This document shows, one piece after another, positions 1 through 64,000 of a stretch of 64,000 nucleotides of DNA. Under the pieces are notes generated by a model. The model was given only the letters and a program-made list of their open reading frames with translations, searched no databases and was not told the origin of the DNA. This DNA comes from Hexactinellida sp. DTS-2022 (lineage: Eukaryota; Porifera; Hexactinellida). The stretch lies in assembly GCA_028753945.1 (NCBI GenBank), contig JAPNXP010000005.1, forward strand, positions 4,216,001 to 4,280,000. Reading direction: 5' to 3'. Positions within the stretch are counted from its first letter, which is position 1. Each line of letters opens with the position of its first letter. The translations under genes and the position numbers were made by a program.

Positions 1-742
1 TTTGCACTTTTCGCACTCTACCATATTATTAAATGAGTAGGAAGGAAGACGACATATGCACCATAGTTGTATGGTAAAGTTAGTTTTCGTCACTGCTACC
101 TTTGAAGAGTATTCCTTTTTCCTCTCGATATTTGGAAATGGCTTTAGTATCTCTGTTCTAATACATTCACTTAAATGAGATCTCATTCTCGCCTGGCGCC
201 ACTTACATTGTGTAGGATCCTGGCCAGCTGCCAATGCAGTACACACCGCCGCAGAAAATAAGCCACAATCTGCCCCGCCCCGTTGTTGTTGTATCTGGCC
301 GATTTCTATTTTCAGGTCTTCAGATTCTCGCCGATATAAGAGGGCCAGTTGAGTATCTAATTCTTTGCTGCTGCTTCCTGAGTACATCGAATCAAATAAG
401 AAGACTTCTCCACTTTCATCGACACTTGAACAAACCCAATGTAATTGCCCATCGTGGTGGATTTGAGCGCTCGGAACTGGGGCTTTGATGAATTGACGTT
501 TCTAAAAATACAGTAGGAATTAATGTGCAAATCATTTACATTTTGAATGGTTGGTATTTGTATGTTACTTACTTGGGAGAGGATAGTATCTTGTAAACCC
601 TGAAACTGAGGGTAGTTATTCTTCAATATATCCTTTGGAAAAAGAAATTAATTAATTAAAGTTCATTAGAAAATCAACGAAATTAAAATAAACTTACGCA
701 AAATGCATTGATAGTTATATCCGTTAGGAATGTTTTATTCAT
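1..742 (-). CDS. Ulp1-like cysteine protease with PHD finger, partial
   Basis: Three minus-strand exons can be read: 698-742 (starting MNKTFLTD), 573-632 (ILKNNYPQFQGLQDT) and 1-501. They are joined by GT..AG introns of 65 and 71 bp, both phase 0. The last exon is open to the window edge (167 codons). It shows a C48/Ulp1 layout: HW in QLHWVCSS, Asp in LFDSMYSG, then QQRGGADCGLFSAA, giving the His, Asp, Gln and Cys of the catalytic site. Right at the edge is the start of a PHD finger (WCICRLP..MVECEKCK). Ulp1 domains cleave SUMO/ubiquitin-like conjugates; PHD fingers bind histone tails. Both are known as C-terminal additions of Ginger1 and other invertebrate transposases, so this may be a transposon gene rather than a host gene. 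The true N-terminus may lie in the exons just upstream. Strong for the domain, uncertain for gene identity. Confidence 0.75.
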
Positions 743-1248
743 TTGATAATTCGTGTAGCGAGCGTGATCTTGTTACTTCATCAAGAATACGAATAGTTGT
801 TGTGAGAGGGCTTAACTTTCTTGCACCAGCTAGTACAGCCAATGAAGATGTTGGTTGTAATTCTACAAGCGTAGAAGTGGATTCGGGTTGCTGAAGAGAA
901 AATCCAGGGAATAACGAGGTACTTGATTCGCTCACCTCAACTAAGGAATTGATTTCTGGCAAGTCATTTGTTATCTGCTCATCTTGGAGAAGAATGGGAG
1001 AATGCGCGGTAGAAACTGGGAGATTGAGATCGTCTTCTTCCAACACATTGGAGGTGTTAATCCTGTTAGTGAACGATCTCTGATTAAATTTTAGGGATAG
1101 TTCCTACCTGCTGCGAGTCTAAATAAGCCTTAATGATTTTCTGTAGGATAGATTTGGTAGACTTCCTCGAAATATTATCGAAAGGGACATCTTCTGGCCA
1201 CCAAATAGGCTGCAATTCTGGTTTACCCCAGAAGTTACGCGTTCTTCC
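735..1248 (-). CDS. exons with NRF1-like WWPEDVP motif
   Basis: Two minus-strand exons. The first, about 1108-1248, reads RTRNFWGKPELQPIWWPEDV and continues PFDNI..KSTKSILQKIIKAYLDSQ. The second, about 735-1067, is Ser/Thr/Leu-rich and ends in TAA. The donor CAG|GTAGGA and acceptor CTAACAG frame a short intron of about 40 bp. The GWGK..PIWWPEDIPW-type motif is characteristic of the DNA-binding region of the NRF1/P3A2/Erect-wing family, known from memory; here it is short and only partly conserved. The end of the second exon overlaps the first Ulp1 exon in another frame. So these may be the N-terminal part of the same protein with a frame break, or a separate gene. The start of the gene was not found. 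Confidence 0.5.
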
Positions 1249-1519
1249 TAATAAATTTAAGCATATAAGAGTACTATAGTATACGCGTTACAATATTAAT
1301 GATACGTACTATTATAGTATCAATTTAGGAAATTTTATTGTAATTGTGCGCATTGAATATAGATAGGTAATTTTATGTAGTTACTAACTTCAAAATTACA
1401 TATTCTAATCTTAATTGTACTAGTTTTATACCGATAGTTAAAATAAAATCAGTTTACATATAAGATACAAAATTGGTCTTGTGGCCTGCAAATTCTGAGT
1501 CCCACTAAAAATGCACTAC

Positions 1520-1577
<58 letters not shown>

Positions 1578-2500
1578 AATCATTTACAGTATGAGGAATT
1601 GTACCGAAGTCAATGAAGTGACAGGTATAAAAAGTAACTTCTAATTATAGAAATCAACACTTTCAGTTGCTATTGCTTCAATTGTGTAATCGTTACTTTA
1701 TTAACAATCACTGTAACTAATAATATTTACGTAAACAAAAATTGAACACAAGTTCGAGATAAAATGTAGTTATATTCATTCACATTGACAAGTATTGCGT
1801 GTTTCAAATGAAACACAAATTTGCATTTCTGTGAATGGTGCCTTTATTTAATTATACAAATTGTTTCTTTATTATAATAAAGGTAACGAACACTTCTCCA
1901 TACATGAATGCAGAAAGTTGATGATTCGCTGTGAGAATACCAAGAGCAGGCACAGATCTACCGGGGGTGTCCATCCCCAAGTATTTCATGGGAATAACAT
2001 ACAGTATGTATTGTATATATTCGTACATATTCGAAGTACAGTGGAACCCGCTTAAATGGAGACGGTTAATCACGATATCAGCATAGTCCGGACATAGTAA
2101 ACTAGGAATTATAATGGAATCTGGAGAATAATTATACACATAATTAAGGAATTATACAGGAGCGCGAGACGCTCCTTTTGGAGCATGATTTGTGGAAAAT
2201 TTGAATTTAGGAGCGCGGAAATTTGGAATCCTCTCCTATACCGTAACATTAATTTTGGATTTAGGCGTATTAATATTGGATTAGACCAGGATTAGGAGCG
2301 TATTTACAAATGGCTGTATAATACACTGCACATAATAGGGAAATTCTTTCGTGAAATATGTTTGCTTTATTATTATGAACAATGAACAGTGTATACCTCG
2401 AGAACAGTAGACTTAAATCTGTGGTTTAAACATTTTGGCGCTCGACCGAATATTCCATTAATCAGAATAAATTAACAAATTAAGAAAATTTAAATAATTA
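1249..2500. other. non-coding stretch, AT-rich
   Basis: No convincing gene. It holds an (ATT)n microsatellite (1519-1575). At about 2039-2100 there is one end resembling a mariner/pogo MITE (TACAGTGGAACCCGCTTA). A GC-richer patch with GAGCGCGAGACGCTCC lies near 2160. The open frames here are short and overlap on both strands, so they look like chance. Confidence 0.6.
1519..1575. repeat. (ATT)n microsatellite
   Basis: An uninterrupted run of about 18 ATT trinucleotides, read directly. Confidence 0.95.
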
Positions 2501-2502
2501 AT

Positions 2503-2835
2503 TCAGTTATTACCGAGTATTTGTTGAAGTATCCAGGATACTAGTTTCCTCAGCGTAGCGACATTTTGATCCATGTAATTGTCCTGCCATGACTTCATCT
2601 CTTGATCTAATGCGGGCTTAGAAATGGAATAATCCTCTCTCCGAGTATAGGCCAATGTCCTCCAAACCTCTTCCTTGTTGGTTCCAATGAATGTTTTAAA
2701 GCACTCTGGACCTAAAACGTTGAGACCTCCTTTCCAGCTAAAGGTTACACCAACAGCTTCGCCAGTGATACTCATGAATCTCTCAAGTGTTCGTGTCATA
2801 ATTTCCCTCGCGTTTCCCTTAGTCATTTCTGGCAT
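2503..2835 (-). CDS. unrecognised 110-aa open frame
   Basis: A clean minus-strand frame from ATG to TGA with balanced composition. It has one Cys, several Trp (FSWKGG, EEVWRTL, SWQDNY, SWILQQ) and an amphipathic C-terminal helix. The order (Met/Leu-rich helix, then an SWKGGLNV-like turn, then Trp-rich helices) loosely recalls C-terminal modules of the DUF4806 sort in invertebrate transposon proteins, but I cannot confirm that. It may be a single exon: the final codons contain a possible donor, GGTAATAA. No neighbour helps assign a role. Confidence 0.4.
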   Translation of the reverse strand: MPEMTKGNAREIMTRTLERFMSITGEAVGVTFSWKGGLNVLGPECFKTFIGTNKEEVWRTLAYTRREDYSISKPALDQEMKSWQDNYMDQNVATLRKLVSWILQQILGNN

Positions 2836-2914
2836 GTTAACTTTCGAAATTATGAATACGTAACTCTGAAACTAGAGTTTAAATAGTATTTGTGTACTCT
2901 TATGTGTCACTCGT

Positions 2915-2980
2915 GTAGGAGCATGCTCTCTCGACTGTAGGAGCATGCTCTCTCGACTGTAGGAGCATGCTCTCTCGACT
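2915..2980. repeat. 22-bp tandem repeat, 3 copies
   Basis: Three adjacent identical copies of a 22-bp unit starting GTAGGAGCATGCTCTC. Each contains the self-complementary GAGCATGCTC. Confidence 0.9.
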
Positions 2981-3003
2981 TTTTAATATATGGCATAACT
3001 AGC

Positions 3004-3422
3004 ATACCTGCCAACCTATTTGAGTCATATCCCTCATAGGGCTCAAATTTTCCCCTGTACATTGACCAAAAACCGTGTACACCTCCCAAAGATTTCTCGA
3101 TCGCTGCGCTCGCTCGTTCCGGGAATTATTATTCAGGGAAATACGAAAGACATATCAAAATTAATACTTTGGAAAGGTAAAGCAATGAAATATATACTGT
3201 ATAGGGATTCCCTAAACGCTTGAATAGATATATAAACCAAGTTGTGCCTTTATGTGGTCAATGCAGAATGCATGGCAGAATATACTATCATCACTGTAGA
3301 TATTTTAGGCATTATTTAACTCATAATTAGTAAATTAAAAATCCCAATACAAATGGAATAAATCCCTGTATAATTTACAGAACAGCCAAAATGGTTAAAT
3401 CCCTGTACGGTTGGCAGTAATG
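3004..3422. mobile_element. non-autonomous TIR element, ATACCTGCCAACC family, copy 1
   Basis: The left end reads ATACCTGCCAACC and the right end GGTTGGCAGTAATG, so the ends are inverted. The 7 bp AACTAGC occurs directly outside both (2997-3003 and 3423-3429). A second copy with the same ends and its own 7-bp duplication lies at 56409-56759. The inside repeats CCCTGTAC motifs. No coding capacity. It resembles hAT-type ends (..TTGCCAACC), but the 7-bp duplication in both copies is notable. Confidence 0.75.
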
Positions 3423-3557
3423 AACTAGCCCACTTCAATACGTATGTCATGATGGCCGACAGGAGTGCGCTAGAGGGATCCTAGCGTAGGTGAGTCGTAC
3501 GGCCTGAGAAGGCATACGGTATGGCTCACTGGTAACTAGAACTGGAGTAGACCAGTT

Positions 3558-3615
3558 GTAGTGTGGTCGAGGGTTACCCTCCTGATGAGTCCTTGAGATA
3601 GGACGAAACCACTAC
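3558..3615 (+). ncRNA. hammerhead self-cleaving ribozyme, arm 1
   Basis: The conserved core is complete: CTGATGA at 3582-3588, stem II GTCC/GGAC (3589-3592, 3601-3604) with the 8-nt loop TTGAGATA, and GAAA at 3605-3608. Stem I is GAGGG/CCCTC (3569-3573, 3577-3581) closed by TTA. Upstream GTAGTGTGGTC supplies the U-H cleavage site (after C3568) and one strand of stem III. CCACTAC after GAAA is the other strand, giving 4 continuous pairs or 7 with a 2-nt bulge. Stems I and II are closed, so stem III is the open one (type III, as in viroid-like and plant forms). In a full palindromic transcript this fold competes with the long hairpin. Confidence 0.88.
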
Positions 3616-3767
3616 CCATCACAAGTTGATCTTGGTGAGTGTGAGATATATTTACGGTGTCTCATGCTCATCACATTATAACCCTGCCGTATACGGACGG
3701 GTTATAATGTGATGAGCATGAGACACCGTAAATATATCTCACACTCACCAAGATCAACTTGTGATGG

Positions 3768-3825
3768 GTAGTGGTTTCGTCCTATCTCAAGGACTCATCA
3801 GGAGGGTAACCCTCGACCACACTAC
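3768..3825 (-). ncRNA. hammerhead self-cleaving ribozyme, arm 2
   Basis: The exact mirror copy of the arm 1 ribozyme, read on the minus strand; CTGATGA lies at 3795-3801. Because of the palindrome, RNA from either strand contains one sense ribozyme followed by its complement. Confidence 0.87.
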
Positions 3826-3942
3826 AACTGGTCTACTCCAGTTCTAGTTACCAGTGAGCCATACCGTATGCCTTCTCAGGCCGTACGACTCACCTACGCT
3901 AGGATCCCTCTAGCGCACTCCTGTCGGCCATCATGACACGTA

Positions 3943-4958
3943 TATAAGAATTAGCATGAATGATTAGTCAAATTTAGCACTTTGTGTTTTGATATCTACG
4001 TCAGAGGTGGTTCGAGAAACAAATCTGAGGGGTAGGCAGAGACTATTTCAGGGGGGATGTATCTTCAAATTCCTAACTAAAATTCAACATACTAAAATCT
4101 TATTTATCTCAAATAATCAAATCTCAAATATGTAAATACAATAATGTATAGTGAGGGAGTTAGATCTATCTGTAATTATACTAAAGGTATATAATTGGTG
4201 CCATATGCGAAACTGAACTTTCCGGTCTGGGTGGGCACGGATCTTGTGATGCGGATGTTACCAACTAAACACGATACAATACATACATAACTAGCTAAAG
4301 ATAAGTAGCTTCTGGATGTCTAATATCTCAGTTTTAGAGATCTCCATAACATGAGTATTACCCATTGAATAGCAAATCTAGGAACCTGATTTTGTGAAGC
4401 TATTTGTTCCTCTTATCCCGAAATTCTCATTTACCGTGTTTATACTAACGGACTTCTGTTGTAATTCCTAAAGGAAAAGGCAAATAAGCCTACCGCATCA
4501 CAGTGGCTTAAAATCGCAGTTGGTAGGGAATAGATATCTGTGTGCACTTTAGCCTATTATAATGTATTAATTGCATATGGGTTACCGATGTTTAGAAAAT
4601 GTTTGGTCATATCAAAATTTATTTACACCTCATACTTTGTCTGTTATGACGTCATGATGATGTTACTTATTTTTTTGAAATTCTGAAATCCGCTATATCT
4701 TTAGAGTTAGCGTTGTACTATGAATTAATTACATATGGGTTATCGGTGCCTATGCATCTTTTGACATATAAAAAATTCTTTATGGCTCCAGATGTATTAG
4801 TTATGACGTCATGCAACCGTGTTTTTTTTTAAATTTCTGGTATTAATAAATTTAACCCCTTAAATTAATATTTTGCAATTATATGTAGACTGTACCTAGG
4901 ATTTGCTTAGAAAATTAATTAACTTATTGCCTTAATTAATTCATTCAAAATAGGTTTA
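3943..4958. repeat. non-coding stretch with a degenerate tandem duplication
   Basis: No gene seen. At about 4558-4840 two diverged copies of a segment of some 170 bp follow one another. Each has an ATATGGGTTA start, a GACATAT/CATAT middle and a TTATGACGTCATG end. The TGACGTCA core is a CRE-like palindrome, found once in each copy. Confidence 0.55.
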
Positions 4959-5195
4959 TTAATTATATAATACACTATTTACAATAATTTCAATATTTGA
5001 ATTTTGAATCTTCTTCCTGCAGCACTTTGCTCTACTTGTATGTCCGATAGTATTACATTTTTCACACACTAGCTTTGGACGGAATCTGATTAGTATAGGG
5101 TCGCTTTCAGATAGTAATCTAACAAAAATGTCAGATATATTTGCTTCAAAGCTATATATCATAATTCTGGACAATTTTCCATGGGCAAGTATCAC
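4959..5195 (-). CDS. fragment with a CCHC-like zinc knuckle
   Basis: A 78-aa minus-strand frame whose middle reads LVCEKCNTIGHTSRAKC, a C-x2-C-x4-H-x5-C knuckle of the kind found in nucleic-acid chaperones and retroelement proteins. The part before it (IYSFEANISDIFVRLLSES) could be the end of an RNA-binding fold. A MITE sits just upstream at 5219-5397. Whether it belongs with the RAG1-like frames further upstream cannot be decided. It is a fragment of uncertain origin. Confidence 0.35.
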   Translation of the reverse strand: MILAHGKLSRIMIYSFEANISDIFVRLLSESDPILIRFRPKLVCEKCNTIGHTSRAKCCRKKIQNSNIEIIVNSVLYN

Positions 5196-5218
5196 ACCGA
5201 CTCTTCACAAGGTCGTTT

Positions 5219-5397
5219 CAGTGGCGTATCCAGGATTTTCATAAGGGGGGTGCTAAGGGCCGAATTTAAGGGGGGTGCTATGGGTGTTGAAACTTAGGCC
5301 TGCACCGAAGCCCATCTGACTATTAATACAGCCGTGCTTGATCACCCTGCTAAGGGGGGTGCTCTAGCACCCTGAGCACCCCCTGGATACGCCACTG
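5219..5397. mobile_element. 179-bp MITE with CAGTGGCGTATCCAG ends
   Basis: Perfect terminal inverted repeats CAGTGGCGTATCCAGG/CCTGGATACGCCACTG, flanked by CGTTT on both sides (5-bp match). Internal GGGGGGTGCT motifs are repeated. hAT-like ends, non-coding. Confidence 0.85.
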
Positions 5398-5439
5398 CGT
5401 TTCCTGTAGAACTTGTTCCCCCCCTGGAATCCGGCTGAT

Positions 5440-6493
5440 CAATTCTTAGCCCAGTTTTCTCTTCAATAAGATTACGAACGATGCATGGATGTTTTGATTT
5501 GTAGACTGGTTGGGCCCCACTTTTTCTTCCCGATATTTAAATGATAAACCAGGAGATTAAACCATCGAAACAAACAAGTGTAGGAATGAAGGGGCGACGC
5601 ACGATTTATATCAATGGTGGAAATCGGTATATGAGTTAGATTATAACGTTGATTAGATGGAAGTGATAGAAAATGTTCAATATCTTCGAGCTCTCCAAAC
5701 AATTCGATCGCATCTGATATGTGCCTGTTTATGGGAAATCCCTCTAATATTAAGTCGCGGTCTGTGAGATCATTGTGAGTTGCTGTACACATTTGGCAGC
5801 TTGCCCCTCCGGCGCCAGAGAGAATCCCTGCCATTTTCCATCAATCAGAGAACGAACGATATTAATATGTACAAGTCCTCCAGGTGATGCAATTCCTTCT
5901 TTTTTCATGAGATCTGTATCAGGGTTGATAAGATCACACATTAACTTAAGAATGTTTTGTTCAGACTCTTTGGTAGCACAAAGAAACACAAGTCTTTGTG
6001 AAAATGGAGAATTTGGAGAAGTTGTTTGCCAAATTACATTATTCTCAACATTTGTCACTGATAGTGGTTTAAAGCAAAAAAGAATATAATTCTTAGTTTC
6101 TCTATTTGTCTTGGATTGATTGTAGATAACATGACAGCCAGAACCATCTGCAAATTGAAACGTAAGAGGATATTCTTCAGGGAGTACAGGCTGTACAGTT
6201 GAAAGTATTCTTTCTAATGTGTGTCTGACTATATGAATATAAGGGATAAAAATACCGATTGGTGCCTGTGGATCTGGATAAAGTTGAATAAATGGTCGTA
6301 GGACGATAACATTCCTTTCTTCTACTATTCTCTGATAAGCAGGAAATTCTATACCACTTGGAATTAAAAGCTGACGTAAGCTCGTATATTTCCTTTTACC
6401 AATTTCCAAAAAATCAAGAAGAAACAACGACTTATCAATCGGAACTTTTTTCGTTATCGCATCACTAAAATCTCCAGCATAGGAAATCTTCAA
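5440..6493 (-). pseudogene. RAG1/Transib-like protein remnant
   Basis: Two overlapping minus-strand frames (5750-6493 and 5472-5834) and a short third piece (about 5400-5480) read as one protein with frame breaks; the first switch is near 5830 at GATGGAAAA. Motifs in order: RLVFLCATKESEQNILKLM, VHINIVRSLIDGK, GAGGASCQMC, GFPINR, LPSNQRYNLTHIPIS, PLHSYTCLFRWF, and EEKTGLRIDQPDSRGGN. From memory, the order (short acidic stretch, CxxC, later Leu-His-Cys-Asp-like motif, then a G-N motif) parallels the RAG1/Transib core. The residues expected to be the first two catalytic Asp are not Asp here. So this is either a catalytically dead relative or a different family. The function cannot be stated. Confidence 0.42.
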
Positions 6494-6499
6494 TTTCAG

Positions 6500-8908
6500 T
6501 CATCGCTGCTTGAATATTGAATTCATGGGACTTCAAAATCTTTGCCTAATCAAGTCTGGTCTTGGGGAAATTCCGATCACTAGCTGCCATTTGAGATAAA
6601 TACACAAAAAAATGAATTAAAATTGACGCGAATTATGGTCACTACTATCCTAAACAATATATATATCACATATGAAACAGAAGTATCAAATAACTTGGTG
6701 GTTACAATGAATATTGAATTGCACAGTTACCAAAATGAGACTTGGAATTTTGCATAGTAACCGAATGCCCACATTGGAATGTAGTATAATTTTTTATTTC
6801 CGGAGCGAACCGGAGGTTGTGACTTTGTATACTAACTTTACATACATACATTAATTGATTTTCTGAAAGTATATTCAATTTGCATTTCTTTGCATAATGG
6901 TGTTTCCGCACACTTCAAATATCTAGATTTGTTACAATTTGTTTAATTTTACAGGTGATATTAAAAATATTATTTACTTAGAAAAATATTTAGGCTACTC
7001 TACTATGATTTAAAAATACAGTTCCAGAATGCTTAAATTACTAATCTAAATTTAGTACACACAAAAAATTGCCATAGTAACATAATTATATTGACTCTAA
7101 GTAGAATACCTTATTTCAAATTCCAACAAAACCGCAAATGGAACTAAATTACTGTGTGGGCTTTAGATAATCTGGAAATTTGAAATTTAGAAACTATGGC
7201 AATCAAATAACAATAAGCAAGCTGGAAAACACAATAATACAGACCTCAATAATTGGTCTATTCCCTGCCATAAGCCACTGTGCGCATTTGTTGTTTTGGT
7301 ATCTCGCCGAACTAAGATCCTGCCGTTGGGCAATAGAGGAAGGGGGCAGTGGGGGGGGGGCATATGCCCTCCCTCCCCTTGGATCCGCCACTGATCTACG
7401 TATGTTCGCCTTATTGCTAATATGTTTAGTTTCCGAATATTATATTTGAGTACCAACCTAAAGTAATAGCTACTTTCTATAAAAGACCACATTATAACAT
7501 GACACAATAATCATTCAAACATTCTGGCAGGTTGTAACTGGACAAATGATTGCACCCCAAGAAAATCAACAGCACCTCCAGTTGCACCCCCTATTTGGAT
7601 GTGCTAGCGCCGCCACTGCGGACGACAGTGTCCGGATAAGGGAGGTTTGAGTGTACTATAAATAGAATACAAAAACAATTCCTGGACAGGAATAAAAATC
7701 TCCTTGTTAGTTTATTGACTATCTAGTACAATAAAAAACCCATAATGGTGTCTGAGTGCCAGCAGTTTTCCCCGTGTCAGATGTCCCCCCGGACTCGTGG
7801 CCCTTCCCTCAGAAACTTCACACTAGGGTCCCAGGACACTAAATTTCACAATGCACATCACTATAGTTCATATTCTACATTTAAGTGATACATTTCATCC
7901 AATATAGATTTATACATCTTTAGTTTAGTAACATTGGTCTGGGGGGACAGCTGGCCCTAGAGTGAGTAGTCCGAGGGGACACCCTAGGATGAGTAGTCCA
8001 GTGGGGGACATCTGACCCTGAGGGGGATGGATCCCATCTTGAGTTGGAAAATAGAGACTCACGTTGCGAATAGATAAAATGAAACCTAGCATTTTTCAGT
8101 TCACCATATCAAATTTTATAAAAGTAGACTGTTAAATTCATTTCACTACCGAAATCTCTACGGTATCTAAATCAAATCCCAATACGTACTATATAGAACA
8201 CAATAATATACATTTACATGAAGCTAAATTCATCATAGATTATCAGTTATACTGTAGTTAGTATTGCAAACATTCTAACATGAAAGTTACTCTAACACAC
8301 AAATTATATTTAGGGTGTACGCGTATACTTACTACACAGTTTAGTGAGTACGCGTATACACCAAACTTAAATGGTGTGTACGCGTACTCACTAAGTTCTC
8401 TAATACACTGCAACATTTGTACCAAAAGGGAGAAATCATAGATTATCTTCAAGGATGAGAATGAGGGAAATATATTGTATCAACACTGATGTACGCTTCT
8501 AACCATTGATTTAGTTGACCTCTGTGTTTATTCTTCAAAATTAATTTTAATTTACCATGTGGCCATAATAGTTATTTAATAAGGATCAAAGTAGGCAGAT
8601 CATATATTCCAATATCTAACGATCCTATCCCCTTCATATTCAACATATATTAACGTTCAAAGATTCTGGTTTATTACATGCAAATACTACAACTACTAAA
8701 TCAGGCCCGGTATTGAAGGAATAGTATTTGCATTTACCTTTTTAAAATCAATCCAATACTGGTGTTGCTGGAAAAAGGCCTCATCTTCTCCTGATGCATT
8801 ATTTAACACTAATTTTGATTTATTGTTTGATTTATTCTATTATATAAACTGTATTTTTGATGTCGAATTCAGTTGAGTATCGTGCACAATTAATGGAATA
8901 ATGATCTG
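6500..8908. other. non-coding stretch with MITE ends
   Basis: No gene recognised. Near 7335-7393 is one end of a TIR element (GGATCCGCCACTG), and near 7550-7618 another end (CTAGCGCCGCCACTG); their partners are not adjacent. At 8310-8395 GTACGCGTA/TACGCGTAC motifs form a small set of inverted repeats. At 7740-8040 there is a run of GGGGGACA/TGTCCCCC motifs. The open frames at 7187-7507 are shadows of the repeat. Confidence 0.55.
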
Positions 8909-9703
8909 TCACATAATGGTTCCATCTATTTCCCTCAGATACAAAATCCTCACCGTTGTATTTAATAGTGGTGCACTATGTAGATCAGTGGTTCTTAACC
9001 TTTTTTTATGTCATTTCCCCTTTTGTCCTGTTCACTCTATCCGATTTCCCCCTTCATTTGTAGTATAAGGAATAAAGTAGCCTTGAAATTACAAATTATT
9101 AGCTGTCTGGCGATAACTGCTTCTTGGCCACCAGTGGATCAATGTTAGGAGGCATTATTTTATTTTGGTTTTATTATTATTATTAATTTTGTTTAAATTG
9201 ATTTCCCCCATATATTCCAGAAATTTCCCCCCAGGGGGAAATTTCCCCCTGGTTAAGAACTACTGATGTAGATGAATTAAATTGGAGGCATCAAATGTCT
9301 CCACTTCATTAGGGACTCCAAAGTCTAGCATTGCATTGTCACATCTAGCCCTGCCCATGAGTACCTCTGAAAATTGATCAAACTCGATGGTCTCTTTTGT
9401 AAGACTAACATAGTCTTGCGCATCATGGCGAAATTGTTCACCTCTCTTAATAACGCTACCTACGAGTACTATTGCTACAAAATCACAAAAAAATTATATT
9501 TTGTCTATAGACGCTTCATTAAGCTCCCAAGGATATGCAAAGGTCAAATGTACAATATCTCGACTATTTTGACCTCTATATGTACGATATTTGGAGTGCG
9601 GAGTATAGTTTTTCAGTGGTTCAGCACTTTCAGAAGGATTGTTTGCTGTAACTGACATGATTTTTGGTGATTTTCCTTGAATATACCTGGCCCATTTGAT
9701 AGT
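8909..9703 (-). pseudogene. unrecognised protein exon split by a hAT MITE
   Basis: On the minus strand an acceptor TTTTTTACCCCAG precedes a frame with natural protein composition: TIKWARYIQGKSPKIM, EPLKNYTPHSKYRTYRGQN, IVHLTFAYPWELNEAS, then IKRGEQFRHDAQDYV, FDQFSEVLMGRARCDNAML and VETFDASNLIHLH. The 280-bp MITE at 8986-9265 interrupts it. On the far side the frame resumes as SAPLLNTTVRILYLREIDG and reaches a stop. There is also one in-frame stop. I do not recognise the family. Codon-like regularity across some 165 codons is the main evidence that it was coding. Confidence 0.45.
8986..9265. mobile_element. 280-bp hAT MITE
   Basis: Ends CAGTGGTTCTTAACC and GGTTAAGAACTACTG, with a perfect 8-bp duplication ATGTAGAT at 8978-8985 and 9266-9273. 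The inside is T/C-rich with repeated TTTCCCCC. Inserted in the reading frame of the neighbouring unknown protein. Confidence 0.93.
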
Positions 9704-9729
9704 CTGGGGTAAAAAAAACAAAATTGATC

Positions 9730-10685
9730 AAAAAATCATATAGAAAGAGAAAATTCGCAAAGTTAGGGCACATAATCTATCCTTGGGGTACTGTTTGAGT
9801 CTGTTTCTAACATACCCCCTCTGAATACAATTCTCAGACACCCGTGCACCTAGAATTATAACTTACTAGTGAAAAAGCCTCGCAATATACGACTTCCTAT
9901 GCTTCCCTAATACATTTGTGACCCTCAGACGCCCCGTTTAGAAAATGACTATATATGGGCATGGATATGTGCCACATTCTGATGATGCAGCAATTTGTAT
10001 CTCATAAACTAGAGACTGCAGAGCTTAGCTCTAATCGATTATTCACATCTATATATCATGCATTTAACTTTGGAATAACAAATGGGACTATAATTATTCC
10101 AAATAGCTACCATGATAAGAAGTAGATGCCCATATATGGAGGTGTCATGTGACCATCACTGACCATCGATCATGAAAATCAGAGTTGAGCAAGACCTTAG
10201 CTCTAACTTGCTAACACTATCAGTAATCGTTTTCGAGGAGTATCAACTACTTCAATTATCTTCAAACCATTTTCTGTCAGAAGTATTGAATGTTTGTTCC
10301 ACTATTGTGTCCTTCTACAATCTACACTCTTCTCCACATAAATATTTTCTAATACCTGCTGTGGAAAAAGCTAGAGAACTCCGTAATTATTTATGATATC
10401 AACTTGAAATTTCTGGGAGATGTAGTTTATATATACTATTACTATTAGTATATGTAAAAACATTTAGAGCGTTTCCATACTATTTTTAATTTCGCAAAGT
10501 TGTATGGCCACATTTCTCAAAAATAGGGAAATTCCATCAAAAATTGACCTACATTTTGAATACCTAATAAATAATATAAATTTCGATAATATTGGTGATC
10601 TTCTCGTCGACGCAATTTGAAGTGCATATTGATTTGACGAATAATGAAGTAAAAACAAAGTGTTTCGTGTTAACGAGTATCTTAG
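9730..10685. other. non-coding stretch
   Basis: No gene or repeat boundary that I can support. The frame at 10172-10396 (+) lacks recognisable motifs and ends in AT-rich sequence. Confidence 0.5.
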
Positions 10686-11043
10686 CGGCGGATTCGCAGA
10701 CCTCACGTTTATGCTAATAACGCCAAAAGTTTACGCTGTAAGTGAAAAAATTTCACATCAGCGGAAAGATGAAAGTTGTGACAACCCATATATCATCCCA
10801 AAATGCCAAAATGCCAAAATTCCTTAAGATGACTTAGCAATTTAGTTCAAATTTAGACCTCGGTTTTTCCATAATAACTCAAAAATTATTCATTTATATA
10901 TCAAATTTTCCTTTTAATCACTTTTATCACATATATATCTTACCTATGACAACCTGTCATAGGTAATTTCAAAACAAAATATTCATTTTTGAAAAAATAT
11001 TATTAACATAAATTTCACCAAAATCGGCTTACAATTATGATTT

Positions 11044-13452
11044 TGATCTAATCTTTACTAGGACAGATGAAGACTTAATTTCAAATATTTTTGTTGACAC
11101 TTTTGATCTGTTATCTGATCACTCCCCCATAATCTTTCAAGTCAATATTGGTTGTCCTAACAACCGCGAAAAACTCACCATTGAATATAGGAATTTTTCG
11201 TCGCTCAATCTTGAAACTTTCAAACATGATATCTCCTCATCCTCTTTAGTCACAAAACCTTGTAGTACTTTGGAAGACTGCCTAATGCAATATATGCAGG
11301 ATATTGGTCAGCTTCTTGATCGGCATGTACCTCTGAGACGTAAGGAACACTGCATCTCACGAGGTAATAATGAGTGGTTTAAATCTAACTATATAATGTT
11401 AACTACAGAGAAACGACTCAAGCGTAAGTTAGCTAGGAAATGGTTAATCTCGAAAAGTTTTGACAGGGAAACATATCTCAAACAGCACAGAAAATATAAT
11501 ACACTTCTGAAAACCTCAAAGAGGGACTTCTATCGGAACAAAATCTCTGAGAATATTGGTAACCAGAAAGAGCTCTATGTGATAATTAAAAAACTAGTAC
11601 CTAGTAAGGTTGTTAATAAACTCCCCCACACAACAGTCTCCATGAACTCGCCTCGAAATTATGCTCTCATTATTGTGATAAGATCCAGAAGATACGCGAA
11701 GTATTATATAACAGTAGTAATGTTCACATTGAAAATCCTTCTCTTACAATTCACTCCAAAAATGCCTGTTCTTTCATTTTGTCCTCCTTTCCCGCCACAA
11801 ATGACACTGAAATACAAAAACTTATTTCATCAGCTCCCAATAAATCCTGCAAGAATGACTTACTACCCACATGGCTTTTTAAGGAATGTTTAGAACTGTT
11901 GTTACCTACCATTGTAAAATTGTCAACCTCTCTCTACAATCTGGTACAATGCCTAACTTGCTTAAGAAAGCAATAGTAACTCCTGTTCTTAAGAATAGTA
12001 ACTTAGATCATGAAGTGCTTGGAAATTACAGACCTATATCTAACATTACCTTCTTATCCAAACTTATTGAGAAAGTTGTTGTTTTTCGCTTAAATACTTA
12101 CATTAATCAACATGGCTTGCTTGAGAAAATGCAATCCGCATACAGAACTCTCCATAGCACAGAAAAAATGTTGGACATTCCATCAGCTTTTGATACCATT
12201 GATCATGATGTTTTACTCAACAGAATGGAATCCACTTGTGGGATAACTGGTAATGCGCTCTCATTTTTCAGATCTTATCTCTGCCATCGAAAAATGACGG
12301 TAGACATCAGAGGTGTTCAGTCCAATGAGGTGGATCTTAGTTCTGGAGTACCACAGGGCTCAGTTCTGGGCCCTCTTCTTTTCAATATATATATGATTCC
12401 ACTTGGTGATATCATCAGGCATTATGGTCTACGATTTCATATGTATGCCGATGACACTCAAATATACTACTGTTTTAAACCGTCTAATGAGAATTATTCA
12501 AATGGTGGTACAATTTTATCTGATTGCATATGTGATATACGAAGATGGATGCGCAGTAATTTTTTGAAACTTAATGATGACAAAACTGAAATTCTTGTAA
12601 TTGTTCAACTAACTGTTGGTCTACATCCGAAGTGTCCTGTTGAATATGTCCGTAATCTAGGGGTGATTTTTGACAAAAGATTTGATTTCTGTAGGCATGT
12701 GAACAACCTGGTTAAGTGTTCTTTCTATCACATCCGAAATATTGCAAAGATTCGTGGATACTTGACTAAATCTCTTGCAGAAACCTTAGTTCATGCTTTT
12801 GTTTCATCACGGCTTGACTATTGTAATTCATTACTTTATGGACTCCCAAATCATTTGTTGAAGAAACTACAACGAGTCTAAAATGCAGCAGCACGAGTCG
12901 TCACTTTGACGGACATTCGTACTAACATCTCCCCTGTCCTCAAATCACTACATTGGCTACCAATAAAGGAGAGAATTATGTTCAAAATCTTACTTATAGC
13001 TTTCAAAGTAATAAATGGTCAATCGCCTAGTTATCTATTAGACATAATTGTTGCCTACTCTCCAAATCGATATTTACGCTCTAGTGATTTACTTCTGGCC
13101 GTTCCAAGGACATATAGTGCATATGGCGACAGTGCTATCTCAAAATCAGCCCCAGTGCTCTGGAATAAACTAACTTCTGAAATTAGATCTTCCTCATCCA
13201 TAGATTCCTTCAAAAACAAACTTAAAACATATCTTTTCAAGCATGCTTACGCCATTACTTGAAAAACCTAATCTGTTTTTTTGTTTTGTTTCTGGTGGTT
13301 TAAATATTATTATTTTTTTAATTTTTTTTTCAAATATTCTATGTTGTACGTATGTATCTATTTCCAATCACACTCTGTTATTTCTGTAATAGGAACTGAG
13401 AACAGTCTTTCTGTACTGAATCTGTATTATTATTATTATTATTTTTTTTTTT
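11044..13452 (+). mobile_element. 5'-truncated CR1/L2-type LINE
   Basis: Translation begins within the C-terminal end of an apurinic-type endonuclease (DLIFTRTDE..LLSDHSPI, from 11045). It continues through a basic linker (11270-11893) into a reverse transcriptase: NYRPISNI, SAFDTIDHDVLL, SSGVPQGSVLGPLLF, and the catalytic MYADDTQIY at about 12440-12463. The C-terminal part is 12906-13262 (LHWLPIKERIMFK). Two frame changes (near 11780-11893 and 11890-11976), a loss between the early fingers and the SAFDTIDH motif, and a TAA at 12879-12881 make it non-functional. It ends in a short (ATT)n and T run. A copy of the preceding 53 bp (10991-11043) follows directly at 13453-13505 as a long target duplication. 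It sits inside the left TIR of the surrounding element. Confidence 0.9.
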
Positions 13453-13662
13453 GAAAAAATATTATTAACATAAATTTCACCAAAATCGGCTTACAATTAT
13501 GATTTGCATACCTAAAATATCCATAATGTAGAATATGTTGCATGTTGTCAACTCTAATAATACTATTGCATTAAGAATTTATTTGATTTGCGTCACAGTG
13601 TTCACAGGAACTAAAGTTTTTGGTACCTCTGAAGAATAATTCATGACTGCACTTCCTAATTA

Positions 13663-13855
13663 TAGTCAGGTCTGCTTATTATGAACAAGATTTTGTCTGC
13701 TTAATATGAAGATCTTTTATTATGAACAAACCCTACGGTCCCAATTTAACAACTTACATAGGGTTTGTATTAAGTTGAGTTCGCTTATTATTAAGTCTCT
13801 CTATTATGACACAATTTTTGCTCCCTCGAATGTTCATAATAAAAGAACCTGACTG
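13663..13855. mobile_element. mariner/pogo-like MITE
   Basis: Inverted ends TAGTCAGGTCTGCTTATTAT / ATAATAAAAGAACCTGACTG with TA on both sides. Internal TTATTATGAAC motifs recur. Non-coding. Confidence 0.75.
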
Positions 13856-14106
13856 TATCAGGATTAGTGATTATTTTCTGTAAACAGATTACAATACCTT
13901 ACATATAATACAAACAACTTCAAATATACAAGTAGTATTTGGAATGCAATATTCTTCATTAATTAATACGAATTTCCGGATAAGAAGAACAGTTCCACAA
14001 AATAAGGTCCCTACAATGGCGATTGAATGGGTATTACTCCGGTTAATACGAACTCCGGATAAAGCGAACAAATATTTATCGTCCGTTGGTATCGACTGCA
14101 TATGGT

Positions 14107-14473
14107 AGGGCCGGCGGAAGAGGGGCGGCCTGGGCCGCCCCACTTTTTCTGTCATGATACAAGGCCAAAAATTGGGGCCTAGGCCTGGGCCGCCCCACTT
14201 TTTCTGTCATGATACAAGGCCAAAAATTGGGGCCTAGGCCTGGGCCGCCCCACTTTTTCTGTCATGATACAAGGCCAAAAATTGGGGCCTAGGCCTGGGC
14301 CGCCCCACTTTTTCTGTCATGATACAAGGCCAAAAAGTGGGGCCTAGGCCTGGGCAGCCCCACTTTTTCTGTCATAATACAAGGCCAAAAAGTGGGGCCT
14401 AGGCCTGGGCCGCCCCACTTTTTCTGTCATAATACAAGGCCGCCCACCTCTCACGAGCTTCCGCCGGCCCTGT
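14107..14473. repeat. MITE filled with a 55-bp GC-rich tandem repeat
   Basis: Ends AGGGCCGGCGGAAG and CTTCCGCCGGCCCT are inverted. Between them about six copies of a 55-bp unit (starts TGGGCCGCCCCACTTTTTCT) begin at 14131, 14186, 14241, 14296, 14351 and 14406, nearly identical. The unit itself is partly self-complementary (AGGCCTAGGCC). A related GGCCGGCGGAA/TTCCGCCGGC pair lies at 14873-14901. Confidence 0.85.
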
Positions 14474-16010
14474 AAGGTAATATTAGGCCAGGTAAAATAA
14501 ATTAATCGTTTATCATCCGGATTTTTTCAGAAAATACGAACGGCGGACGGCGGACGGGATTTTATTTTTATTTTTTATTACCATTAATATGCAAATAACA
14601 TTATCCTATGCCAAACAATAAATATAAATATTTTATTTTATTAGAAAATCAAATGACAATGCCCAAATAATTAAAGTAATGCCCTAAAATACAAGACTAA
14701 TTAAAAATCATACATTAGAAGTACTTTACACAAGTTTATTGCTAATATCTGTACGTTTATGTTCATAAAATAATAATAAAATATATCCGGACGGCGGGTA
14801 AAATTGGGACGGATGGGAATGATAAACAAGTTATTTATTTAATATAGCCTTATATAATTATATTAGTATTCTAGGCCGGCGGAATTTCCTTCCGCCGGCT
14901 TTGGGCATCCAAACCTTGAGGGCCACGTTATTGTAAATTTAATTTAGATCTGATCCATCAAATTGTAGTGGTAAAATATCGGTCCGGCCATGGCCTGCCA
15001 TGGTATTATTAATAAATAAAAGTAGCTAAAGCAAATAAAATGAATAAACTCACTTGAATTGGAAGAAGTGACTTGGAGAAATAAAGAAGAGAGCAGAAAA
15101 TGAAATGAGAAGAAAATGGAGATGAGAAATATGCTGTAAAGTCAAAAATATTTTTTTTAAAGTGAAAATGTGTGTTTGAAAAAAATGAATAAATTTGAAG
15201 AAAATCAAGTAGAAGAAAGGCAGTGTATATTTATAGTGAGAAATCATTGAATTATAAACAAAGGACATAATAAATTCTTATCAATGGTATTACACGTATT
15301 GGTTGACAACATATTCTACATTATGGATAATGGATAGGTATGCAATTATGCAAATCATCATTGTAAGCCGATTTATATGAAATTTATGTTAATAATATTT
15401 TTTCAAAAATGAATATTTTGTTTTGAAATTTACATGACAGGTTGTCATAGGTAAGATATATATGTGATTAAAAGGAAAAATTGATATAATGAATAACTTT
15501 TGAGTTATTATGGAAAAGCGAGGTCTAAATTTGAACTAAAATTGCTAAGTCATCTTAAGGCATTTTGGCATTTTGGCATTTTGGGATGATATATGGGTTA
15601 TCACAACTTTCATCTTTCCGCTGATGTGAAAAACTTTCACTTACAGCGCAAACTTTTTGCGTTATTAGCATAAACGTGAGGTCTGCGAATCCGCCGATGA
15701 ATTGATCTACTGAGTCGCTAAATATGAATTCCTATTTCCCATTCGCCAATAATAAATTTCAAATGCATAAAGTTAACTGATCTCGAGATTTTAACAATAT
15801 TACCATATATGGAAAGGTGTGAGCATCGCATAACTTACATTCCACAAATATTTTCGATAAACCAATATAACCGTTGGACTCCCAAATATGACTTCCTATA
15901 CGACAATAATACATTTCCTGTGTCTAGCATTAGAGGATTACGGGATATCAATAAGTAACAATACTGTTTTAGGCCTACGCTATTTTTACAGTAAAACGAA
16001 GTTTACAGCT

Positions 16011-16340
16011 CTATATTAAAGAAGTCCCTGGCATTGTCAACAAATTGTTGAAATACACGTACATGTCATTTGTGTTTGTTTTGGGTTTAATTGGCATCTT
16101 TTTGGTCATATTGGAATACAGGTACCCTCCCAAAGCGGCACCCATCGGGAGAATGATTTTGTGCCGCTTCTCGGAGGTTGCCGCTACTCGGAGGTGCCGC
16201 TTTGGGAGGTTTACCTGTAATATTGAATCTTTTGTAGGTTGATCCTTAAAAAGATAACCACGATAAAAAGTTAGGTATAATAAAACAGCTAGATTAATTC
16301 CTAGCAAGCCAGTCTTCTTTGCATTTCTCATACGAACCAT
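16011..16340 (-). CDS. candidate small membrane protein, includes a MITE
   Basis: A 109-aa minus-strand frame. The N-terminus is basic (MVRMRNAKK), then comes a hydrophobic segment (GLLGINLAVLLYLTFYRGYL, about residues 11-30) that could anchor it in a membrane, then a polar stretch. Residues 41-74 are encoded by a MITE at 16119-16217 that keeps the frame open. The region after it is Lys/Asn-rich. I do not recognise the family. Small single-span proteins of mitochondria look like this, but so do chance frames. The start codon and hydrophobic segment are the only positive signs. Confidence 0.3.
   Translation of the reverse strand: MVRMRNAKKTGLLGINLAVLLYLTFYRGYLFKDQPTKDSILQVNLPKRHLRVAATSEKRHKIILPMGAALGGYLYSNMTKKMPIKPKTNTNDMYVYFNNLLTMPGTSLI
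16119..16217. mobile_element. 99-bp mariner/pogo-like MITE
   Basis: Ends CAGGTACCCTCCCAAAGCGG and CCGCTTTGGGAGGTTTACCTG-type inverted repeat, flanked by TA on both sides. Confidence 0.8.
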
Positions 16341-16583
16341 CTTAATAATTCACTAAATTAAAATAATATATTGAAATTAAATCAGTTGAACCTGTGTAAC
16401 GTCCACTTCTATAAAACGCTAAGACATTATTTATTGCATACATTTAAATTTATTTATATTTGAGAGTATATTGGATTGTATTTATATTTGGCCCAAACCA
16501 CAAGTATCTTTAATTGTCCCCATCAACCCCATGGCCTACATTCAGCTCCAATTTCCCATATGATTGAACTGTGTATACTACTA

Positions 16584-16781
16584 CAGGGCCGTAGCCACCA
16601 AAATCAAAGTGGTCAGGTTAATTTGACCAACCTTACCGAGTTGTAAGGTGATTCTGGCCAACAGGACAGAGTGGTCAGATTAATCTGCCCAACCTGACCG
16701 AGTGGTGCCATATTGGGAAATTAATCAACCAAAAGTGGTCAGGTTTAAACCAGACCAACCTGACCAGTGGCTACTGCCCTG
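16584..16781. mobile_element. hAT-like MITE
   Basis: Ends CAGGGCCGTAGCCAC / CAGTGGCTACTGCCCTG. The inside repeats AGTGGTCAG and CTGACC several times. Outer 8-mers TACTACTA and TAACTATA match at 6 of 8, an eroded duplication. Confidence 0.7.
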
Positions 16782-16789
16782 TAACTATA

Positions 16790-17570
16790 TAGTGGTCACC
16801 TGCTCAAAGCAGTGTTAGAGACAAGACTTTATATCGAACCATCGGCTTTAGTATCTAGATTACTTATTAGATTATAATTGTGAAGTTAGCAGTGAAAAAA
16901 ACAAAAAAACATGTGCAACTTAACACCCTATAACTTAGTCGTACATCATCCGATTGAGGTGCCATTTGGACTCAGATGATTTCAGCCTAGGAGGTTTCTG
17001 TCATTTTAACTAGAACTCTCCCTACACCTCTACACCAGACAGTGACATAGCAAATATTATCAATCTATTATGCATCATCGTCACTTGTCTTTAGAACAGT
17101 AGATCTGGATTTGTATTTACCGTTTCTGGAGAAAAAGAATATTATGTATTATTCGAGTGTAGGTACTAATCTAGTTAATAAAACTTTACAAACTTGGTTA
17201 AAAAGAATTAATACGTACTAAGTTGAAGTACGTACTAACCGAGTTCTATGTAATGTCTAACTTGTCCTACTTCATACTAATTTTGTTTTTCATTATATGT
17301 TTCTAATTGGTAAACTTAATGTCATCAACACTGACTTGTACCAATCTATGGATTCTGTTGATTTTAGATTATTTCGGGCTATATAGCTATATAACTATAT
17401 AGTGATTATATAGCTACATATACTTTTCAAACGACTATGTATTCGAGTGGTAATCTATTTTTATTTTGATAATTATCTTTAATTTCAATCGTTTTATAAC
17501 CTTCTCTTGAAAAACTTGGCAAGGAGGATGGATTATTTTGAAAATTGGATCTGTTACCTTTCAAAAGCCA
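16790..17570. other. non-coding stretch
   Basis: AT-rich, with no gene or clean repeat boundary seen. A TATATAGCTATATAACTATATAG run lies near 17380. It may contain upstream exons of the 2A gene that I could not find. Confidence 0.45.
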
Positions 17571-17577
17571 AATTTGA

Positions 17578-17947
17578 TATCATTTCTCTTCCAAATCTAC
17601 TTTTTACTTCCTTTTGATCATTCAATGTGGTGATATTGAGCTAAATCCAGGACCTATTACATCAAGTGAGTGTATAATTTAATTGTAGTGTATCAATATT
17701 ATCCAATTTATCTATTTTAGTTGATGAAAGGATTTCTCAAAAAGATCTGGTTTCTAGGATGTTAGATGCCTTATTTTTATTAGGAGTAAACTTGTCTGAT
17801 ATTGGAACAAATCGGCTATACAATTTTAATTGGCGTCTCTCTCATTCACTTTGGGGGAAATTATCAAAATCTATATTTGGTATCAATCGTGCAGCCTATA
17901 GAGCCAAGATAATGAATATGTGGCGAAGTAATCAATCAAAAATTTAA
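17578..17947 (+). CDS. gene start with 2A-type motif, two exons
   Basis: Exon 1 (17578-17665) is open from a TGA and reads STFYFLLIIQCGDIELNPGP followed by ITS. A GTGAGT donor and TTTTAG acceptor remove 55 bp (17666-17720) in phase 1. Exon 2 continues in frame as IDERISQKDLVSRMLDALFL, then NFNWRLSHSLWGKLSKSIFG, to a stop at 17947. D-I-E-x-N-P-G-P after a hydrophobic stretch is the classic ribosome-skipping 2A signature, found in viruses and also in several invertebrate non-LTR elements and immune genes. No upstream ATG was located, so the true start may be in an earlier exon. The rest of the protein is not recognised; it may belong with the frames at 18090-19940. Confidence 0.55.
17626..17655 (+). 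promoter_or_regulatory. 2A-type translational recoding motif
   Basis: Codes for CGDIELNPGP. It meets the D-(V/I)-E-x-N-P-G-P consensus, where the Gly-Pro bond is skipped by the ribosome. Preceded by FLLII, as in active examples. Activity is inferred from the family, not shown. Confidence 0.7.
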
Positions 17948-18089
17948 AAAATCCAGCAAAATTACCCAGTTTCCTGTTCTCATTGTGAATCTGTACTTAC
18001 CTTACCAATCAGTATACATTTCAACAATTTTCCTCCTTCATTTTTCTTAACCTATCCAGGAAAATTATTCAAACAGTCAAACAAGATAA

Positions 18090-18530
18090 TACATTCAATG
18101 ATGTCAAATATATTAATTATACTAATTCAGTTGACCCTATCCCCACACTTCCTCGTAACCAACAATGTCTTGACTTTATACCCAATTTCACCCATTATTT
18201 TAACCCACTTGAGGATTATACCTCTATTGATAGTGTCTCCTCTAAGAACTATGCTACAGTCCAAAACGCGTCCAATACGGAATCTAAGATCTCTTTTGAA
18301 TTTTCACTAACTCAAGACGAATGGAGCCTTATATCTCCACATTACAGTGAAAATAGATTAAGTAAGGAATGGACAAATGTTTTCAGTAAAAAGAAATCAG
18401 TTGTGCATCCATATTGTGTCATTCAATATCTCTATCAATGTATTAACAAGAGTACTGCAACTCGAAACTTTCCTTATCTTGTAGTGGAAGCAATTTGTAA
18501 GTTTAAGAATTTATCAGGCTTAAAATTTTG
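18090..18530 (+). CDS. unrecognised open frame downstream of the 2A exons
   Basis: A continuous plus-strand frame of about 145 codons without an early ATG. It contains NQQCLDFIPNFTHYFNPLED, SFEFSLTQDEWSLISP, ENRLSKEWTNVFSKKK and CVIQYLYQCINKST, ending LSGLKF-stop. Composition is protein-like. It lies between the 2A exons and the transposase-like frame on the same strand, so all three may be parts of one transposon gene. A short piece upstream (about 17960-18010) has a CSHC pair. No family assignment. Confidence 0.45.
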
Positions 18531-19960
18531 ATACGCGTTATTCCTCATCTGGATGTCATAAATATCTCTGTTGAAGTCAATGTTACGGGAACTATTTCTG
18601 AACAACATTTTAATAATAAAATCTCGCATTCTCGCAAATTATTTGGACTGGATAGAGAAAAGCTTGCTGAGAAATTGGGCCAAAATTCAACAAGTAATAT
18701 TTATTATGACCAATTTGCTTGTTCTAAAAGCTTAGAAGTCGCTAAGCATGGGAATCTTAACTTTTTAAAATCTCAAGAGCTTCTTAGAAAAGTCAAATCT
18801 TAACATGAATCAAAGTGCAGATTTAGCGACGACATGTGGCAAGATATTATCATTACTAAAAAGACTTATGAAAGCAATATTAAAGGTAATGTTATAGATG
18901 GTTATATTCAAAGTGTTCCTCAATGCCCTGTTGTAGTTCATATGCACAGCGAGGGACAGATACTTCTCATTAGAAAACTAGAGGATAATAAATTGATGTT
19001 GCATTTAGTTGCTACTGGCTCCGTTGTAAGAAAGATTGACAAATCCATAAAAAGATTCTGTATTATGCCTTAGTAGTAAGACATCCAGAAGCCCAAATTA
19101 GTTGCAGAGATGCTAAGTAGTGAACACACTAACGTTGAAATTACCAAAGGTGGGCACAGTTAATCAAAAAGTTAACTTCGTTAATCGATAAACCGTTTAC
19201 CAAAAACTTAACTTCGTTAACAGTTAATCCGTTAATACTTTAAAAATGTAACGGAAGTTAACGTTAATCCGTTACAGTTAATTTATATTATACAAACAAC
19301 AACAAAATCAGTTTTTTTGCTATAAGACATCTCAAAAAGTGCTCTAACTATAAAATGTTCCTTTGTTGGGTGATTTAAGCTAAGATATATGCTAGCACAA
19401 CCTTTATATCGTATAATCAGCGAATAATAAGGGAAATAAGTTGTTTAAGGGATGTTGACTAATATAGATATAAGATTCAAATTCACATAAGTGTCACTAT
19501 TGAAAAATGACTTAAAATCGCAAGTTTATGAAGTTTATAACTATAGCAAGATGTTTAAAGTCTTCCAAAGTAGGTTAAACAGCCGTTAATATGCTCAAGA
19601 AGCATATTGTGTGTGGGATAAAATACCTGTTGTTCAAAAACATTTGTTCGGTTATTGTAATAGAAACTATCAAGAATTCATAATTGCGTTAACGGACTAT
19701 TAACGGAATTGTAAATGTAACGGAAGTTAATTAAGTCCGTTAACGATTTCAAAGTTAACTTAAAAGTTAATCGTTAACGAAAAATTTAACTTCCGTTAAT
19801 TAACGATTAACGGATTAACGGATTAGTGCCCAGCTTTGGAAATTACTCATTTCCTCAACAAATGGTATTATAATGTGAAAAGGATTCTAAATAATGAAAC
19901 TGCCTTCACCCATAGCCTACTCAATATATGGCCTTACAGTAGATGTACCAGGGATGCACA
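18528..19960 (+). pseudogene. transposase-like protein split by a hAT element
   Basis: Frames 18528-18803 and 18834-19073, plus a continuation after 19073 (AEMLSSEHTNVEIT) that resumes beyond the hAT insertion as HFLNKWYYNVKRILNNE. The stretch WQDIIITKKTYESNIKGNVI, then GYIQSVPQCPVVVHMHSEGQ, then LMLHLVATGSVVRKID resembles a widespread sponge/cnidarian transposon protein. In my recollection that family has LHLDATGSVV, where the Asp would be the first residue of an RNase-H-fold DDE site. Here it is Val, so the copy is probably inactive. There are stops around 18803 and 19071. The family name is not certain. Confidence 0.45.
19145..19838. mobile_element. 694-bp non-autonomous hAT element
   Basis: Ends CAAAGGTGGGCAC and GTGCCCAGCTTTG with a perfect 8-bp duplication GAAATTAC (19137-19144, 19839-19846). 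Subterminal regions are full of GTTAACG/CGTTAAC motifs on both sides, typical transposase-binding decoration. Inserted in a codon run of the transposase-like gene. Confidence 0.93.
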
Positions 19961-20329
19961 AGAAGATGGGAAATTTAATTTTTTAATGTTTTCTATATTG
20001 AACTACTAAGTTCTTTATACTTCTCTAGGTCGTAAACATAACTCAGCAGTGCTAGCCCGTGATTAGTATTAGCTGTAATGAGAACGGTGATTGGATTTTC
20101 ATAATTTAATAGTAATAATAAACACAAACAGTACAATTTCTAATATTAATATACAGAAATAATACACAATTATTTGCTTTCTTTCCTTTCGCTTCTTTCT
20201 CCTTTCTCTCTCTGGATCTAGTAGTGACATACGACACACTTAACTACATAATAGAAATAGAAATAAGAATAACAGAGTAATACAAATCAAGGTAAATAGT
20301 AAATACAAATAAGTAGACACATAATTAAG

Positions 20330-22319
20330 AGAATTTCTTAAATTTACGCTTTCTATACTTTTTGAAAGAACCAGCGAGTTATAATTCTTAACTTTGTTAA
20401 TGTTTGCAAGAAAGCAATTCGCTACAGTAAAGACTAGCTTCGATAAGATGTTCCAACTAAACACACCACAGCTAATACAAGTAGACTTCCAAATACTTGG
20501 ATCACGATTATCGCTATCTTCCAAATACATCAACGTGAGTTCAACTAGTGTTTTTCTAGAATGTCCACCTACAAGCTTCGCCATCAGCTCTTTATTGTTT
20601 TCGATGGCACTAAAGGTCTTCCATATAATAAATATGGAATTTAAACTGGCTCAGATGGATATTTAAGTCCGCCACGGTCCGTTAGCTGCAGAAGTTTATA
20701 CTGAGAGTCCAGGTCTAAATCAAGGAGAAATACTTTATCAACTGTTAGCATATGTACAGGCATGACACGGTTTTGTTTGTTTCAGGTACTGATGGACAGT
20801 ATAGCCTGCAATAAAGGCTAATGATTGAAGCAACTGTGAACCACAATCAATTGTTGATAAATCATTAATCGCATCAAGAAATGGCTCCAAATTGAACTCA
20901 CCATCAGTAGTGGAATACGCTATACGGAGAAGAAAATTACTTAACAAATGACTGTATAGATTGAAAGGAAGTGTCTTGTTGGTCAGTAAATATGTTTGAT
21001 TATGCTAGAAAGTTTAAGTCGACGCTCGGTTCAAGGATTTGAAGATAGGAGATGTGATAATTAGAACCCGACATCATACGGTATAGACCGAAATGGTGTT
21101 CCAAGGGATCCGTCTGTAGAAAGGAGGACAACAGATATGTAAAGCCACAAGATTGAGTCAAATGATTGGTAATTTGTGGTAAGGTAATACAAGCATGTCT
21201 AAAACTGGTGTATGTTTGTATACTCAGTTTTCCAATTTTTTCTGGTAAAGTTTGCCAAGCATCTAACCAGAACTACATGAGTCAAAAATAGAAATCACTC
21301 TTCATTAAAAGTCAAAGGTCTAGAGAAATTATCGTTCAAACGTATTCCTTTAAATGGTGTGTTAACGTTGAATAATTTCCAAACAGTAAGAAGGGTATCA
21401 ACAAACTCCGGAGTATTATTTCTATATTCTGGATAGTTAGCGCAGATATTGTTAATTCGTTAACGACTTTGAAAACCAGTTTTACATTTTGACGCTCTAT
21501 GCTAGACGGAAAACATGACTCCATAGTCAAATGAGGAGCTTACTTGGCTAAACTTGTTCTTTCTGAATTATATAATTGACATACATCTTCAAAGGATGCA
21601 CAACCGAACTTAAGGGGATAATCACAATAAGAACTAGAGTTGTATTTTAAAGCAAGTTCCTGCAAAACCGATTCAATTTCTCGGATGTCACTAATTGCAG
21701 TAATGGAAACGGATATACTCTGTCTATTAAAATAGGCTGAGGTGGATAAATAAGCATTGATTTCAAGGTACAAATCTACTGAGATATTTTTTCAGCCATT
21801 TTAGCGAGAACAAACGTTATGTTGCTTTCATTACGGAACCACACCAACCAACTATAAGTTAAAGAAATCAAGGTTAACTTATCTTTCAAGTCCTGTGGAG
21901 AGTTACCACAAACTTCTCTTTCTCTTGACTCTCGGATCTCAAGCTGAGTTGTAGTGTTTGGTTCATCAATTCTTCCTCTTTTGCATCGTATGAGAAGCGA
22001 TTCCGTTTGTAAGGTTTGGATGAGTAATATGCTGGGCAGCGAGTTAGTAAACTTGGTACAGCGCCTTCTTTCAGCTTTGGCTTTGCCCGCGGTACTTCAG
22101 TAAAAGTACTATCTCCTCTTGGGACTTGGAAAGTGTAGTCTATGTCTTCTTTCTGAAAATGGTTGATACATACATAGACCACCTTCAGGTCACCGATATC
22201 CTCGCGACGAAGAGCGTATGTCCAGGCATGATTCAGGGTTGGTGGATTTTGAGGCAAGGAACATGGTCATCTGGGTTGTAGTTGCTCTTGCAACCGGGGA
22301 CAGAACATGAGTTTGGCAT
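20330..22319 (-). pseudogene. THAP/P-element-type transposase, degenerate
   Basis: The minus strand starts ATGCCAAACTCATGT (22319): CSVPGCKSNYNPDDHVP is the C2 start of a THAP finger. A frame break follows. Then comes WTYALRREDIGDLKVVYVCI, HF, and LKEGAVPSLLTRCP (21886-22257), the rest of THAP. Further pieces match P-element transposase order: SSIERQNVKLVFKVVNE (21336-21530), VWKLFNVNTPFKGIRLNDNF (about 21300-21440), SLAFIAGYTVHQYLKQTKPC (20738-20947), DRGGLKYPSE (about 20640-20700), and WKSTCISCG..ANCFLANINK (20384-20584). P-type transposases cut and paste using a THAP domain to bind DNA and a GTP-dependent RNase-H-like core. Several frame breaks and a stop show it is dead. Ends of the transposon were not identified. 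Confidence 0.8.
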
Positions 22320-22512
22320 GAATAGTAGCTAATATGAATAAAATACCAAAGCGAAATTAAAAGGATGAGATTTTACGAATATTTCTAATTCCGATTTGAA
22401 TCTCCGAATCCAGAGTCATAGATTGAAAATGTTTCTTCTTTTAAGGTGAGTTTGTATCTATCAGGTACTTGCAATTCAGCAGCAGAATAATGGTTAATAC
22501 CATTTTCTTCAA

Positions 22513-22890
22513 CTAGACTCTATGACGGCGTATTGTACGTTTAACTGAACTCAAAGTGGGTAATGCTACTATGCTTGATTGATTTAATCCTACAAGACCT
22601 TGTGTTAAAATAGTTCGAGTTTTCTCTCCAGAAACCAACGCACGGTCTTTCATCAATTGATATCCCTGCAACATTTGGGAGCGAGCTGGATCAGGTTCAT
22701 GAGTATGACTACTAATTATTTCGGTAAGTAGTGATGGTATTAATACTGCTCCTTCTGGGGATGTAGTTATTCGAGCCTTACACGTTCCACGCTTCTCACA
22801 CAGCCAGTATTGTTTGCCTACTGCACTTACACCATTGAGAGTATACAAAAATCCTTTTATATGGGCTTTATTCTTTCCTTTTGTTGACTT
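22513..22890 (-). CDS. FLYWCH zinc-finger exon
   Basis: The minus frame reads KGKNKAHIKGFLYTLNGVSA, then QYWLCEKRGTCKARITT, then SHTHEPDP, then SVKRTIRRHR. This is a FLYWCH finger (F/Y-W-C-x(6)-C..H-x-H) with the K-R-T-I-R-R-x-R tail that precedes MULE-type or Ginger-associated transposase regions in invertebrates. It ends shortly after the tail, so it is the N-terminal exon of a larger gene whose remainder is missing or lies in sequence I cannot assign. It lies 200 bp upstream of the THAP gene on the same strand but need not be related. Confidence 0.7.
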   Translation of the reverse strand, partial: KSTKGKNKAHIKGFLYTLNGVSAVGKQYWLCEKRGTCKARITTSPEGAVLIPSLLTEIISSHTHEPDPARSQMLQGYQLMKDRALVSGEKTRTILTQGLVGLNQSSIVALPTLSSVKRTIRRHRV

Positions 22891-22941
22891 AAAAGTTCAA
22901 TCAGTGGCGGCGCTAGCCATCCGTCGCTGGTGGGGCACAAT

Positions 22942-23818
22942 CAGGGCTTTATATAAATCATTTTGATGATTTTTTTTTCAAATCAAATCAATGATTTATG
23001 ATTGATCTTTGGGTAACATTCAATGATTTGATGATTGATTTTTTCCTTTTCATTTTTAGAATGATTTGATTTTGATTGATTTGTGAAAAGTTAATGATTT
23101 GATTTTGATTTAAATCAAATCATTTTTCTGCTCTGTTAAATAATAATATAACTTACATTTATCTTATATGTTCTTCCACTTCAGGAGGTTATAGTAGTAT
23201 GAACACCTTAAATACAAATGCGGGTCTATGTGCATTTATCGTTTCACTTCACCCCCGTTTGAAACTACAATCACTCAGCTAAATGGATACCCAAGTTTGA
23301 CAACCCAATACCAATAGTCTTAGATTGCTCCGCTTTATTGGGTGAAATAACTAATGTATATACTATTACTATCGACTTCGCTTATTAGTCTCCTCGCCAG
23401 TCCTCGGAATGAGTTATTTTGACCTTTTAATAGGTACATCTGAAAAGGATTACTAATTTATAGTAACTTGTTTTTTATTTCCCAGGTCCAAATAAACAAA
23501 GTGATTTGTTATTGTAGCTATTATATTGATTAAGATTCTTAGATAACACCTATTAAAAATCTGTTATTGTGTGTACATTAGTATTCGGCTAAAAGAACAT
23601 CTTCAGGACTCGGGAGTAACAAAAAAACTAATTATAACATCGTAATTGGAAATGATTTGATTTTGATTTTTGATGATTTTGTGGTGTATCAAAATGATTT
23701 GATGATTGATTTTTTCAATCTCACATTTTGAATGATTTGATTTTGATTGATTTTTACATCACTAATTTTTGAATGATTTTGATTTAAAATCAAAATCAAT
23801 GATTTATGTAAAGCCCTG
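22942..23818. mobile_element. 877-bp hAT-like non-autonomous element
   Basis: Ends CAGGGCTTTATATAAATCAT / ATGATTTATGTAAAGCCCTG. Subterminal arrays of AATGATTTGATT motifs lie on both sides. No matching 8-mers outside (GGCACAAT, CTCATGGG), so flanks may have rearranged. The left flank carries an orphan end, CAGTGGCGGCGCTAGC, at 22905. Confidence 0.8.
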
Positions 23819-23819
23819 C

Positions 23820-24950
23820 TCATGGGTGATGGGTTACAGATGTGCACCTGGGGTCACGATTTTTTATTACATTTTTTTGGACACATTTTTGCACCTGTTT
23901 AATATTGAAACAGGAGCAATAAATAGTACCCGAAAATAACATTTATATGCATTCGATAGAGAATTAAATTTTACACCTTTTCACAGTGCACGAATTTTCA
24001 AATTGTACTTAGTTTGTGCCACAATTGAGTTGCAAGTTTCTATTGTTTACTAACATTTCAGTTCAATTGAAAGTGTTAAATCTAATTCTATTGTTTCAAC
24101 TCGTTATTATTATATTGATTCAACTTGTGAGATCGAGTAGGCTTCTATTTTCCAATTGAAAACTAAGATTCTACATTCCATAACAACGACAGATTATGTG
24201 ATTATATTTACTTCTGCAAGAATACTCTTGCACTGTTAATATACTGACGTAATTTATTATAATTAATTAAGTCAGTGTATGACTTATATAGATGCTCCCA
24301 ATTTGTTTATTAAGGGTTATCGATTGTGCGGAATTGAAATTTGATAACATAATTAAGTAATTAATTATTTATGACAAAATAATTTAACTAAATAATTGCA
24401 AGTTGACATTGAAATTGGTGTTATATTATAAATAATATTAATAATTATTTATACTAATTAATTAAATATCATAAATCTCAAAGATCATAGAAGATAGAAA
24501 CAAACTTTCAATTTATCAATTGGTCCTTATGGCACGTGCCACCTATACAAGTGGGTCTTGACACCTTGAGGTGATTATGACATCATTAAAAAAATGTGTT
24601 TTTACAATTTTGTTTATTCGATATTTAAAATGGGTTAGTTGATGTTGGGTGATGACCAAACACTCACATAAAAAATGCTGAGTCATCACCTATTAAATTC
24701 ATGCTAAAACTTGAATATCTCTAAAATGAAGAGAGCAAAATGGAAACTTCCACCACTCTAAGGGTCTTTGCCTTCTGAAACACCTTTCTGAAATAATTTA
24801 ACACCTTAATAGTGATGATGAGATGGCGAAAAAAAAAATCCAAAATTGCAGCCTGTGCCGACATCATATTCCTTTAGAGGCACTATCAATAAGCCACCAT
24901 CAAAATATAGTGCCACCAAAGGAACTTGCGTCGGCACAGGCTGCAATTTC
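23820..24950 (-). repeat. isolated inverted copy of the hairpin-repeat unit
   Basis: Reverse-complement relative of the long units of the 33.6-44.2 kb array. It shares the GTTACAGATGTGCACCTGGG stretch, the GCACGTGCCACCTATACAAG stretch and, at 24838-24950, the roughly 115-bp hairpin (AATTGCAGCCTGTGCCGAC .. GTCGGCACAGGCTGCAATT). The hairpin abuts the acceptor of the Ginger-like exon at 24979. Confidence 0.8.
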
Positions 24951-24959
24951 TTATTTATT

Positions 24960-27832
24960 GTATTTAACAGATATTTAAGGAATTCAACCAGAAATTGGGT
25001 ATCGACAATCGTAGAACTCGTGCTTACCACCCCATGGCTAACGGCTTAGTCGATGCGCACAACAAGATTCTGAAACAGTTAGTATTTTGTAATATAATTT
25101 TAAGACCCATTTACGAATTATCCATATAGAAAACTGATTAAAATGGTCAGCCAGATAGGGGATCATTGGTCCAGACTGCTGAAACAGGCTGTGCTTGCAA
25201 TGTTTTCCTGCAAGAAAAGATCCCTCAGACAAACTCCATTCAAGCTTATGTGGGGAAGAGAGTCCCGGCATTAAGATCTCTTGTCCACCATTAACGACCT
25301 GCATACCAACGATGAGGAAGACTTTGATTTGGAAGAATCGATTTTCTCTGAACTCACAGATCGAAGGTATAAACGACATATTTTTCCCACCTCCTGATAA
25401 TCCCCTCGAAGCAGTTAGCAACATCGATGAATCTCGAACTTCTACACAGCAATCAGCTATGGACTGCATCAGTTTTGAACAACTCAAGCAGAAGATACAA
25501 TATGATAAAAAAGTTAACACTAATCGGTTAGTTGAACTGATGACGATATTTAATTCATACATAACAAACAGTCTATCTTGTTACTAAAGTTCGATTCATT
25601 CTTTCGATTATAGTAATTTTCATAATTATTATCTCTGTAATTAGTACACCTCTAAAGAAGGATGATAAGATCATCTATACCAGGGGTGCTCAAACTTTTA
25701 AATCTACGGGCCACTTTATCTCGTTTTCTGCTAGAACTCGCCATTTCAATTAGGTTCTGCCTCCTACGTTATCTAATAATATCTAATAATATCTAATAAT
25801 ATCTAATAATTGATAGTATTCGTAAATGCAAACTATAGTTACCAAATACTGTATTCATATTAGGAACATTGATGCATTTGTAGAGTATATAAAATTGAAA
25901 AGAAGCGAATTATCCGCGGGCCTCAGCGAATGGTCTCGCGGGCCACATGTGGCCCGCGGGCCACCATTTGAGCACCCTTGATCTATACCAACATGCCCAA
26001 AACAAAGAAGCAAATGAAACATCTCGGGCCTTATACGGTGTGGAAAGCAACAGAAAGCCATGTTACAATTTCTCAAACAGAATTAGGAACAAAGAAGGAC
26101 AAAAAGATTCCAATCCATATCACAAGACCTTACTTCGAAAGATCCTCAAGTCCCAAGAATACTAAGAAGAAAGTAAGCCTCGATACTAGCATCGGAATCA
26201 ACACCTCACAGGTAAATTCATTGTGATTGAGTTGTTATTTAAAAGATAAAATAGTGTTAATACTAAAATATTCCTTTTTTAGATGTACCAGAATCTCTTC
26301 GGATTTTCTACGGAATCTATATTTCAACACCTTAATAACTTAAAAGTATGCTTCCCGTTTTCACATCTATAGTCTAATTCATTGAGTGTAATCTTTATTG
26401 ACACTCTTTATTATTTTCGCTTTACACCTTCACTTGACGTCAATCCAGAATATTTGTAACATTCCGTATATATTTTTCTTACAATGTTGTCATTTGTAGG
26501 AAATCCTAAAGCAGAATATACGTGGGCAGACCTTCATGACTCCTCTGCATGAAGAGCTGGACCACTTGTTATACAAAGCGCACAGCTACACTCCCAACAC
26601 GATGTTATTCGAGTATTTGGATGGTGGAAAAGAAGAGGAAGTTATAAGTTAATTAACAATGATTCATACGATAACTACAAATTATCATTTTACCTATTTA
26701 TTGTAGAAGAGAGATATTATGGAGATTATACTCGGATAGACAACAGATCTCTATCCCAGCTATACAGATACCCAACGTGCTAGATACACACACACAAAGT
26801 ACTGTATTTCTTGGTAAGTTAATTTAATCTAACAATATACTCATAGAACTCATTTCAATTTAAATTAGTATGTTTGTTTAGTATATCAAAGCAAGTTGTG
26901 ACATTAAAATCATTCTTATATTTATTAAATTGTAAACAAATTAATATTTTAGGGAATGCAGTATCTAAACACAATGCTATGGGAATCATTTCACGACGCA
27001 GTTCCGCTTCGTAATCCCTACGACACACCGATGGACCCAAGGATCACAGTGATAGATGAAAATTGGCAGCGAAGTAAATGTGATATGTTGGGGATATCAT
27101 TTGAATCCGTTTGCAGACAGCCATTTAATAGCGTTGGGAAGTTACTTAGCGATTTTGAACCTTGCGAAGCGGAACATATCGAAGGAGATGGTAATTGTCT
27201 ATTTCGATGCATATCCAAATTAATTACTGGGAGTGAAAACAGCCACCTACATCTTCTTCGTTCCATCATATCACGCTTTATCGCCAGTGAAGGAACAAGG
27301 AAACTAGGATGGTATTTTAAAACCAAATGAACGACACCGTGTGAATACCTTAGCACACAAATACTTATGAATCGTGAATCCATTTGGGGAACAGATGTGG
27401 AAATTTATGCTGCTTCTGCTATTCTTGATGCCGATGTCTACATTGCCAATAACTTCTACACAACGAAAGACTCAATAATTCTCGAGGTGCGTTGGAGTTT
27501 ACACAGAGCCACAGATAACCCTACAGCCATCCTTTATATCCAAAACTACTTCGACCACTATCAACCTGTCGTATCAATGCTGATCACGAATTACAAGACT
27601 TATGGAACTATTTCAGATGATGTCCAAACGATTGAATAACAGCTCACAACACTCTATCGAAAGAGCTCAAAGGCAAGGTACATCGAACTTTGTGGGGAGC
27701 TCTGCTCGAGGTTATTCAGGCAACGCAATCCCAATCATGGTGAGCCCAGATTATGGAAACGTGACCTGCAACGGCATATCCCCAGTGGCGAAAGACGAGC
27801 TGTTATCTACGATCTACGATGCAAAAGACTGA
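24960..27832 (+). pseudogene. Ginger-like integrase C-terminal part with OTU domain
   Basis: Plus-strand exons. After acceptor TTTAACAG: IFKEFNQKLGIDNRRTRAYH, then PMANGLVDAHNKILKQL (an integrase E-helix, with Asp-Ala where Glu-Arg is usual). A 48-bp gap follows, then SQIGDHWSRLLKQAVLAMFS and TPFKLMWGRE. A hAT MITE (25681-25980) interrupts it. After that comes HLGPYTVWKATESHVTISQT, the GPY/F motif of Gypsy and Ginger integrases. Later exons (26509-26650, 26707-26813) lead to an OTU cysteine protease: EGDGNCLFRCISKLITGSEN (Asp, Cys) and DHYQPV (His), with a TGA at 27328-27330 inside an otherwise continuous frame. OTU domains remove ubiquitin; Ginger1 transposases are known to carry them. The N-terminal half is absent. 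Confidence 0.75.
25681..25980. mobile_element. 300-bp hAT MITE
   Basis: Ends CAGGGGTGCTCAAACTTTT / CATTTGAGCACCCTTG, with GGGCC-rich subterminal parts and a perfect 8-bp duplication ATCTATAC (25673-25680, 25981-25988). Inserted in the Ginger-like gene. Contains a short TATCTAATAA tandem run near 25770-25808. Confidence 0.95.
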
Positions 27833-27978
27833 CGACTAGTATGTAGGTAAATTATCTGTGGAATCAAGTGAGTTAACATTTATCTACTAATATACTTTAT
27901 ACTAAGTAATTAATTAGTTTCTATTTAGTAAGTCCACCATACACGATGTAACTTTGTTACATCGTGTATTATTAAGTA

Positions 27979-28208
27979 CAGTGAACTCCCTATAACGAAT
28001 TGCGGACATCGATTTCATATTTGTATACACCAAATTTGTTATAAGCTGATTAAAATTAATTACTCAGAAATTTATGGGGTAAGAAATATCTTCGTTAAAA
28101 AGAGATTACATATATCAATTTATTTGACTATACTATAGTCAAATATAAGGATGTCCGGACCATTGAACTTTGTTATAAGCCGATTTATAGCCGACTTGGA
28201 GTTCACTG
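27979..28208. mobile_element. mariner/pogo-like MITE
   Basis: Ends CAGTGAACTCCCTATAACGA / CTTGGAGTTCACTG, flanked by TA. Same general family as 46865-47322 and 49507-49802 (CAGTCAACTCCCG ends). Confidence 0.8.
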
Positions 28209-28281
28209 TAATAGTGTTTAATTTCATAGTTTGAGTAATTTACTGTAACTTAACCTATTTTCCTTTGAGAGTTTTTTTGTA

Positions 28282-28414
28282 CACTGGGAACCGCAATATC
28301 AGGGCGCATCAATGCGATGCCCATTCTGTTTTGTCGTTACACACATACGAACGAAGGCTAATTAACTTAAAAATTGGGGCCGATTGAATGGATATAGATA
28401 TGCGGTTTCCACTG
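28282..28414. mobile_element. 133-bp TA-flanked MITE
   Basis: Ends CACTGGGAACCGCAATAT / ATATGCGGTTTCCACTG with TA outside both. Confidence 0.7.
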
Positions 28415-28419
28415 TATGA

Positions 28420-29437
28420 ATGGAGAGGATAGGGCGGCTGTGTGGGGAAAAGGAAGAGGCCCCCAAAAATAATAATTGGTTAATACAATCAAAACTGATT
28501 GAAAAAATAGTTTACCTTTTACTGATCTTATAAATATATGTATATCTCTTTCTAGACATTCTCCAAGTTTAAGTATGATACATTTAGAAATAAGTTAATC
28601 GTTGTGATTATTTCTTTTAGCTATTATATTGGTAGGCTAGTAACCATAAGTCGTCAGAAAGCTAGGAATATATTATAGAAATTCAGGAGAAATAAAAAGG
28701 TTTAAACATTTTAAAAAAATCGTTTTATTTCGTAACAACAAAGTTTGTTAGAAATATTTTGTTTGTATTATTTTGTTAATCGTAATCAGATAAGGTAAGT
28801 GCTGGCAATTGAAGTAATTGACACTGTGTATTAGAATTTCGTAGGTTGGCTATGAAAATTTAATAACTATAAGTAATAGCTAACAAAGCTACATAATTTA
28901 AATGTTACTATTATATTTATTATTGTTTACTTAAAAAAGTGGGAAGGGGAGAGGAGGGATTGGGAAGGGGAGAGAAGGGGATGGGAAGTTGAAAGGTTTT
29001 GGAAAGAGGGAGAAATTTTGACCCTGAGGGAATTCCTGAGGGAGAGAATGAGTAGGAGGAGGAGGAGAAGGGAGGACAGGAGGAGGAGGCTGTGGAGGAG
29101 AAAAGGGGTTTTGTTGGGTGTTTTATAATAATTTATTTAATGTTGTGTTTTTTATTTAGTTTATGTATTTATTATTAGGTTTCATTTATATTAATTTAGT
29201 ATGTTTATTCTGTTTGTTTGTAATAGTTGTTTTTGTTTTTACTTAATTATAGTTGTGTCTCTGCAATTGTTAGTATTATAACCATATGGTGAATTGGGAC
29301 ATTAGTAGATTAGGAAAACTAGTCAAATCAGATATACATTGGAAATTGGGCGTTTAAGTTGCTATAATTATCAGTAATTTAAATTAATTTGAGAGGGATA
29401 CTTATTGCAGATAGAATAAAACATATAGTGAGACGTT
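28420..29437. other. non-coding stretch with a purine-rich block
   Basis: No gene seen. Positions 28935-29105 are almost pure purine on the plus strand, with many GGG and GAGG runs; this could form triplex or G-quadruplex DNA. The following 150 bp are T-rich. Confidence 0.6.
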
Positions 29438-29439
29438 CA

Positions 29440-29830
29440 AAACAGGTAATCACTCAGAAATTGTTATATACCAGCGTTTCAAAAGAATATATAATAGCAC
29501 ATCTATGTCTCTGGTTTATCTTTACTATCGTCTCAAAATCATAGTATATTCTTAAATTCATAATAAAAAGTAAAAATAAGCCAAAAATTACTTTTATAGT
29601 AGTGTCTCAAAATAGCATTGTATAATTTCTAATAGCACATCCATGGTTTGGTAATACAATTTCTCAAAATCTCACGCGTCTAAAAATTATATTATTCTTA
29701 AATTCATATTAAAAAGTAAAATAAGCGAAAAATTTCCTTTTAAAGCGTCTCAAAATATCACTGTTTAATTTGTAATTTCACATCCATGGTGTATTTAGTG
29801 TATCACATAGGCGTCTCAAAATCTCATCTG
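29440..29830. repeat. diverged tandem duplication of about 180 bp
   Basis: The series CGTCTCAAAAT.., ATTCTTAAATTCATA.., AAAAGTAAAA.., AGCACATCCATGG appears two to three times in the same order. Confidence 0.6.
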
Positions 29831-29837
29831 TTACAAT

Positions 29838-30913
29838 GCCCATAGAAAATGCATTACTTCACTAATCCAAACGAATTCACCAATCGGAACAGAATTTTCT
29901 TTGATTCGGAATACCTCTGTTCGGATTAGCGAGGGTGTACTGTAGAGGGAATTTGTACATAAATCGTATCTTGAAGATGTGTAGTATATACAGCTAACAG
30001 CTTAATATACTTTATTGATATACAGTAGACTCGTTATTGCGGACACGGGAAGGCGAAATATCGGTTAAGAAGTGCAAAGTTTAATGTAATTGGATCTTAA
30101 CTATCTTTACTTGAACTGAGAACATGTCTATGCTTTATTTTCATTAATCTATGTTGAAAATTTTTAATATTATTAGTAGGGTCCTAATTATCGGTCTAAC
30201 AAATTTAATTAAAAGTCTAACAAAATTCGTCATAACTCTAACAAAATTTGTGAAATGTCTAGCAGATTTGCCATTACCAAAATTACTAGAAAGTTTATCA
30301 AAATCAATGAGAAGACTAACAAAATTAGTGAAAAGTCTAACAAAATTAATGAAAAGTCTAACAAAATTAATGAAAAGTACAAAATTACTGATACAGTTAA
30401 CTGCTCTAATTAACCTAATCCTTCAATTAATGAAAAATATTTTCAGTAATTTTGTCATACTTTTCAGTAATTTTGTTAGACTTTTCAATGATTTTGTCAG
30501 ACTTTTCAGTAATTAGGATCCAATTACAAATACAAAATGATACACTTAAGCCTAATGAATATAATTATATCTGTCTCCTCGTTAATGGTACTTATTAACG
30601 ATATATACTATTTATTTAAATCTTATGAAATTTCAAAGTATTTAACTTACTGTACAGTCAAAGCTCGTAGTTAAAACACCAGGAGACCGTCAAAATTTGT
30701 TCGTATTATTCGAAATTCGTGTTAACCGTAGTTTGCATGCATTTGTATAGGCTAGAGAATTAAACTTTGCATTTCTTAACCGATACGATTTATGTACAAA
30801 TTCCCTCTATAGTACACCCTCGCTAATCCGAACAGAGGTGTTCCGATTCAAAGAAAATACTGTTCCGATAAGTGAATTCGTTCGGATTAGTGAGTAATGC
30901 ATTTCTATGGGCA
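29838..30913. repeat. nested inverted repeats with pogo-like ends
   Basis: About 135 bp at 29838-29975 recur inverted at 30778-30913 (GCATTACTTCACTAATCC .. and its complement). Each contains a TTCGGATTAGCGAGGGTGTACT motif of mariner/pogo type next to TA. The same end reappears at 32316-32358. Between the arms lies the inverted minisatellite at 30150-30516. Confidence 0.65.
30150..30516. repeat. inverted minisatellite
   Basis: Copies of a unit of about 21 bp (AAAAGTCTAACAAAATTAAT) run from about 30205 to 30390. Its reverse complement (CAGTAATTTTGTTAGACTTTT) runs from about 30440 to 30515, so the block can fold on itself. The open frame across it is a low-complexity artefact. Confidence 0.8.
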
Positions 30914-30914
30914 T

Positions 30915-31057
30915 AGGCGTAGCACGCGGTCCGGCTGGTCCGGCCATGGCCGGACCACTTTTCATTTATTCTACTATATTATATAGGACGGTCCGGTTTT
31001 GGCCGGACCACTTTAACTATTTGGCTGGAGATTTTTCAGAGCCGTGCGACGCCCGTG
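30915..31057. mobile_element. 143-bp hAT-like MITE
   Basis: A perfect 8-bp duplication ATGGGCAT (30907-30914, 31058-31065) encloses GC-rich ends (AGGCGTAGCACGCGG / GCCGTGCGACGCCCGTG). Two internal TGGCCGGACCACTTT copies. Inserted into the right arm of the surrounding inverted repeat. Confidence 0.85.
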
Positions 31058-31202
31058 ATGGGCATCTATAAATGAGAATCTCGATAATCCGAACCAAACT
31101 TGTACAAACCTTGTTAATCCGCATAAACAGCTAGTGTACTCCTTAAAATACTTGCCTGAGACTTATTTTTTATACTTCCATTGCAATATAACTATATTTA
31201 CG

Positions 31203-32269
31203 CGTGACCTTCGATATATAAGGCCTGAGTGCTGGTTTGAACCATGGATTACTTAAAGTGCATTGAAAAATGGAGAATTGTTCTTTATCCCAATAATTAG
31301 CAATGATAGAGCTGAAAAGTGTATTATAACTATATAGGAATATGGTACCCAGGTATACATAGCACCCTCCAAAATTGTGATATCTCATCATCTGATGACG
31401 TTATGGTAATTTTGGTTGCGAATTATCTTGTTTTTCTAGCATACTTTTAACATAGTTAAACGCGTTATAAATGTTCAAAATTGGAACATGGTTATACCCA
31501 TAACTAGTTGAAAAAAATATATCGAAATTATAAATGGAATGTTGACACATTCCTCGGTTGCCATGGAAATGTATATTTCCTAAAATGTGTCATAACTCAA
31601 AAACTATGAATGTTATGTAAACTAGGCTGGTACTGATCTGTCCGGAATAGGTAACTTCCTATTCATTGATAATACATTTTATATGCCTAACTTCAATAAC
31701 TTTTGAGATCATGACATAATTAACACTTAATTCATTATTAGGTAATGACTCACTATCTCAAAGATGATTGAAGTTAGGCATATAAAATGTATTATCAATG
31801 AATAGGAAGTTACCTATTCCGGACAGATCAGTACCAGCCTAGTTTACATAACATTCATAGTTTTTGAGTTATGACACATTTTAGGAAATATACATTTCCA
31901 TGGCAACCGAGGAATGTGTCAACATTCCATTTATAATTTCGATATATTTTTTCAACTAGTTATGGGTATAACCATGTTCCAATTTTGAACATTTATAACG
32001 CGTTTAACTATGTTAAAAGTATGCTAGAAAAACAAGATAATTCGCAACCAAAATAACCATAACGTCATCAGATGATGACATATCACAATTCTGGAGAGTG
32101 CTATGTATACCTGGGTACCATATTCCTATATAGTTATAATACACTTTTCAGCTCTATCATTGCTAATTATTGGGATAAAGAACAATTCTCCATTTTTCAA
32201 TGCACTTTAAGTAATCCATGGTACACAAATTTTCGCTTAGCACTCAGGCCTTATATATCGAAGGTCACG
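31203..32269. mobile_element. 1067-bp foldback element, copy 1
   Basis: Arms of about 500 bp are inverted repeats around a short central loop (about 31690-31775). Ends are CGTGACCTTCGATATATAAG and its complement, flanked by the 7-bp duplication ATTTACG (31196-31202, 32270-32276). Small arm differences mark left from right: TGGTTTGAACC on the left, ACACAAATTTTCGCTTAGC on the right. The second copy (61376-62442) has exactly the same length. Long frames in the arms (YHNSGECYVYLGTIFLYS) occur in both copies but have no recognisable domain. Superfamily unknown; 7-bp duplications fit P-like or other DNA transposons. Confidence 0.93.
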
Positions 32270-32465
32270 ATTTACGATATTTTTCAAAAATTATTAGAAA
32301 GATATTTTGGAATCTCCTGTTCGGAATAGCGAGGGTTCGGATTAGCGAGGGTGTACTGTGCTAGGATATGGGGATTTATTCATTAACTTCTTTCTTAGCT
32401 CAAATTTATATTAATTCTAGGACAAATGATTAGAAACTCAGGAAGATTGCATATATGGATATTTC

Positions 32466-32885
32466 TAGGGCATTAGTCGATCGCCAAAAAATTGATCGCG
32501 ATCTCGATCCCGATCGCATTTTACAAATGATCGCCGATCCGATCCCGATCATTTTTGCGATCATTTCTTATTTGCCATAGTAACTATTCAGGATGCTCAG
32601 CTTTCAACTTGACCAACTTTTAGAAACAGTGAAGTTGATTTTCAACAACCTGAAAAATATTATATTGTTACGGGCCTGTTCTATGGATAAATTGAATTAA
32701 TAATCGTATTCAAATTAAATACATAAGTGTTAAATACATTAGGAATTAGGTAGGTGGTAAATTATTAATGATTTTAAATGGGCAACCTTTTCTAAAAGAT
32801 CGGAGTATAGGATCGAAAATTTATGCAAATAAAATGATCGCGATCGTGGTCGCGCGATTTTTGATCGTTCGATCCTAATGCCCTA
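32466..32885. mobile_element. 420-bp hAT-like MITE
   Basis: Ends TAGGGCATTAGTCGATCG / CGATCCTAATGCCCTA with a perfect 8-bp duplication GATATTTC (32458-32465, 32886-32893). Subterminal GATCGCGATC motifs are clustered at both ends. Confidence 0.93.
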
Positions 32886-32893
32886 GATATTTC

Positions 32894-33574
32894 CAATAAG
32901 AGTTACATTCGTATGCAATCAATATATCTGTGAAATCTGACAACCCAGGAGTTATTTGCTATAGAAAATAAATGTAAACCGTTTAATTCTAGATCAGATT
33001 TTCTTGACTTAAATAGTATTACCCATAGACGGCAGGGGATTTTGGTCGATGAAATTTATAGGGATACTACAAATTTTCAGCTTTGTTGGTATGGGCTTTA
33101 TAGACCGTCTACAAATAAAGGAAACTCTTTCCTAATAATATAACTTAACTAAATTAAGCACTAGGCGAGACAATTCACGGCCGCTTCGCGGCCTTCCCCT
33201 TCCCCAAAAGCTATAATATTATGAATGAGTTCACCTGTGGCTAGTGAATTACACACTTTTACTTAATAACGCGCCTAATATTCATTTTTGGTTGTGATTA
33301 CTGTAATTTGTTTGGGGAATTATGTTGTGTAATTATTCTCATTGCTCAATTGTTATTAATTATTAGTTAATTAATAGCTCAATAATTCCTAAGGGTAGCT
33401 CGTTCAGCTATAGTAAATTGATTCAGCTTGTTAGCTCAAATAAATTGAGATCTGTGGTTGGTAAATTATTCGCAATTAATAATTTTAGTAAATTGTATTG
33501 CAAAGTAATTTACTAACTCTGGGTGTAATCTCTACATAATAATGGATTAAAGATGAGAATAAGACCGCTTCACG
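32894..33574. other. non-coding stretch
   Basis: No gene. CGGCCGCTTCGCGGCC lies at 33178-33194. The last 40 bp (CATAATAATGG..GAGAATAAGAC) recur inverted at 44940-44970, so the hAT unit landed in an older palindromic repeat. Confidence 0.55.
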
Positions 33575-33672
33575 GTCTTATCAGGGTTGCCAACCTCTGA
33601 AAACCAAAAATCGGGAGATTTTGCCAATTTTGGCGGGAGTTTACCAAAAAATCGGGAGGTCGAAGATGAAAA

Positions 33673-36600
33673 ATCCAAAATTGCACCCTGTGCCGACGCA
33701 TGTTCCTTTGGTGGCACTATATTTTGTTGGTTGTTTATTGATAGTGCCTCCAAAGGAACATGCTGTCGGCGCAGGCTGCAATTTTGGATTTTTTTTCGCC
33801 AAGTCATCAACGCCCAAGGTGTGAAGAAGCATTTGTTAATTGGTCCGAGTCACAAGGAACGGTAGATAAATTTGAAGTTTGTTTCTATCTTAAACCATCT
33901 TGAGTTTGATGCCATTCATTCATTATGTATTGATAATAAATTATATTATTAGTTATTTATATTAGCATTGTTATCCACGGTTGAGTTGAATTAAGTCAAC
34001 AAATTCCTTATATTATATTATTTTATTTAATCCATTGTATGGTGAATTAAATAGAAGCCAGCTGCAATTTATAAGTTAAATCAATTTAATTATCGCAAGT
34101 TGAATCAATAGAGTAAGATTTAACAAGTTAAATCAATATAATTATTACAAGTTGAAACAATGGAATTAGATTTAACAGTTATACTGAAACTGAAGTGTGA
34201 GTAAACAAAGAAATTTCAACCCCCATTTATGGCAGAAATAAAACTCTTTGTTGAAAGTTTTCTTCTCCCATCAGACGCAGAATTTTATGGTGAATCCAAA
34301 TGTGAAATAAAATTTTGGGGTTTAGTAAACATATTTTGTGTTATGGACCAGACAAATTTTGAAAGGTGTTAAAGATGTGTCAAAAATTTGTTAATCAAAA
34401 ATCGTAACCCCAGGTGCAAATTAGACGGTCCCATCGCACCTACATGCCAAGTTTCAGCCCATCAACTATAAAACTCAGGCCAGGGCACCGTCTACGGAGA
34501 AAAAAAAAATCCAAAATTGCAGCTGTGCCGACGCATGTTCCTTTGGTGGCACTATATTTTGGTGGTTGTTTATTGATAGTGCCTCCAAAGGAACATGCTG
34601 TCGGCGCAGGCTGCAATTTTGGATTTTTTTTCGCCAAGTCATCAACGCCCAAGGTGTGAAGAAGCATTTGTTAATTGGTCCGAGTCACAAGGAACGGTAG
34701 ATAAATTTGAAGTTTGTTTCTTTCTTAAACCATCTTGAGTTTGATGCCATTCATTCATTATGTATTGATAATAAATTATATTATTAGTTATTTATATTAG
34801 CATTGTTATCCACGGTTGAGTTGAATTAAGTCAACAAATTCCTTATATTATATTATTTTATTTAATACATTGTATGGTAAATTAAATAGAAGCCAGCAGT
34901 AATTTATAAGTTAAATCAATTTAATTATCGCAAGTTGAATCAATAGAGTAAGATTTAACAAGTTAAATCAATATAATTATTACAAGTTGAAACAATGGAA
35001 TTAGATTTAACAGTTATACTGAAACTTGAAGTGTGAGTAAACAAAGAAATTTCAACCCCCATTTATGGCAGAAATTAAACATATTTTTGAAAATATTCCT
35101 CTCCCATCAGACGCAGAATTTTATGGTGAATCCAAATGTGAAATAAAATTTGGGGGTTTAGTAAAACATATTTTGAGTTATTGACCAGACAAATTTTGAA
35201 AGGTGTTAAAGATGTGTCAAAAATTCGTTAATCAAAAATCGTAACCCCAGGTGCAAATTAGACGGTCCATACGCACCTACATGCCAAGTTTCAGCCCATC
35301 AACTATAAAGCTCTGGCCAGGGCACCGTCTACGGAGAAAAAAAAAAATAATAAAAATCCAAAATTGCAGCCTGTGCCGACGCATGATCCTTTGGTGGCAC
35401 TATATTTTGTTGTTGGTTTATTGATAGTGCCTCCAAAGGAACATGCTGTCGGCACAGGCTGCAATTTTGGATTTTTTTTTTCGCCATGTCATCATCACTA
35501 TGAAGGTGTTAAATTATTTCAGAAAGGTGTTTCAGAAGGCAACGACCCTTTAGAGTGGTGGAAGTTTCCATTCAGCTCACTTCATTAAAGAGATATTCAA
35601 GTTTCAGTAGAATATAATCTGTAATGACTCAGCATTTTTTAAGTGGGTGTTGGGTCATCAACCAACATTAACTAACCCATTTTAAATATCGAATTAACAA
35701 AATTGTAAAAACACATTTTTTTAACGATGACATCATCACCTCAAGGTGTCAAGACCCACTTGTATAGGTGACACGTGTCATAAGGACCAATTGATATATT
35801 GAAAGTTTGTTTCTATCTTCTATGATCTCTGAGATTTATGATATTTAATTAATTAGTATAAATAATTATTAATATTATTTATAATATGACACCAATTTCA
35901 ATGTCAACATACAATTATTAAGTTCAATTATTTTGTCATAAATAATTAATTAATTAATTTATCTATCAAATTTCAATTCCGCACACTCGATAACCTCTAA
36001 TATACAAATTGGAAGCTTCTATATAAGTTAAATACAAACTGAATTATTTATAATTAATTACGTCAGTATATTAACAGTGCAATTATATTCTCGCAGAAGT
36101 AAATATAATCACATAATATGTCGTTGTTATGAAATATATAATCTTAATTTTCAATTGCAAAATAGAAGCCAGCTTGAATTCACAAGTTAAATCAATATAA
36201 TTATAGCAAGTTGAATCACTAGAGTAGGATTTAACAAGTTAAATCAATATAATTATTACAAGTTGAAACAATGGAATTAGATTTAACACTTTACTGAAAT
36301 TGAAGTGTGAGTAAACAAAGAAATTTCAACCCCCATTTATGGCAGAAATTGACCCCTTTATTGGAAAATTTATTCTCCCATCAGACGCAGAATTTTATGG
36401 CGAATCCAAATATGAAATAAAATTTGGGGGTTTAGTAAAACATATTTTGAGTTATGGACCAGACAAATTTTGAAAGGTGTTAAAGATGTGTCCAAAATTT
36501 GTTAATCAAAAATCGTAACCCCAGGTGCAAATTAGACGGTCCCATCGCACCTACATGCAAAGTTTAAGCCCATCAACTATAAAGCTCTGGCCAGGGCACC

Positions 36601-39600
36601 GTCTACGGAGAAAAAATAATAATAATAAAAATAATAATAAAGGCAGTGATTCCAATACTGGGCCACTATACTATAGTATAGTCGGCACAGTAAAAATAAT
36701 AAAATCCAAAATTGCAGACTGTGCCGACGCATGTTCCTTTGGTGGCACTATATTTTGTTGTTTGTTTATTGATAGTGCCTCCAAAGGAACATGCTGTCGG
36801 CACAGTCTGCAATTTTGGATTTTTTTTCGCCCAGTCATCAACACCTCAGGGTGTCAAAAACCATTTGTTAATTGGTCCGACTCACTAGGAATGGTAGATA
36901 AATTTGAAGTTTGTTTCTACCGTAAACCATCTTTAGTTTACTGCCATTCATTCATTATATATTGATAATAAGTTATATTAATAGTTATTTATTTTAGCAA
37001 TGTTATCCATGGTTAGTTGAGTTGAGTCAACAAATTCCTTATATTATATTATTTAATTTAATCCATTGTATAGTAATACGAGAATTAAATAGAAGCCAGC
37101 TGGAATTTATAAGCTAAATCAATATAATTATCGCAAGTTGAATCACTAGAGTAGGATTTAACAAATTAAATAAATATAATTATTACAAGTTGAAGCAATG
37201 GAATTAGATTTCACAGTTTTATTGAAATTGAAGTGTGAGTAAACAAAGAAATTTCAACCCCCATTAATGGCAGAAATTAAACCAATTTTAACAAATTTTC
37301 TTCCCCCATCAGACGCAGAATTTTAAGATGAATCTAAATATGAAATAAAATTTGGGGTTATTAAAACATATTTTGAGTTATGGACCAGACAAATTTTGAA
37401 AGGTGTTAAAGATGTGTCAAAAATTTCTTAATAAAGATTCGTAACCCCAGGTGCAAATTAGACGGTCCCTCCGCAACTACATGCCAATTTTCAGCCCTCA
37501 ATGTATACAGGTGTGGCCTGGGCACCTGCTACGGAGAAATAAAAAAATCCAAAATTGCAGCCTGTGCCGACGCATGTTCCTTGGGGGCACTATATTTGGT
37601 TGTGATTTATTGATAGTGCCTCCAAAGGAACATGCTGTCGGCACAAGCTGCAATTTTGGATTTTTTTTCGCCATGTCATCATCACTATGAAGGTGTTAAA
37701 TTATTTCAAAAAGGTGTTACAGAAGGCAACGACCCTTATTGAGTTGTAAGTTTCGTTTTTGATCACTTCATTTCAAAGATATTCAAGTTTCAGTAGAATA
37801 TAATAGCTGATGACTCAGCATTTTTTATGTGAGTGTTGGGTCATCACCCATCATCAACTAACCCATTTTAAATATCGAATTAACAAAATTGTAAAAACAC
37901 ATTTTTTTGACGATGTCATAATCACCTCAAGGTGTCAGGACCCACTTGTATAGGTGGCACGTGCCATAAGGACCAATTGATAAATTGAAAGTTTGTTTCT
38001 ATCTTGAATCATCTCTGAAATTAATGAAATTTAGCTAATTAGTATAAATATTTAATTAATTTATAATTATTTAACACCATTATTATATACAGCAAAATAA
38101 ATTAAGTTCAATTATTTGCAATTATTATTAATTTAAATTGAATTTCACTATAATATTTGAATTCCACGTACTCGATAACCCCAATAATCCAATTGGAACC
38201 GTCTATAAGTTAAATACAAAAGGAATTAATTATAATTAATTACGTTAGTACATTAATTGTGCAAGAATATTCTCGCTGAAATATATATAATCACTTAATC
38301 TGTCGTTGTTGTGGAATGTTAAATCTTAACTGTTCTATCATAAACCATCTTGAGTTTAATGCCATTCATTCATTATGTAGTGATAATAAGTTATATTATT
38401 TGTTAATTATTTTAGCAATGTTATCCATGGTTGGTTGAGTTGAGTCAACAAATTCCTTATATTATATTATTTAATTTAATCCATTGTATAGTAATACTAG
38501 AATTAAATAGAAGCCAGCTGGAATTTATAAGTTAAATCAATTTAATTATCGCAAGTTGAATCACTAGAGTAGGATTTAACAAGTTAAATCAATATAATTA
38601 TCACAAGTTGAAACAATAGAATTAGATTTAACACTTTTAAAGAAATTGAAGTGTGAGTAAACAAAGAAATTTCAACCCCAATTTATGGCAGAAATTGACC
38701 CCTTTATTGGAAAATGTATTCTCCCATCAGACGCAGAATTTTATGGCGAGTCCAAATATGAAATAAAATTTGGGGGTTTAGTAAAACATATTTTGAGTTA
38801 TGGACCAGACAAATTTTGAAAGGTGTTAAAGATGTGTCCAAAATTTGTTAATAAAAAATCGTAACCCCAGGTGCAAATTAGACGGTCCCATCGCACCTAC
38901 ATGCCAAGTTTCAGCCCATTAACTATAAAAATAATAATAAAAAAAAAAAAATCCAAAATTGCAGCTGTGCCGACGCATGTTCCTTTGGTGGCACTATATT
39001 TTGTTGGTTGTTTATTGATAGTGCCTCCAAAGGAACATGCTGTCGGCGCAGGCTGCTATTTTGGATTTTTTTTCGCCAAGTCATCAACGCCTCAAGGAGT
39101 CAAGAACCATTTGTTAATCGGTCCAAGTCACATCGAACGGTAGATAAATTTGAAGTTTATTTATATCATAAACCATCTTGAGTTTAATGCCATTAATCTA
39201 TTATGTATTGATAATAAATTAGATTATTTGTTATTTATTTTAGCAATGTTATCCACGGTTGAGTTGAATTAAGTCAACAAATTTCTTATTTAATTTAATT
39301 TGTTTTAATTCATTAAATAGTAATACAACTATTAAATAGAAGCCAGCTGCAATTTCTAAGTTTAATCAATATAATTATCGCAAGTTGAAACAATAGAGTA
39401 GGATTTAACAAGTTAAATCAATATAATTATTACATGTTGAAACAATGGAATTAGATTTAACACTTTTACTGAAATTGAAGTGTGAGTAAACAAAGAAATT
39501 TCAACCCCCATTTATGGAAGAAATTAAACCATTTATTGAAAATTTTCTTCACCCATCAGACGCAGAATTTTATGGTGAATCCAAATATGAAATAAAATTT

Positions 39601-42600
39601 GGGGGTTTAGTAAAACAATTTTTGAGTTATGGACCAGACAAAATTTGAAAGGTGTTAAAGATGTGTCAAAAATTTCTTAATCAAAAATCGTGACCCCAGG
39701 TGCAAATTAGACGGTCCCATCGCACCTACATGCAAAGTTTAAGCCCATCAACTATAAAGCTCTGGCCAGGGCACCGTCTACGGAGAAAAAAATAATAATA
39801 AAAATCCAAAATTGCAGCCTGTGCCTACGCATGTTCCTTTGGTGGCACTATATTTTGGTGGTGGTTTATTGATAGTGCCTCCAAAGGAACATGCTGTCGG
39901 CACAAGCTGCAATTTTGGATTTTTTTTCGCCTAGTCATCATCACTATGAAGGTGTTAAATTATTTCAGAAAGGTGTTTCAAAAGGCAACGACTCTTAATG
40001 AGTTGGAAGTTTCGTTTTAGCTCACTTCATTTCAAAGATATTCAAGTTTCAGTAGAATATAACAACTGATGACTCAGCATTTTTTATGTGAGTGTTGGGT
40101 CATCACCCAACATGAACTAACCCATTTTTAATATCGAATTAACAAAATTGTAAAAACACATTTTTTTAACGATGTCATCATCACCTCAAGATGTCAAGAC
40201 CCACTTGTATAGGTGGTACCTGGCATAAGGACCAATTGATAAATTGAAAGTTTGTTTCTATCTTCTATGATCTCTGAGATTTATGATATTTAATTAATTA
40301 GTATATATAATTATTAATATTATTTATAATTTAACACCAATTTCAATGTCAACTTATATTTATTAAGTTTAATTATTTTGTCATAAATAATAAATAAATT
40401 AATTTGTCCATCAAATTTCAATTCCGCACACTCGATAACCCCTAATAAACAAATTGGGAGCATCTATATAAGTCATATACTGACTGAATTAATTATAATT
40501 AATTACGTCAGTATATTAACAGTGCAATAATATTAACGCAGAAGTAAATATAATCACATAATCTGTCGTTGTTGTGGTATGTAAAATCTTAACGGTTCTA
40601 TCATAAACCATCTTTAGTTTAATGCCATTCATTCATTACTTATTGATAATAAATTAAATTATTAGTTATTTATTTTAGCAATGTTATCCACGGTGATTTG
40701 AGTTTAGTCAACAAATTCCTTATATCATTATATTTTATTTAATCCATTGTATAGTAATACTACAATTAAATAGAAGCCAGCTGGAATTTTTAAGTTGAAT
40801 CAATATATTTATCTCAAGTTGAAACAATAGAGTAAGATTTAACAAGTTAAATCAATATAATTATTACAAGTTGAAACAATAGAATTAGATTTAACACTTT
40901 TACTGAAATTGAAGTGCGAGTAAACAAAGAAATTTCAAACCCCATTTATGGCAGAAATTAAACTTATTTTTGAAAATATTCTCTCCCATCAGACGCAGAA
41001 TTTTATGGTGAATCCAAATGTGAAATAAAATTTGGGGGTTTAGTAAAACATATTTTGAGTTATGGACCAGACAAATTTTGAAAGGTGTTAAAGATGTGTC
41101 AAAAATTCGTTAATCAAAAATCGTAACCCCAGGTGCAAATTAGACGGTCCATACGCACCTACATGCCAAGTTTCAGCCCATCAACTATAAAGCTCAGGCC
41201 AGGGCACCGTCTACGGAGAAAAAATAAAAAAAATAATAATAATAATATAAATAAAGGCAGTGATTCCAATACTGGGCCACTATACTATAGTATAGTCGGC
41301 ACAGTAAAAATAATAATAATAATATAAATAAAGGCAGTGATTCCAATACTGGGCCACTATACTATAGTATAGTCGGCACAGTAAAAATAATAAAGGCAGT
41401 GATTCTAATACTGGGCCACTATACTATAGTATAGTCGGCACAGTAAAAAAAAAATCCAAAATTGCAGCCTGTGCCGACGCATGTTCATTTGGTGGCACTA
41501 TATTTTGGTGGTGGTCTATTGATAGTGCCTCCAATGGAACATGCTGTCGGCACAGGCTGCAATTTTGGATTTTTTTTCCACCAAGTCATCATCACTATAA
41601 AGGTGTTAAATTATTTCAGAAAGGTGTTTCAGAAGGCTACCACCCTTTGAGTGGTGGAAGTTTCCATTTTGCTCACTTCGTTTCAAAGATATTCAAGTTT
41701 CAGTAGAATATAATAAGTGATGAATCAGCATTTTTTATGTGAGTGTTGGGTCATCACCCAACTCCAACTAACCCATTTTTATAATATAATTCACAAAATT
41801 GTAAAAATACATTTTTTTGACGATGTCATCATCACCTCAAGGTGTCAAGATCCACTTGTATAGGTGGTACGTGCCATAAGGACCAATTGATAAATTTAAA
41901 GTTTGTTTCTATCTTGTATCATTTCTGAGATTAATGAAATTTAGATAATTAGTATAAATATTTAATTAATCTAAGATAATTTAACACCAATATTATTTAC
42001 ATCAAAATAAATTAAGTTCAATTATTTGCTATAATAATTAATTTAAATTTAATTTCACTATCATATTTGAATTCAGCGCACTCGATACCCCAATAATCTA
42101 ATTGGAACCGTTTCTCTAAGTTAAACACAGAGCGAATTAATTAGAATTAAATATCTCATGTATCCATTGTTCAAGAATATTCTGAGCAGAAATAAATATA
42201 ATCACATAATCTGTTGTTGTTATGGAATGTAAAATCTTAGTTTTCAATTAGAAAATAGAAGCCTACTCGATCTCACAAGTTGAATCAATGTAATTATCAC
42301 AAGTTGAAACAATAGAATTCGATTTAACACTTCAATTGAACTGAAGTGTTAGTAAACAAAGGAAACTTGCAACTCAATTGTGGCACAAACGAAACTCAAT
42401 TTAAAAATTCGTGCACTGTGAAAAGGTGTAGAATTTAATTCTCTATCGAATGCATATAAATTAAATATTTGTGCACTATGTATTGTTCTTTTTCTAATAT
42501 TAAACAGGTGCAAAAATGTGTCCAAAAAAATGTAGTAAAAAATCGTGACCCCAGGTGCACATCTGTAACCCATGAGACACCTGTCCTGAAATTTTGGGTT

Positions 42601-44165
42601 CTTAGTTAATTAAACTCTGTTCAGTGGACGATCTACGGACCAAAAATAATAATAAAAATCCAAAATTGCAGCCTGTGCCGACGCATGTTCCTTTGGTGGC
42701 ACTATATTTGGTGGTTGTTTTTTGATAGTGCCTCCAAAGGAACATGCTGTCGGCACAGGCTGCAATTTTGGATTTTTTTTCGTCAAGTCATCATCACTAT
42801 GAAGGTGTTAAATTATTTCAGAAATGTGTTTCAGAAGGAAACGACCCTTAGAGTGGTGGAAGTTCCCATTTTGCTCACTTCGTTTCAAATATATTCAAGT
42901 TTCAGTACAAAATAATAAGTGATGAGTCAGCATTTTTTATGTGCGTGTTGGGTGATAACCCAAAACCAACCGACCCATTTGAATTTTATAATTCACAAAA
43001 TTGTGAAAACACATTTATTTTACGATGTCATAAATACCTCAAGGTGTCAAGACCCATTTGTAGAGGTGGTACGTGGCATAAGGATCGATTGATAAATTGG
43101 AAGTTTGTCTCCATCTTGTATAATCTCTGAGATTTATCAAATTTGGCTAATTTATCTAAATATGTAATTTATTTATTAATAATTTGACACCATTATTATG
43201 TACAGCAAAATAAATTAAGTTCTATTATTTGCAATTATTATTAACTTAAATTTAATTCCACTATCATATTTGAATTCTGCACACTTGATAACCCCAATAA
43301 TCTAATTGAAACCGTCTCTATAAGTTAAACACAGAGCGAATTAATTATAATTAAATATGTCATGTATCCATTGTGCAAGAATATTCTAAGCAGAAATAAA
43401 TATAATCACATAATCTGTCGTTGTTATGGAATGTAAAATCTTAGTTTTCAATTGGAAAATAGAAGCCTACTCGATCTCACAAGTTGAATCAATATAATAA
43501 TAACGAGTTGAAACAATAGAATTAGATTTAACACTTTCAATTGAACTGAAGTGTTAGTAAATAAAAGAAACTTGCAACTCAATTGTGGCACAAACGAAAC
43601 CCAATTAAAAAATTCGTGCACTGTGAAAAGGTGTAGAATTTAATTCTCTATCGAATGCATATAAATTAAATATTCGCGCACTATTTATTGTTCTTTTTCA
43701 AATATTAAACAGGTGCAAAAATGTGTCCAAAAAAATGTAATAAAAAATCGTGACCCCAGGTGCACATCTGTAACCCATGAGACACATATCGTGAAAATTT
43801 GGGCTCTTAGTTCACAAAACTCTGTTCTGTGGACGATCTACGGACTAATAATAATAATAATAATAATAACCAAAGCACTAAGACCAATACTGGGCCACTA
43901 TACTATAGTATAGTCGGCACAGTAATAACTAACCAAAGCACTAAGATTAGAACTGGGCCACTATACTATAGTATAGTCGGCACAGTAATAATATTATTAA
44001 AGGCAGTAAGATTAGAACTGGGCCACTATACTATAGTATAGTCGGCACAGTAATAAAGACAGTGATTCCAATACTGGGCCACTATACTATAGTATAGTCG
44101 GCACAGTAATAAAGGCAGTGATTCCAATACTGGGCCACTATACTATAGTATAGTCGGCACTGTAA
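33673..44165 (+). repeat. array of nine hairpin-repeat units
   Basis: Nine copies of a roughly 118-bp hairpin (arms ATCCAAAATTGCAGCCTGTG.. with its complement, loop about 20 nt) start near 33673, 34509, 35356, 36704, 37547, 38951, 39803, 41453 and 42658. Each is preceded by CGTAACCCCAGGTGCAAATT..GGGCACCGTCTACGGAG (ACATCTGTAACCCATGAGAC and GGACGATCTACGGAC in the last). Units are about 840 bp or 1200-1650 bp. The short form has CGCCAAGTCATCAACGCC after the hairpin; the long form has CATCATCACTATGAAGGTGT. Order: short, short, long, short, long, short, long, long, long. Open frames across the hairpin (PKEHAVGTGCNFGFFF) are artefacts. Inverted single copies lie at 23820-24950 and 52877-53640. No coding gene. 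Confidence 0.88.
36665..44154. repeat. short 18-bp palindrome modules within the array
   Basis: The perfect palindrome ACTATACTATAGTATAGT is flanked by TGGGCC on one side and CGGCACAGTAA on the other. It begins at 36665, 41279, 41356, 41418, 43897, 43960, 44025, 44081 and 44137. The last five form a tandem run with a spacing of about 56-65 bp. It shares GTGCCGAC with the large hairpin. Degenerate copies lie near 49165-49190 and 53003-53040. Confidence 0.9.
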
Positions 44166-44945
44166 AAATGGGAGAAAAGCGGGAGACTCAAAATATATGC
44201 CATTTCTTTTGAATCTACCATGAACGATACAATATGATTATTTTTACGTTTGGATATCTACTATTTGGAAACGCTTATTTTGATAGTTCTATCTATCAAA
44301 TTTCTCCCCGCGTATCTCATATTCACCCAATATATGCAATAATACCACAAAAACGAAATAGCTAGATTAATGAATTATAATATTTACAAATATTTTTCAG
44401 ATATACATAGATGTAGCAGCAGTTTAAATATCTTCGAAAGTTCTCGTAATTTATGAACATTTTTCTTGAGATTTCAAGGAATTTCATGACGATTAGGCCA
44501 TCAGATTTGTAAATTGTGTTGTAAACTTAATCCACACGTGGTTGCATAGATCGACATATAAACTAAACGAGAAAAAAATCAGCATCGGATCTAGTATAAC
44601 AACTTTCTGGAGGATGTTGGCGCAAGGCCATCCGGGATATTTTTAAGAATTTCTTCCCAATTCGAATTAAAACATAATATAGTACAGTGTACTAATAATT
44701 GGCTAAAGAATCTTAACTACTTACAAGTATACATGAGTAGAACAAAACTTGGTACTCGTAACTTGACTAATTTTAGCAAAAAATCCCGTTATTTACTTAT
44801 ATATCATAAAATAATAATATAGAAACAATTTCCAAAAAATCGGGAGTTCGAAAAGTTTGGCGAGATGTCGGGAGGATGGGAGAAAAAAAGGCAAAAAAGC
44901 GGGAGACTCCCGCCAAAGCGGGAGGGTTGGCAACCCTGGTCTTAT

Positions 44946-46860
44946 TCTCACCATTAAACCATTATTATGGAGGTAAATCCAGGGTTGCAAAATATTCGAT
45001 TTATAAATAGTAATAAAGTTCTACATCTCAATAAACAATTCTTTTTGCAGGAGCTGGGTTAGTGAATTAGTTAATTTAATTGATAGCAATAATTAACATA
45101 ATAAATCTCATCGTTAGGCAGAACCAAAATCCTAGATTACTTATCTTAAATTACGTAATTCCATTGATAGTCTTATTATAGGAAGCTAATGTTATTCTTA
45201 TTATAGGAAGCTAATGTTATTGACCTTTGTTATATAAAGCCAAATGGTGGCACTCAAATGGTGGCACATGACCTTTGTTATATAAAGCCTTACTACTGAG
45301 TAGATTTTGCTGGACCATGGATTACTTAAAGGCCATTGATTATTAGCTATCCATAACTAGTTGAATGAAATATATATCGAAATTATAAATGGAATATTGA
45401 CACATTCCTCGGTTGCCAGGGAAATCTATGTTTCAAAAAAAGAGCCATAACTCAAAAACTATCGATTTTATGTAAACTATGCTAGTACTGATCTATCCGC
45501 AATTGGTAACTTCCTATTGATTGATAATACATTTTCTAAACCTAACTTCAATAATCTTTGAGATAATGAGAAATTTATTACTTAATTCTTTATATGGTAA
45601 TACACTCATTATCTCAATGAATGGGTCAAGACGGTTTAAAGGCATTTGACTTTATTAAACGGAAATTTCTTAGCACTTTTACAATGAATTGGATAACAAC
45701 CTAATCATAATGTTGCACAATTTATTGGAATTTACTGTATTAATAAAATCTTATAATTTGGTTTATTACAATTTCTATCTTCCGAAATAAAGTACTTATT
45801 ACGTAATTGATATATTATTTAAACACGATACTATTCTCGTTAAAAATTATGGTAAATCCATTATTTATATTGACGTAAAGTGGGGAAATGAATTTAATTG
45901 CAATAGTAAATTTAAGTAATACTGCTTAGTAAATAACATTTCATTGAGATCAATACACTTTAGGCATAGAAATTATATGGGAGTATAAAATTAGCCTAAG
46001 GTATTTATAGAACTTTATTTTATGCGTATACCATTTTCGTATGTAAAGTCGTCGTCAAATAAATTATTAATTTGTGACTGAAATAGGAGTTCAAACTCGA
46101 TACTGACAACTCGTGCTATCAATCTTGGCAGAAACATTATTGAAAATAGATGTAGTACTTACTCTCTTCTTGACACAAATATGTATACTAGTTATATGCT
46201 TATTGATTAGTTGTTAGTTAATGACTGCAAATAAATTAATTGTTATCTTACAATTGAAGGGATAGCTCAAACGTTAAGTAACCTTTCCAAGGAGGGCTGG
46301 TTATCCAATGTGTGACAGACCAACCCTTTTGTATTACAAAATGGTTAAATTTTTAAAGGTTTTACATACAAACGAGAGTTAACATCACATTATAATATAA
46401 ACATAGATAATGTCTAACCCCGGATCAGCCATGAGTATTAAGTGTGAATCGTTACCAGAACAGATCCCCTCCACATTTCACACTATCGTATTTTACGTAT
46501 AGAGGAGACTCTCGTTAATACGAAGTACGAACAAGAATAAGGTGAGATATCGGTTAAGGTGTACAAACTTACTACAAAGTATACTTCCCCTAGCTGCCTA
46601 GCCTATACAAATGCAAGCAAGTGACTCCGGTTTATATGAATTTCTGGTGTAATTAAGAATAAATTTCTAGTCTCCTGGTGTTCATAAATTTCAAAAGATT
46701 GTAATGAACCACATACGTTTAAAGTCGTCTAATTGGCTTATAAAATGTGTCTCCTTAACATTACACACTGGAAATTTCATAAGAGCTGCTAAAATATCAA
46801 AATACCGTAGTATGACTAGCTACTGTAGAATTTTGTTTTGTTGTTGATTCCGTAAGTTAA
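44946..46860. other. non-coding stretch around the foldback remnant
   Basis: No gene. A 27-bp duplication (TCTTATTATAGGAAGCTAA) sits at 45170-45225 and a GGTGGCACTCAAATGGTGGCAC duplication, with nearby TTGTTATATAAAGCC copies, at 45226-45290. The rest (45640-46860) is AT-rich, without recognisable structure, and may include regulatory sequence for the ACBP gene; nothing supports this directly. Confidence 0.5.
45309..45635. mobile_element. degenerate single-arm copy of the 1067-bp foldback
   Basis: Matches one arm from CCATGGATTACTTAAAG through CACATTCCTCGGTTGCC and GGTAACTTCCTATT to the loop, with many differences and short losses. The other arm is absent. Clearly older than the two full copies. 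Confidence 0.8.
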
Positions 46861-46864
46861 CATA

Positions 46865-47322
46865 CAGTCAACTCCCGTTATAACCAAGTCAGATATAACG
46901 AAGTACCTGCTTATAACGAAGTCATTCACTGGTCCGGAAATCCTTCTATCGTATTACATTATAAAAACTTCGGTTACAACGAAATGGATATAACGAAACT
47001 CTGCTTATAACGAAGTCATTTAAATCCCATATAACCGTAACAATAATAACCGGAGTAAAATTAATAGATAACCGGAGTAAAATTAGTTGATTAGAGACTA
47101 TATATATACGTAGTCTCTAATCTATTAATTTTACTCCGGTTATAACGAACTCCGGTTATAACGATTTCTACTTATAACGAACTCCGGTTATAACGAAATT
47201 TGTTCATAATTTTTCCGGTTACAACGAAATCCAAATTGTAATGAACTCTTTTAATAACGAACTCCGGTCATAACGAAATGTAACTACGGTCCCGAGCACT
47301 TCGTTATAACGGGAGTTGACTG
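46865..47322. mobile_element. mariner/pogo-like MITE, CAGTCAACTCCCG family
   Basis: Ends CAGTCAACTCCCGTTATAAC / GTTATAACGGGAGTTGACTG; TA on the left, CA on the right. The inside is a series of TATAACGAA(CTCCGG) repeats with a small ACGTAGTCTCTAATC fold-back near 47080-47125. It ends 266 bp before the ACBP start codon. Confidence 0.85.
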
Positions 47323-47587
47323 CAATTTGACATATTGGTTGGTGTGACTGATTGAGTGTGGTGAAATAGGTATGTTAGTTTGACACATACTACAATAAAT
47401 ACCTATGATCAAATTATTCAGAGAGAAATTCTTGTGTTTCATATCTACCAAATGCCATAAATATAATGTTTCATGTCCTCATTATCAGTGAAACATAAGA
47501 AACTTCATATTAAAACCAATCCATTACATCTGTAAATTAAAATTGTAGAATGTTTATTCTTGTAATTTTTTATTCGTTTATTTAACT

Positions 47588-47917
47588 ATGGCTAGTGCAG
47601 GCGATTTAGACGTAAAATTCACCAAGGCATCGGATTTTTTCCGTGCTTATCCAAAAGGAGGTAAAATTCAACTAACCAACGACCAAAATTTGAAATATTA
47701 TTACCTTTTCAAGATAGCAACAGTTGGCAAATGCAATATTCCATCTCCTGGGTTTGAAGATATGGTAGGAAAAGCTAAATGGGCTGCCTGGAATGATAAA
47801 GGTGAAATGACTCAAGAAGAGGCTAAGAAGCAGTACATACAAGCGCTGACTGGTTTACTGAATGAGTTCGAAAAGACACCAGAGGAAGAAGAACTGCTCA
47901 AGTCTATCGCTCTTTAG
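47588..47917 (+). CDS. acyl-CoA-binding protein
   Basis: A complete 109-aa frame, MASAGDLDVKFTKASDFFRA to KSIAL. The acyl-CoA-binding (ACBP/DBI) fold is plain: YYYLFKIATVGKCN (helix 2 with the Tyr and Lys-type ligand contacts), PGFEDMVGKAKWAAWND (helix 3, K-W-x-A-W core) and EEAKKQYIQAL (helix 4). These cytosolic proteins carry C12-C22 acyl-CoA esters between synthesis and use and buffer free acyl-CoA. At about 87 residues for the core it is a little longer at both ends, as in ACBD-type N-terminal domains. There is no intron, unlike most animal orthologues as I recall them, so it may be an intron-poor paralogue or a retrocopy. The frame is intact and a Kozak-like ACTATGG surrounds the ATG. 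It is the only clearly intact host gene here. Confidence 0.92.
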   Translation: MASAGDLDVKFTKASDFFRAYPKGGKIQLTNDQNLKYYYLFKIATVGKCNIPSPGFEDMVGKAKWAAWNDKGEMTQEEAKKQYIQALTGLLNEFEKTPEEEELLKSIAL

Positions 47918-48169
47918 AATTAATTATTAGATTTGTAGTTTCTTAGGCACAATAGCGCAATATATATTCCTTCTTAATAATTGCGATATTTCTATATAAT
48001 TAAATTGTTTCGAATCCTCCCAGTAAAGTAGATGCAGAAAGAAAGAGTATTTTGCAGGGAAAAACTCGAAGTAAATTGGATATTTTGAGTAGGAACAGGT
48101 GTCCCAACCGGGATACGGACAGTTCGCTACATGGATAGAACCCTGCTGCGAGTAGGCCCCTATTTAAAT

Positions 48170-48379
48170 CAGTTGCGGCGCTAGAATGGGGCTAGCGCCC
48201 CATCTGAATCTTTGTCAGCTCCATCGTCCACAGTGGGTGTGATGATTATTTAATGATTATTTTTAAAATTAAGTACAAATGGTTATTAGTTCAAAAGAAC
48301 AGCAAGCTGTGTCAGCCCAATAAAGAAATAATCAGCCCGTTTTAGCCCCATCAGTGGTGGCGCGCTAGCGCCGCCCCTG
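48170..48379. mobile_element. 210-bp MITE, GCGGCGCTAG family
   Basis: Ends CAGTTGCGGCGCTAG / CTAGCGCCGCCCCTG; outer ATTTAAAT and ATTGTAAT match at 6 of 8. Orphan ends of the same family lie at 7605-7618 and 22905-22921. Confidence 0.7.
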
Positions 48380-48807
48380 ATTGTAATATTCAAAATCCCA
48401 TTCCAACGGGTATAATAGGTAAACAAGAATGTTGATTACGAAATTTGTGTTGTTATCTTCAAATATAAACTATGTTGCGGATGAGTAATCCGTCACCAAA
48501 CTACCAAGACAGAAGGATCGTTTCTATAAAAATTGAGATATAAATGGAATTTATATTTTTGATTAATTAAGATCAAACAACTAGTTCTATCTTGATTCTT
48601 CAGAACTTTAAAACAGCTGACTTGATGTGTGATAAATTAATATTTAAAGCCCTTGAATTTACGAGAGCATGACTTCTAGTATCAATTGTGTTGACAATAA
48701 CAAAAGTTTCAGGTTATAAAAGCAAGGGAAATAACTTTCCAATAAATTTATTACTTGTTCATGGCTGACCCATTACCTCAACATTTTCGGCTGATCAGGT
48801 AAAGCAA

Positions 48808-49066
48808 GAGTAATAAAGAAAGGTACAAGTTGATAGAAGGTGGCTTTGTTTATGACAGGCAGAGAATCATAGGAGACACAACTCACTGGCAGTGTGAGAG
48901 GAGAGGATTATGTAAGGCCAGAGTTCACACCAATGGTATGACAATTGTGAAACGAACAGGTGAACATCTGCATGAACCGGACGAGCAGAAAATTGAGTGT
49001 ATTGTACTAGAGGCGGGAGTGAAGAGAAAAGCTCGAGACTGTCCGTGTAGCGAAGTGTCCTTGTAG
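48808..49066 (+). CDS. FLYWCH zinc-finger exon inside the TIR element
   Basis: The frame reads KERYKLIEGGFVYDRQRIIG, then THWQCERRGLCKARVHT, then GEHLHEPDEQ. This is a full FLYWCH finger: the W-x-C-x(6)-C pair followed by H-x-H. The remainder (ECIVLEAGVKRKARDCPCSE) continues into the terminal repeat and stops at 49066. FLYWCH fingers bind DNA and occur both in host regulators and in Mutator-like or Ginger-type transposases. Its place between inverted repeats favours a transposon origin. Any transposase catalytic part is missing. Confidence 0.7.
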
Positions 49067-49260
49067 CTAAGTGTCCTGTAGCGAACTGTCCGTATCCCGT
49101 TCCAACCTTGGTATCCACGGAACAATTACTTGTTCCCATATTTTATATAAGTTATTTCATTTTACTGTGCCGACTATACTATAAGTATAGTTTCATTTTA
49201 TATCAATAGTACAGTATACTATATATATTTTTGTCTGAAAATTTCAACCATAATATAATG

Positions 49261-50302
49261 ACCGTATTTCCCCGAATAAGCGCCGAGGGCCCCAGTGGTG
49301 TCATGCTGTGAGCGGGTGGGAGCGCCGCTCCCACAGTTTTTCAGATTGTGGAAGCGCCGCTCCCATGCTTTACTTTTAAATTATATCATTTGCTTTTGAT
49401 GACACTATAACAAGTTATTAACAAAAGGCTCAGAAATCTGCCCAATATACACGTGGAGTTAAAACTAGTAATTCCCAATCTCAGGAGTATAATGAGATAT
49501 GAAGTACAGTCAACTCCCGTTATAACGAAGTGCTCGGGCCTCGGGACCGTGGTTTCATTTCGTTATAAGCAGAGTTTGTTATAACCGGAGTTCGTTATAA
49601 CCGGAGTAAAATCAATAGCTTAGAGGGTATATGGGATTTAAATCACTCCGTTATAAGCGGATTTCGTTAATTCCATTTCTGTGTAGCCAAATTTTTAATA
49701 ATGTAATATGATAGAAGGATTTCCCGACCATTGAATGACTTCGTTATAGCTTATAAGCATGTACTTCGTTATATCCGACTTGGTTATAACGGAAGTTGAC
49801 TGTACTAGAGGTTTGGCATTTGTGAGTAATTACTTATCATTTAGTTGTCAATTTATTCGATTTTTGGAATCACACTACCGCTCCCATAGTTATAAATTGA
49901 GCAGAGCACCACTGGTTAGCCCCCCCCCTGAAATTATTTTTTGAGAAAAAAGACCCCCCTGAGATTTTTCTGACCCCCCTCTCAGGGGGGGGTTTAATTA
50001 ACTAAAGCGAAATTTATATTACCCCCCCCCCCATGAGGTAAAGGTCGAGATCCATCACTGGCTGGGAACTTGAATAAGTGCCGGGTCAATAAAAATGACA
50101 TTGGTATTATAAAATTTAACCACATTAGTTGATCATTGCAATGTAATTCCATTGATTTTGGCAACTTCGGTAGGTATACTGTTGGTGAAACCATTAGAAC
50201 CGACTTAAATATCATATTCTGGATTTTTCACAAAAATTTCAGGATAATTTTGGCCCACGAAAACAATAAGCGCCGGGGCGCTTATTCGGGGAAATACGAT
50301 AT
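49261..50302. mobile_element. TIR element with nested insertions
   Basis: Ends CCGTATTTCCCCGAATAAGC / GCTTATTCGGGGAAATACG are inverted. The inside is GGGAGCGCCGCTCCCAC palindromes, the pogo-like MITE 49507-49802, and C-rich runs (49919-50033, up to 13 C) with their inverted partner GGGGGGGG near 49985. Non-coding. Confidence 0.8.
49507..49802. mobile_element. mariner/pogo-like MITE, CAGTCAACTCCCG family
   Basis: Ends CAGTCAACTCCCGTTATAAC / GTTATAACGGAAGTTGACTG, TA on both sides. Nested in the 49261-50302 element. Confidence 0.9.
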
Positions 50303-50334
50303 ATAAGTTTAGAAGTTATAATTATACTCGCGAA

Positions 50335-50517
50335 CAGTGTTTTTTTAAAGGATTTGCTTAGAGGGCCCTACCAACAATTAGAGGCCCTCACCCCAACAAT
50401 TAGAGGCCCTCACTCTACATTTCATGATATTGAGCACTTAGCACGTTAAAAATTAGAGACCCATTGAGAAAAATTAGAAGCCCATTTGGGCCTCTAATTT
50501 GCCTTAAAAAAACACTG
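50335..50517. mobile_element. 183-bp hAT MITE
   Basis: Ends CAGTGTTTTTTTAAAGG / CCTTAAAAAAACACTG with a perfect 8-bp duplication CTCGCGAA (50327-50334, 50518-50525). Internal AATTAGAGGCCC is repeated. Confidence 0.95.
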
Positions 50518-50525
50518 CTCGCGAA

Positions 50526-51487
50526 TGCCCTGGGGTCCAAGGTATAGATTGAAAAAATACTCTCATTTTCACTTTAAATTGAAATTAAATTAATTTTCAC
50601 TTTCACTTTCAAAAGGCAACTAGAAGATAACCATCCATAAATATCTTAAATAATTTTCAAATAATTTACACCTCTACTGAATTCCATTTCCTTTTTATAT
50701 ACTGTATATTCTACTTGTCCCCTTCACATTTGCATCAAAATAATTCATCAAAACGAGCCCTTCGGTCTCGCTTGTTTCAATATTATACAGTATACTATAT
50801 ATATAGTACGTACATTAAAAATTTGAGAAAATTGAAAACGTAATCAGCATACTTGTCAACTCAACAAGTATCCACTTGTTTACCTATTTTTGCAAACAAC
50901 TACAATAAATAATCATATTATAAATCTGTAAATGCGAAATTATTCTTGTTTTACATGTACTAATAACATTTTGAAGTTATTCTCTATCTCAATTATATAT
51001 TCTTTTTGTATTCTCCAATCACTTTAATACAATTCTGACAAAACAAACACACAAACAACAATCGAATTTTAATAATATAGACAAAACAAGCACATAAACA
51101 ACAATCGAATTTTATTAATATAGCGAACTTACTGAAAACGCACATTGACTGCAACATATGAACGTTTAGTGATTCTGACGAGATTTTTGGGTACAATTTA
51201 TGAGATTTTCAAAATTAGGCCGGGCTCAAATATCGGTTCCTATCCTATCTGTTTTACCACACATGCACCATAAGTCTGTTCATAGGCGCCGAAACTCTCC
51301 AGCACCAGGGGGTGTGTAACTTTATATTTAAATGTGAAAGGTCAAACCGTAAAAAAACCCTGGTATAGATTTCATATGTGATATAGTAAAAGAGTTTGTT
51401 ATATAATATTAGAATATTCGTTCTAGCCCTAGTTATTACAATCTATATTCTTCAATGTGCTTTGTAGAAATTGTATTGTAGTGTAGT
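50526..51487. other. non-coding stretch
   Basis: No gene. A tandem pair of AACAACAATCGAATTTTA(ATT)AATATAG(A/C) lies at 51054-51124. The open frame at 50993-51196 covers this repeat. Confidence 0.5.
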
Positions 51488-51495
51488 ATATAAAC

Positions 51496-51809
51496 TAGTG
51501 GATTCCAATCTTTTCCAAAGAAAGTAATGATATTATCCCCCTAAGCTATATTTTTGCTATAATTCCCCCCAGACTACAATGTAGTATTTCGGTATGGAAA
51601 TAACTGAAAAACAAAGTGAAATATAAATAATACTGTCAATGAGAACTGTCAATATAATCAATACTAGGTATTTTTAATTAGTCAGTGATTAAATAATTCA
51701 GTAAGACAAAGTAATCCAGAAAATTTCATTAATATATCTAAGTATTCATAGTATATGTGGAATTCCTCCCCGAGGATGGCCAAATTCCTCCCAGGTTGAG
51801 AACCACTTG
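51496..51809. mobile_element. 314-bp hAT MITE
   Basis: Ends TAGTGGATTCCAATC / GGTTGAGAACCACTTG with a perfect 8-bp duplication ATATAAAC (51488-51495, 51810-51817). Related to the CAGTGGTTCTTAACC family at 8986. Confidence 0.88.
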
Positions 51810-51822
51810 ATATAAACATCCA

Positions 51823-52453
51823 CAGGGCGGATTACCCTATAAGCTAACTAAGCAATAGCTTGGGGGCTTTCGCAAGTAGGGACCTCAATTGCTGTCAAGG
51901 CCATCGGAGCAGCCCCACATTTTAGGAGCTTCCGATTACTCTATGTTATTCTAGAATATTCCTTTAGGACTGGCACATATTATGACTTCATAGAAAAATT
52001 TGCTCGCCAAATGGTTCGGAAAAAGAAATTTGTGAGCAAGGTATTAAGTAACTGTATTGATGTCCGATCCCATTTAATTGATAATGTGTAGCCTGTACAT
52101 ATTATTGCTTTATTAAAGTAGGGGCGACTTGGCGTTACTAACTTGTATTTAGGAAGAGGTGTTAATCCTCTCTTTTCAGTGCTTAGTCTCTACTTTCAAC
52201 TGTATTCGCCTCTTTTTTTAAGCGAAATTACTATCCTTGGTTCCTCTCATCGGGATTTTAGTTACATCCTATAAAACTCATTGGGTAGGGCCTCCGACAG
52301 TGGACCGACACTCATTTAGCTTAGGGGCCTCAGCAGTGGCGTAGCCAGCCCCGAGTGATTGCCCGGGCACAGAAAGAAGTTTCCCGGGCCTATGCCCCCC
52401 AGGCTCGGGCCTGGCTACGCCACTGGGCCTCAGCATACCTTAGTCCGGCCCTG
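51823..52453. mobile_element. hAT-like element, CAGGGCGGATTA family
   Basis: Ends CAGGGCGGATTACCCTATAA / TTAGTCCGGCCCTG; outside CATCCACA and CATTCACA match at 7 of 8. Carries a nested MITE (52334-52425). Similar ends to 54855-55490. Confidence 0.7.
52334..52425. mobile_element. 92-bp hAT MITE
   Basis: Ends CAGTGGCGTAGCCAG / CTGGCTACGCCACTG with a perfect 8-bp duplication GGCCTCAG (52326-52333, 52426-52433). Confidence 0.95.
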
Positions 52454-52876
52454 CATTCACATATCAAAATATAAAATTGTAATTCAATTACAAGCACTTA
52501 GTTTCAACCCATATCAGTGTGTCGAGTTAGCAATTTTCTGTAAGTTGGAAAAGCTGGCATAGTGGTTGGTATAGGACGTAAACGGGTGATGCGCAAGAGA
52601 TCAGGTCATGGCCTGACCACTTTCTTCATTCTATATAGGTAGGGCCTGACCACTATTGATTTCTTCTGCCTTCCTTGATAAAAACAACAATCAAGCCTTT
52701 CTCGGCTACACAGGTTGGAAAGTTGACACTACGAATCAATTCACTTGGTAATAACTCATATTTTAATTTTACCTTAATTAAAGATATTTAATAATAAATT
52801 ATTACTAATAATCCAATATTACATATAAAAGACAAATACGTAGTATAACCAAACTATTCTGTGTATTACATCACTT

Positions 52877-53640
52877 AAAAAATCTAAACTTACATCTGTG
52901 CCAACAGCAAGTTCCTTTGAAGGCATTATATTTTTGTGGTTGGTGGATTGATAGTGCCTCCGAAAGAACATGCTGTCGGCACAGCTGCAATTTTAGATGT
53001 TTTACTGTGCCGCATATACTATAATAGTATAGTAGTCCAGTATTGAAATGACTGCCTTGGTATATTATTATTGGTCCGTATCCTCTCCACAGAACATAGT
53101 TCTATTAACTATTAACTAAAATTTAGGACAGGTGTCTAATGCGTTACAGATGTGCACCTGGGATCACCATTTTTGATTGTAATATTTTAGACACATTTTT
53201 ACACCTGTTTTATGTCACAACAGGAACAATAAATGGGCCCGAATATTCAATTTATATGCATTCTACGTATGGATAATTTATTACCACACATTTTCACAGT
53301 CACGAATTTTCAAATTGGGCTTAGTTTGTACCATAATTGAATTGCAAATTTCCTTTGTTTACTAACACGTCTGTTAAATTGAATGTGTTGAATCTAATTC
53401 TATTGTGAGATCGACTAGGCATCTATTTTCTATTTGAAAACTAAGATTCTACATTCCATTACAACGACAGCTTTAGGTGAATATGTTTAACTGTGCAAAA
53501 ATACTCTCATACAACAGTTTTATTAATATACTGACGTATTTAATTAAAATTAAATTGGTCAGTATGAAAATATAGATACGCTTCCAAATTGTCTAGAGGG
53601 GTATCTAGTGTGCTGAATTCAATATTGCAGTCAAATTCAT
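52877..53640 (-). repeat. older inverted copy of the hairpin-repeat unit
   Basis: Carries the hairpin (about 52877-52998, with differences in one arm), a degraded 18-bp palindrome module near 53003-53040, and the body from GTTACAGATGTGCACCTGGG onward. More diverged than the array copies. Confidence 0.8.
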
Positions 53641-54199
53641 TATCAAATTATAAGCAAATAATTAGACTTCATAAATGTAAGTTGTGTAGCAATGTTGATT
53701 AGGAACAAATACTGATATTTTTTATTACCAGATGAACAAGGAAGAAATACGTTATTAAGAACAGTACTACTATACTAGAACCTAAACAAAGTAATAACTA
53801 TATATAATGTGATAGACGCTAGCTGGGTGGTCTGAGTAAACTAAGGAATCTAAACTAAGAAAACAACTTCGTTACATCACCTTCGCTCCTAAGTAAAGTT
53901 ATTGTAGAGTGGGAACCTGGAACTCGTCTGAAAGATCTCCTTCCCATGCCTCTTCTTGTCGCCATTTAGGCGGATTTCGTTGCCTAGTGGACCGTCGGAC
54001 CCCTGTAGCCCCTTATAATTCCGTTACAGGGTCATCAGTAACCCCCAACTTCTCGGTGTGCTCACATGTAGATTCTGTTTCGCTGGACGAGTCTGGTTCC
54101 GAAAGGGCGTATCCTGTGAAGACTGATCTCGTGCGTCAGCTATTTCGAGTTGCATCTCGATGTTTGGTTTCGTTACACTTTTTGCAAGCGGTTTAGGTG
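53641..54199. other. non-coding stretch
   Basis: No gene recognised. GC content rises from about 53890 on. This may be the edge of the Gypsy element, but no LTR was recognised. Confidence 0.4.
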
Positions 54200-54854
54200 C
54201 ACTAGCTTCTCTTTTCCATTCCGGGTTCTGAGCTTAACGTTCGGACCTCTCCTTGATAGCACTAGATATGGCCCTTAAAAGTGTGGGCTTAGGCAACTTC
54301 TCCTCCTCTGGTTCTTTACGTAGACCCAGTCACCTGTATGACGAATTGTGTCTTTCTTGCCTCTATCGTACTCTGTCTTCATTCTGGCTCTAGCCTCAGT
54401 GAGATTATCGTTAACCTGCTTGTTAACAAGATCCTCCATGTCTTGCAATTCTTCGACCCACTCCAAAACGGAGTTGTACGTGTCTTGTAGTGCTAGATCT
54501 CATTCTGTCCTAAATGTGGGTTTCGGATCTACCCCATACATAATTATATAAGGCGTAAACCCGGTACTTGTATTTGGTACGGCGTTCAAGGTGTAACTCA
54601 CACGGGAAAGCAGAGTCGGCCAGTCCTTGTCTTCTAAGTCGTGTTCTGCGATCAGACACCTGATTATTTGTTTAACGGCCCGGATTCCTATCTCAGCCTG
54701 ACCGTCCCCTTCTGGGTGATAGGCGGAACTGTGTTTATTTATGATGCCATGTTTTGCAAGGAAGTCTCTAACTTCAGCGCCGTCCACACTTGGGCCTTGG
54801 TCGCTAAGCATTGATATAGGTGGTCCATGGCGAAAGATCCATCCGTCACTCAAT

Positions 54855-55490
54855 CAGGGGCGGATTAAGGGCCTAGTAGGCCTGGAGCTGAATAATTTTG
54901 ATGGGCCTACCTAATTGACCATCATTCTATACAAACAAATTTTATTTATTCTGTAATTAAAATATTTTTGGTACACTATGAGTCTATGAAGCTACTTTAC
55001 GTGCTTTCTACTTGCGAAATATTTAATCGCAGACTCCACATCAATTTCTTGCAAAGTTAATTTCTATGCACAGTAGAGAAAGTGCACTCAACCGATTCTG
55101 TCCCATAGTTGACCGCAATTCGTTCTTAACCCTTTTCAATGTTGAAAAAGAACGTTACCCACTACAGTTAGTGACCATTTAAAGATAAATATATACTTAG
55201 TGTGATTAACATATTCGGGAACTGACAAAAATTAATCTCACAATGAAAACCTAACTATTGTTTAGTCAAAAATTAATTGGACACGTGTAGAGTTAGGAGT
55301 ACATCCACATAAATTATTTTCCAATAAAATAGTCATCTAACGTGATGAGAATTTGCCATAATTCTACTTGAAGCCTGCATATTGGCTAAGCCTTCGGGGC
55401 TATGGCACAATGTGGTGGGGCCAGGTGGGCCTATTTTGAAGATGGACCTGGGGCTGCAGCCCCATCAGCCCCCGCCTTAATCTGGCCCTG
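54855..55490. mobile_element. 636-bp non-autonomous hAT element
   Basis: Ends CAGGGGCGGATTAAGGGCC / CCGCCTTAATCTGGCCCTG with a perfect 8-bp duplication CACTCAAT (54847-54854, 55491-55498). Inserted in the Gypsy fossil. Confidence 0.95.
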
Positions 55491-56408
55491 CACTCAATCC
55501 TTGGATAATCGAGTGCGATTCCTGGTCAAAGAGTGGAAGTAACTCTATGTGTTTGGAAAACGTATCAATGAGCAGGAGGAAATGCTTATGATTCGTGCTG
55601 GCATACGGCAACATACCTACGTCGTATGCAATCGCATCTCTTGGTCTATTGGCCTGTACTGAGGGAATAAGTTTCTCAGGTGGCGCATTCTTTGGTTTAT
55701 TTCGGGCACAAATGACACATTTCCTACAAAAACTCTCGATGTCGCTGTTCATTTTTCTCCAAAAGAAACTGTTTCGAACGAGTAGCGTCGTTTTATCACT
55801 CCCAAAGTGACCGTCGTTGTGTACTAAGCTCATGATCTTTTCTCTCATAGATTGAAGGACAATTATTTTTCTTCCTCTATAAAGAAGTTCCCCAAATATC
55901 TTCATCCCGATGTGACTTCTGAATGGCCCGTGGTCTATTTTCTGCGTTTTCTCCAGTTGGCTCATGGATGATGCTATCGTTATGTCGCCCCTTTGGGCAT
56001 TTATCAGCTCTTCGTGGAGTGAGTTACTCTCGATGTAGATGTGCCTTTCGAAGCATTGGTCCTCATCGTTAACCCCCGGGGCGATTCCACAACTTTCTCT
56101 GGAAAGATAATCTGCACACACACATTCTCTATTCCTTTGATATACTCTATTGAATAATTGATAGACTCCAGCGTAAGCATCTTCTTCTCGTGTTCCCCAT
56201 TACCATTCCTTACGGTCCCCAGTTAATGCATATAGAGGTTCCGCCACTGTTGCGAACTTGGGTATAAATTCTCTATAGAAGTTGGCCAGTCCCAGGAACC
56301 GCTGAAGTTGCTTCTTACTAGATGGTCTCTGCGCGTTACGAATCTTGTTCAACAGCCGTGGGATTGGACTAGGACCCTTGTGAGACACTATATGTCCAAG
56401 GAATTCCC

Positions 56409-56759
56409 ATACCTGCCAACCTATCTGAGACCAATCCCTGTACGAGGCTCCTATTTCCCCCTATACATTGGCCAAAATTCCTGTACACCCCAAAAATCTT
56501 TCTTGTAAAGGTGAAAACATTAGTTTATATAGACTGTACAGGGAATTCCTATATGCTCGAATAGGAACAGAGTATTTACACAAAACAAAATGCTATATTT
56601 AGTTAATGTAGACCTGTTTAGGTATTTTAATAGACTCACAATCAATAATTTTCCCTAGCTAAAAATCCCTGTACAAATTTGAAAATCCCTGTACGGTCCA
56701 GCCAAAATGGTCAAAATCCCTGTACTGTACAGGGAATCCCTGTACGGTTGGCAGGTAAT
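56409..56759. mobile_element. non-autonomous TIR element, ATACCTGCCAACC family, copy 2
   Basis: Ends ATACCTGCCAACC / GGTTGGCAGGTAAT; 7-bp duplication AATTCCC (56402-56408, 56760-56766). Repeated AATCCCTGTAC inside, as in copy 1 at 3004-3422. Inserted in the Gypsy fossil. Confidence 0.85.
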
Positions 56760-58452
56760 AATTCCCCACATGGATAACCGAATGAGCTTTTGTCCTTTCT
56801 CAGCTGTATGTTCGCTGATTCCAAGGCCTTGAAGGTTTGTTCTAAGTCTGTTAAGTGTTGCTCGAAACTTTCGGAGTGGATGCATGTGTCGTCCACGAAT
56901 GGGTCCGCTCACTTGACATGTTTGAGAGTTTCGTCCATTAGCCTTTGGTAGGATGCCTGGCTGTTTACCAGGCCGAACGGCATCCTGTTCATTTCGTAAA
57001 GCCCTCTCTGAGTCACATAGGCGGTTTTGTACCTGTCTGATTCTTCAACCTCAATAGACCAATAGGCGGATACTCCATCAATGAAGGAGAAGTAACTGTG
57101 GTTAAACATTCGATCCAATATGTCTTTGGCATTAGGCATGGGATCATACATAGGGTCTACTTAATAGTACTTGATTACTGTCTGTTAATTATCAAGTTTA
57201 TTATTCTATAATAAACATTTGTTAATGGGTAGAGATTACTGCAATAGAGTTTCCCGTACCGCAATCGGTCTTTTGTTAAAGTAATTTTTAAAAATCGCTG
57301 GGGGCGATGCCCCCAGACCCCGTTACTGGCTCACTTCACTTGCTCAGAACCCCCCCAATCCAAAACCCTGGCTACGCTCCTGGTTGGGGCCGTTTCGGGT
57401 TTTGGGCAAACACGCACTGGAAGGTTTCGAGTAATCTAGATATGGCAGCCTTTTGATGTGGCATAAGATTGGGATTGACGATGTCTCTGGTAGCGACTCG
57501 AAATTCCTCGATATCCTCCAACACAGCTACGCTTGCTCTCGTAATGGGCTCTTCTCACTCAATAGTGGCATGCGAGTTCTTCCATGCGGTGCCTAGACGG
57601 ACTTGTTGACTCTGCCAATCGAACTCAGTTGAGCCCAATTTTTTTAGCAGGTCTCGTCCAAGAATACATGTACTAGTTCCTGTTATTTTCAAAACTTCAA
57701 ACGTGTGCTCCAGTACTTGTTCGTCGCCTAGATCTACTGACAACTCCAACTCTCCTACTACGTGGACCGGTTCTCGCAAAATACCATAAACTCGACTAAC
57801 TTTACTTTTCATGGACTTTTTCAACCCGAGTTCGTGCACCGTCCCGATATCAATTACTGACGGTCCTGCGCCGCTGTATAGAAAACCATTTGTTCGCTTA
57901 CCGTTGAGCTTTATTTCAATGAGAACTGATAGTTCTGCACCTAGACCCTCTATATCTGCCACTAGCATTGTGTGGTCGTATTTACCCTTTTTGTGTACTA
58001 TGCTACAGTACTTCAGGACGTGGCCTTTCTGTCCACAAGACGGGCAATGTTTCTCTGGACAAAACTTCCAAAAATGCTTCCCGCCACAAATGTAGCAGTT
58101 TCTCCTTTCTTGTTGCTCTGGGCCCCTGTCTGATTCCTCCACACTGGTTTACTTCTGGCAAATGCAATTCTGTTTTCCGTACATTCTGTTTCGGTGTACT
58201 CGGTTAAGTCGGAAGCTTCATTACTAACTCTGATGCTTGCCACTTTGGTGCCGGGGCCCTCACGTTTATTTCCTTGATTGAGAGGAAAACCCTTTTCTGT
58301 AAGCGTTTCTTTGATCTCAGCGATAAGCTTGAACGCGTCCGCGTGCTCTAGGTCATCGCTAATGGCTGTAACTGTACCTTTCATTCGATTCTGCACATCC
58401 TTTGGGAGCTGAGTCGATACCATTGATGCGACGAATTTGAGCGTTGTCCCGG

Positions 58453-58640
58453 TGTAGCAGCCCAGATTAACCCCCCATCAGTATATACCCGGGTATAATC
58501 TGTCCTAGGCCAGAATATACCCGGGAGTATATTCTGTCCTAGGCCAGATTATACCCGGGTATGAAGTGGGCTAGCCCAAAATATACCCCTCTAGCCCAGA
58601 TTATACCCCCTTGGGGGTATAATCTGGGCTAGGACAGAAT
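58453..58640 (+). repeat. Ginger1-type terminal repeat A, left
   Basis: Begins TGTAGCAGCCCAGATTAACC directly after CCGG (58449-58452). It consists of AGCCCAGATTATACCCGGGT/TATTCTGTCCTAG-type units in both orientations. The partner is inverted at 62853-62977. Confidence 0.85.
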
Positions 58641-58778
58641 ATATCCCTCTCTTATTGTGTATGCCTAATTTTCGGAACGGGACGGGACAGTCCCGTAAAA
58701 TCTAGACACCCAATTTTCGGGACGGGATAGTAGTAGTAGGTTACCAAATATGTAGTCAGTCGGATATAAGCACGCCGG

Positions 58779-59260
58779 TGTAACAGCCCAGATTATACCC
58801 CCGTCCTCGAATAACCCCGGGTATAATCTGTCCTAGCCCAGATTATTCCCGGGGTTATTCTGTCCTAGGACAGATTATATCCCCGGATATGAAGTGGGCT
58901 AGCCCAAAATATACCCCCCTAGCCCAGATTATACCTGGGTATAATCTGGGCTTGGACAGAATAACCCCGGGAATAATCTGGGCTAGGACAGAATATACTC
59001 CCTGGCCTCATTATGTCATGTGCGAAAATGTGGTGCGTGTGGTGTAATAACTTATATATGTATGCATAAAGCCCATTATATATGATGCATGAAATATGTT
59101 GCGTTTTCGTGCAACATGTTCCATGAAAGTCGAACACTGCTACACTTGCATGCAACAAGTTGCATGAAATATTGCAAAACAAAATTGAATGCACATTCCA
59201 ATATACACTATCCAACTCTGCTACATCGTGTACGCGTATGCAAAAAAGTTGCATCGTGTA
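58779..59260 (+). repeat. Ginger1-type terminal repeat B, left
   Basis: Begins TGTAACAGCCCAGATTATAC directly after CCGG (58775-58778). About 220 bp of satellite-like units are followed by a unique part (CCTGGCCTCATTATGTCATG, GTGGTGCGTGTGGTGT, many TGCATGCAAC motifs) that recurs inverted from 63480 to the window end. Confidence 0.88.
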
Positions 59261-59639
59261 TGGTGGGCTTAAGGTTGGAGAAGCAACACATTTTAAGTGG
59301 AAGCTAAAATGTGCATCTGGAAAAAGATTTTCGCGAAATATCAAACCCAGAAAATAGAAAAATTCGGAAAAAGCGAGGGGCTGCTTCTCATAGAATATTA
59401 TCATGACATTATCCATCATAATAAATATAATTATAAGTATAAATCACGTTTATACGTATATGTTAGGAATCAAATTGTATGACAAACAATAACAACAGCT
59501 ACTACAACTAATATATACTAATTAGTACTTGACTATAATGAACTTGGAATAAGTTATCACTAAAAGGCTAAGGCTAAATGTTAGTGCCAATACAAATACT
59601 GAATACATGAATAACTAATGACTACTATTCAGTTGCAAT

Positions 59640-62600
59640 CTAACTTTGAACATTGATTACGACATTGAAATGTTCTGATAAATTTTCAAGGTATAGGGCT
59701 CTCATGGATGTGTTCGTGAGAGTAAATGAGGAAGGAAATGTAAGCCATTGCAAAGAATCTCCACTCTTCGTGTAAACAACGATATCTTGTTCAAGCAAAC
59801 TTGATGTAGCCATTATTTCTGCATCTGTCGCCCAAACTCCATTGCTAGCCATCGAACTTAAGTTTACATAGTTATTGACTGACTGATTGAGATATTTTTG
59901 TAATTTGCCGCTAATAGTACCACACATGTACTGAACCACCCGGTTCCTTATAACAAGGTGATTATCTTCAGATCCTGTTATGATATAACTTATAGCTCGG
60001 AAATAACAATTACCATCACCTCGGGTTATGTATACACGTCCTGGAATGTTTAGATTTCCCTCCTTTCCAAAGTATTGGGTTTTGTGTACAGTTAGATTTA
60101 AGAACCTTGCAATTTTCTTCTTAGCTTCAGGTGATATTGGAGAGAATTCCTGATAGACTTGGGATGTTGAATTTCAATCAAATCTAAATCACATCCGCTT
60201 TCACCTTTTTTACTTTGTAAAGTGTTACATCTCAGGTGAATCGGGTTTTTTATAATCTCGTTCACGACATCAGACTTTGGTGATTTAATATGGGTATAAC
60301 ACTTCAGATTTGCAATATTATACACGTTTTTGAGTTTGTTGCCACTTTTAATATTTTCTAGTCTTACTCGGCCTTTACCCAGCATTTCAGTCACTTTGTA
60401 TGGTCCAACCCAACGTGGTTCCAATTTCGAGCCCATTCGATGGATGCGTATTCTGTTTTTTATGTACACTGTATTACCCAAAGATACCCTCAAATTGTTG
60501 GAATGACGCTTATCATAATTGTGTTTTTGTCGCTTTTGTGCAATTACTATATTATCATTTACTTTGCTGTTTATGTCTTCATGAATATTTTCAAGTGTAT
60601 CTAAAATCTCGGGATTTACATGCTCACCAGATTTCATATAAATGTCACTTTCATAAATATCTATTGGTAGCTTAGCAATACGACCATACATCACTTGGAA
60701 AGGAGTACAGTTAGTTGAAGCATGTTTGCTTGTATGGTAGGAAAAGAGAACTCCTGGGATATGGATAACCCAATCATCGCATTGGTCATTTACTAATTTA
60801 GATAATGCTGATTTCAGTGTTCTATTATCCCTTTCACGCAGACCATTGGTCTGAGGGTGGTACGCTGAAGAAATGCGATGTTCTGTTTGTAGGCTTTCAA
60901 GGAGAAAATCAATGACTTTATTTACAAATTCTCTTCCTTGATCACTGATCAAAGTATCCATACATCCAAGTCTACAAACAACAGAGTAGAGAAAATCAGC
61001 GACACATTTTGCGGTCTTGTTGGGTATGGCTGAAGCTTCTGACCATTTAGAAAAATGATCTGACATTGCGACAATATACTTGTTGCCATGTGCTGATTCC
61101 TGTAATGGTCCAATGATGTCAATTCCAACAAGACTCCACACTTTAGCTGGTACATTAATGGAACAAAGGGGAGAAGATTCGACTTCAAGTTTTGGATTTA
61201 TCACGAAGCATTTTGGACACTCTTTGCAATATGTTGCAATATCATTCTTCATACCTAAATAAAGTTTTTATCAAACGTAATCCTAGTCACAATTTACTAA
61301 TATTTCTCATATTTTATATTACGTATAGTTTATATTTAAGTATGCACTAAGTACGTTTCCAGTAATATCTTGAAGCGTGACCTTCGATATATAAGGCCTG
61401 AGTGCTGGTTTGAACCATGGATTACTTAAAGTGCATTGAAAAATGGAGAATTGTTCTTTATCCCAATAATTAGCAATGATAGAGCTGAAAAGTGTATTAT
61501 AACTATATAGGAATATGGTACCCAGGTATACATAGCACTCTCCAGAATTGTGATATGTCATCATCTGATGACGTAATGGTAATTTTGGTTGCGAATTATC
61601 TTGTCTTTCTAGCATACTTTTAACATAGTTAAACGCGTTATAAATGTTCAAAATTGGAACATGGTTATACCCATAACTAGTTGAAAAAAATATATCGAAA
61701 TTATAAATGGAATGTTGACACATTCCTCGGTTGCCATGGAAATGTATATTTCCTAAATGTGTCATAACTCAAAAACTATGAATGTTATGTAAACTAGGCT
61801 GGTACTGATCTGTCCGGAATAGGTAACTTCCTATTCATTGATAATACATTTTATATGCCTAACTTCAATCATCTTTGAGATAGTGAGTCATTACCTAATA
61901 ATGAATTAAGTGTTAATTATGTCATGATCTCAAAAGTTATTGAAGTTAGGCATATAAAATGTATTATCAATGAATAGGAAGTTACCTATTCCGGACAGAT
62001 CAGTACCAGCCTAGTTTACATAACATTCATAGTTTTTGAGTTATGACACATTTTAGGAAATATACATTTCCATGGCAACCGAGGAATGTGTCAACATTCC
62101 ATTTATAATTTCGATATATTTTTTTCAACTAGTTATGGGTATAACCATGTTCCAATTTTGAACATTTATAACGCGTTTAACTATGTTAAAAGTATGCTAG
62201 AAAAACAAGATAATTCGCAACCAAAATTACCATTACGTCATCAGATGATAACATATCACAATTCTGGAGAGTGCTATGTATACCTGGGTACCATATTCCT
62301 ATATTGTTATAATACACTTTTCAGCTCTATCATTGCTAATTATTGGGATAAAGAACAATTCTCCATTTTTCAATGCACTTTAAGTAATCCATGGTACACA
62401 AATTTTCGCTTAACACTCAGGCCTTATATATCGAAGGTCACGCTTGAAGCTATTTTGTTATAAGTCTTATCTCGTCCAAAATGACCTCCTGAAGATGGAT
62501 TATCGTGACATACTCCGAGTACAGTAGAAAATCTGCTAGCTTGTAATAATTCCTGATCACCATGAATCAATATTCCATTTTTTAATACATAAGGCTTAAC

Positions 62601-62747
62601 TCTTTGACGAAACTTTGATTTAGCATCAACTCGTTCCTGAGGACTAAGACAGTAGATTGCTTCAGGATATTTGTATTCTGTCGAGGTAAAATACTTTAAT
62701 ATTTCAGTGTAAGATTGATTATATCCATGGAATATCACAAATAACAA
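59640..62747 (-). CDS. Ginger1 transposase (integrase plus OTU), interrupted
   Basis: Minus strand. The N-terminal piece (62450-62747) has PQERVDAKSKFRQRVKPYVL and the zinc-binding HDNPSSGGHFGRDKTYNK. The foldback at 61376-62442 splits it. A GT..AG intron of about 100 bp (61255-61354) precedes CKECPKC and the core (60098-61254): GIDIIGPL (D), LISDQGREF (D), NGLRERDNRTLK (E), and WVGPYKVTEMLGKGRVRL, the GPY/F motif. In another frame the OTU protease follows (59640-60155): ITRGDGNCYFRAISYIITGS (Asp, Cys) and SEHFNVVIN (His). Integrase plus OTU between CCGG-flanked inverted repeats is the published definition of Ginger1 DNA transposons, which move by cut and paste. The frame change before OTU is a small intron or a frameshift. 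Catalytic residues of both domains are present, but the insertion makes this copy inactive unless spliced out. Confidence 0.85.
61376..62442. mobile_element. 1067-bp foldback element, copy 2
   Basis: Same ends and exact length as 31203-32269. 7-bp duplication CTTGAAG (61369-61375, 62443-62449). Outer arm markers have the same orientation as copy 1 (TGGTTTGAACC left, ACACAAATTTTCGCTTAAC right), but the central loop (about 61860-61945) is the reverse complement of the loop in copy 1. Inserted in the Ginger1 transposase gene between the zinc-binding motif and the core. Confidence 0.95.
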
Positions 62748-62852
62748 ACAATTCCTTTCGAAATAAACCTAATGTGTTGGTAAGTACAAATTTTCAACTT
62801 TGCTGAAAGTTGTGTTTGATTAGTGGAAAGCATGTGAGGTTTGCTAAAAAAA

Positions 62853-62977
62853 GAGGGGTATATTCTGGGCTAGGGGGGTATATTCTGGGCTAGCCCACTT
62901 CATATCCGGATATAATCTGGCCTAGGACAGATTATACCCGGGTATATACTGATGGGGGGTTAATCTGGGCTGCTACC
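62853..62977 (-). repeat. Ginger1-type terminal repeat A, right
   Basis: Inverted match of the left A repeat, ending GGGGTTAATCTGGGCTGCTAC, then C and CCGG (62978-62981). Confidence 0.85.
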
Positions 62978-62984
62978 CCGGTTA

Positions 62985-63479
62985 TAAGAACATATCGGAT
63001 ATAAGAACACTATGTTGGAAAAAGGTTGCCAAACTTGCCATATACCGGTTATTATACCCTATATAAATTATGTCGGTTATAAGAACATGCCGGTTATAAG
63101 CACATCAAGTGCAGTTCCCGACGATGTGCTTATAACCGGCATCCACCGTATTTCAAATGACGATTGAACAAAAAACCCAACACAAGTTTATACGTATTAT
63201 GTGGTTTTAATTTTATAACTAAATACGTACTAATTCATTGAAAAAAATGACAAATAATTGTGAATAGATTATAAACTATTCTTTTTGCCGAATAATCCAT
63301 TCTTGATTGTTAAACTACCAAGAGAACAATATTTGATCAAATTCAACTTCTCTTCGGGTAAACCTCGCAAGTAAACTATCCATATCGCGAATACCCAAAA
63401 TTTGCCAAAAGTTAATAGTTCATGAATAATTCGTTATATTCAAGAATTATTCAACTTAGAGATGGGACATACGTTTATT
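62985..63479. other. non-coding stretch
   Basis: No gene. CGGTTATAAGAACAT/GCCGGTTATAAGCACATC repeats lie at 62980-63145, including a small hairpin (GATGTGCTTATAACCGGCAT with its inverse). The rest is AT-rich. Confidence 0.55.
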
Positions 63480-64000
63480 TGTTTATATATGAAGAAATTT
63501 GATAGTAGAACAAAGTTGCATCGTATATTTGGAATGTTGCATACAAATTTGTTTTGCGATATTTCATGCGAATTGTTGAGTGTTCGATATTCATTCAAAA
63601 TTGTTGCACCTTGTAGTATGTTACAATGTTGCATGCAACATTTATGCATAGTATTGCATACATATATAAGTTATCACACCACACGCACCACATTTTCGCA
63701 CATGACATAATGAGGCCAGGGAGTATATTCTGTCCTAGCCCAGATTATAACCAGGTATACTCTGTCCTAGCCCAGATTATACCCAGGTATATTCTGTCCT
63801 AGCCCAGATTATACCCAGGTATACTCTGTCCTAGCCCAGATTATACCCAGGTATATTCTGTCCTAGCCCAGATTATACCCAGGTATATTCTGTCCTAGCC
63901 CAGATTATACCCCCATGGTGGTATAATCTGGGCTAGGGGGGTATATTTTGGGCTAGCCCACTTCATACCCAGGGGTATAATCTGTCCTAGGACAGAATAA
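63480..64000 (-). repeat. Ginger1-type terminal repeat B, right, with 32-bp satellite
   Basis: The inverted match of 58779-59260. Between 63722 and about 63915 a 32-bp unit (CCCAGATTATACCCAGGTAT, then ATTCTGTCCTAG) is repeated about six times, longer than in the left copy. By comparison with the left repeat, about 80 bp are still missing, so the outer end should lie just beyond the window. Confidence 0.85.

Follow-up and report, generated by a model that had tools for sequence, protein, structure and literature searches.

A 494-bp inverted repeat at positions 3445-3938 of the sponge DNA analysed here (the window, 64 kb, G000:C14:4216001-4280000) is probably composed of two LTRs head to head. 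It would be an inverted two-LTR insertion of a self-primed LTR retrozyme, generated by a strand that snapped back and was copied. The unit that moves appears to be an LTR retrozyme (a non-autonomous LTR element whose LTRs each contain a type III hammerhead ribozyme), as units running from TG to CA carry a hammerhead, are often flanked by target-site duplications (TSDs), and are accompanied by rarer joined copies. We lean, if only gently, towards a fuller reading, in which these are animal LTR retrozymes primed by a hairpin instead of a tRNA, with a Gypsy helper that primes itself as well, and with snap-back palindromes that are integrated. Within that reading, primer and template stay joined, so that plus strands would snap back and palindromes with two U3 ends would integrate.

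Retrozymes have been described as LTR elements with type III hammerheads in plants and as non-LTR elements with type I hammerheads in animals (PMC7229834, PMC7761336, PMC11722881, PMC9695139). The hammerheads of metazoans are mostly, not exclusively, of type I (PMC7229834), and type III hammerheads have been mentioned for HDV-like circular RNAs of animals and, in part as work in preparation, for elements of bacteria or insects (PMC7761336). In the passages of the open-licence PMC literature that bear on the subject, we found no animal LTR retrozyme, no retrozyme with a hairpin for a primer site, and no palindromic retrozyme insertions. Sponge LTR retrozymes would break the division between plant LTR and animal non-LTR elements, and would bring the LTR retrozyme lifestyle to an early-branching animal. 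They bear on two questions: what primes circular retrozyme RNAs, and whether priming by hairpins came before priming by tRNAs, as has been proposed for LTR elements (PMC3601003). Inverted insertions with exact target duplications would form a sequence record of a folded-back strand, testable from genomes and small-RNA libraries; if the proposal is true, the palindromes are genomic fossils of hairpin-primed reverse transcription.

The window palindrome and its ribozymes

The two arms of the palindrome, 247 nt each (3445-3691 and 3692-3938), are 99% complementary, and an inverted repeat of this length is not due to chance. An earlier, sequence-only reading of the window had described arms that match exactly except beside the centre and a CGTA duplication on both sides, and we confirmed both: mismatches are confined to positions 3685, 3686, 3697, and 3698, and the outer ends read TGTCATGATG...CATCATGACA. 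All four non-complementary bases lie in the loop of the central hairpin, which is the pattern expected of an encoded hairpin and an otherwise copied palindrome. The bounds of the LTR-like unit, which belongs to family A1, were taken from single copies such as L033 (TSD ACAT) and L035 (TSD TATA). In family B, non-inverted copies have a hairpin directly after the LTR, and the linker at the palindrome centre is its counterpart (Table 1).

Table 1. Parts of the palindrome and its flanks, in window coordinates.
Feature	Position	Strand	Basis
Left target-site duplication, CGTA	3441-3444	.	Sequence
LTR-like unit, family A1, 231 bp, TG...CA	3445-3675	+	Bounds from single copies elsewhere
Type III hammerhead ribozyme, predicted cleavage after 3568	3561-3614	+	RF00008; covariation across 50 genome copies
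Hairpin linker, palindrome centre	3676-3707	+	Folding; homologous centres L059, L070; LTR+hairpin copy L043
Second LTR-like unit, inverted	3708-3938	-	Complementarity to first arm
Type III hammerhead of inverted unit	3769-3822	-	RF00008
Right target-site duplication, CGTA	3939-3942	.	Sequence

The hammerhead of each arm scores 60.2 bits (E 6.5e-11) with RF00008 (Hammerhead_3), above the gathering score of 48.5 bits, and the two are the only Rfam matches above gathering score in the 64-kb window. This is the check with the type III covariance model that the sequence-only reading had proposed, and the cores which that reading placed at 3558-3615 (+) and 3768-3825 (-) agree with the model to within a few bases. 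Its claim of a ribozyme on both strands holds as well, as this follows from the palindrome. From the known layout of hammerheads, cleavage of the inverted copy is predicted after 3815, read on the minus strand. When positions 3445-3675 were folded alone, all three hammerhead helices formed.

Across the whole genome (112 Mb, 18 contigs), RF00008 gave at least 68 matches at E <= 0.001, at least 64 of which were over the cut-off. These matches span the type III model over its full length and do not fall under type I. A hammerhead motif search found 91 non-redundant copies, 54 of them distinct. Fifty of these were aligned, while L070, L073, L084, and L088:661-717 were left out for a shifted length or for a broken or rearranged 5' half. 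In this alignment, 98.4% of the cells are paired, and five of the 15 pairs show two-sided changes (0 of 500 shuffles), which points to selection on the putative ribozyme. A search of viral contigs with the exact hammerhead core pattern gave no matches.

Single units and direct copies in the genome

Used as a query on the genome, the 247-nt arm returned at least 49 matches. The matches listed comprise 28 distinct loci, of which 21 are single units of about 231-237 bp that start with TGTGATGA or TGTCATGA and end in TCACCACA or TCATCACA; the remainder are the window, L041, L042, L043, L052, L056, and L059. The closest relatives of the palindrome among the matches listed (L033, L034, and L035, 97-100% identical) are all single units. 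The genome search that the sequence-only reading had suggested thus brought up relatives flanked by TSDs, but the 49 scored arm matches listed did not include a further copy of the window palindrome. Its view of the palindrome as the mobile family is not supported, in view of both this and the predominance of single units.

The majority of the relatives found consist of one TG...CA unit of 200-325 bp with the hammerhead inside; two-unit copies are rarer. Further families with the same hammerhead have, among the matches listed, units of 203, 272, and 325 bp, which start with TGTGACG or TGTGAGG and end in CATAACA, CATGACA, or CATCACA. The fetched loci yielded 123 non-redundant unit hits (including hits of query E1, whose 3' end was cut early), 55 of which have both ends; one E1 hit, L006, without a TSD, is among the 55. 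An exact 4-bp duplication lies right at both ends in 24 of these 55 units, three of which (L036, L037, and L039) are one duplicated insertion. By comparison, only about 1% (25 of 2970) of pairings between the left flank of one copy and the right flank of another match by chance. No exact TSD directly borders the other 31, some of which sit inside composites, where units were counted among the 55 though unable to score a TSD. Single units with exact TSDs directly at TG and CA indicate insertion as single units. The three copies of the duplicated insertion, a solo LTR at C15:2963814, C14:4210857, and C14:1128225, have identical flanks, indicating a single insertion that was duplicated along with its surroundings.

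Direct pairs of LTRs around a short non-coding internal part are rare, and solo LTRs dominate among the copies found. One such pair, with TSD AAAC, is found at a single locus (L083/L052) in the order LTR, internal part, GGAAGGGAACCTGA, and LTR, although its 5' LTR is without its 3' end, which has been replaced. The other is found in L061, which contains five 325-bp LTRs in the order + + - - -, with CTAT at both outer ends; its internal parts measure 161 bp in two of three cases, the third being disturbed by a jump. A polypurine tract directly precedes the TG of the 3' LTR, reading AAAGGGAAGGTGA in L061 and GGAAGGGAACCTGA in L083 and L069; in L089, the tract before the start of the second LTR is not clear. 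In addition, L042 is a tandem LTR-GA-LTR copy with TSD CTCC, and L090 contains an LTR, the hairpin, an internal part, and the beginning of a second LTR. A 4-bp TSD flanks eight of ten composites. In three family A loci (L068, L069, and L083), the end of the 5' LTR is replaced by TAAGTAAGAGATCCCAAACC, followed by the 3' arm of the hairpin only.

These features parallel those that Cervera et al. 2016 (PMC4918200) described for the LTR retrozymes of plants, which have a type III hammerhead within the LTR, as here, and likewise short inverted termini at their TG...CA ends, a purine tract, an internal part that is short and non-coding, 4-bp TSDs, solo LTRs, and a Gypsy-type helper with common end boxes. 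The sponge elements differ in their animal host, in having a hairpin where plants have a tRNA-Met primer site, and in their smaller size (LTRs of about 200-325 bp; 325+161 bp for the L061 unit). They also form inverted composites flanked by TSDs, for which we found no mention in the relevant sections on plant retrozymes (PMC4918200). With the non-LTR retrozymes of metazoans (PMC7229834), they have in common that they are small, non-coding, hammerhead-bearing retroelements of animals. Those elements, however, are tandem repeats with type I hammerheads and longer TSDs, without LTR, PBS, or PPT, whereas the sponge elements have a type III hammerhead, an LTR, a purine tract, and a 4-bp TSD.

The hairpin at the LTR end and a candidate helper

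In non-inverted copies, a hairpin comes after the CA that closes the LTR, and its stem takes in the final bases of the LTR. In L061, CATAACA is directly followed by TAATAACT...AGTTATTATGTTATG, and the same layout is found in L089, L091, L004, and L090. These five related sequences (L084, which has another hairpin length and no preceding LTR, was dropped) share a 15-pair stem, in which 98.6% of the cells are paired and six of the 15 pairs show two-sided changes (0 of 500 shuffles). Each hairpin folds with a z of -5.2 to -8.5 relative to its own shuffles. From the covariation it follows that the fold has been maintained, though not why, since a copying process that passes through the fold might by itself preserve the complementarity of the arms. 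Exact hairpins, palindromes included, occur nine times in family B and twice in family A. Among the fetched loci, no intact non-inverted LTR-hairpin-internal copy of family A was found; L043, an LTR plus hairpin from this family, has no TSD.

The bases directly after the LTR come in six variants, TAATAACT, TAATAACC, TAATATCT, TAAGTACT, TCATAACG, and TTATAACC, and vary across copies while their pairing is kept. None of the six starts with TGG, by which we judged the presence of a canonical primer site at the LTR end; where a tRNA-Met primer binding site would be expected, there is a hairpin instead. In fungal GalEa Copia elements, a hairpin directly after the 5' LTR (the Conserved Hairpin Site) has been proposed to stand in place of the tRNA primer site (PMC5445492), a likeness of form only: GalEa elements are autonomous Copia elements with 9-bp arms and no ribozyme, and we found no palindromic insertions mentioned in the pertinent passages of that paper. 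A lack of a canonical primer site has also been described for bivalve TRIMs (PMC6934838). The Tf1 type of self-priming does not seem to fit the retrozymes, as the longest LTR complement to the 40 post-LTR bases is 6-8 nt in the five copies.

A search for AAAGGGAAGGTGATGTGACG with up to three mismatches found 20 places, and the reversed pattern found five. The three places with zero mismatches all lie in L061, and those with one and two mismatches (L094 and L095) mark the 3' end of an LTR element, with a reading frame in L095 that reaches just short of the purine tract. This element is our candidate helper; on C6, it has two 187-bp LTRs (3745101-3745287 and 3749775-3749961) that have one difference between them and ATGT on both outer sides. 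Its purine tract and LTR start read AAAAGGGAAGGTGA followed directly by TGTGA, and its LTR end is TCATCACA, as in families A1 and D1. Upstream of its 3' end, the piece that was read has coding sequence for two domains separated by a stop, an integrase zinc-binding domain (E 1.7e-19) and a partial rve domain (E 1.9e-5; 25.3 bits, under the curated 32.6). These integrase domains and end boxes make this Gypsy-like element a candidate helper; it and the retrozymes have only short boxes in common, and the purine tract of family A, GGAAGGGAACCTGA, diverges more. A second copy, L097, is without the LTR end and primer region. A repeat with a AAAGGTAGGGTGATGTGATG box, which accounts for nine of the 20 places, was rejected as a helper on the one copy fetched (L093), in which the box is spanned by long reading frames on the minus strand in place of an LTR.

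Two nucleotides past the 5' LTR of the candidate helper, a 14-nt stretch is exactly complementary to LTR positions 113-126 (0 of 2000 shuffles). The region after the 5' LTR does not fold with unusual stability (z 0.18), and has this self-complementarity instead of a TGG primer site. By analogy, the layout is a candidate for self-priming of the Tf1 type, with the LTR stretch as the putative RNA start, as in Tf1/sushi Ty3/gypsy elements, whose RNA primes itself (PMC7175516). The geometry differs from that of the retrozyme hairpin in that the complement lies inside the LTR. Likewise, the Tf1 primer is the 5' end of the RNA (PMC7175516), whereas in the retrozymes a local hairpin would provide the primer with its 3' arm, which remains attached to the template. 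The helper candidate with its self-complementary primer region strengthens the case that the hairpin is likely the regular primer of reverse transcription.

Alternatively, the hairpin may serve in packaging or dimerisation. In its full form, this alternative holds that the retrozymes are primed by a tRNA or tRNA fragment, that the hairpin is kept for packaging, dimerisation, or circle stability, and that the palindromes are occasional products of strong-stop DNA snapping back, for which a hairpin at a DNA 3' end would suffice. There is precedent in the tRNA-Met primer site of plant LTR retrozymes (PMC4918200) and the tRNA-Leu site of a small animal LTR element (PMC4558846). We nonetheless consider tRNA priming unlikely, given that the post-LTR bases of all six variants have no TGG start and change while their pairing is kept, and that the helper candidate is likewise self-complementary and has no TGG site.

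Inverted composites and the origin of the palindrome

Eight inverted composites have both outer ends, and six of these are flanked by an exact TSD: the window palindrome (CGTA), L059 (ATAT), L061 (CTAT), L069 (CTAG), L086 (ATAC), and L089 (ATAC). L041 and L004 have none, the latter joining LTRs of two different families, and L070, L087, and L088 are truncated. A mobile-element origin with a 4-bp duplication, as the sequence-only reading had it, is thus borne out by other inverted copies with TSDs. The inverted composites span 346 to 2184 bp and vary in family and junction, as would be expected of recurrent by-products of one process. Seven loci have a hairpin at the centre (the window, L059, L061, L070, L086, L087, and L088), with nested folds in L059 and L088. 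In L041, L069, L089, and L004, the inversion point is not simply the hairpin, but lies elsewhere or partly at it, and the copy in L070 leaves out a stretch of the LTR past the hairpin, suggesting that other template jumps occur too.

The LTRs of L061 differ solely at position 187, which is an A in the two LTRs flanking the palindrome centre and a G in the other three. A private base common to these two LTRs is most simply explained if one was copied from the other. Elsewhere in this locus (L061:3062-3110), a 41-bp step at which copying restarts at a hairpin arm resembles a template jump.

The unit boundaries, TSDs, hairpin, inverted insertions, and a template/copy pattern at one locus are the observations from which we propose a cycle; cleavage, circles, and self-priming in these elements are what we infer from them. 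A copy with multiple LTRs would be transcribed and cut by its hammerheads into unit RNA, probably circular by analogy with plant retrozymes. Reverse transcription would then be self-primed, without a tRNA, by the hairpin at the LTR end, where a primer binding site is expected, as its position, its covariation, and the absence of a canonical site suggest. The plus strand would begin at TG, from the purine tract before the LTR. The resulting cDNAs would mostly hold a single LTR, some being longer, and an LTR-type integrase would insert them with the 4-bp duplications that are observed; its proposed source is the Gypsy-like helper, on account of the shared purine-tract/LTR-start box and LTR ends. 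Finally, a plus-sense strand ending in the hairpin could fold back on itself and be copied as far as its 5' end, which would yield TG-LTR-hairpin-LTR'-CA. Such a product would have two identical U3 ends, acceptable to the integrase, and the window palindrome would be one of them. As the strand that snaps back, we favour plus-strand strong-stop DNA, starting at TG after the purine tract and ending in the hairpin, as its 5' end would be exactly TG; alternatively, hairpin-primed RNA could be copied all through. Taken as a whole, we regard this cycle as a probable account of the elements.

It seems quite improbable that the palindrome is itself mobile, be it as a foldback or MITE-like element or as a rod-shaped self-cleaving RNA copied to DNA, with the single units as its broken derivatives. 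Inverted copies with TSDs do occur in at least two families, and the hairpin centre recurs, but the single units insert as such, with exact TSDs at TG and CA in 24 of 55. Moreover, the inverted composites differ in length and junction, and the same palindrome at several sites, typical of foldback or MITE-type elements, is not what the 49 scored arm matches listed contain.

Very unlikely, too, is an origin from two separate LTR insertions head to head, or from inverted duplication or ectopic recombination after insertion. Solo LTRs are frequent, and L004, which joins two families without a TSD, might be such a case, but the outer TSDs in six of eight composites, the central hairpin at seven loci, and the base that is private to exactly the two centre-flanking LTRs of L061 all speak against it. 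DIRS-type retroelements have inverted terminal repeats without TSDs, and the TSDs of those six composites set them apart from this type.

The sequence-only reading had also suggested insertion in trans by the integrase of an LTR element or of Ginger, and the typical ends of the elements agree with the former. Transposition as DNA by a Ginger transposase acting in trans is extremely unlikely, even though Ginger1 elements combine a Gypsy-like integrase with TGTNR ends and 4-bp TSDs (PMC2836005), the ends of the ribozyme elements fit TGTNR, and the window contains a Ginger1 DNA transposon that encodes both an integrase and an OTU domain. This Ginger1, on the minus strand, extends from 58779 to about 64076 (right end L092:76) and has TGTAACA...TGTTACA ends with CCGG on both sides; among the named relatives of its protein, the best, at 69% identity, comes from the glass sponge Oopsacas minuta, and another relative is 97% identical. 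Ginger1 duplicates CCGG or CCGT and moves without reverse transcription, and TGTNR ends occur in Gypsy LTRs too (PMC2836005). Neither CCGG nor CCGT is among the TSDs listed for the ribozyme elements, and their purine tract and LTR-internal-LTR order indicate reverse transcription. Palindromes are a known artefact of some libraries, but a missed adapter or amplification palindrome is scarcely credible here, with differing flanks, a TSD on both sides, and similar inverted copies at several loci, of which L086 has arms that are only 87.5% identical.

The Oopsacas minuta match agrees with a sponge, probably a glass sponge, as the host, although a transposon relative could mislead if taken alone. 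In the genome, an Ets domain matched at seven places and chlorophyll a/b binding at none. Wnt (PF00110) had no match either, which by itself shows little, as the controls gave none; glass sponges have been described as lacking Wnt signalling (PMC5684314). The window Ginger1 adjoins Gypsy-like fragments (55477-58477) with protease and integrase zinc-finger domains. At 58449-58459, CCGG is followed by TGTAGCAGCCC, a second start resembling the Ginger1 end, which perhaps belongs to a short non-autonomous Ginger relative. Inside the Ginger1, two 347-nt arms (61411-61757 and 62052-62398) are 99% complementary and lie 294 nt apart, with a second pair nested within. Elsewhere in the window, a 22-bp tandem unit is present in three exact copies (2914-2980), and positions 11012-12881 hold part of a non-LTR element that includes a reverse transcriptase domain (PF00078).
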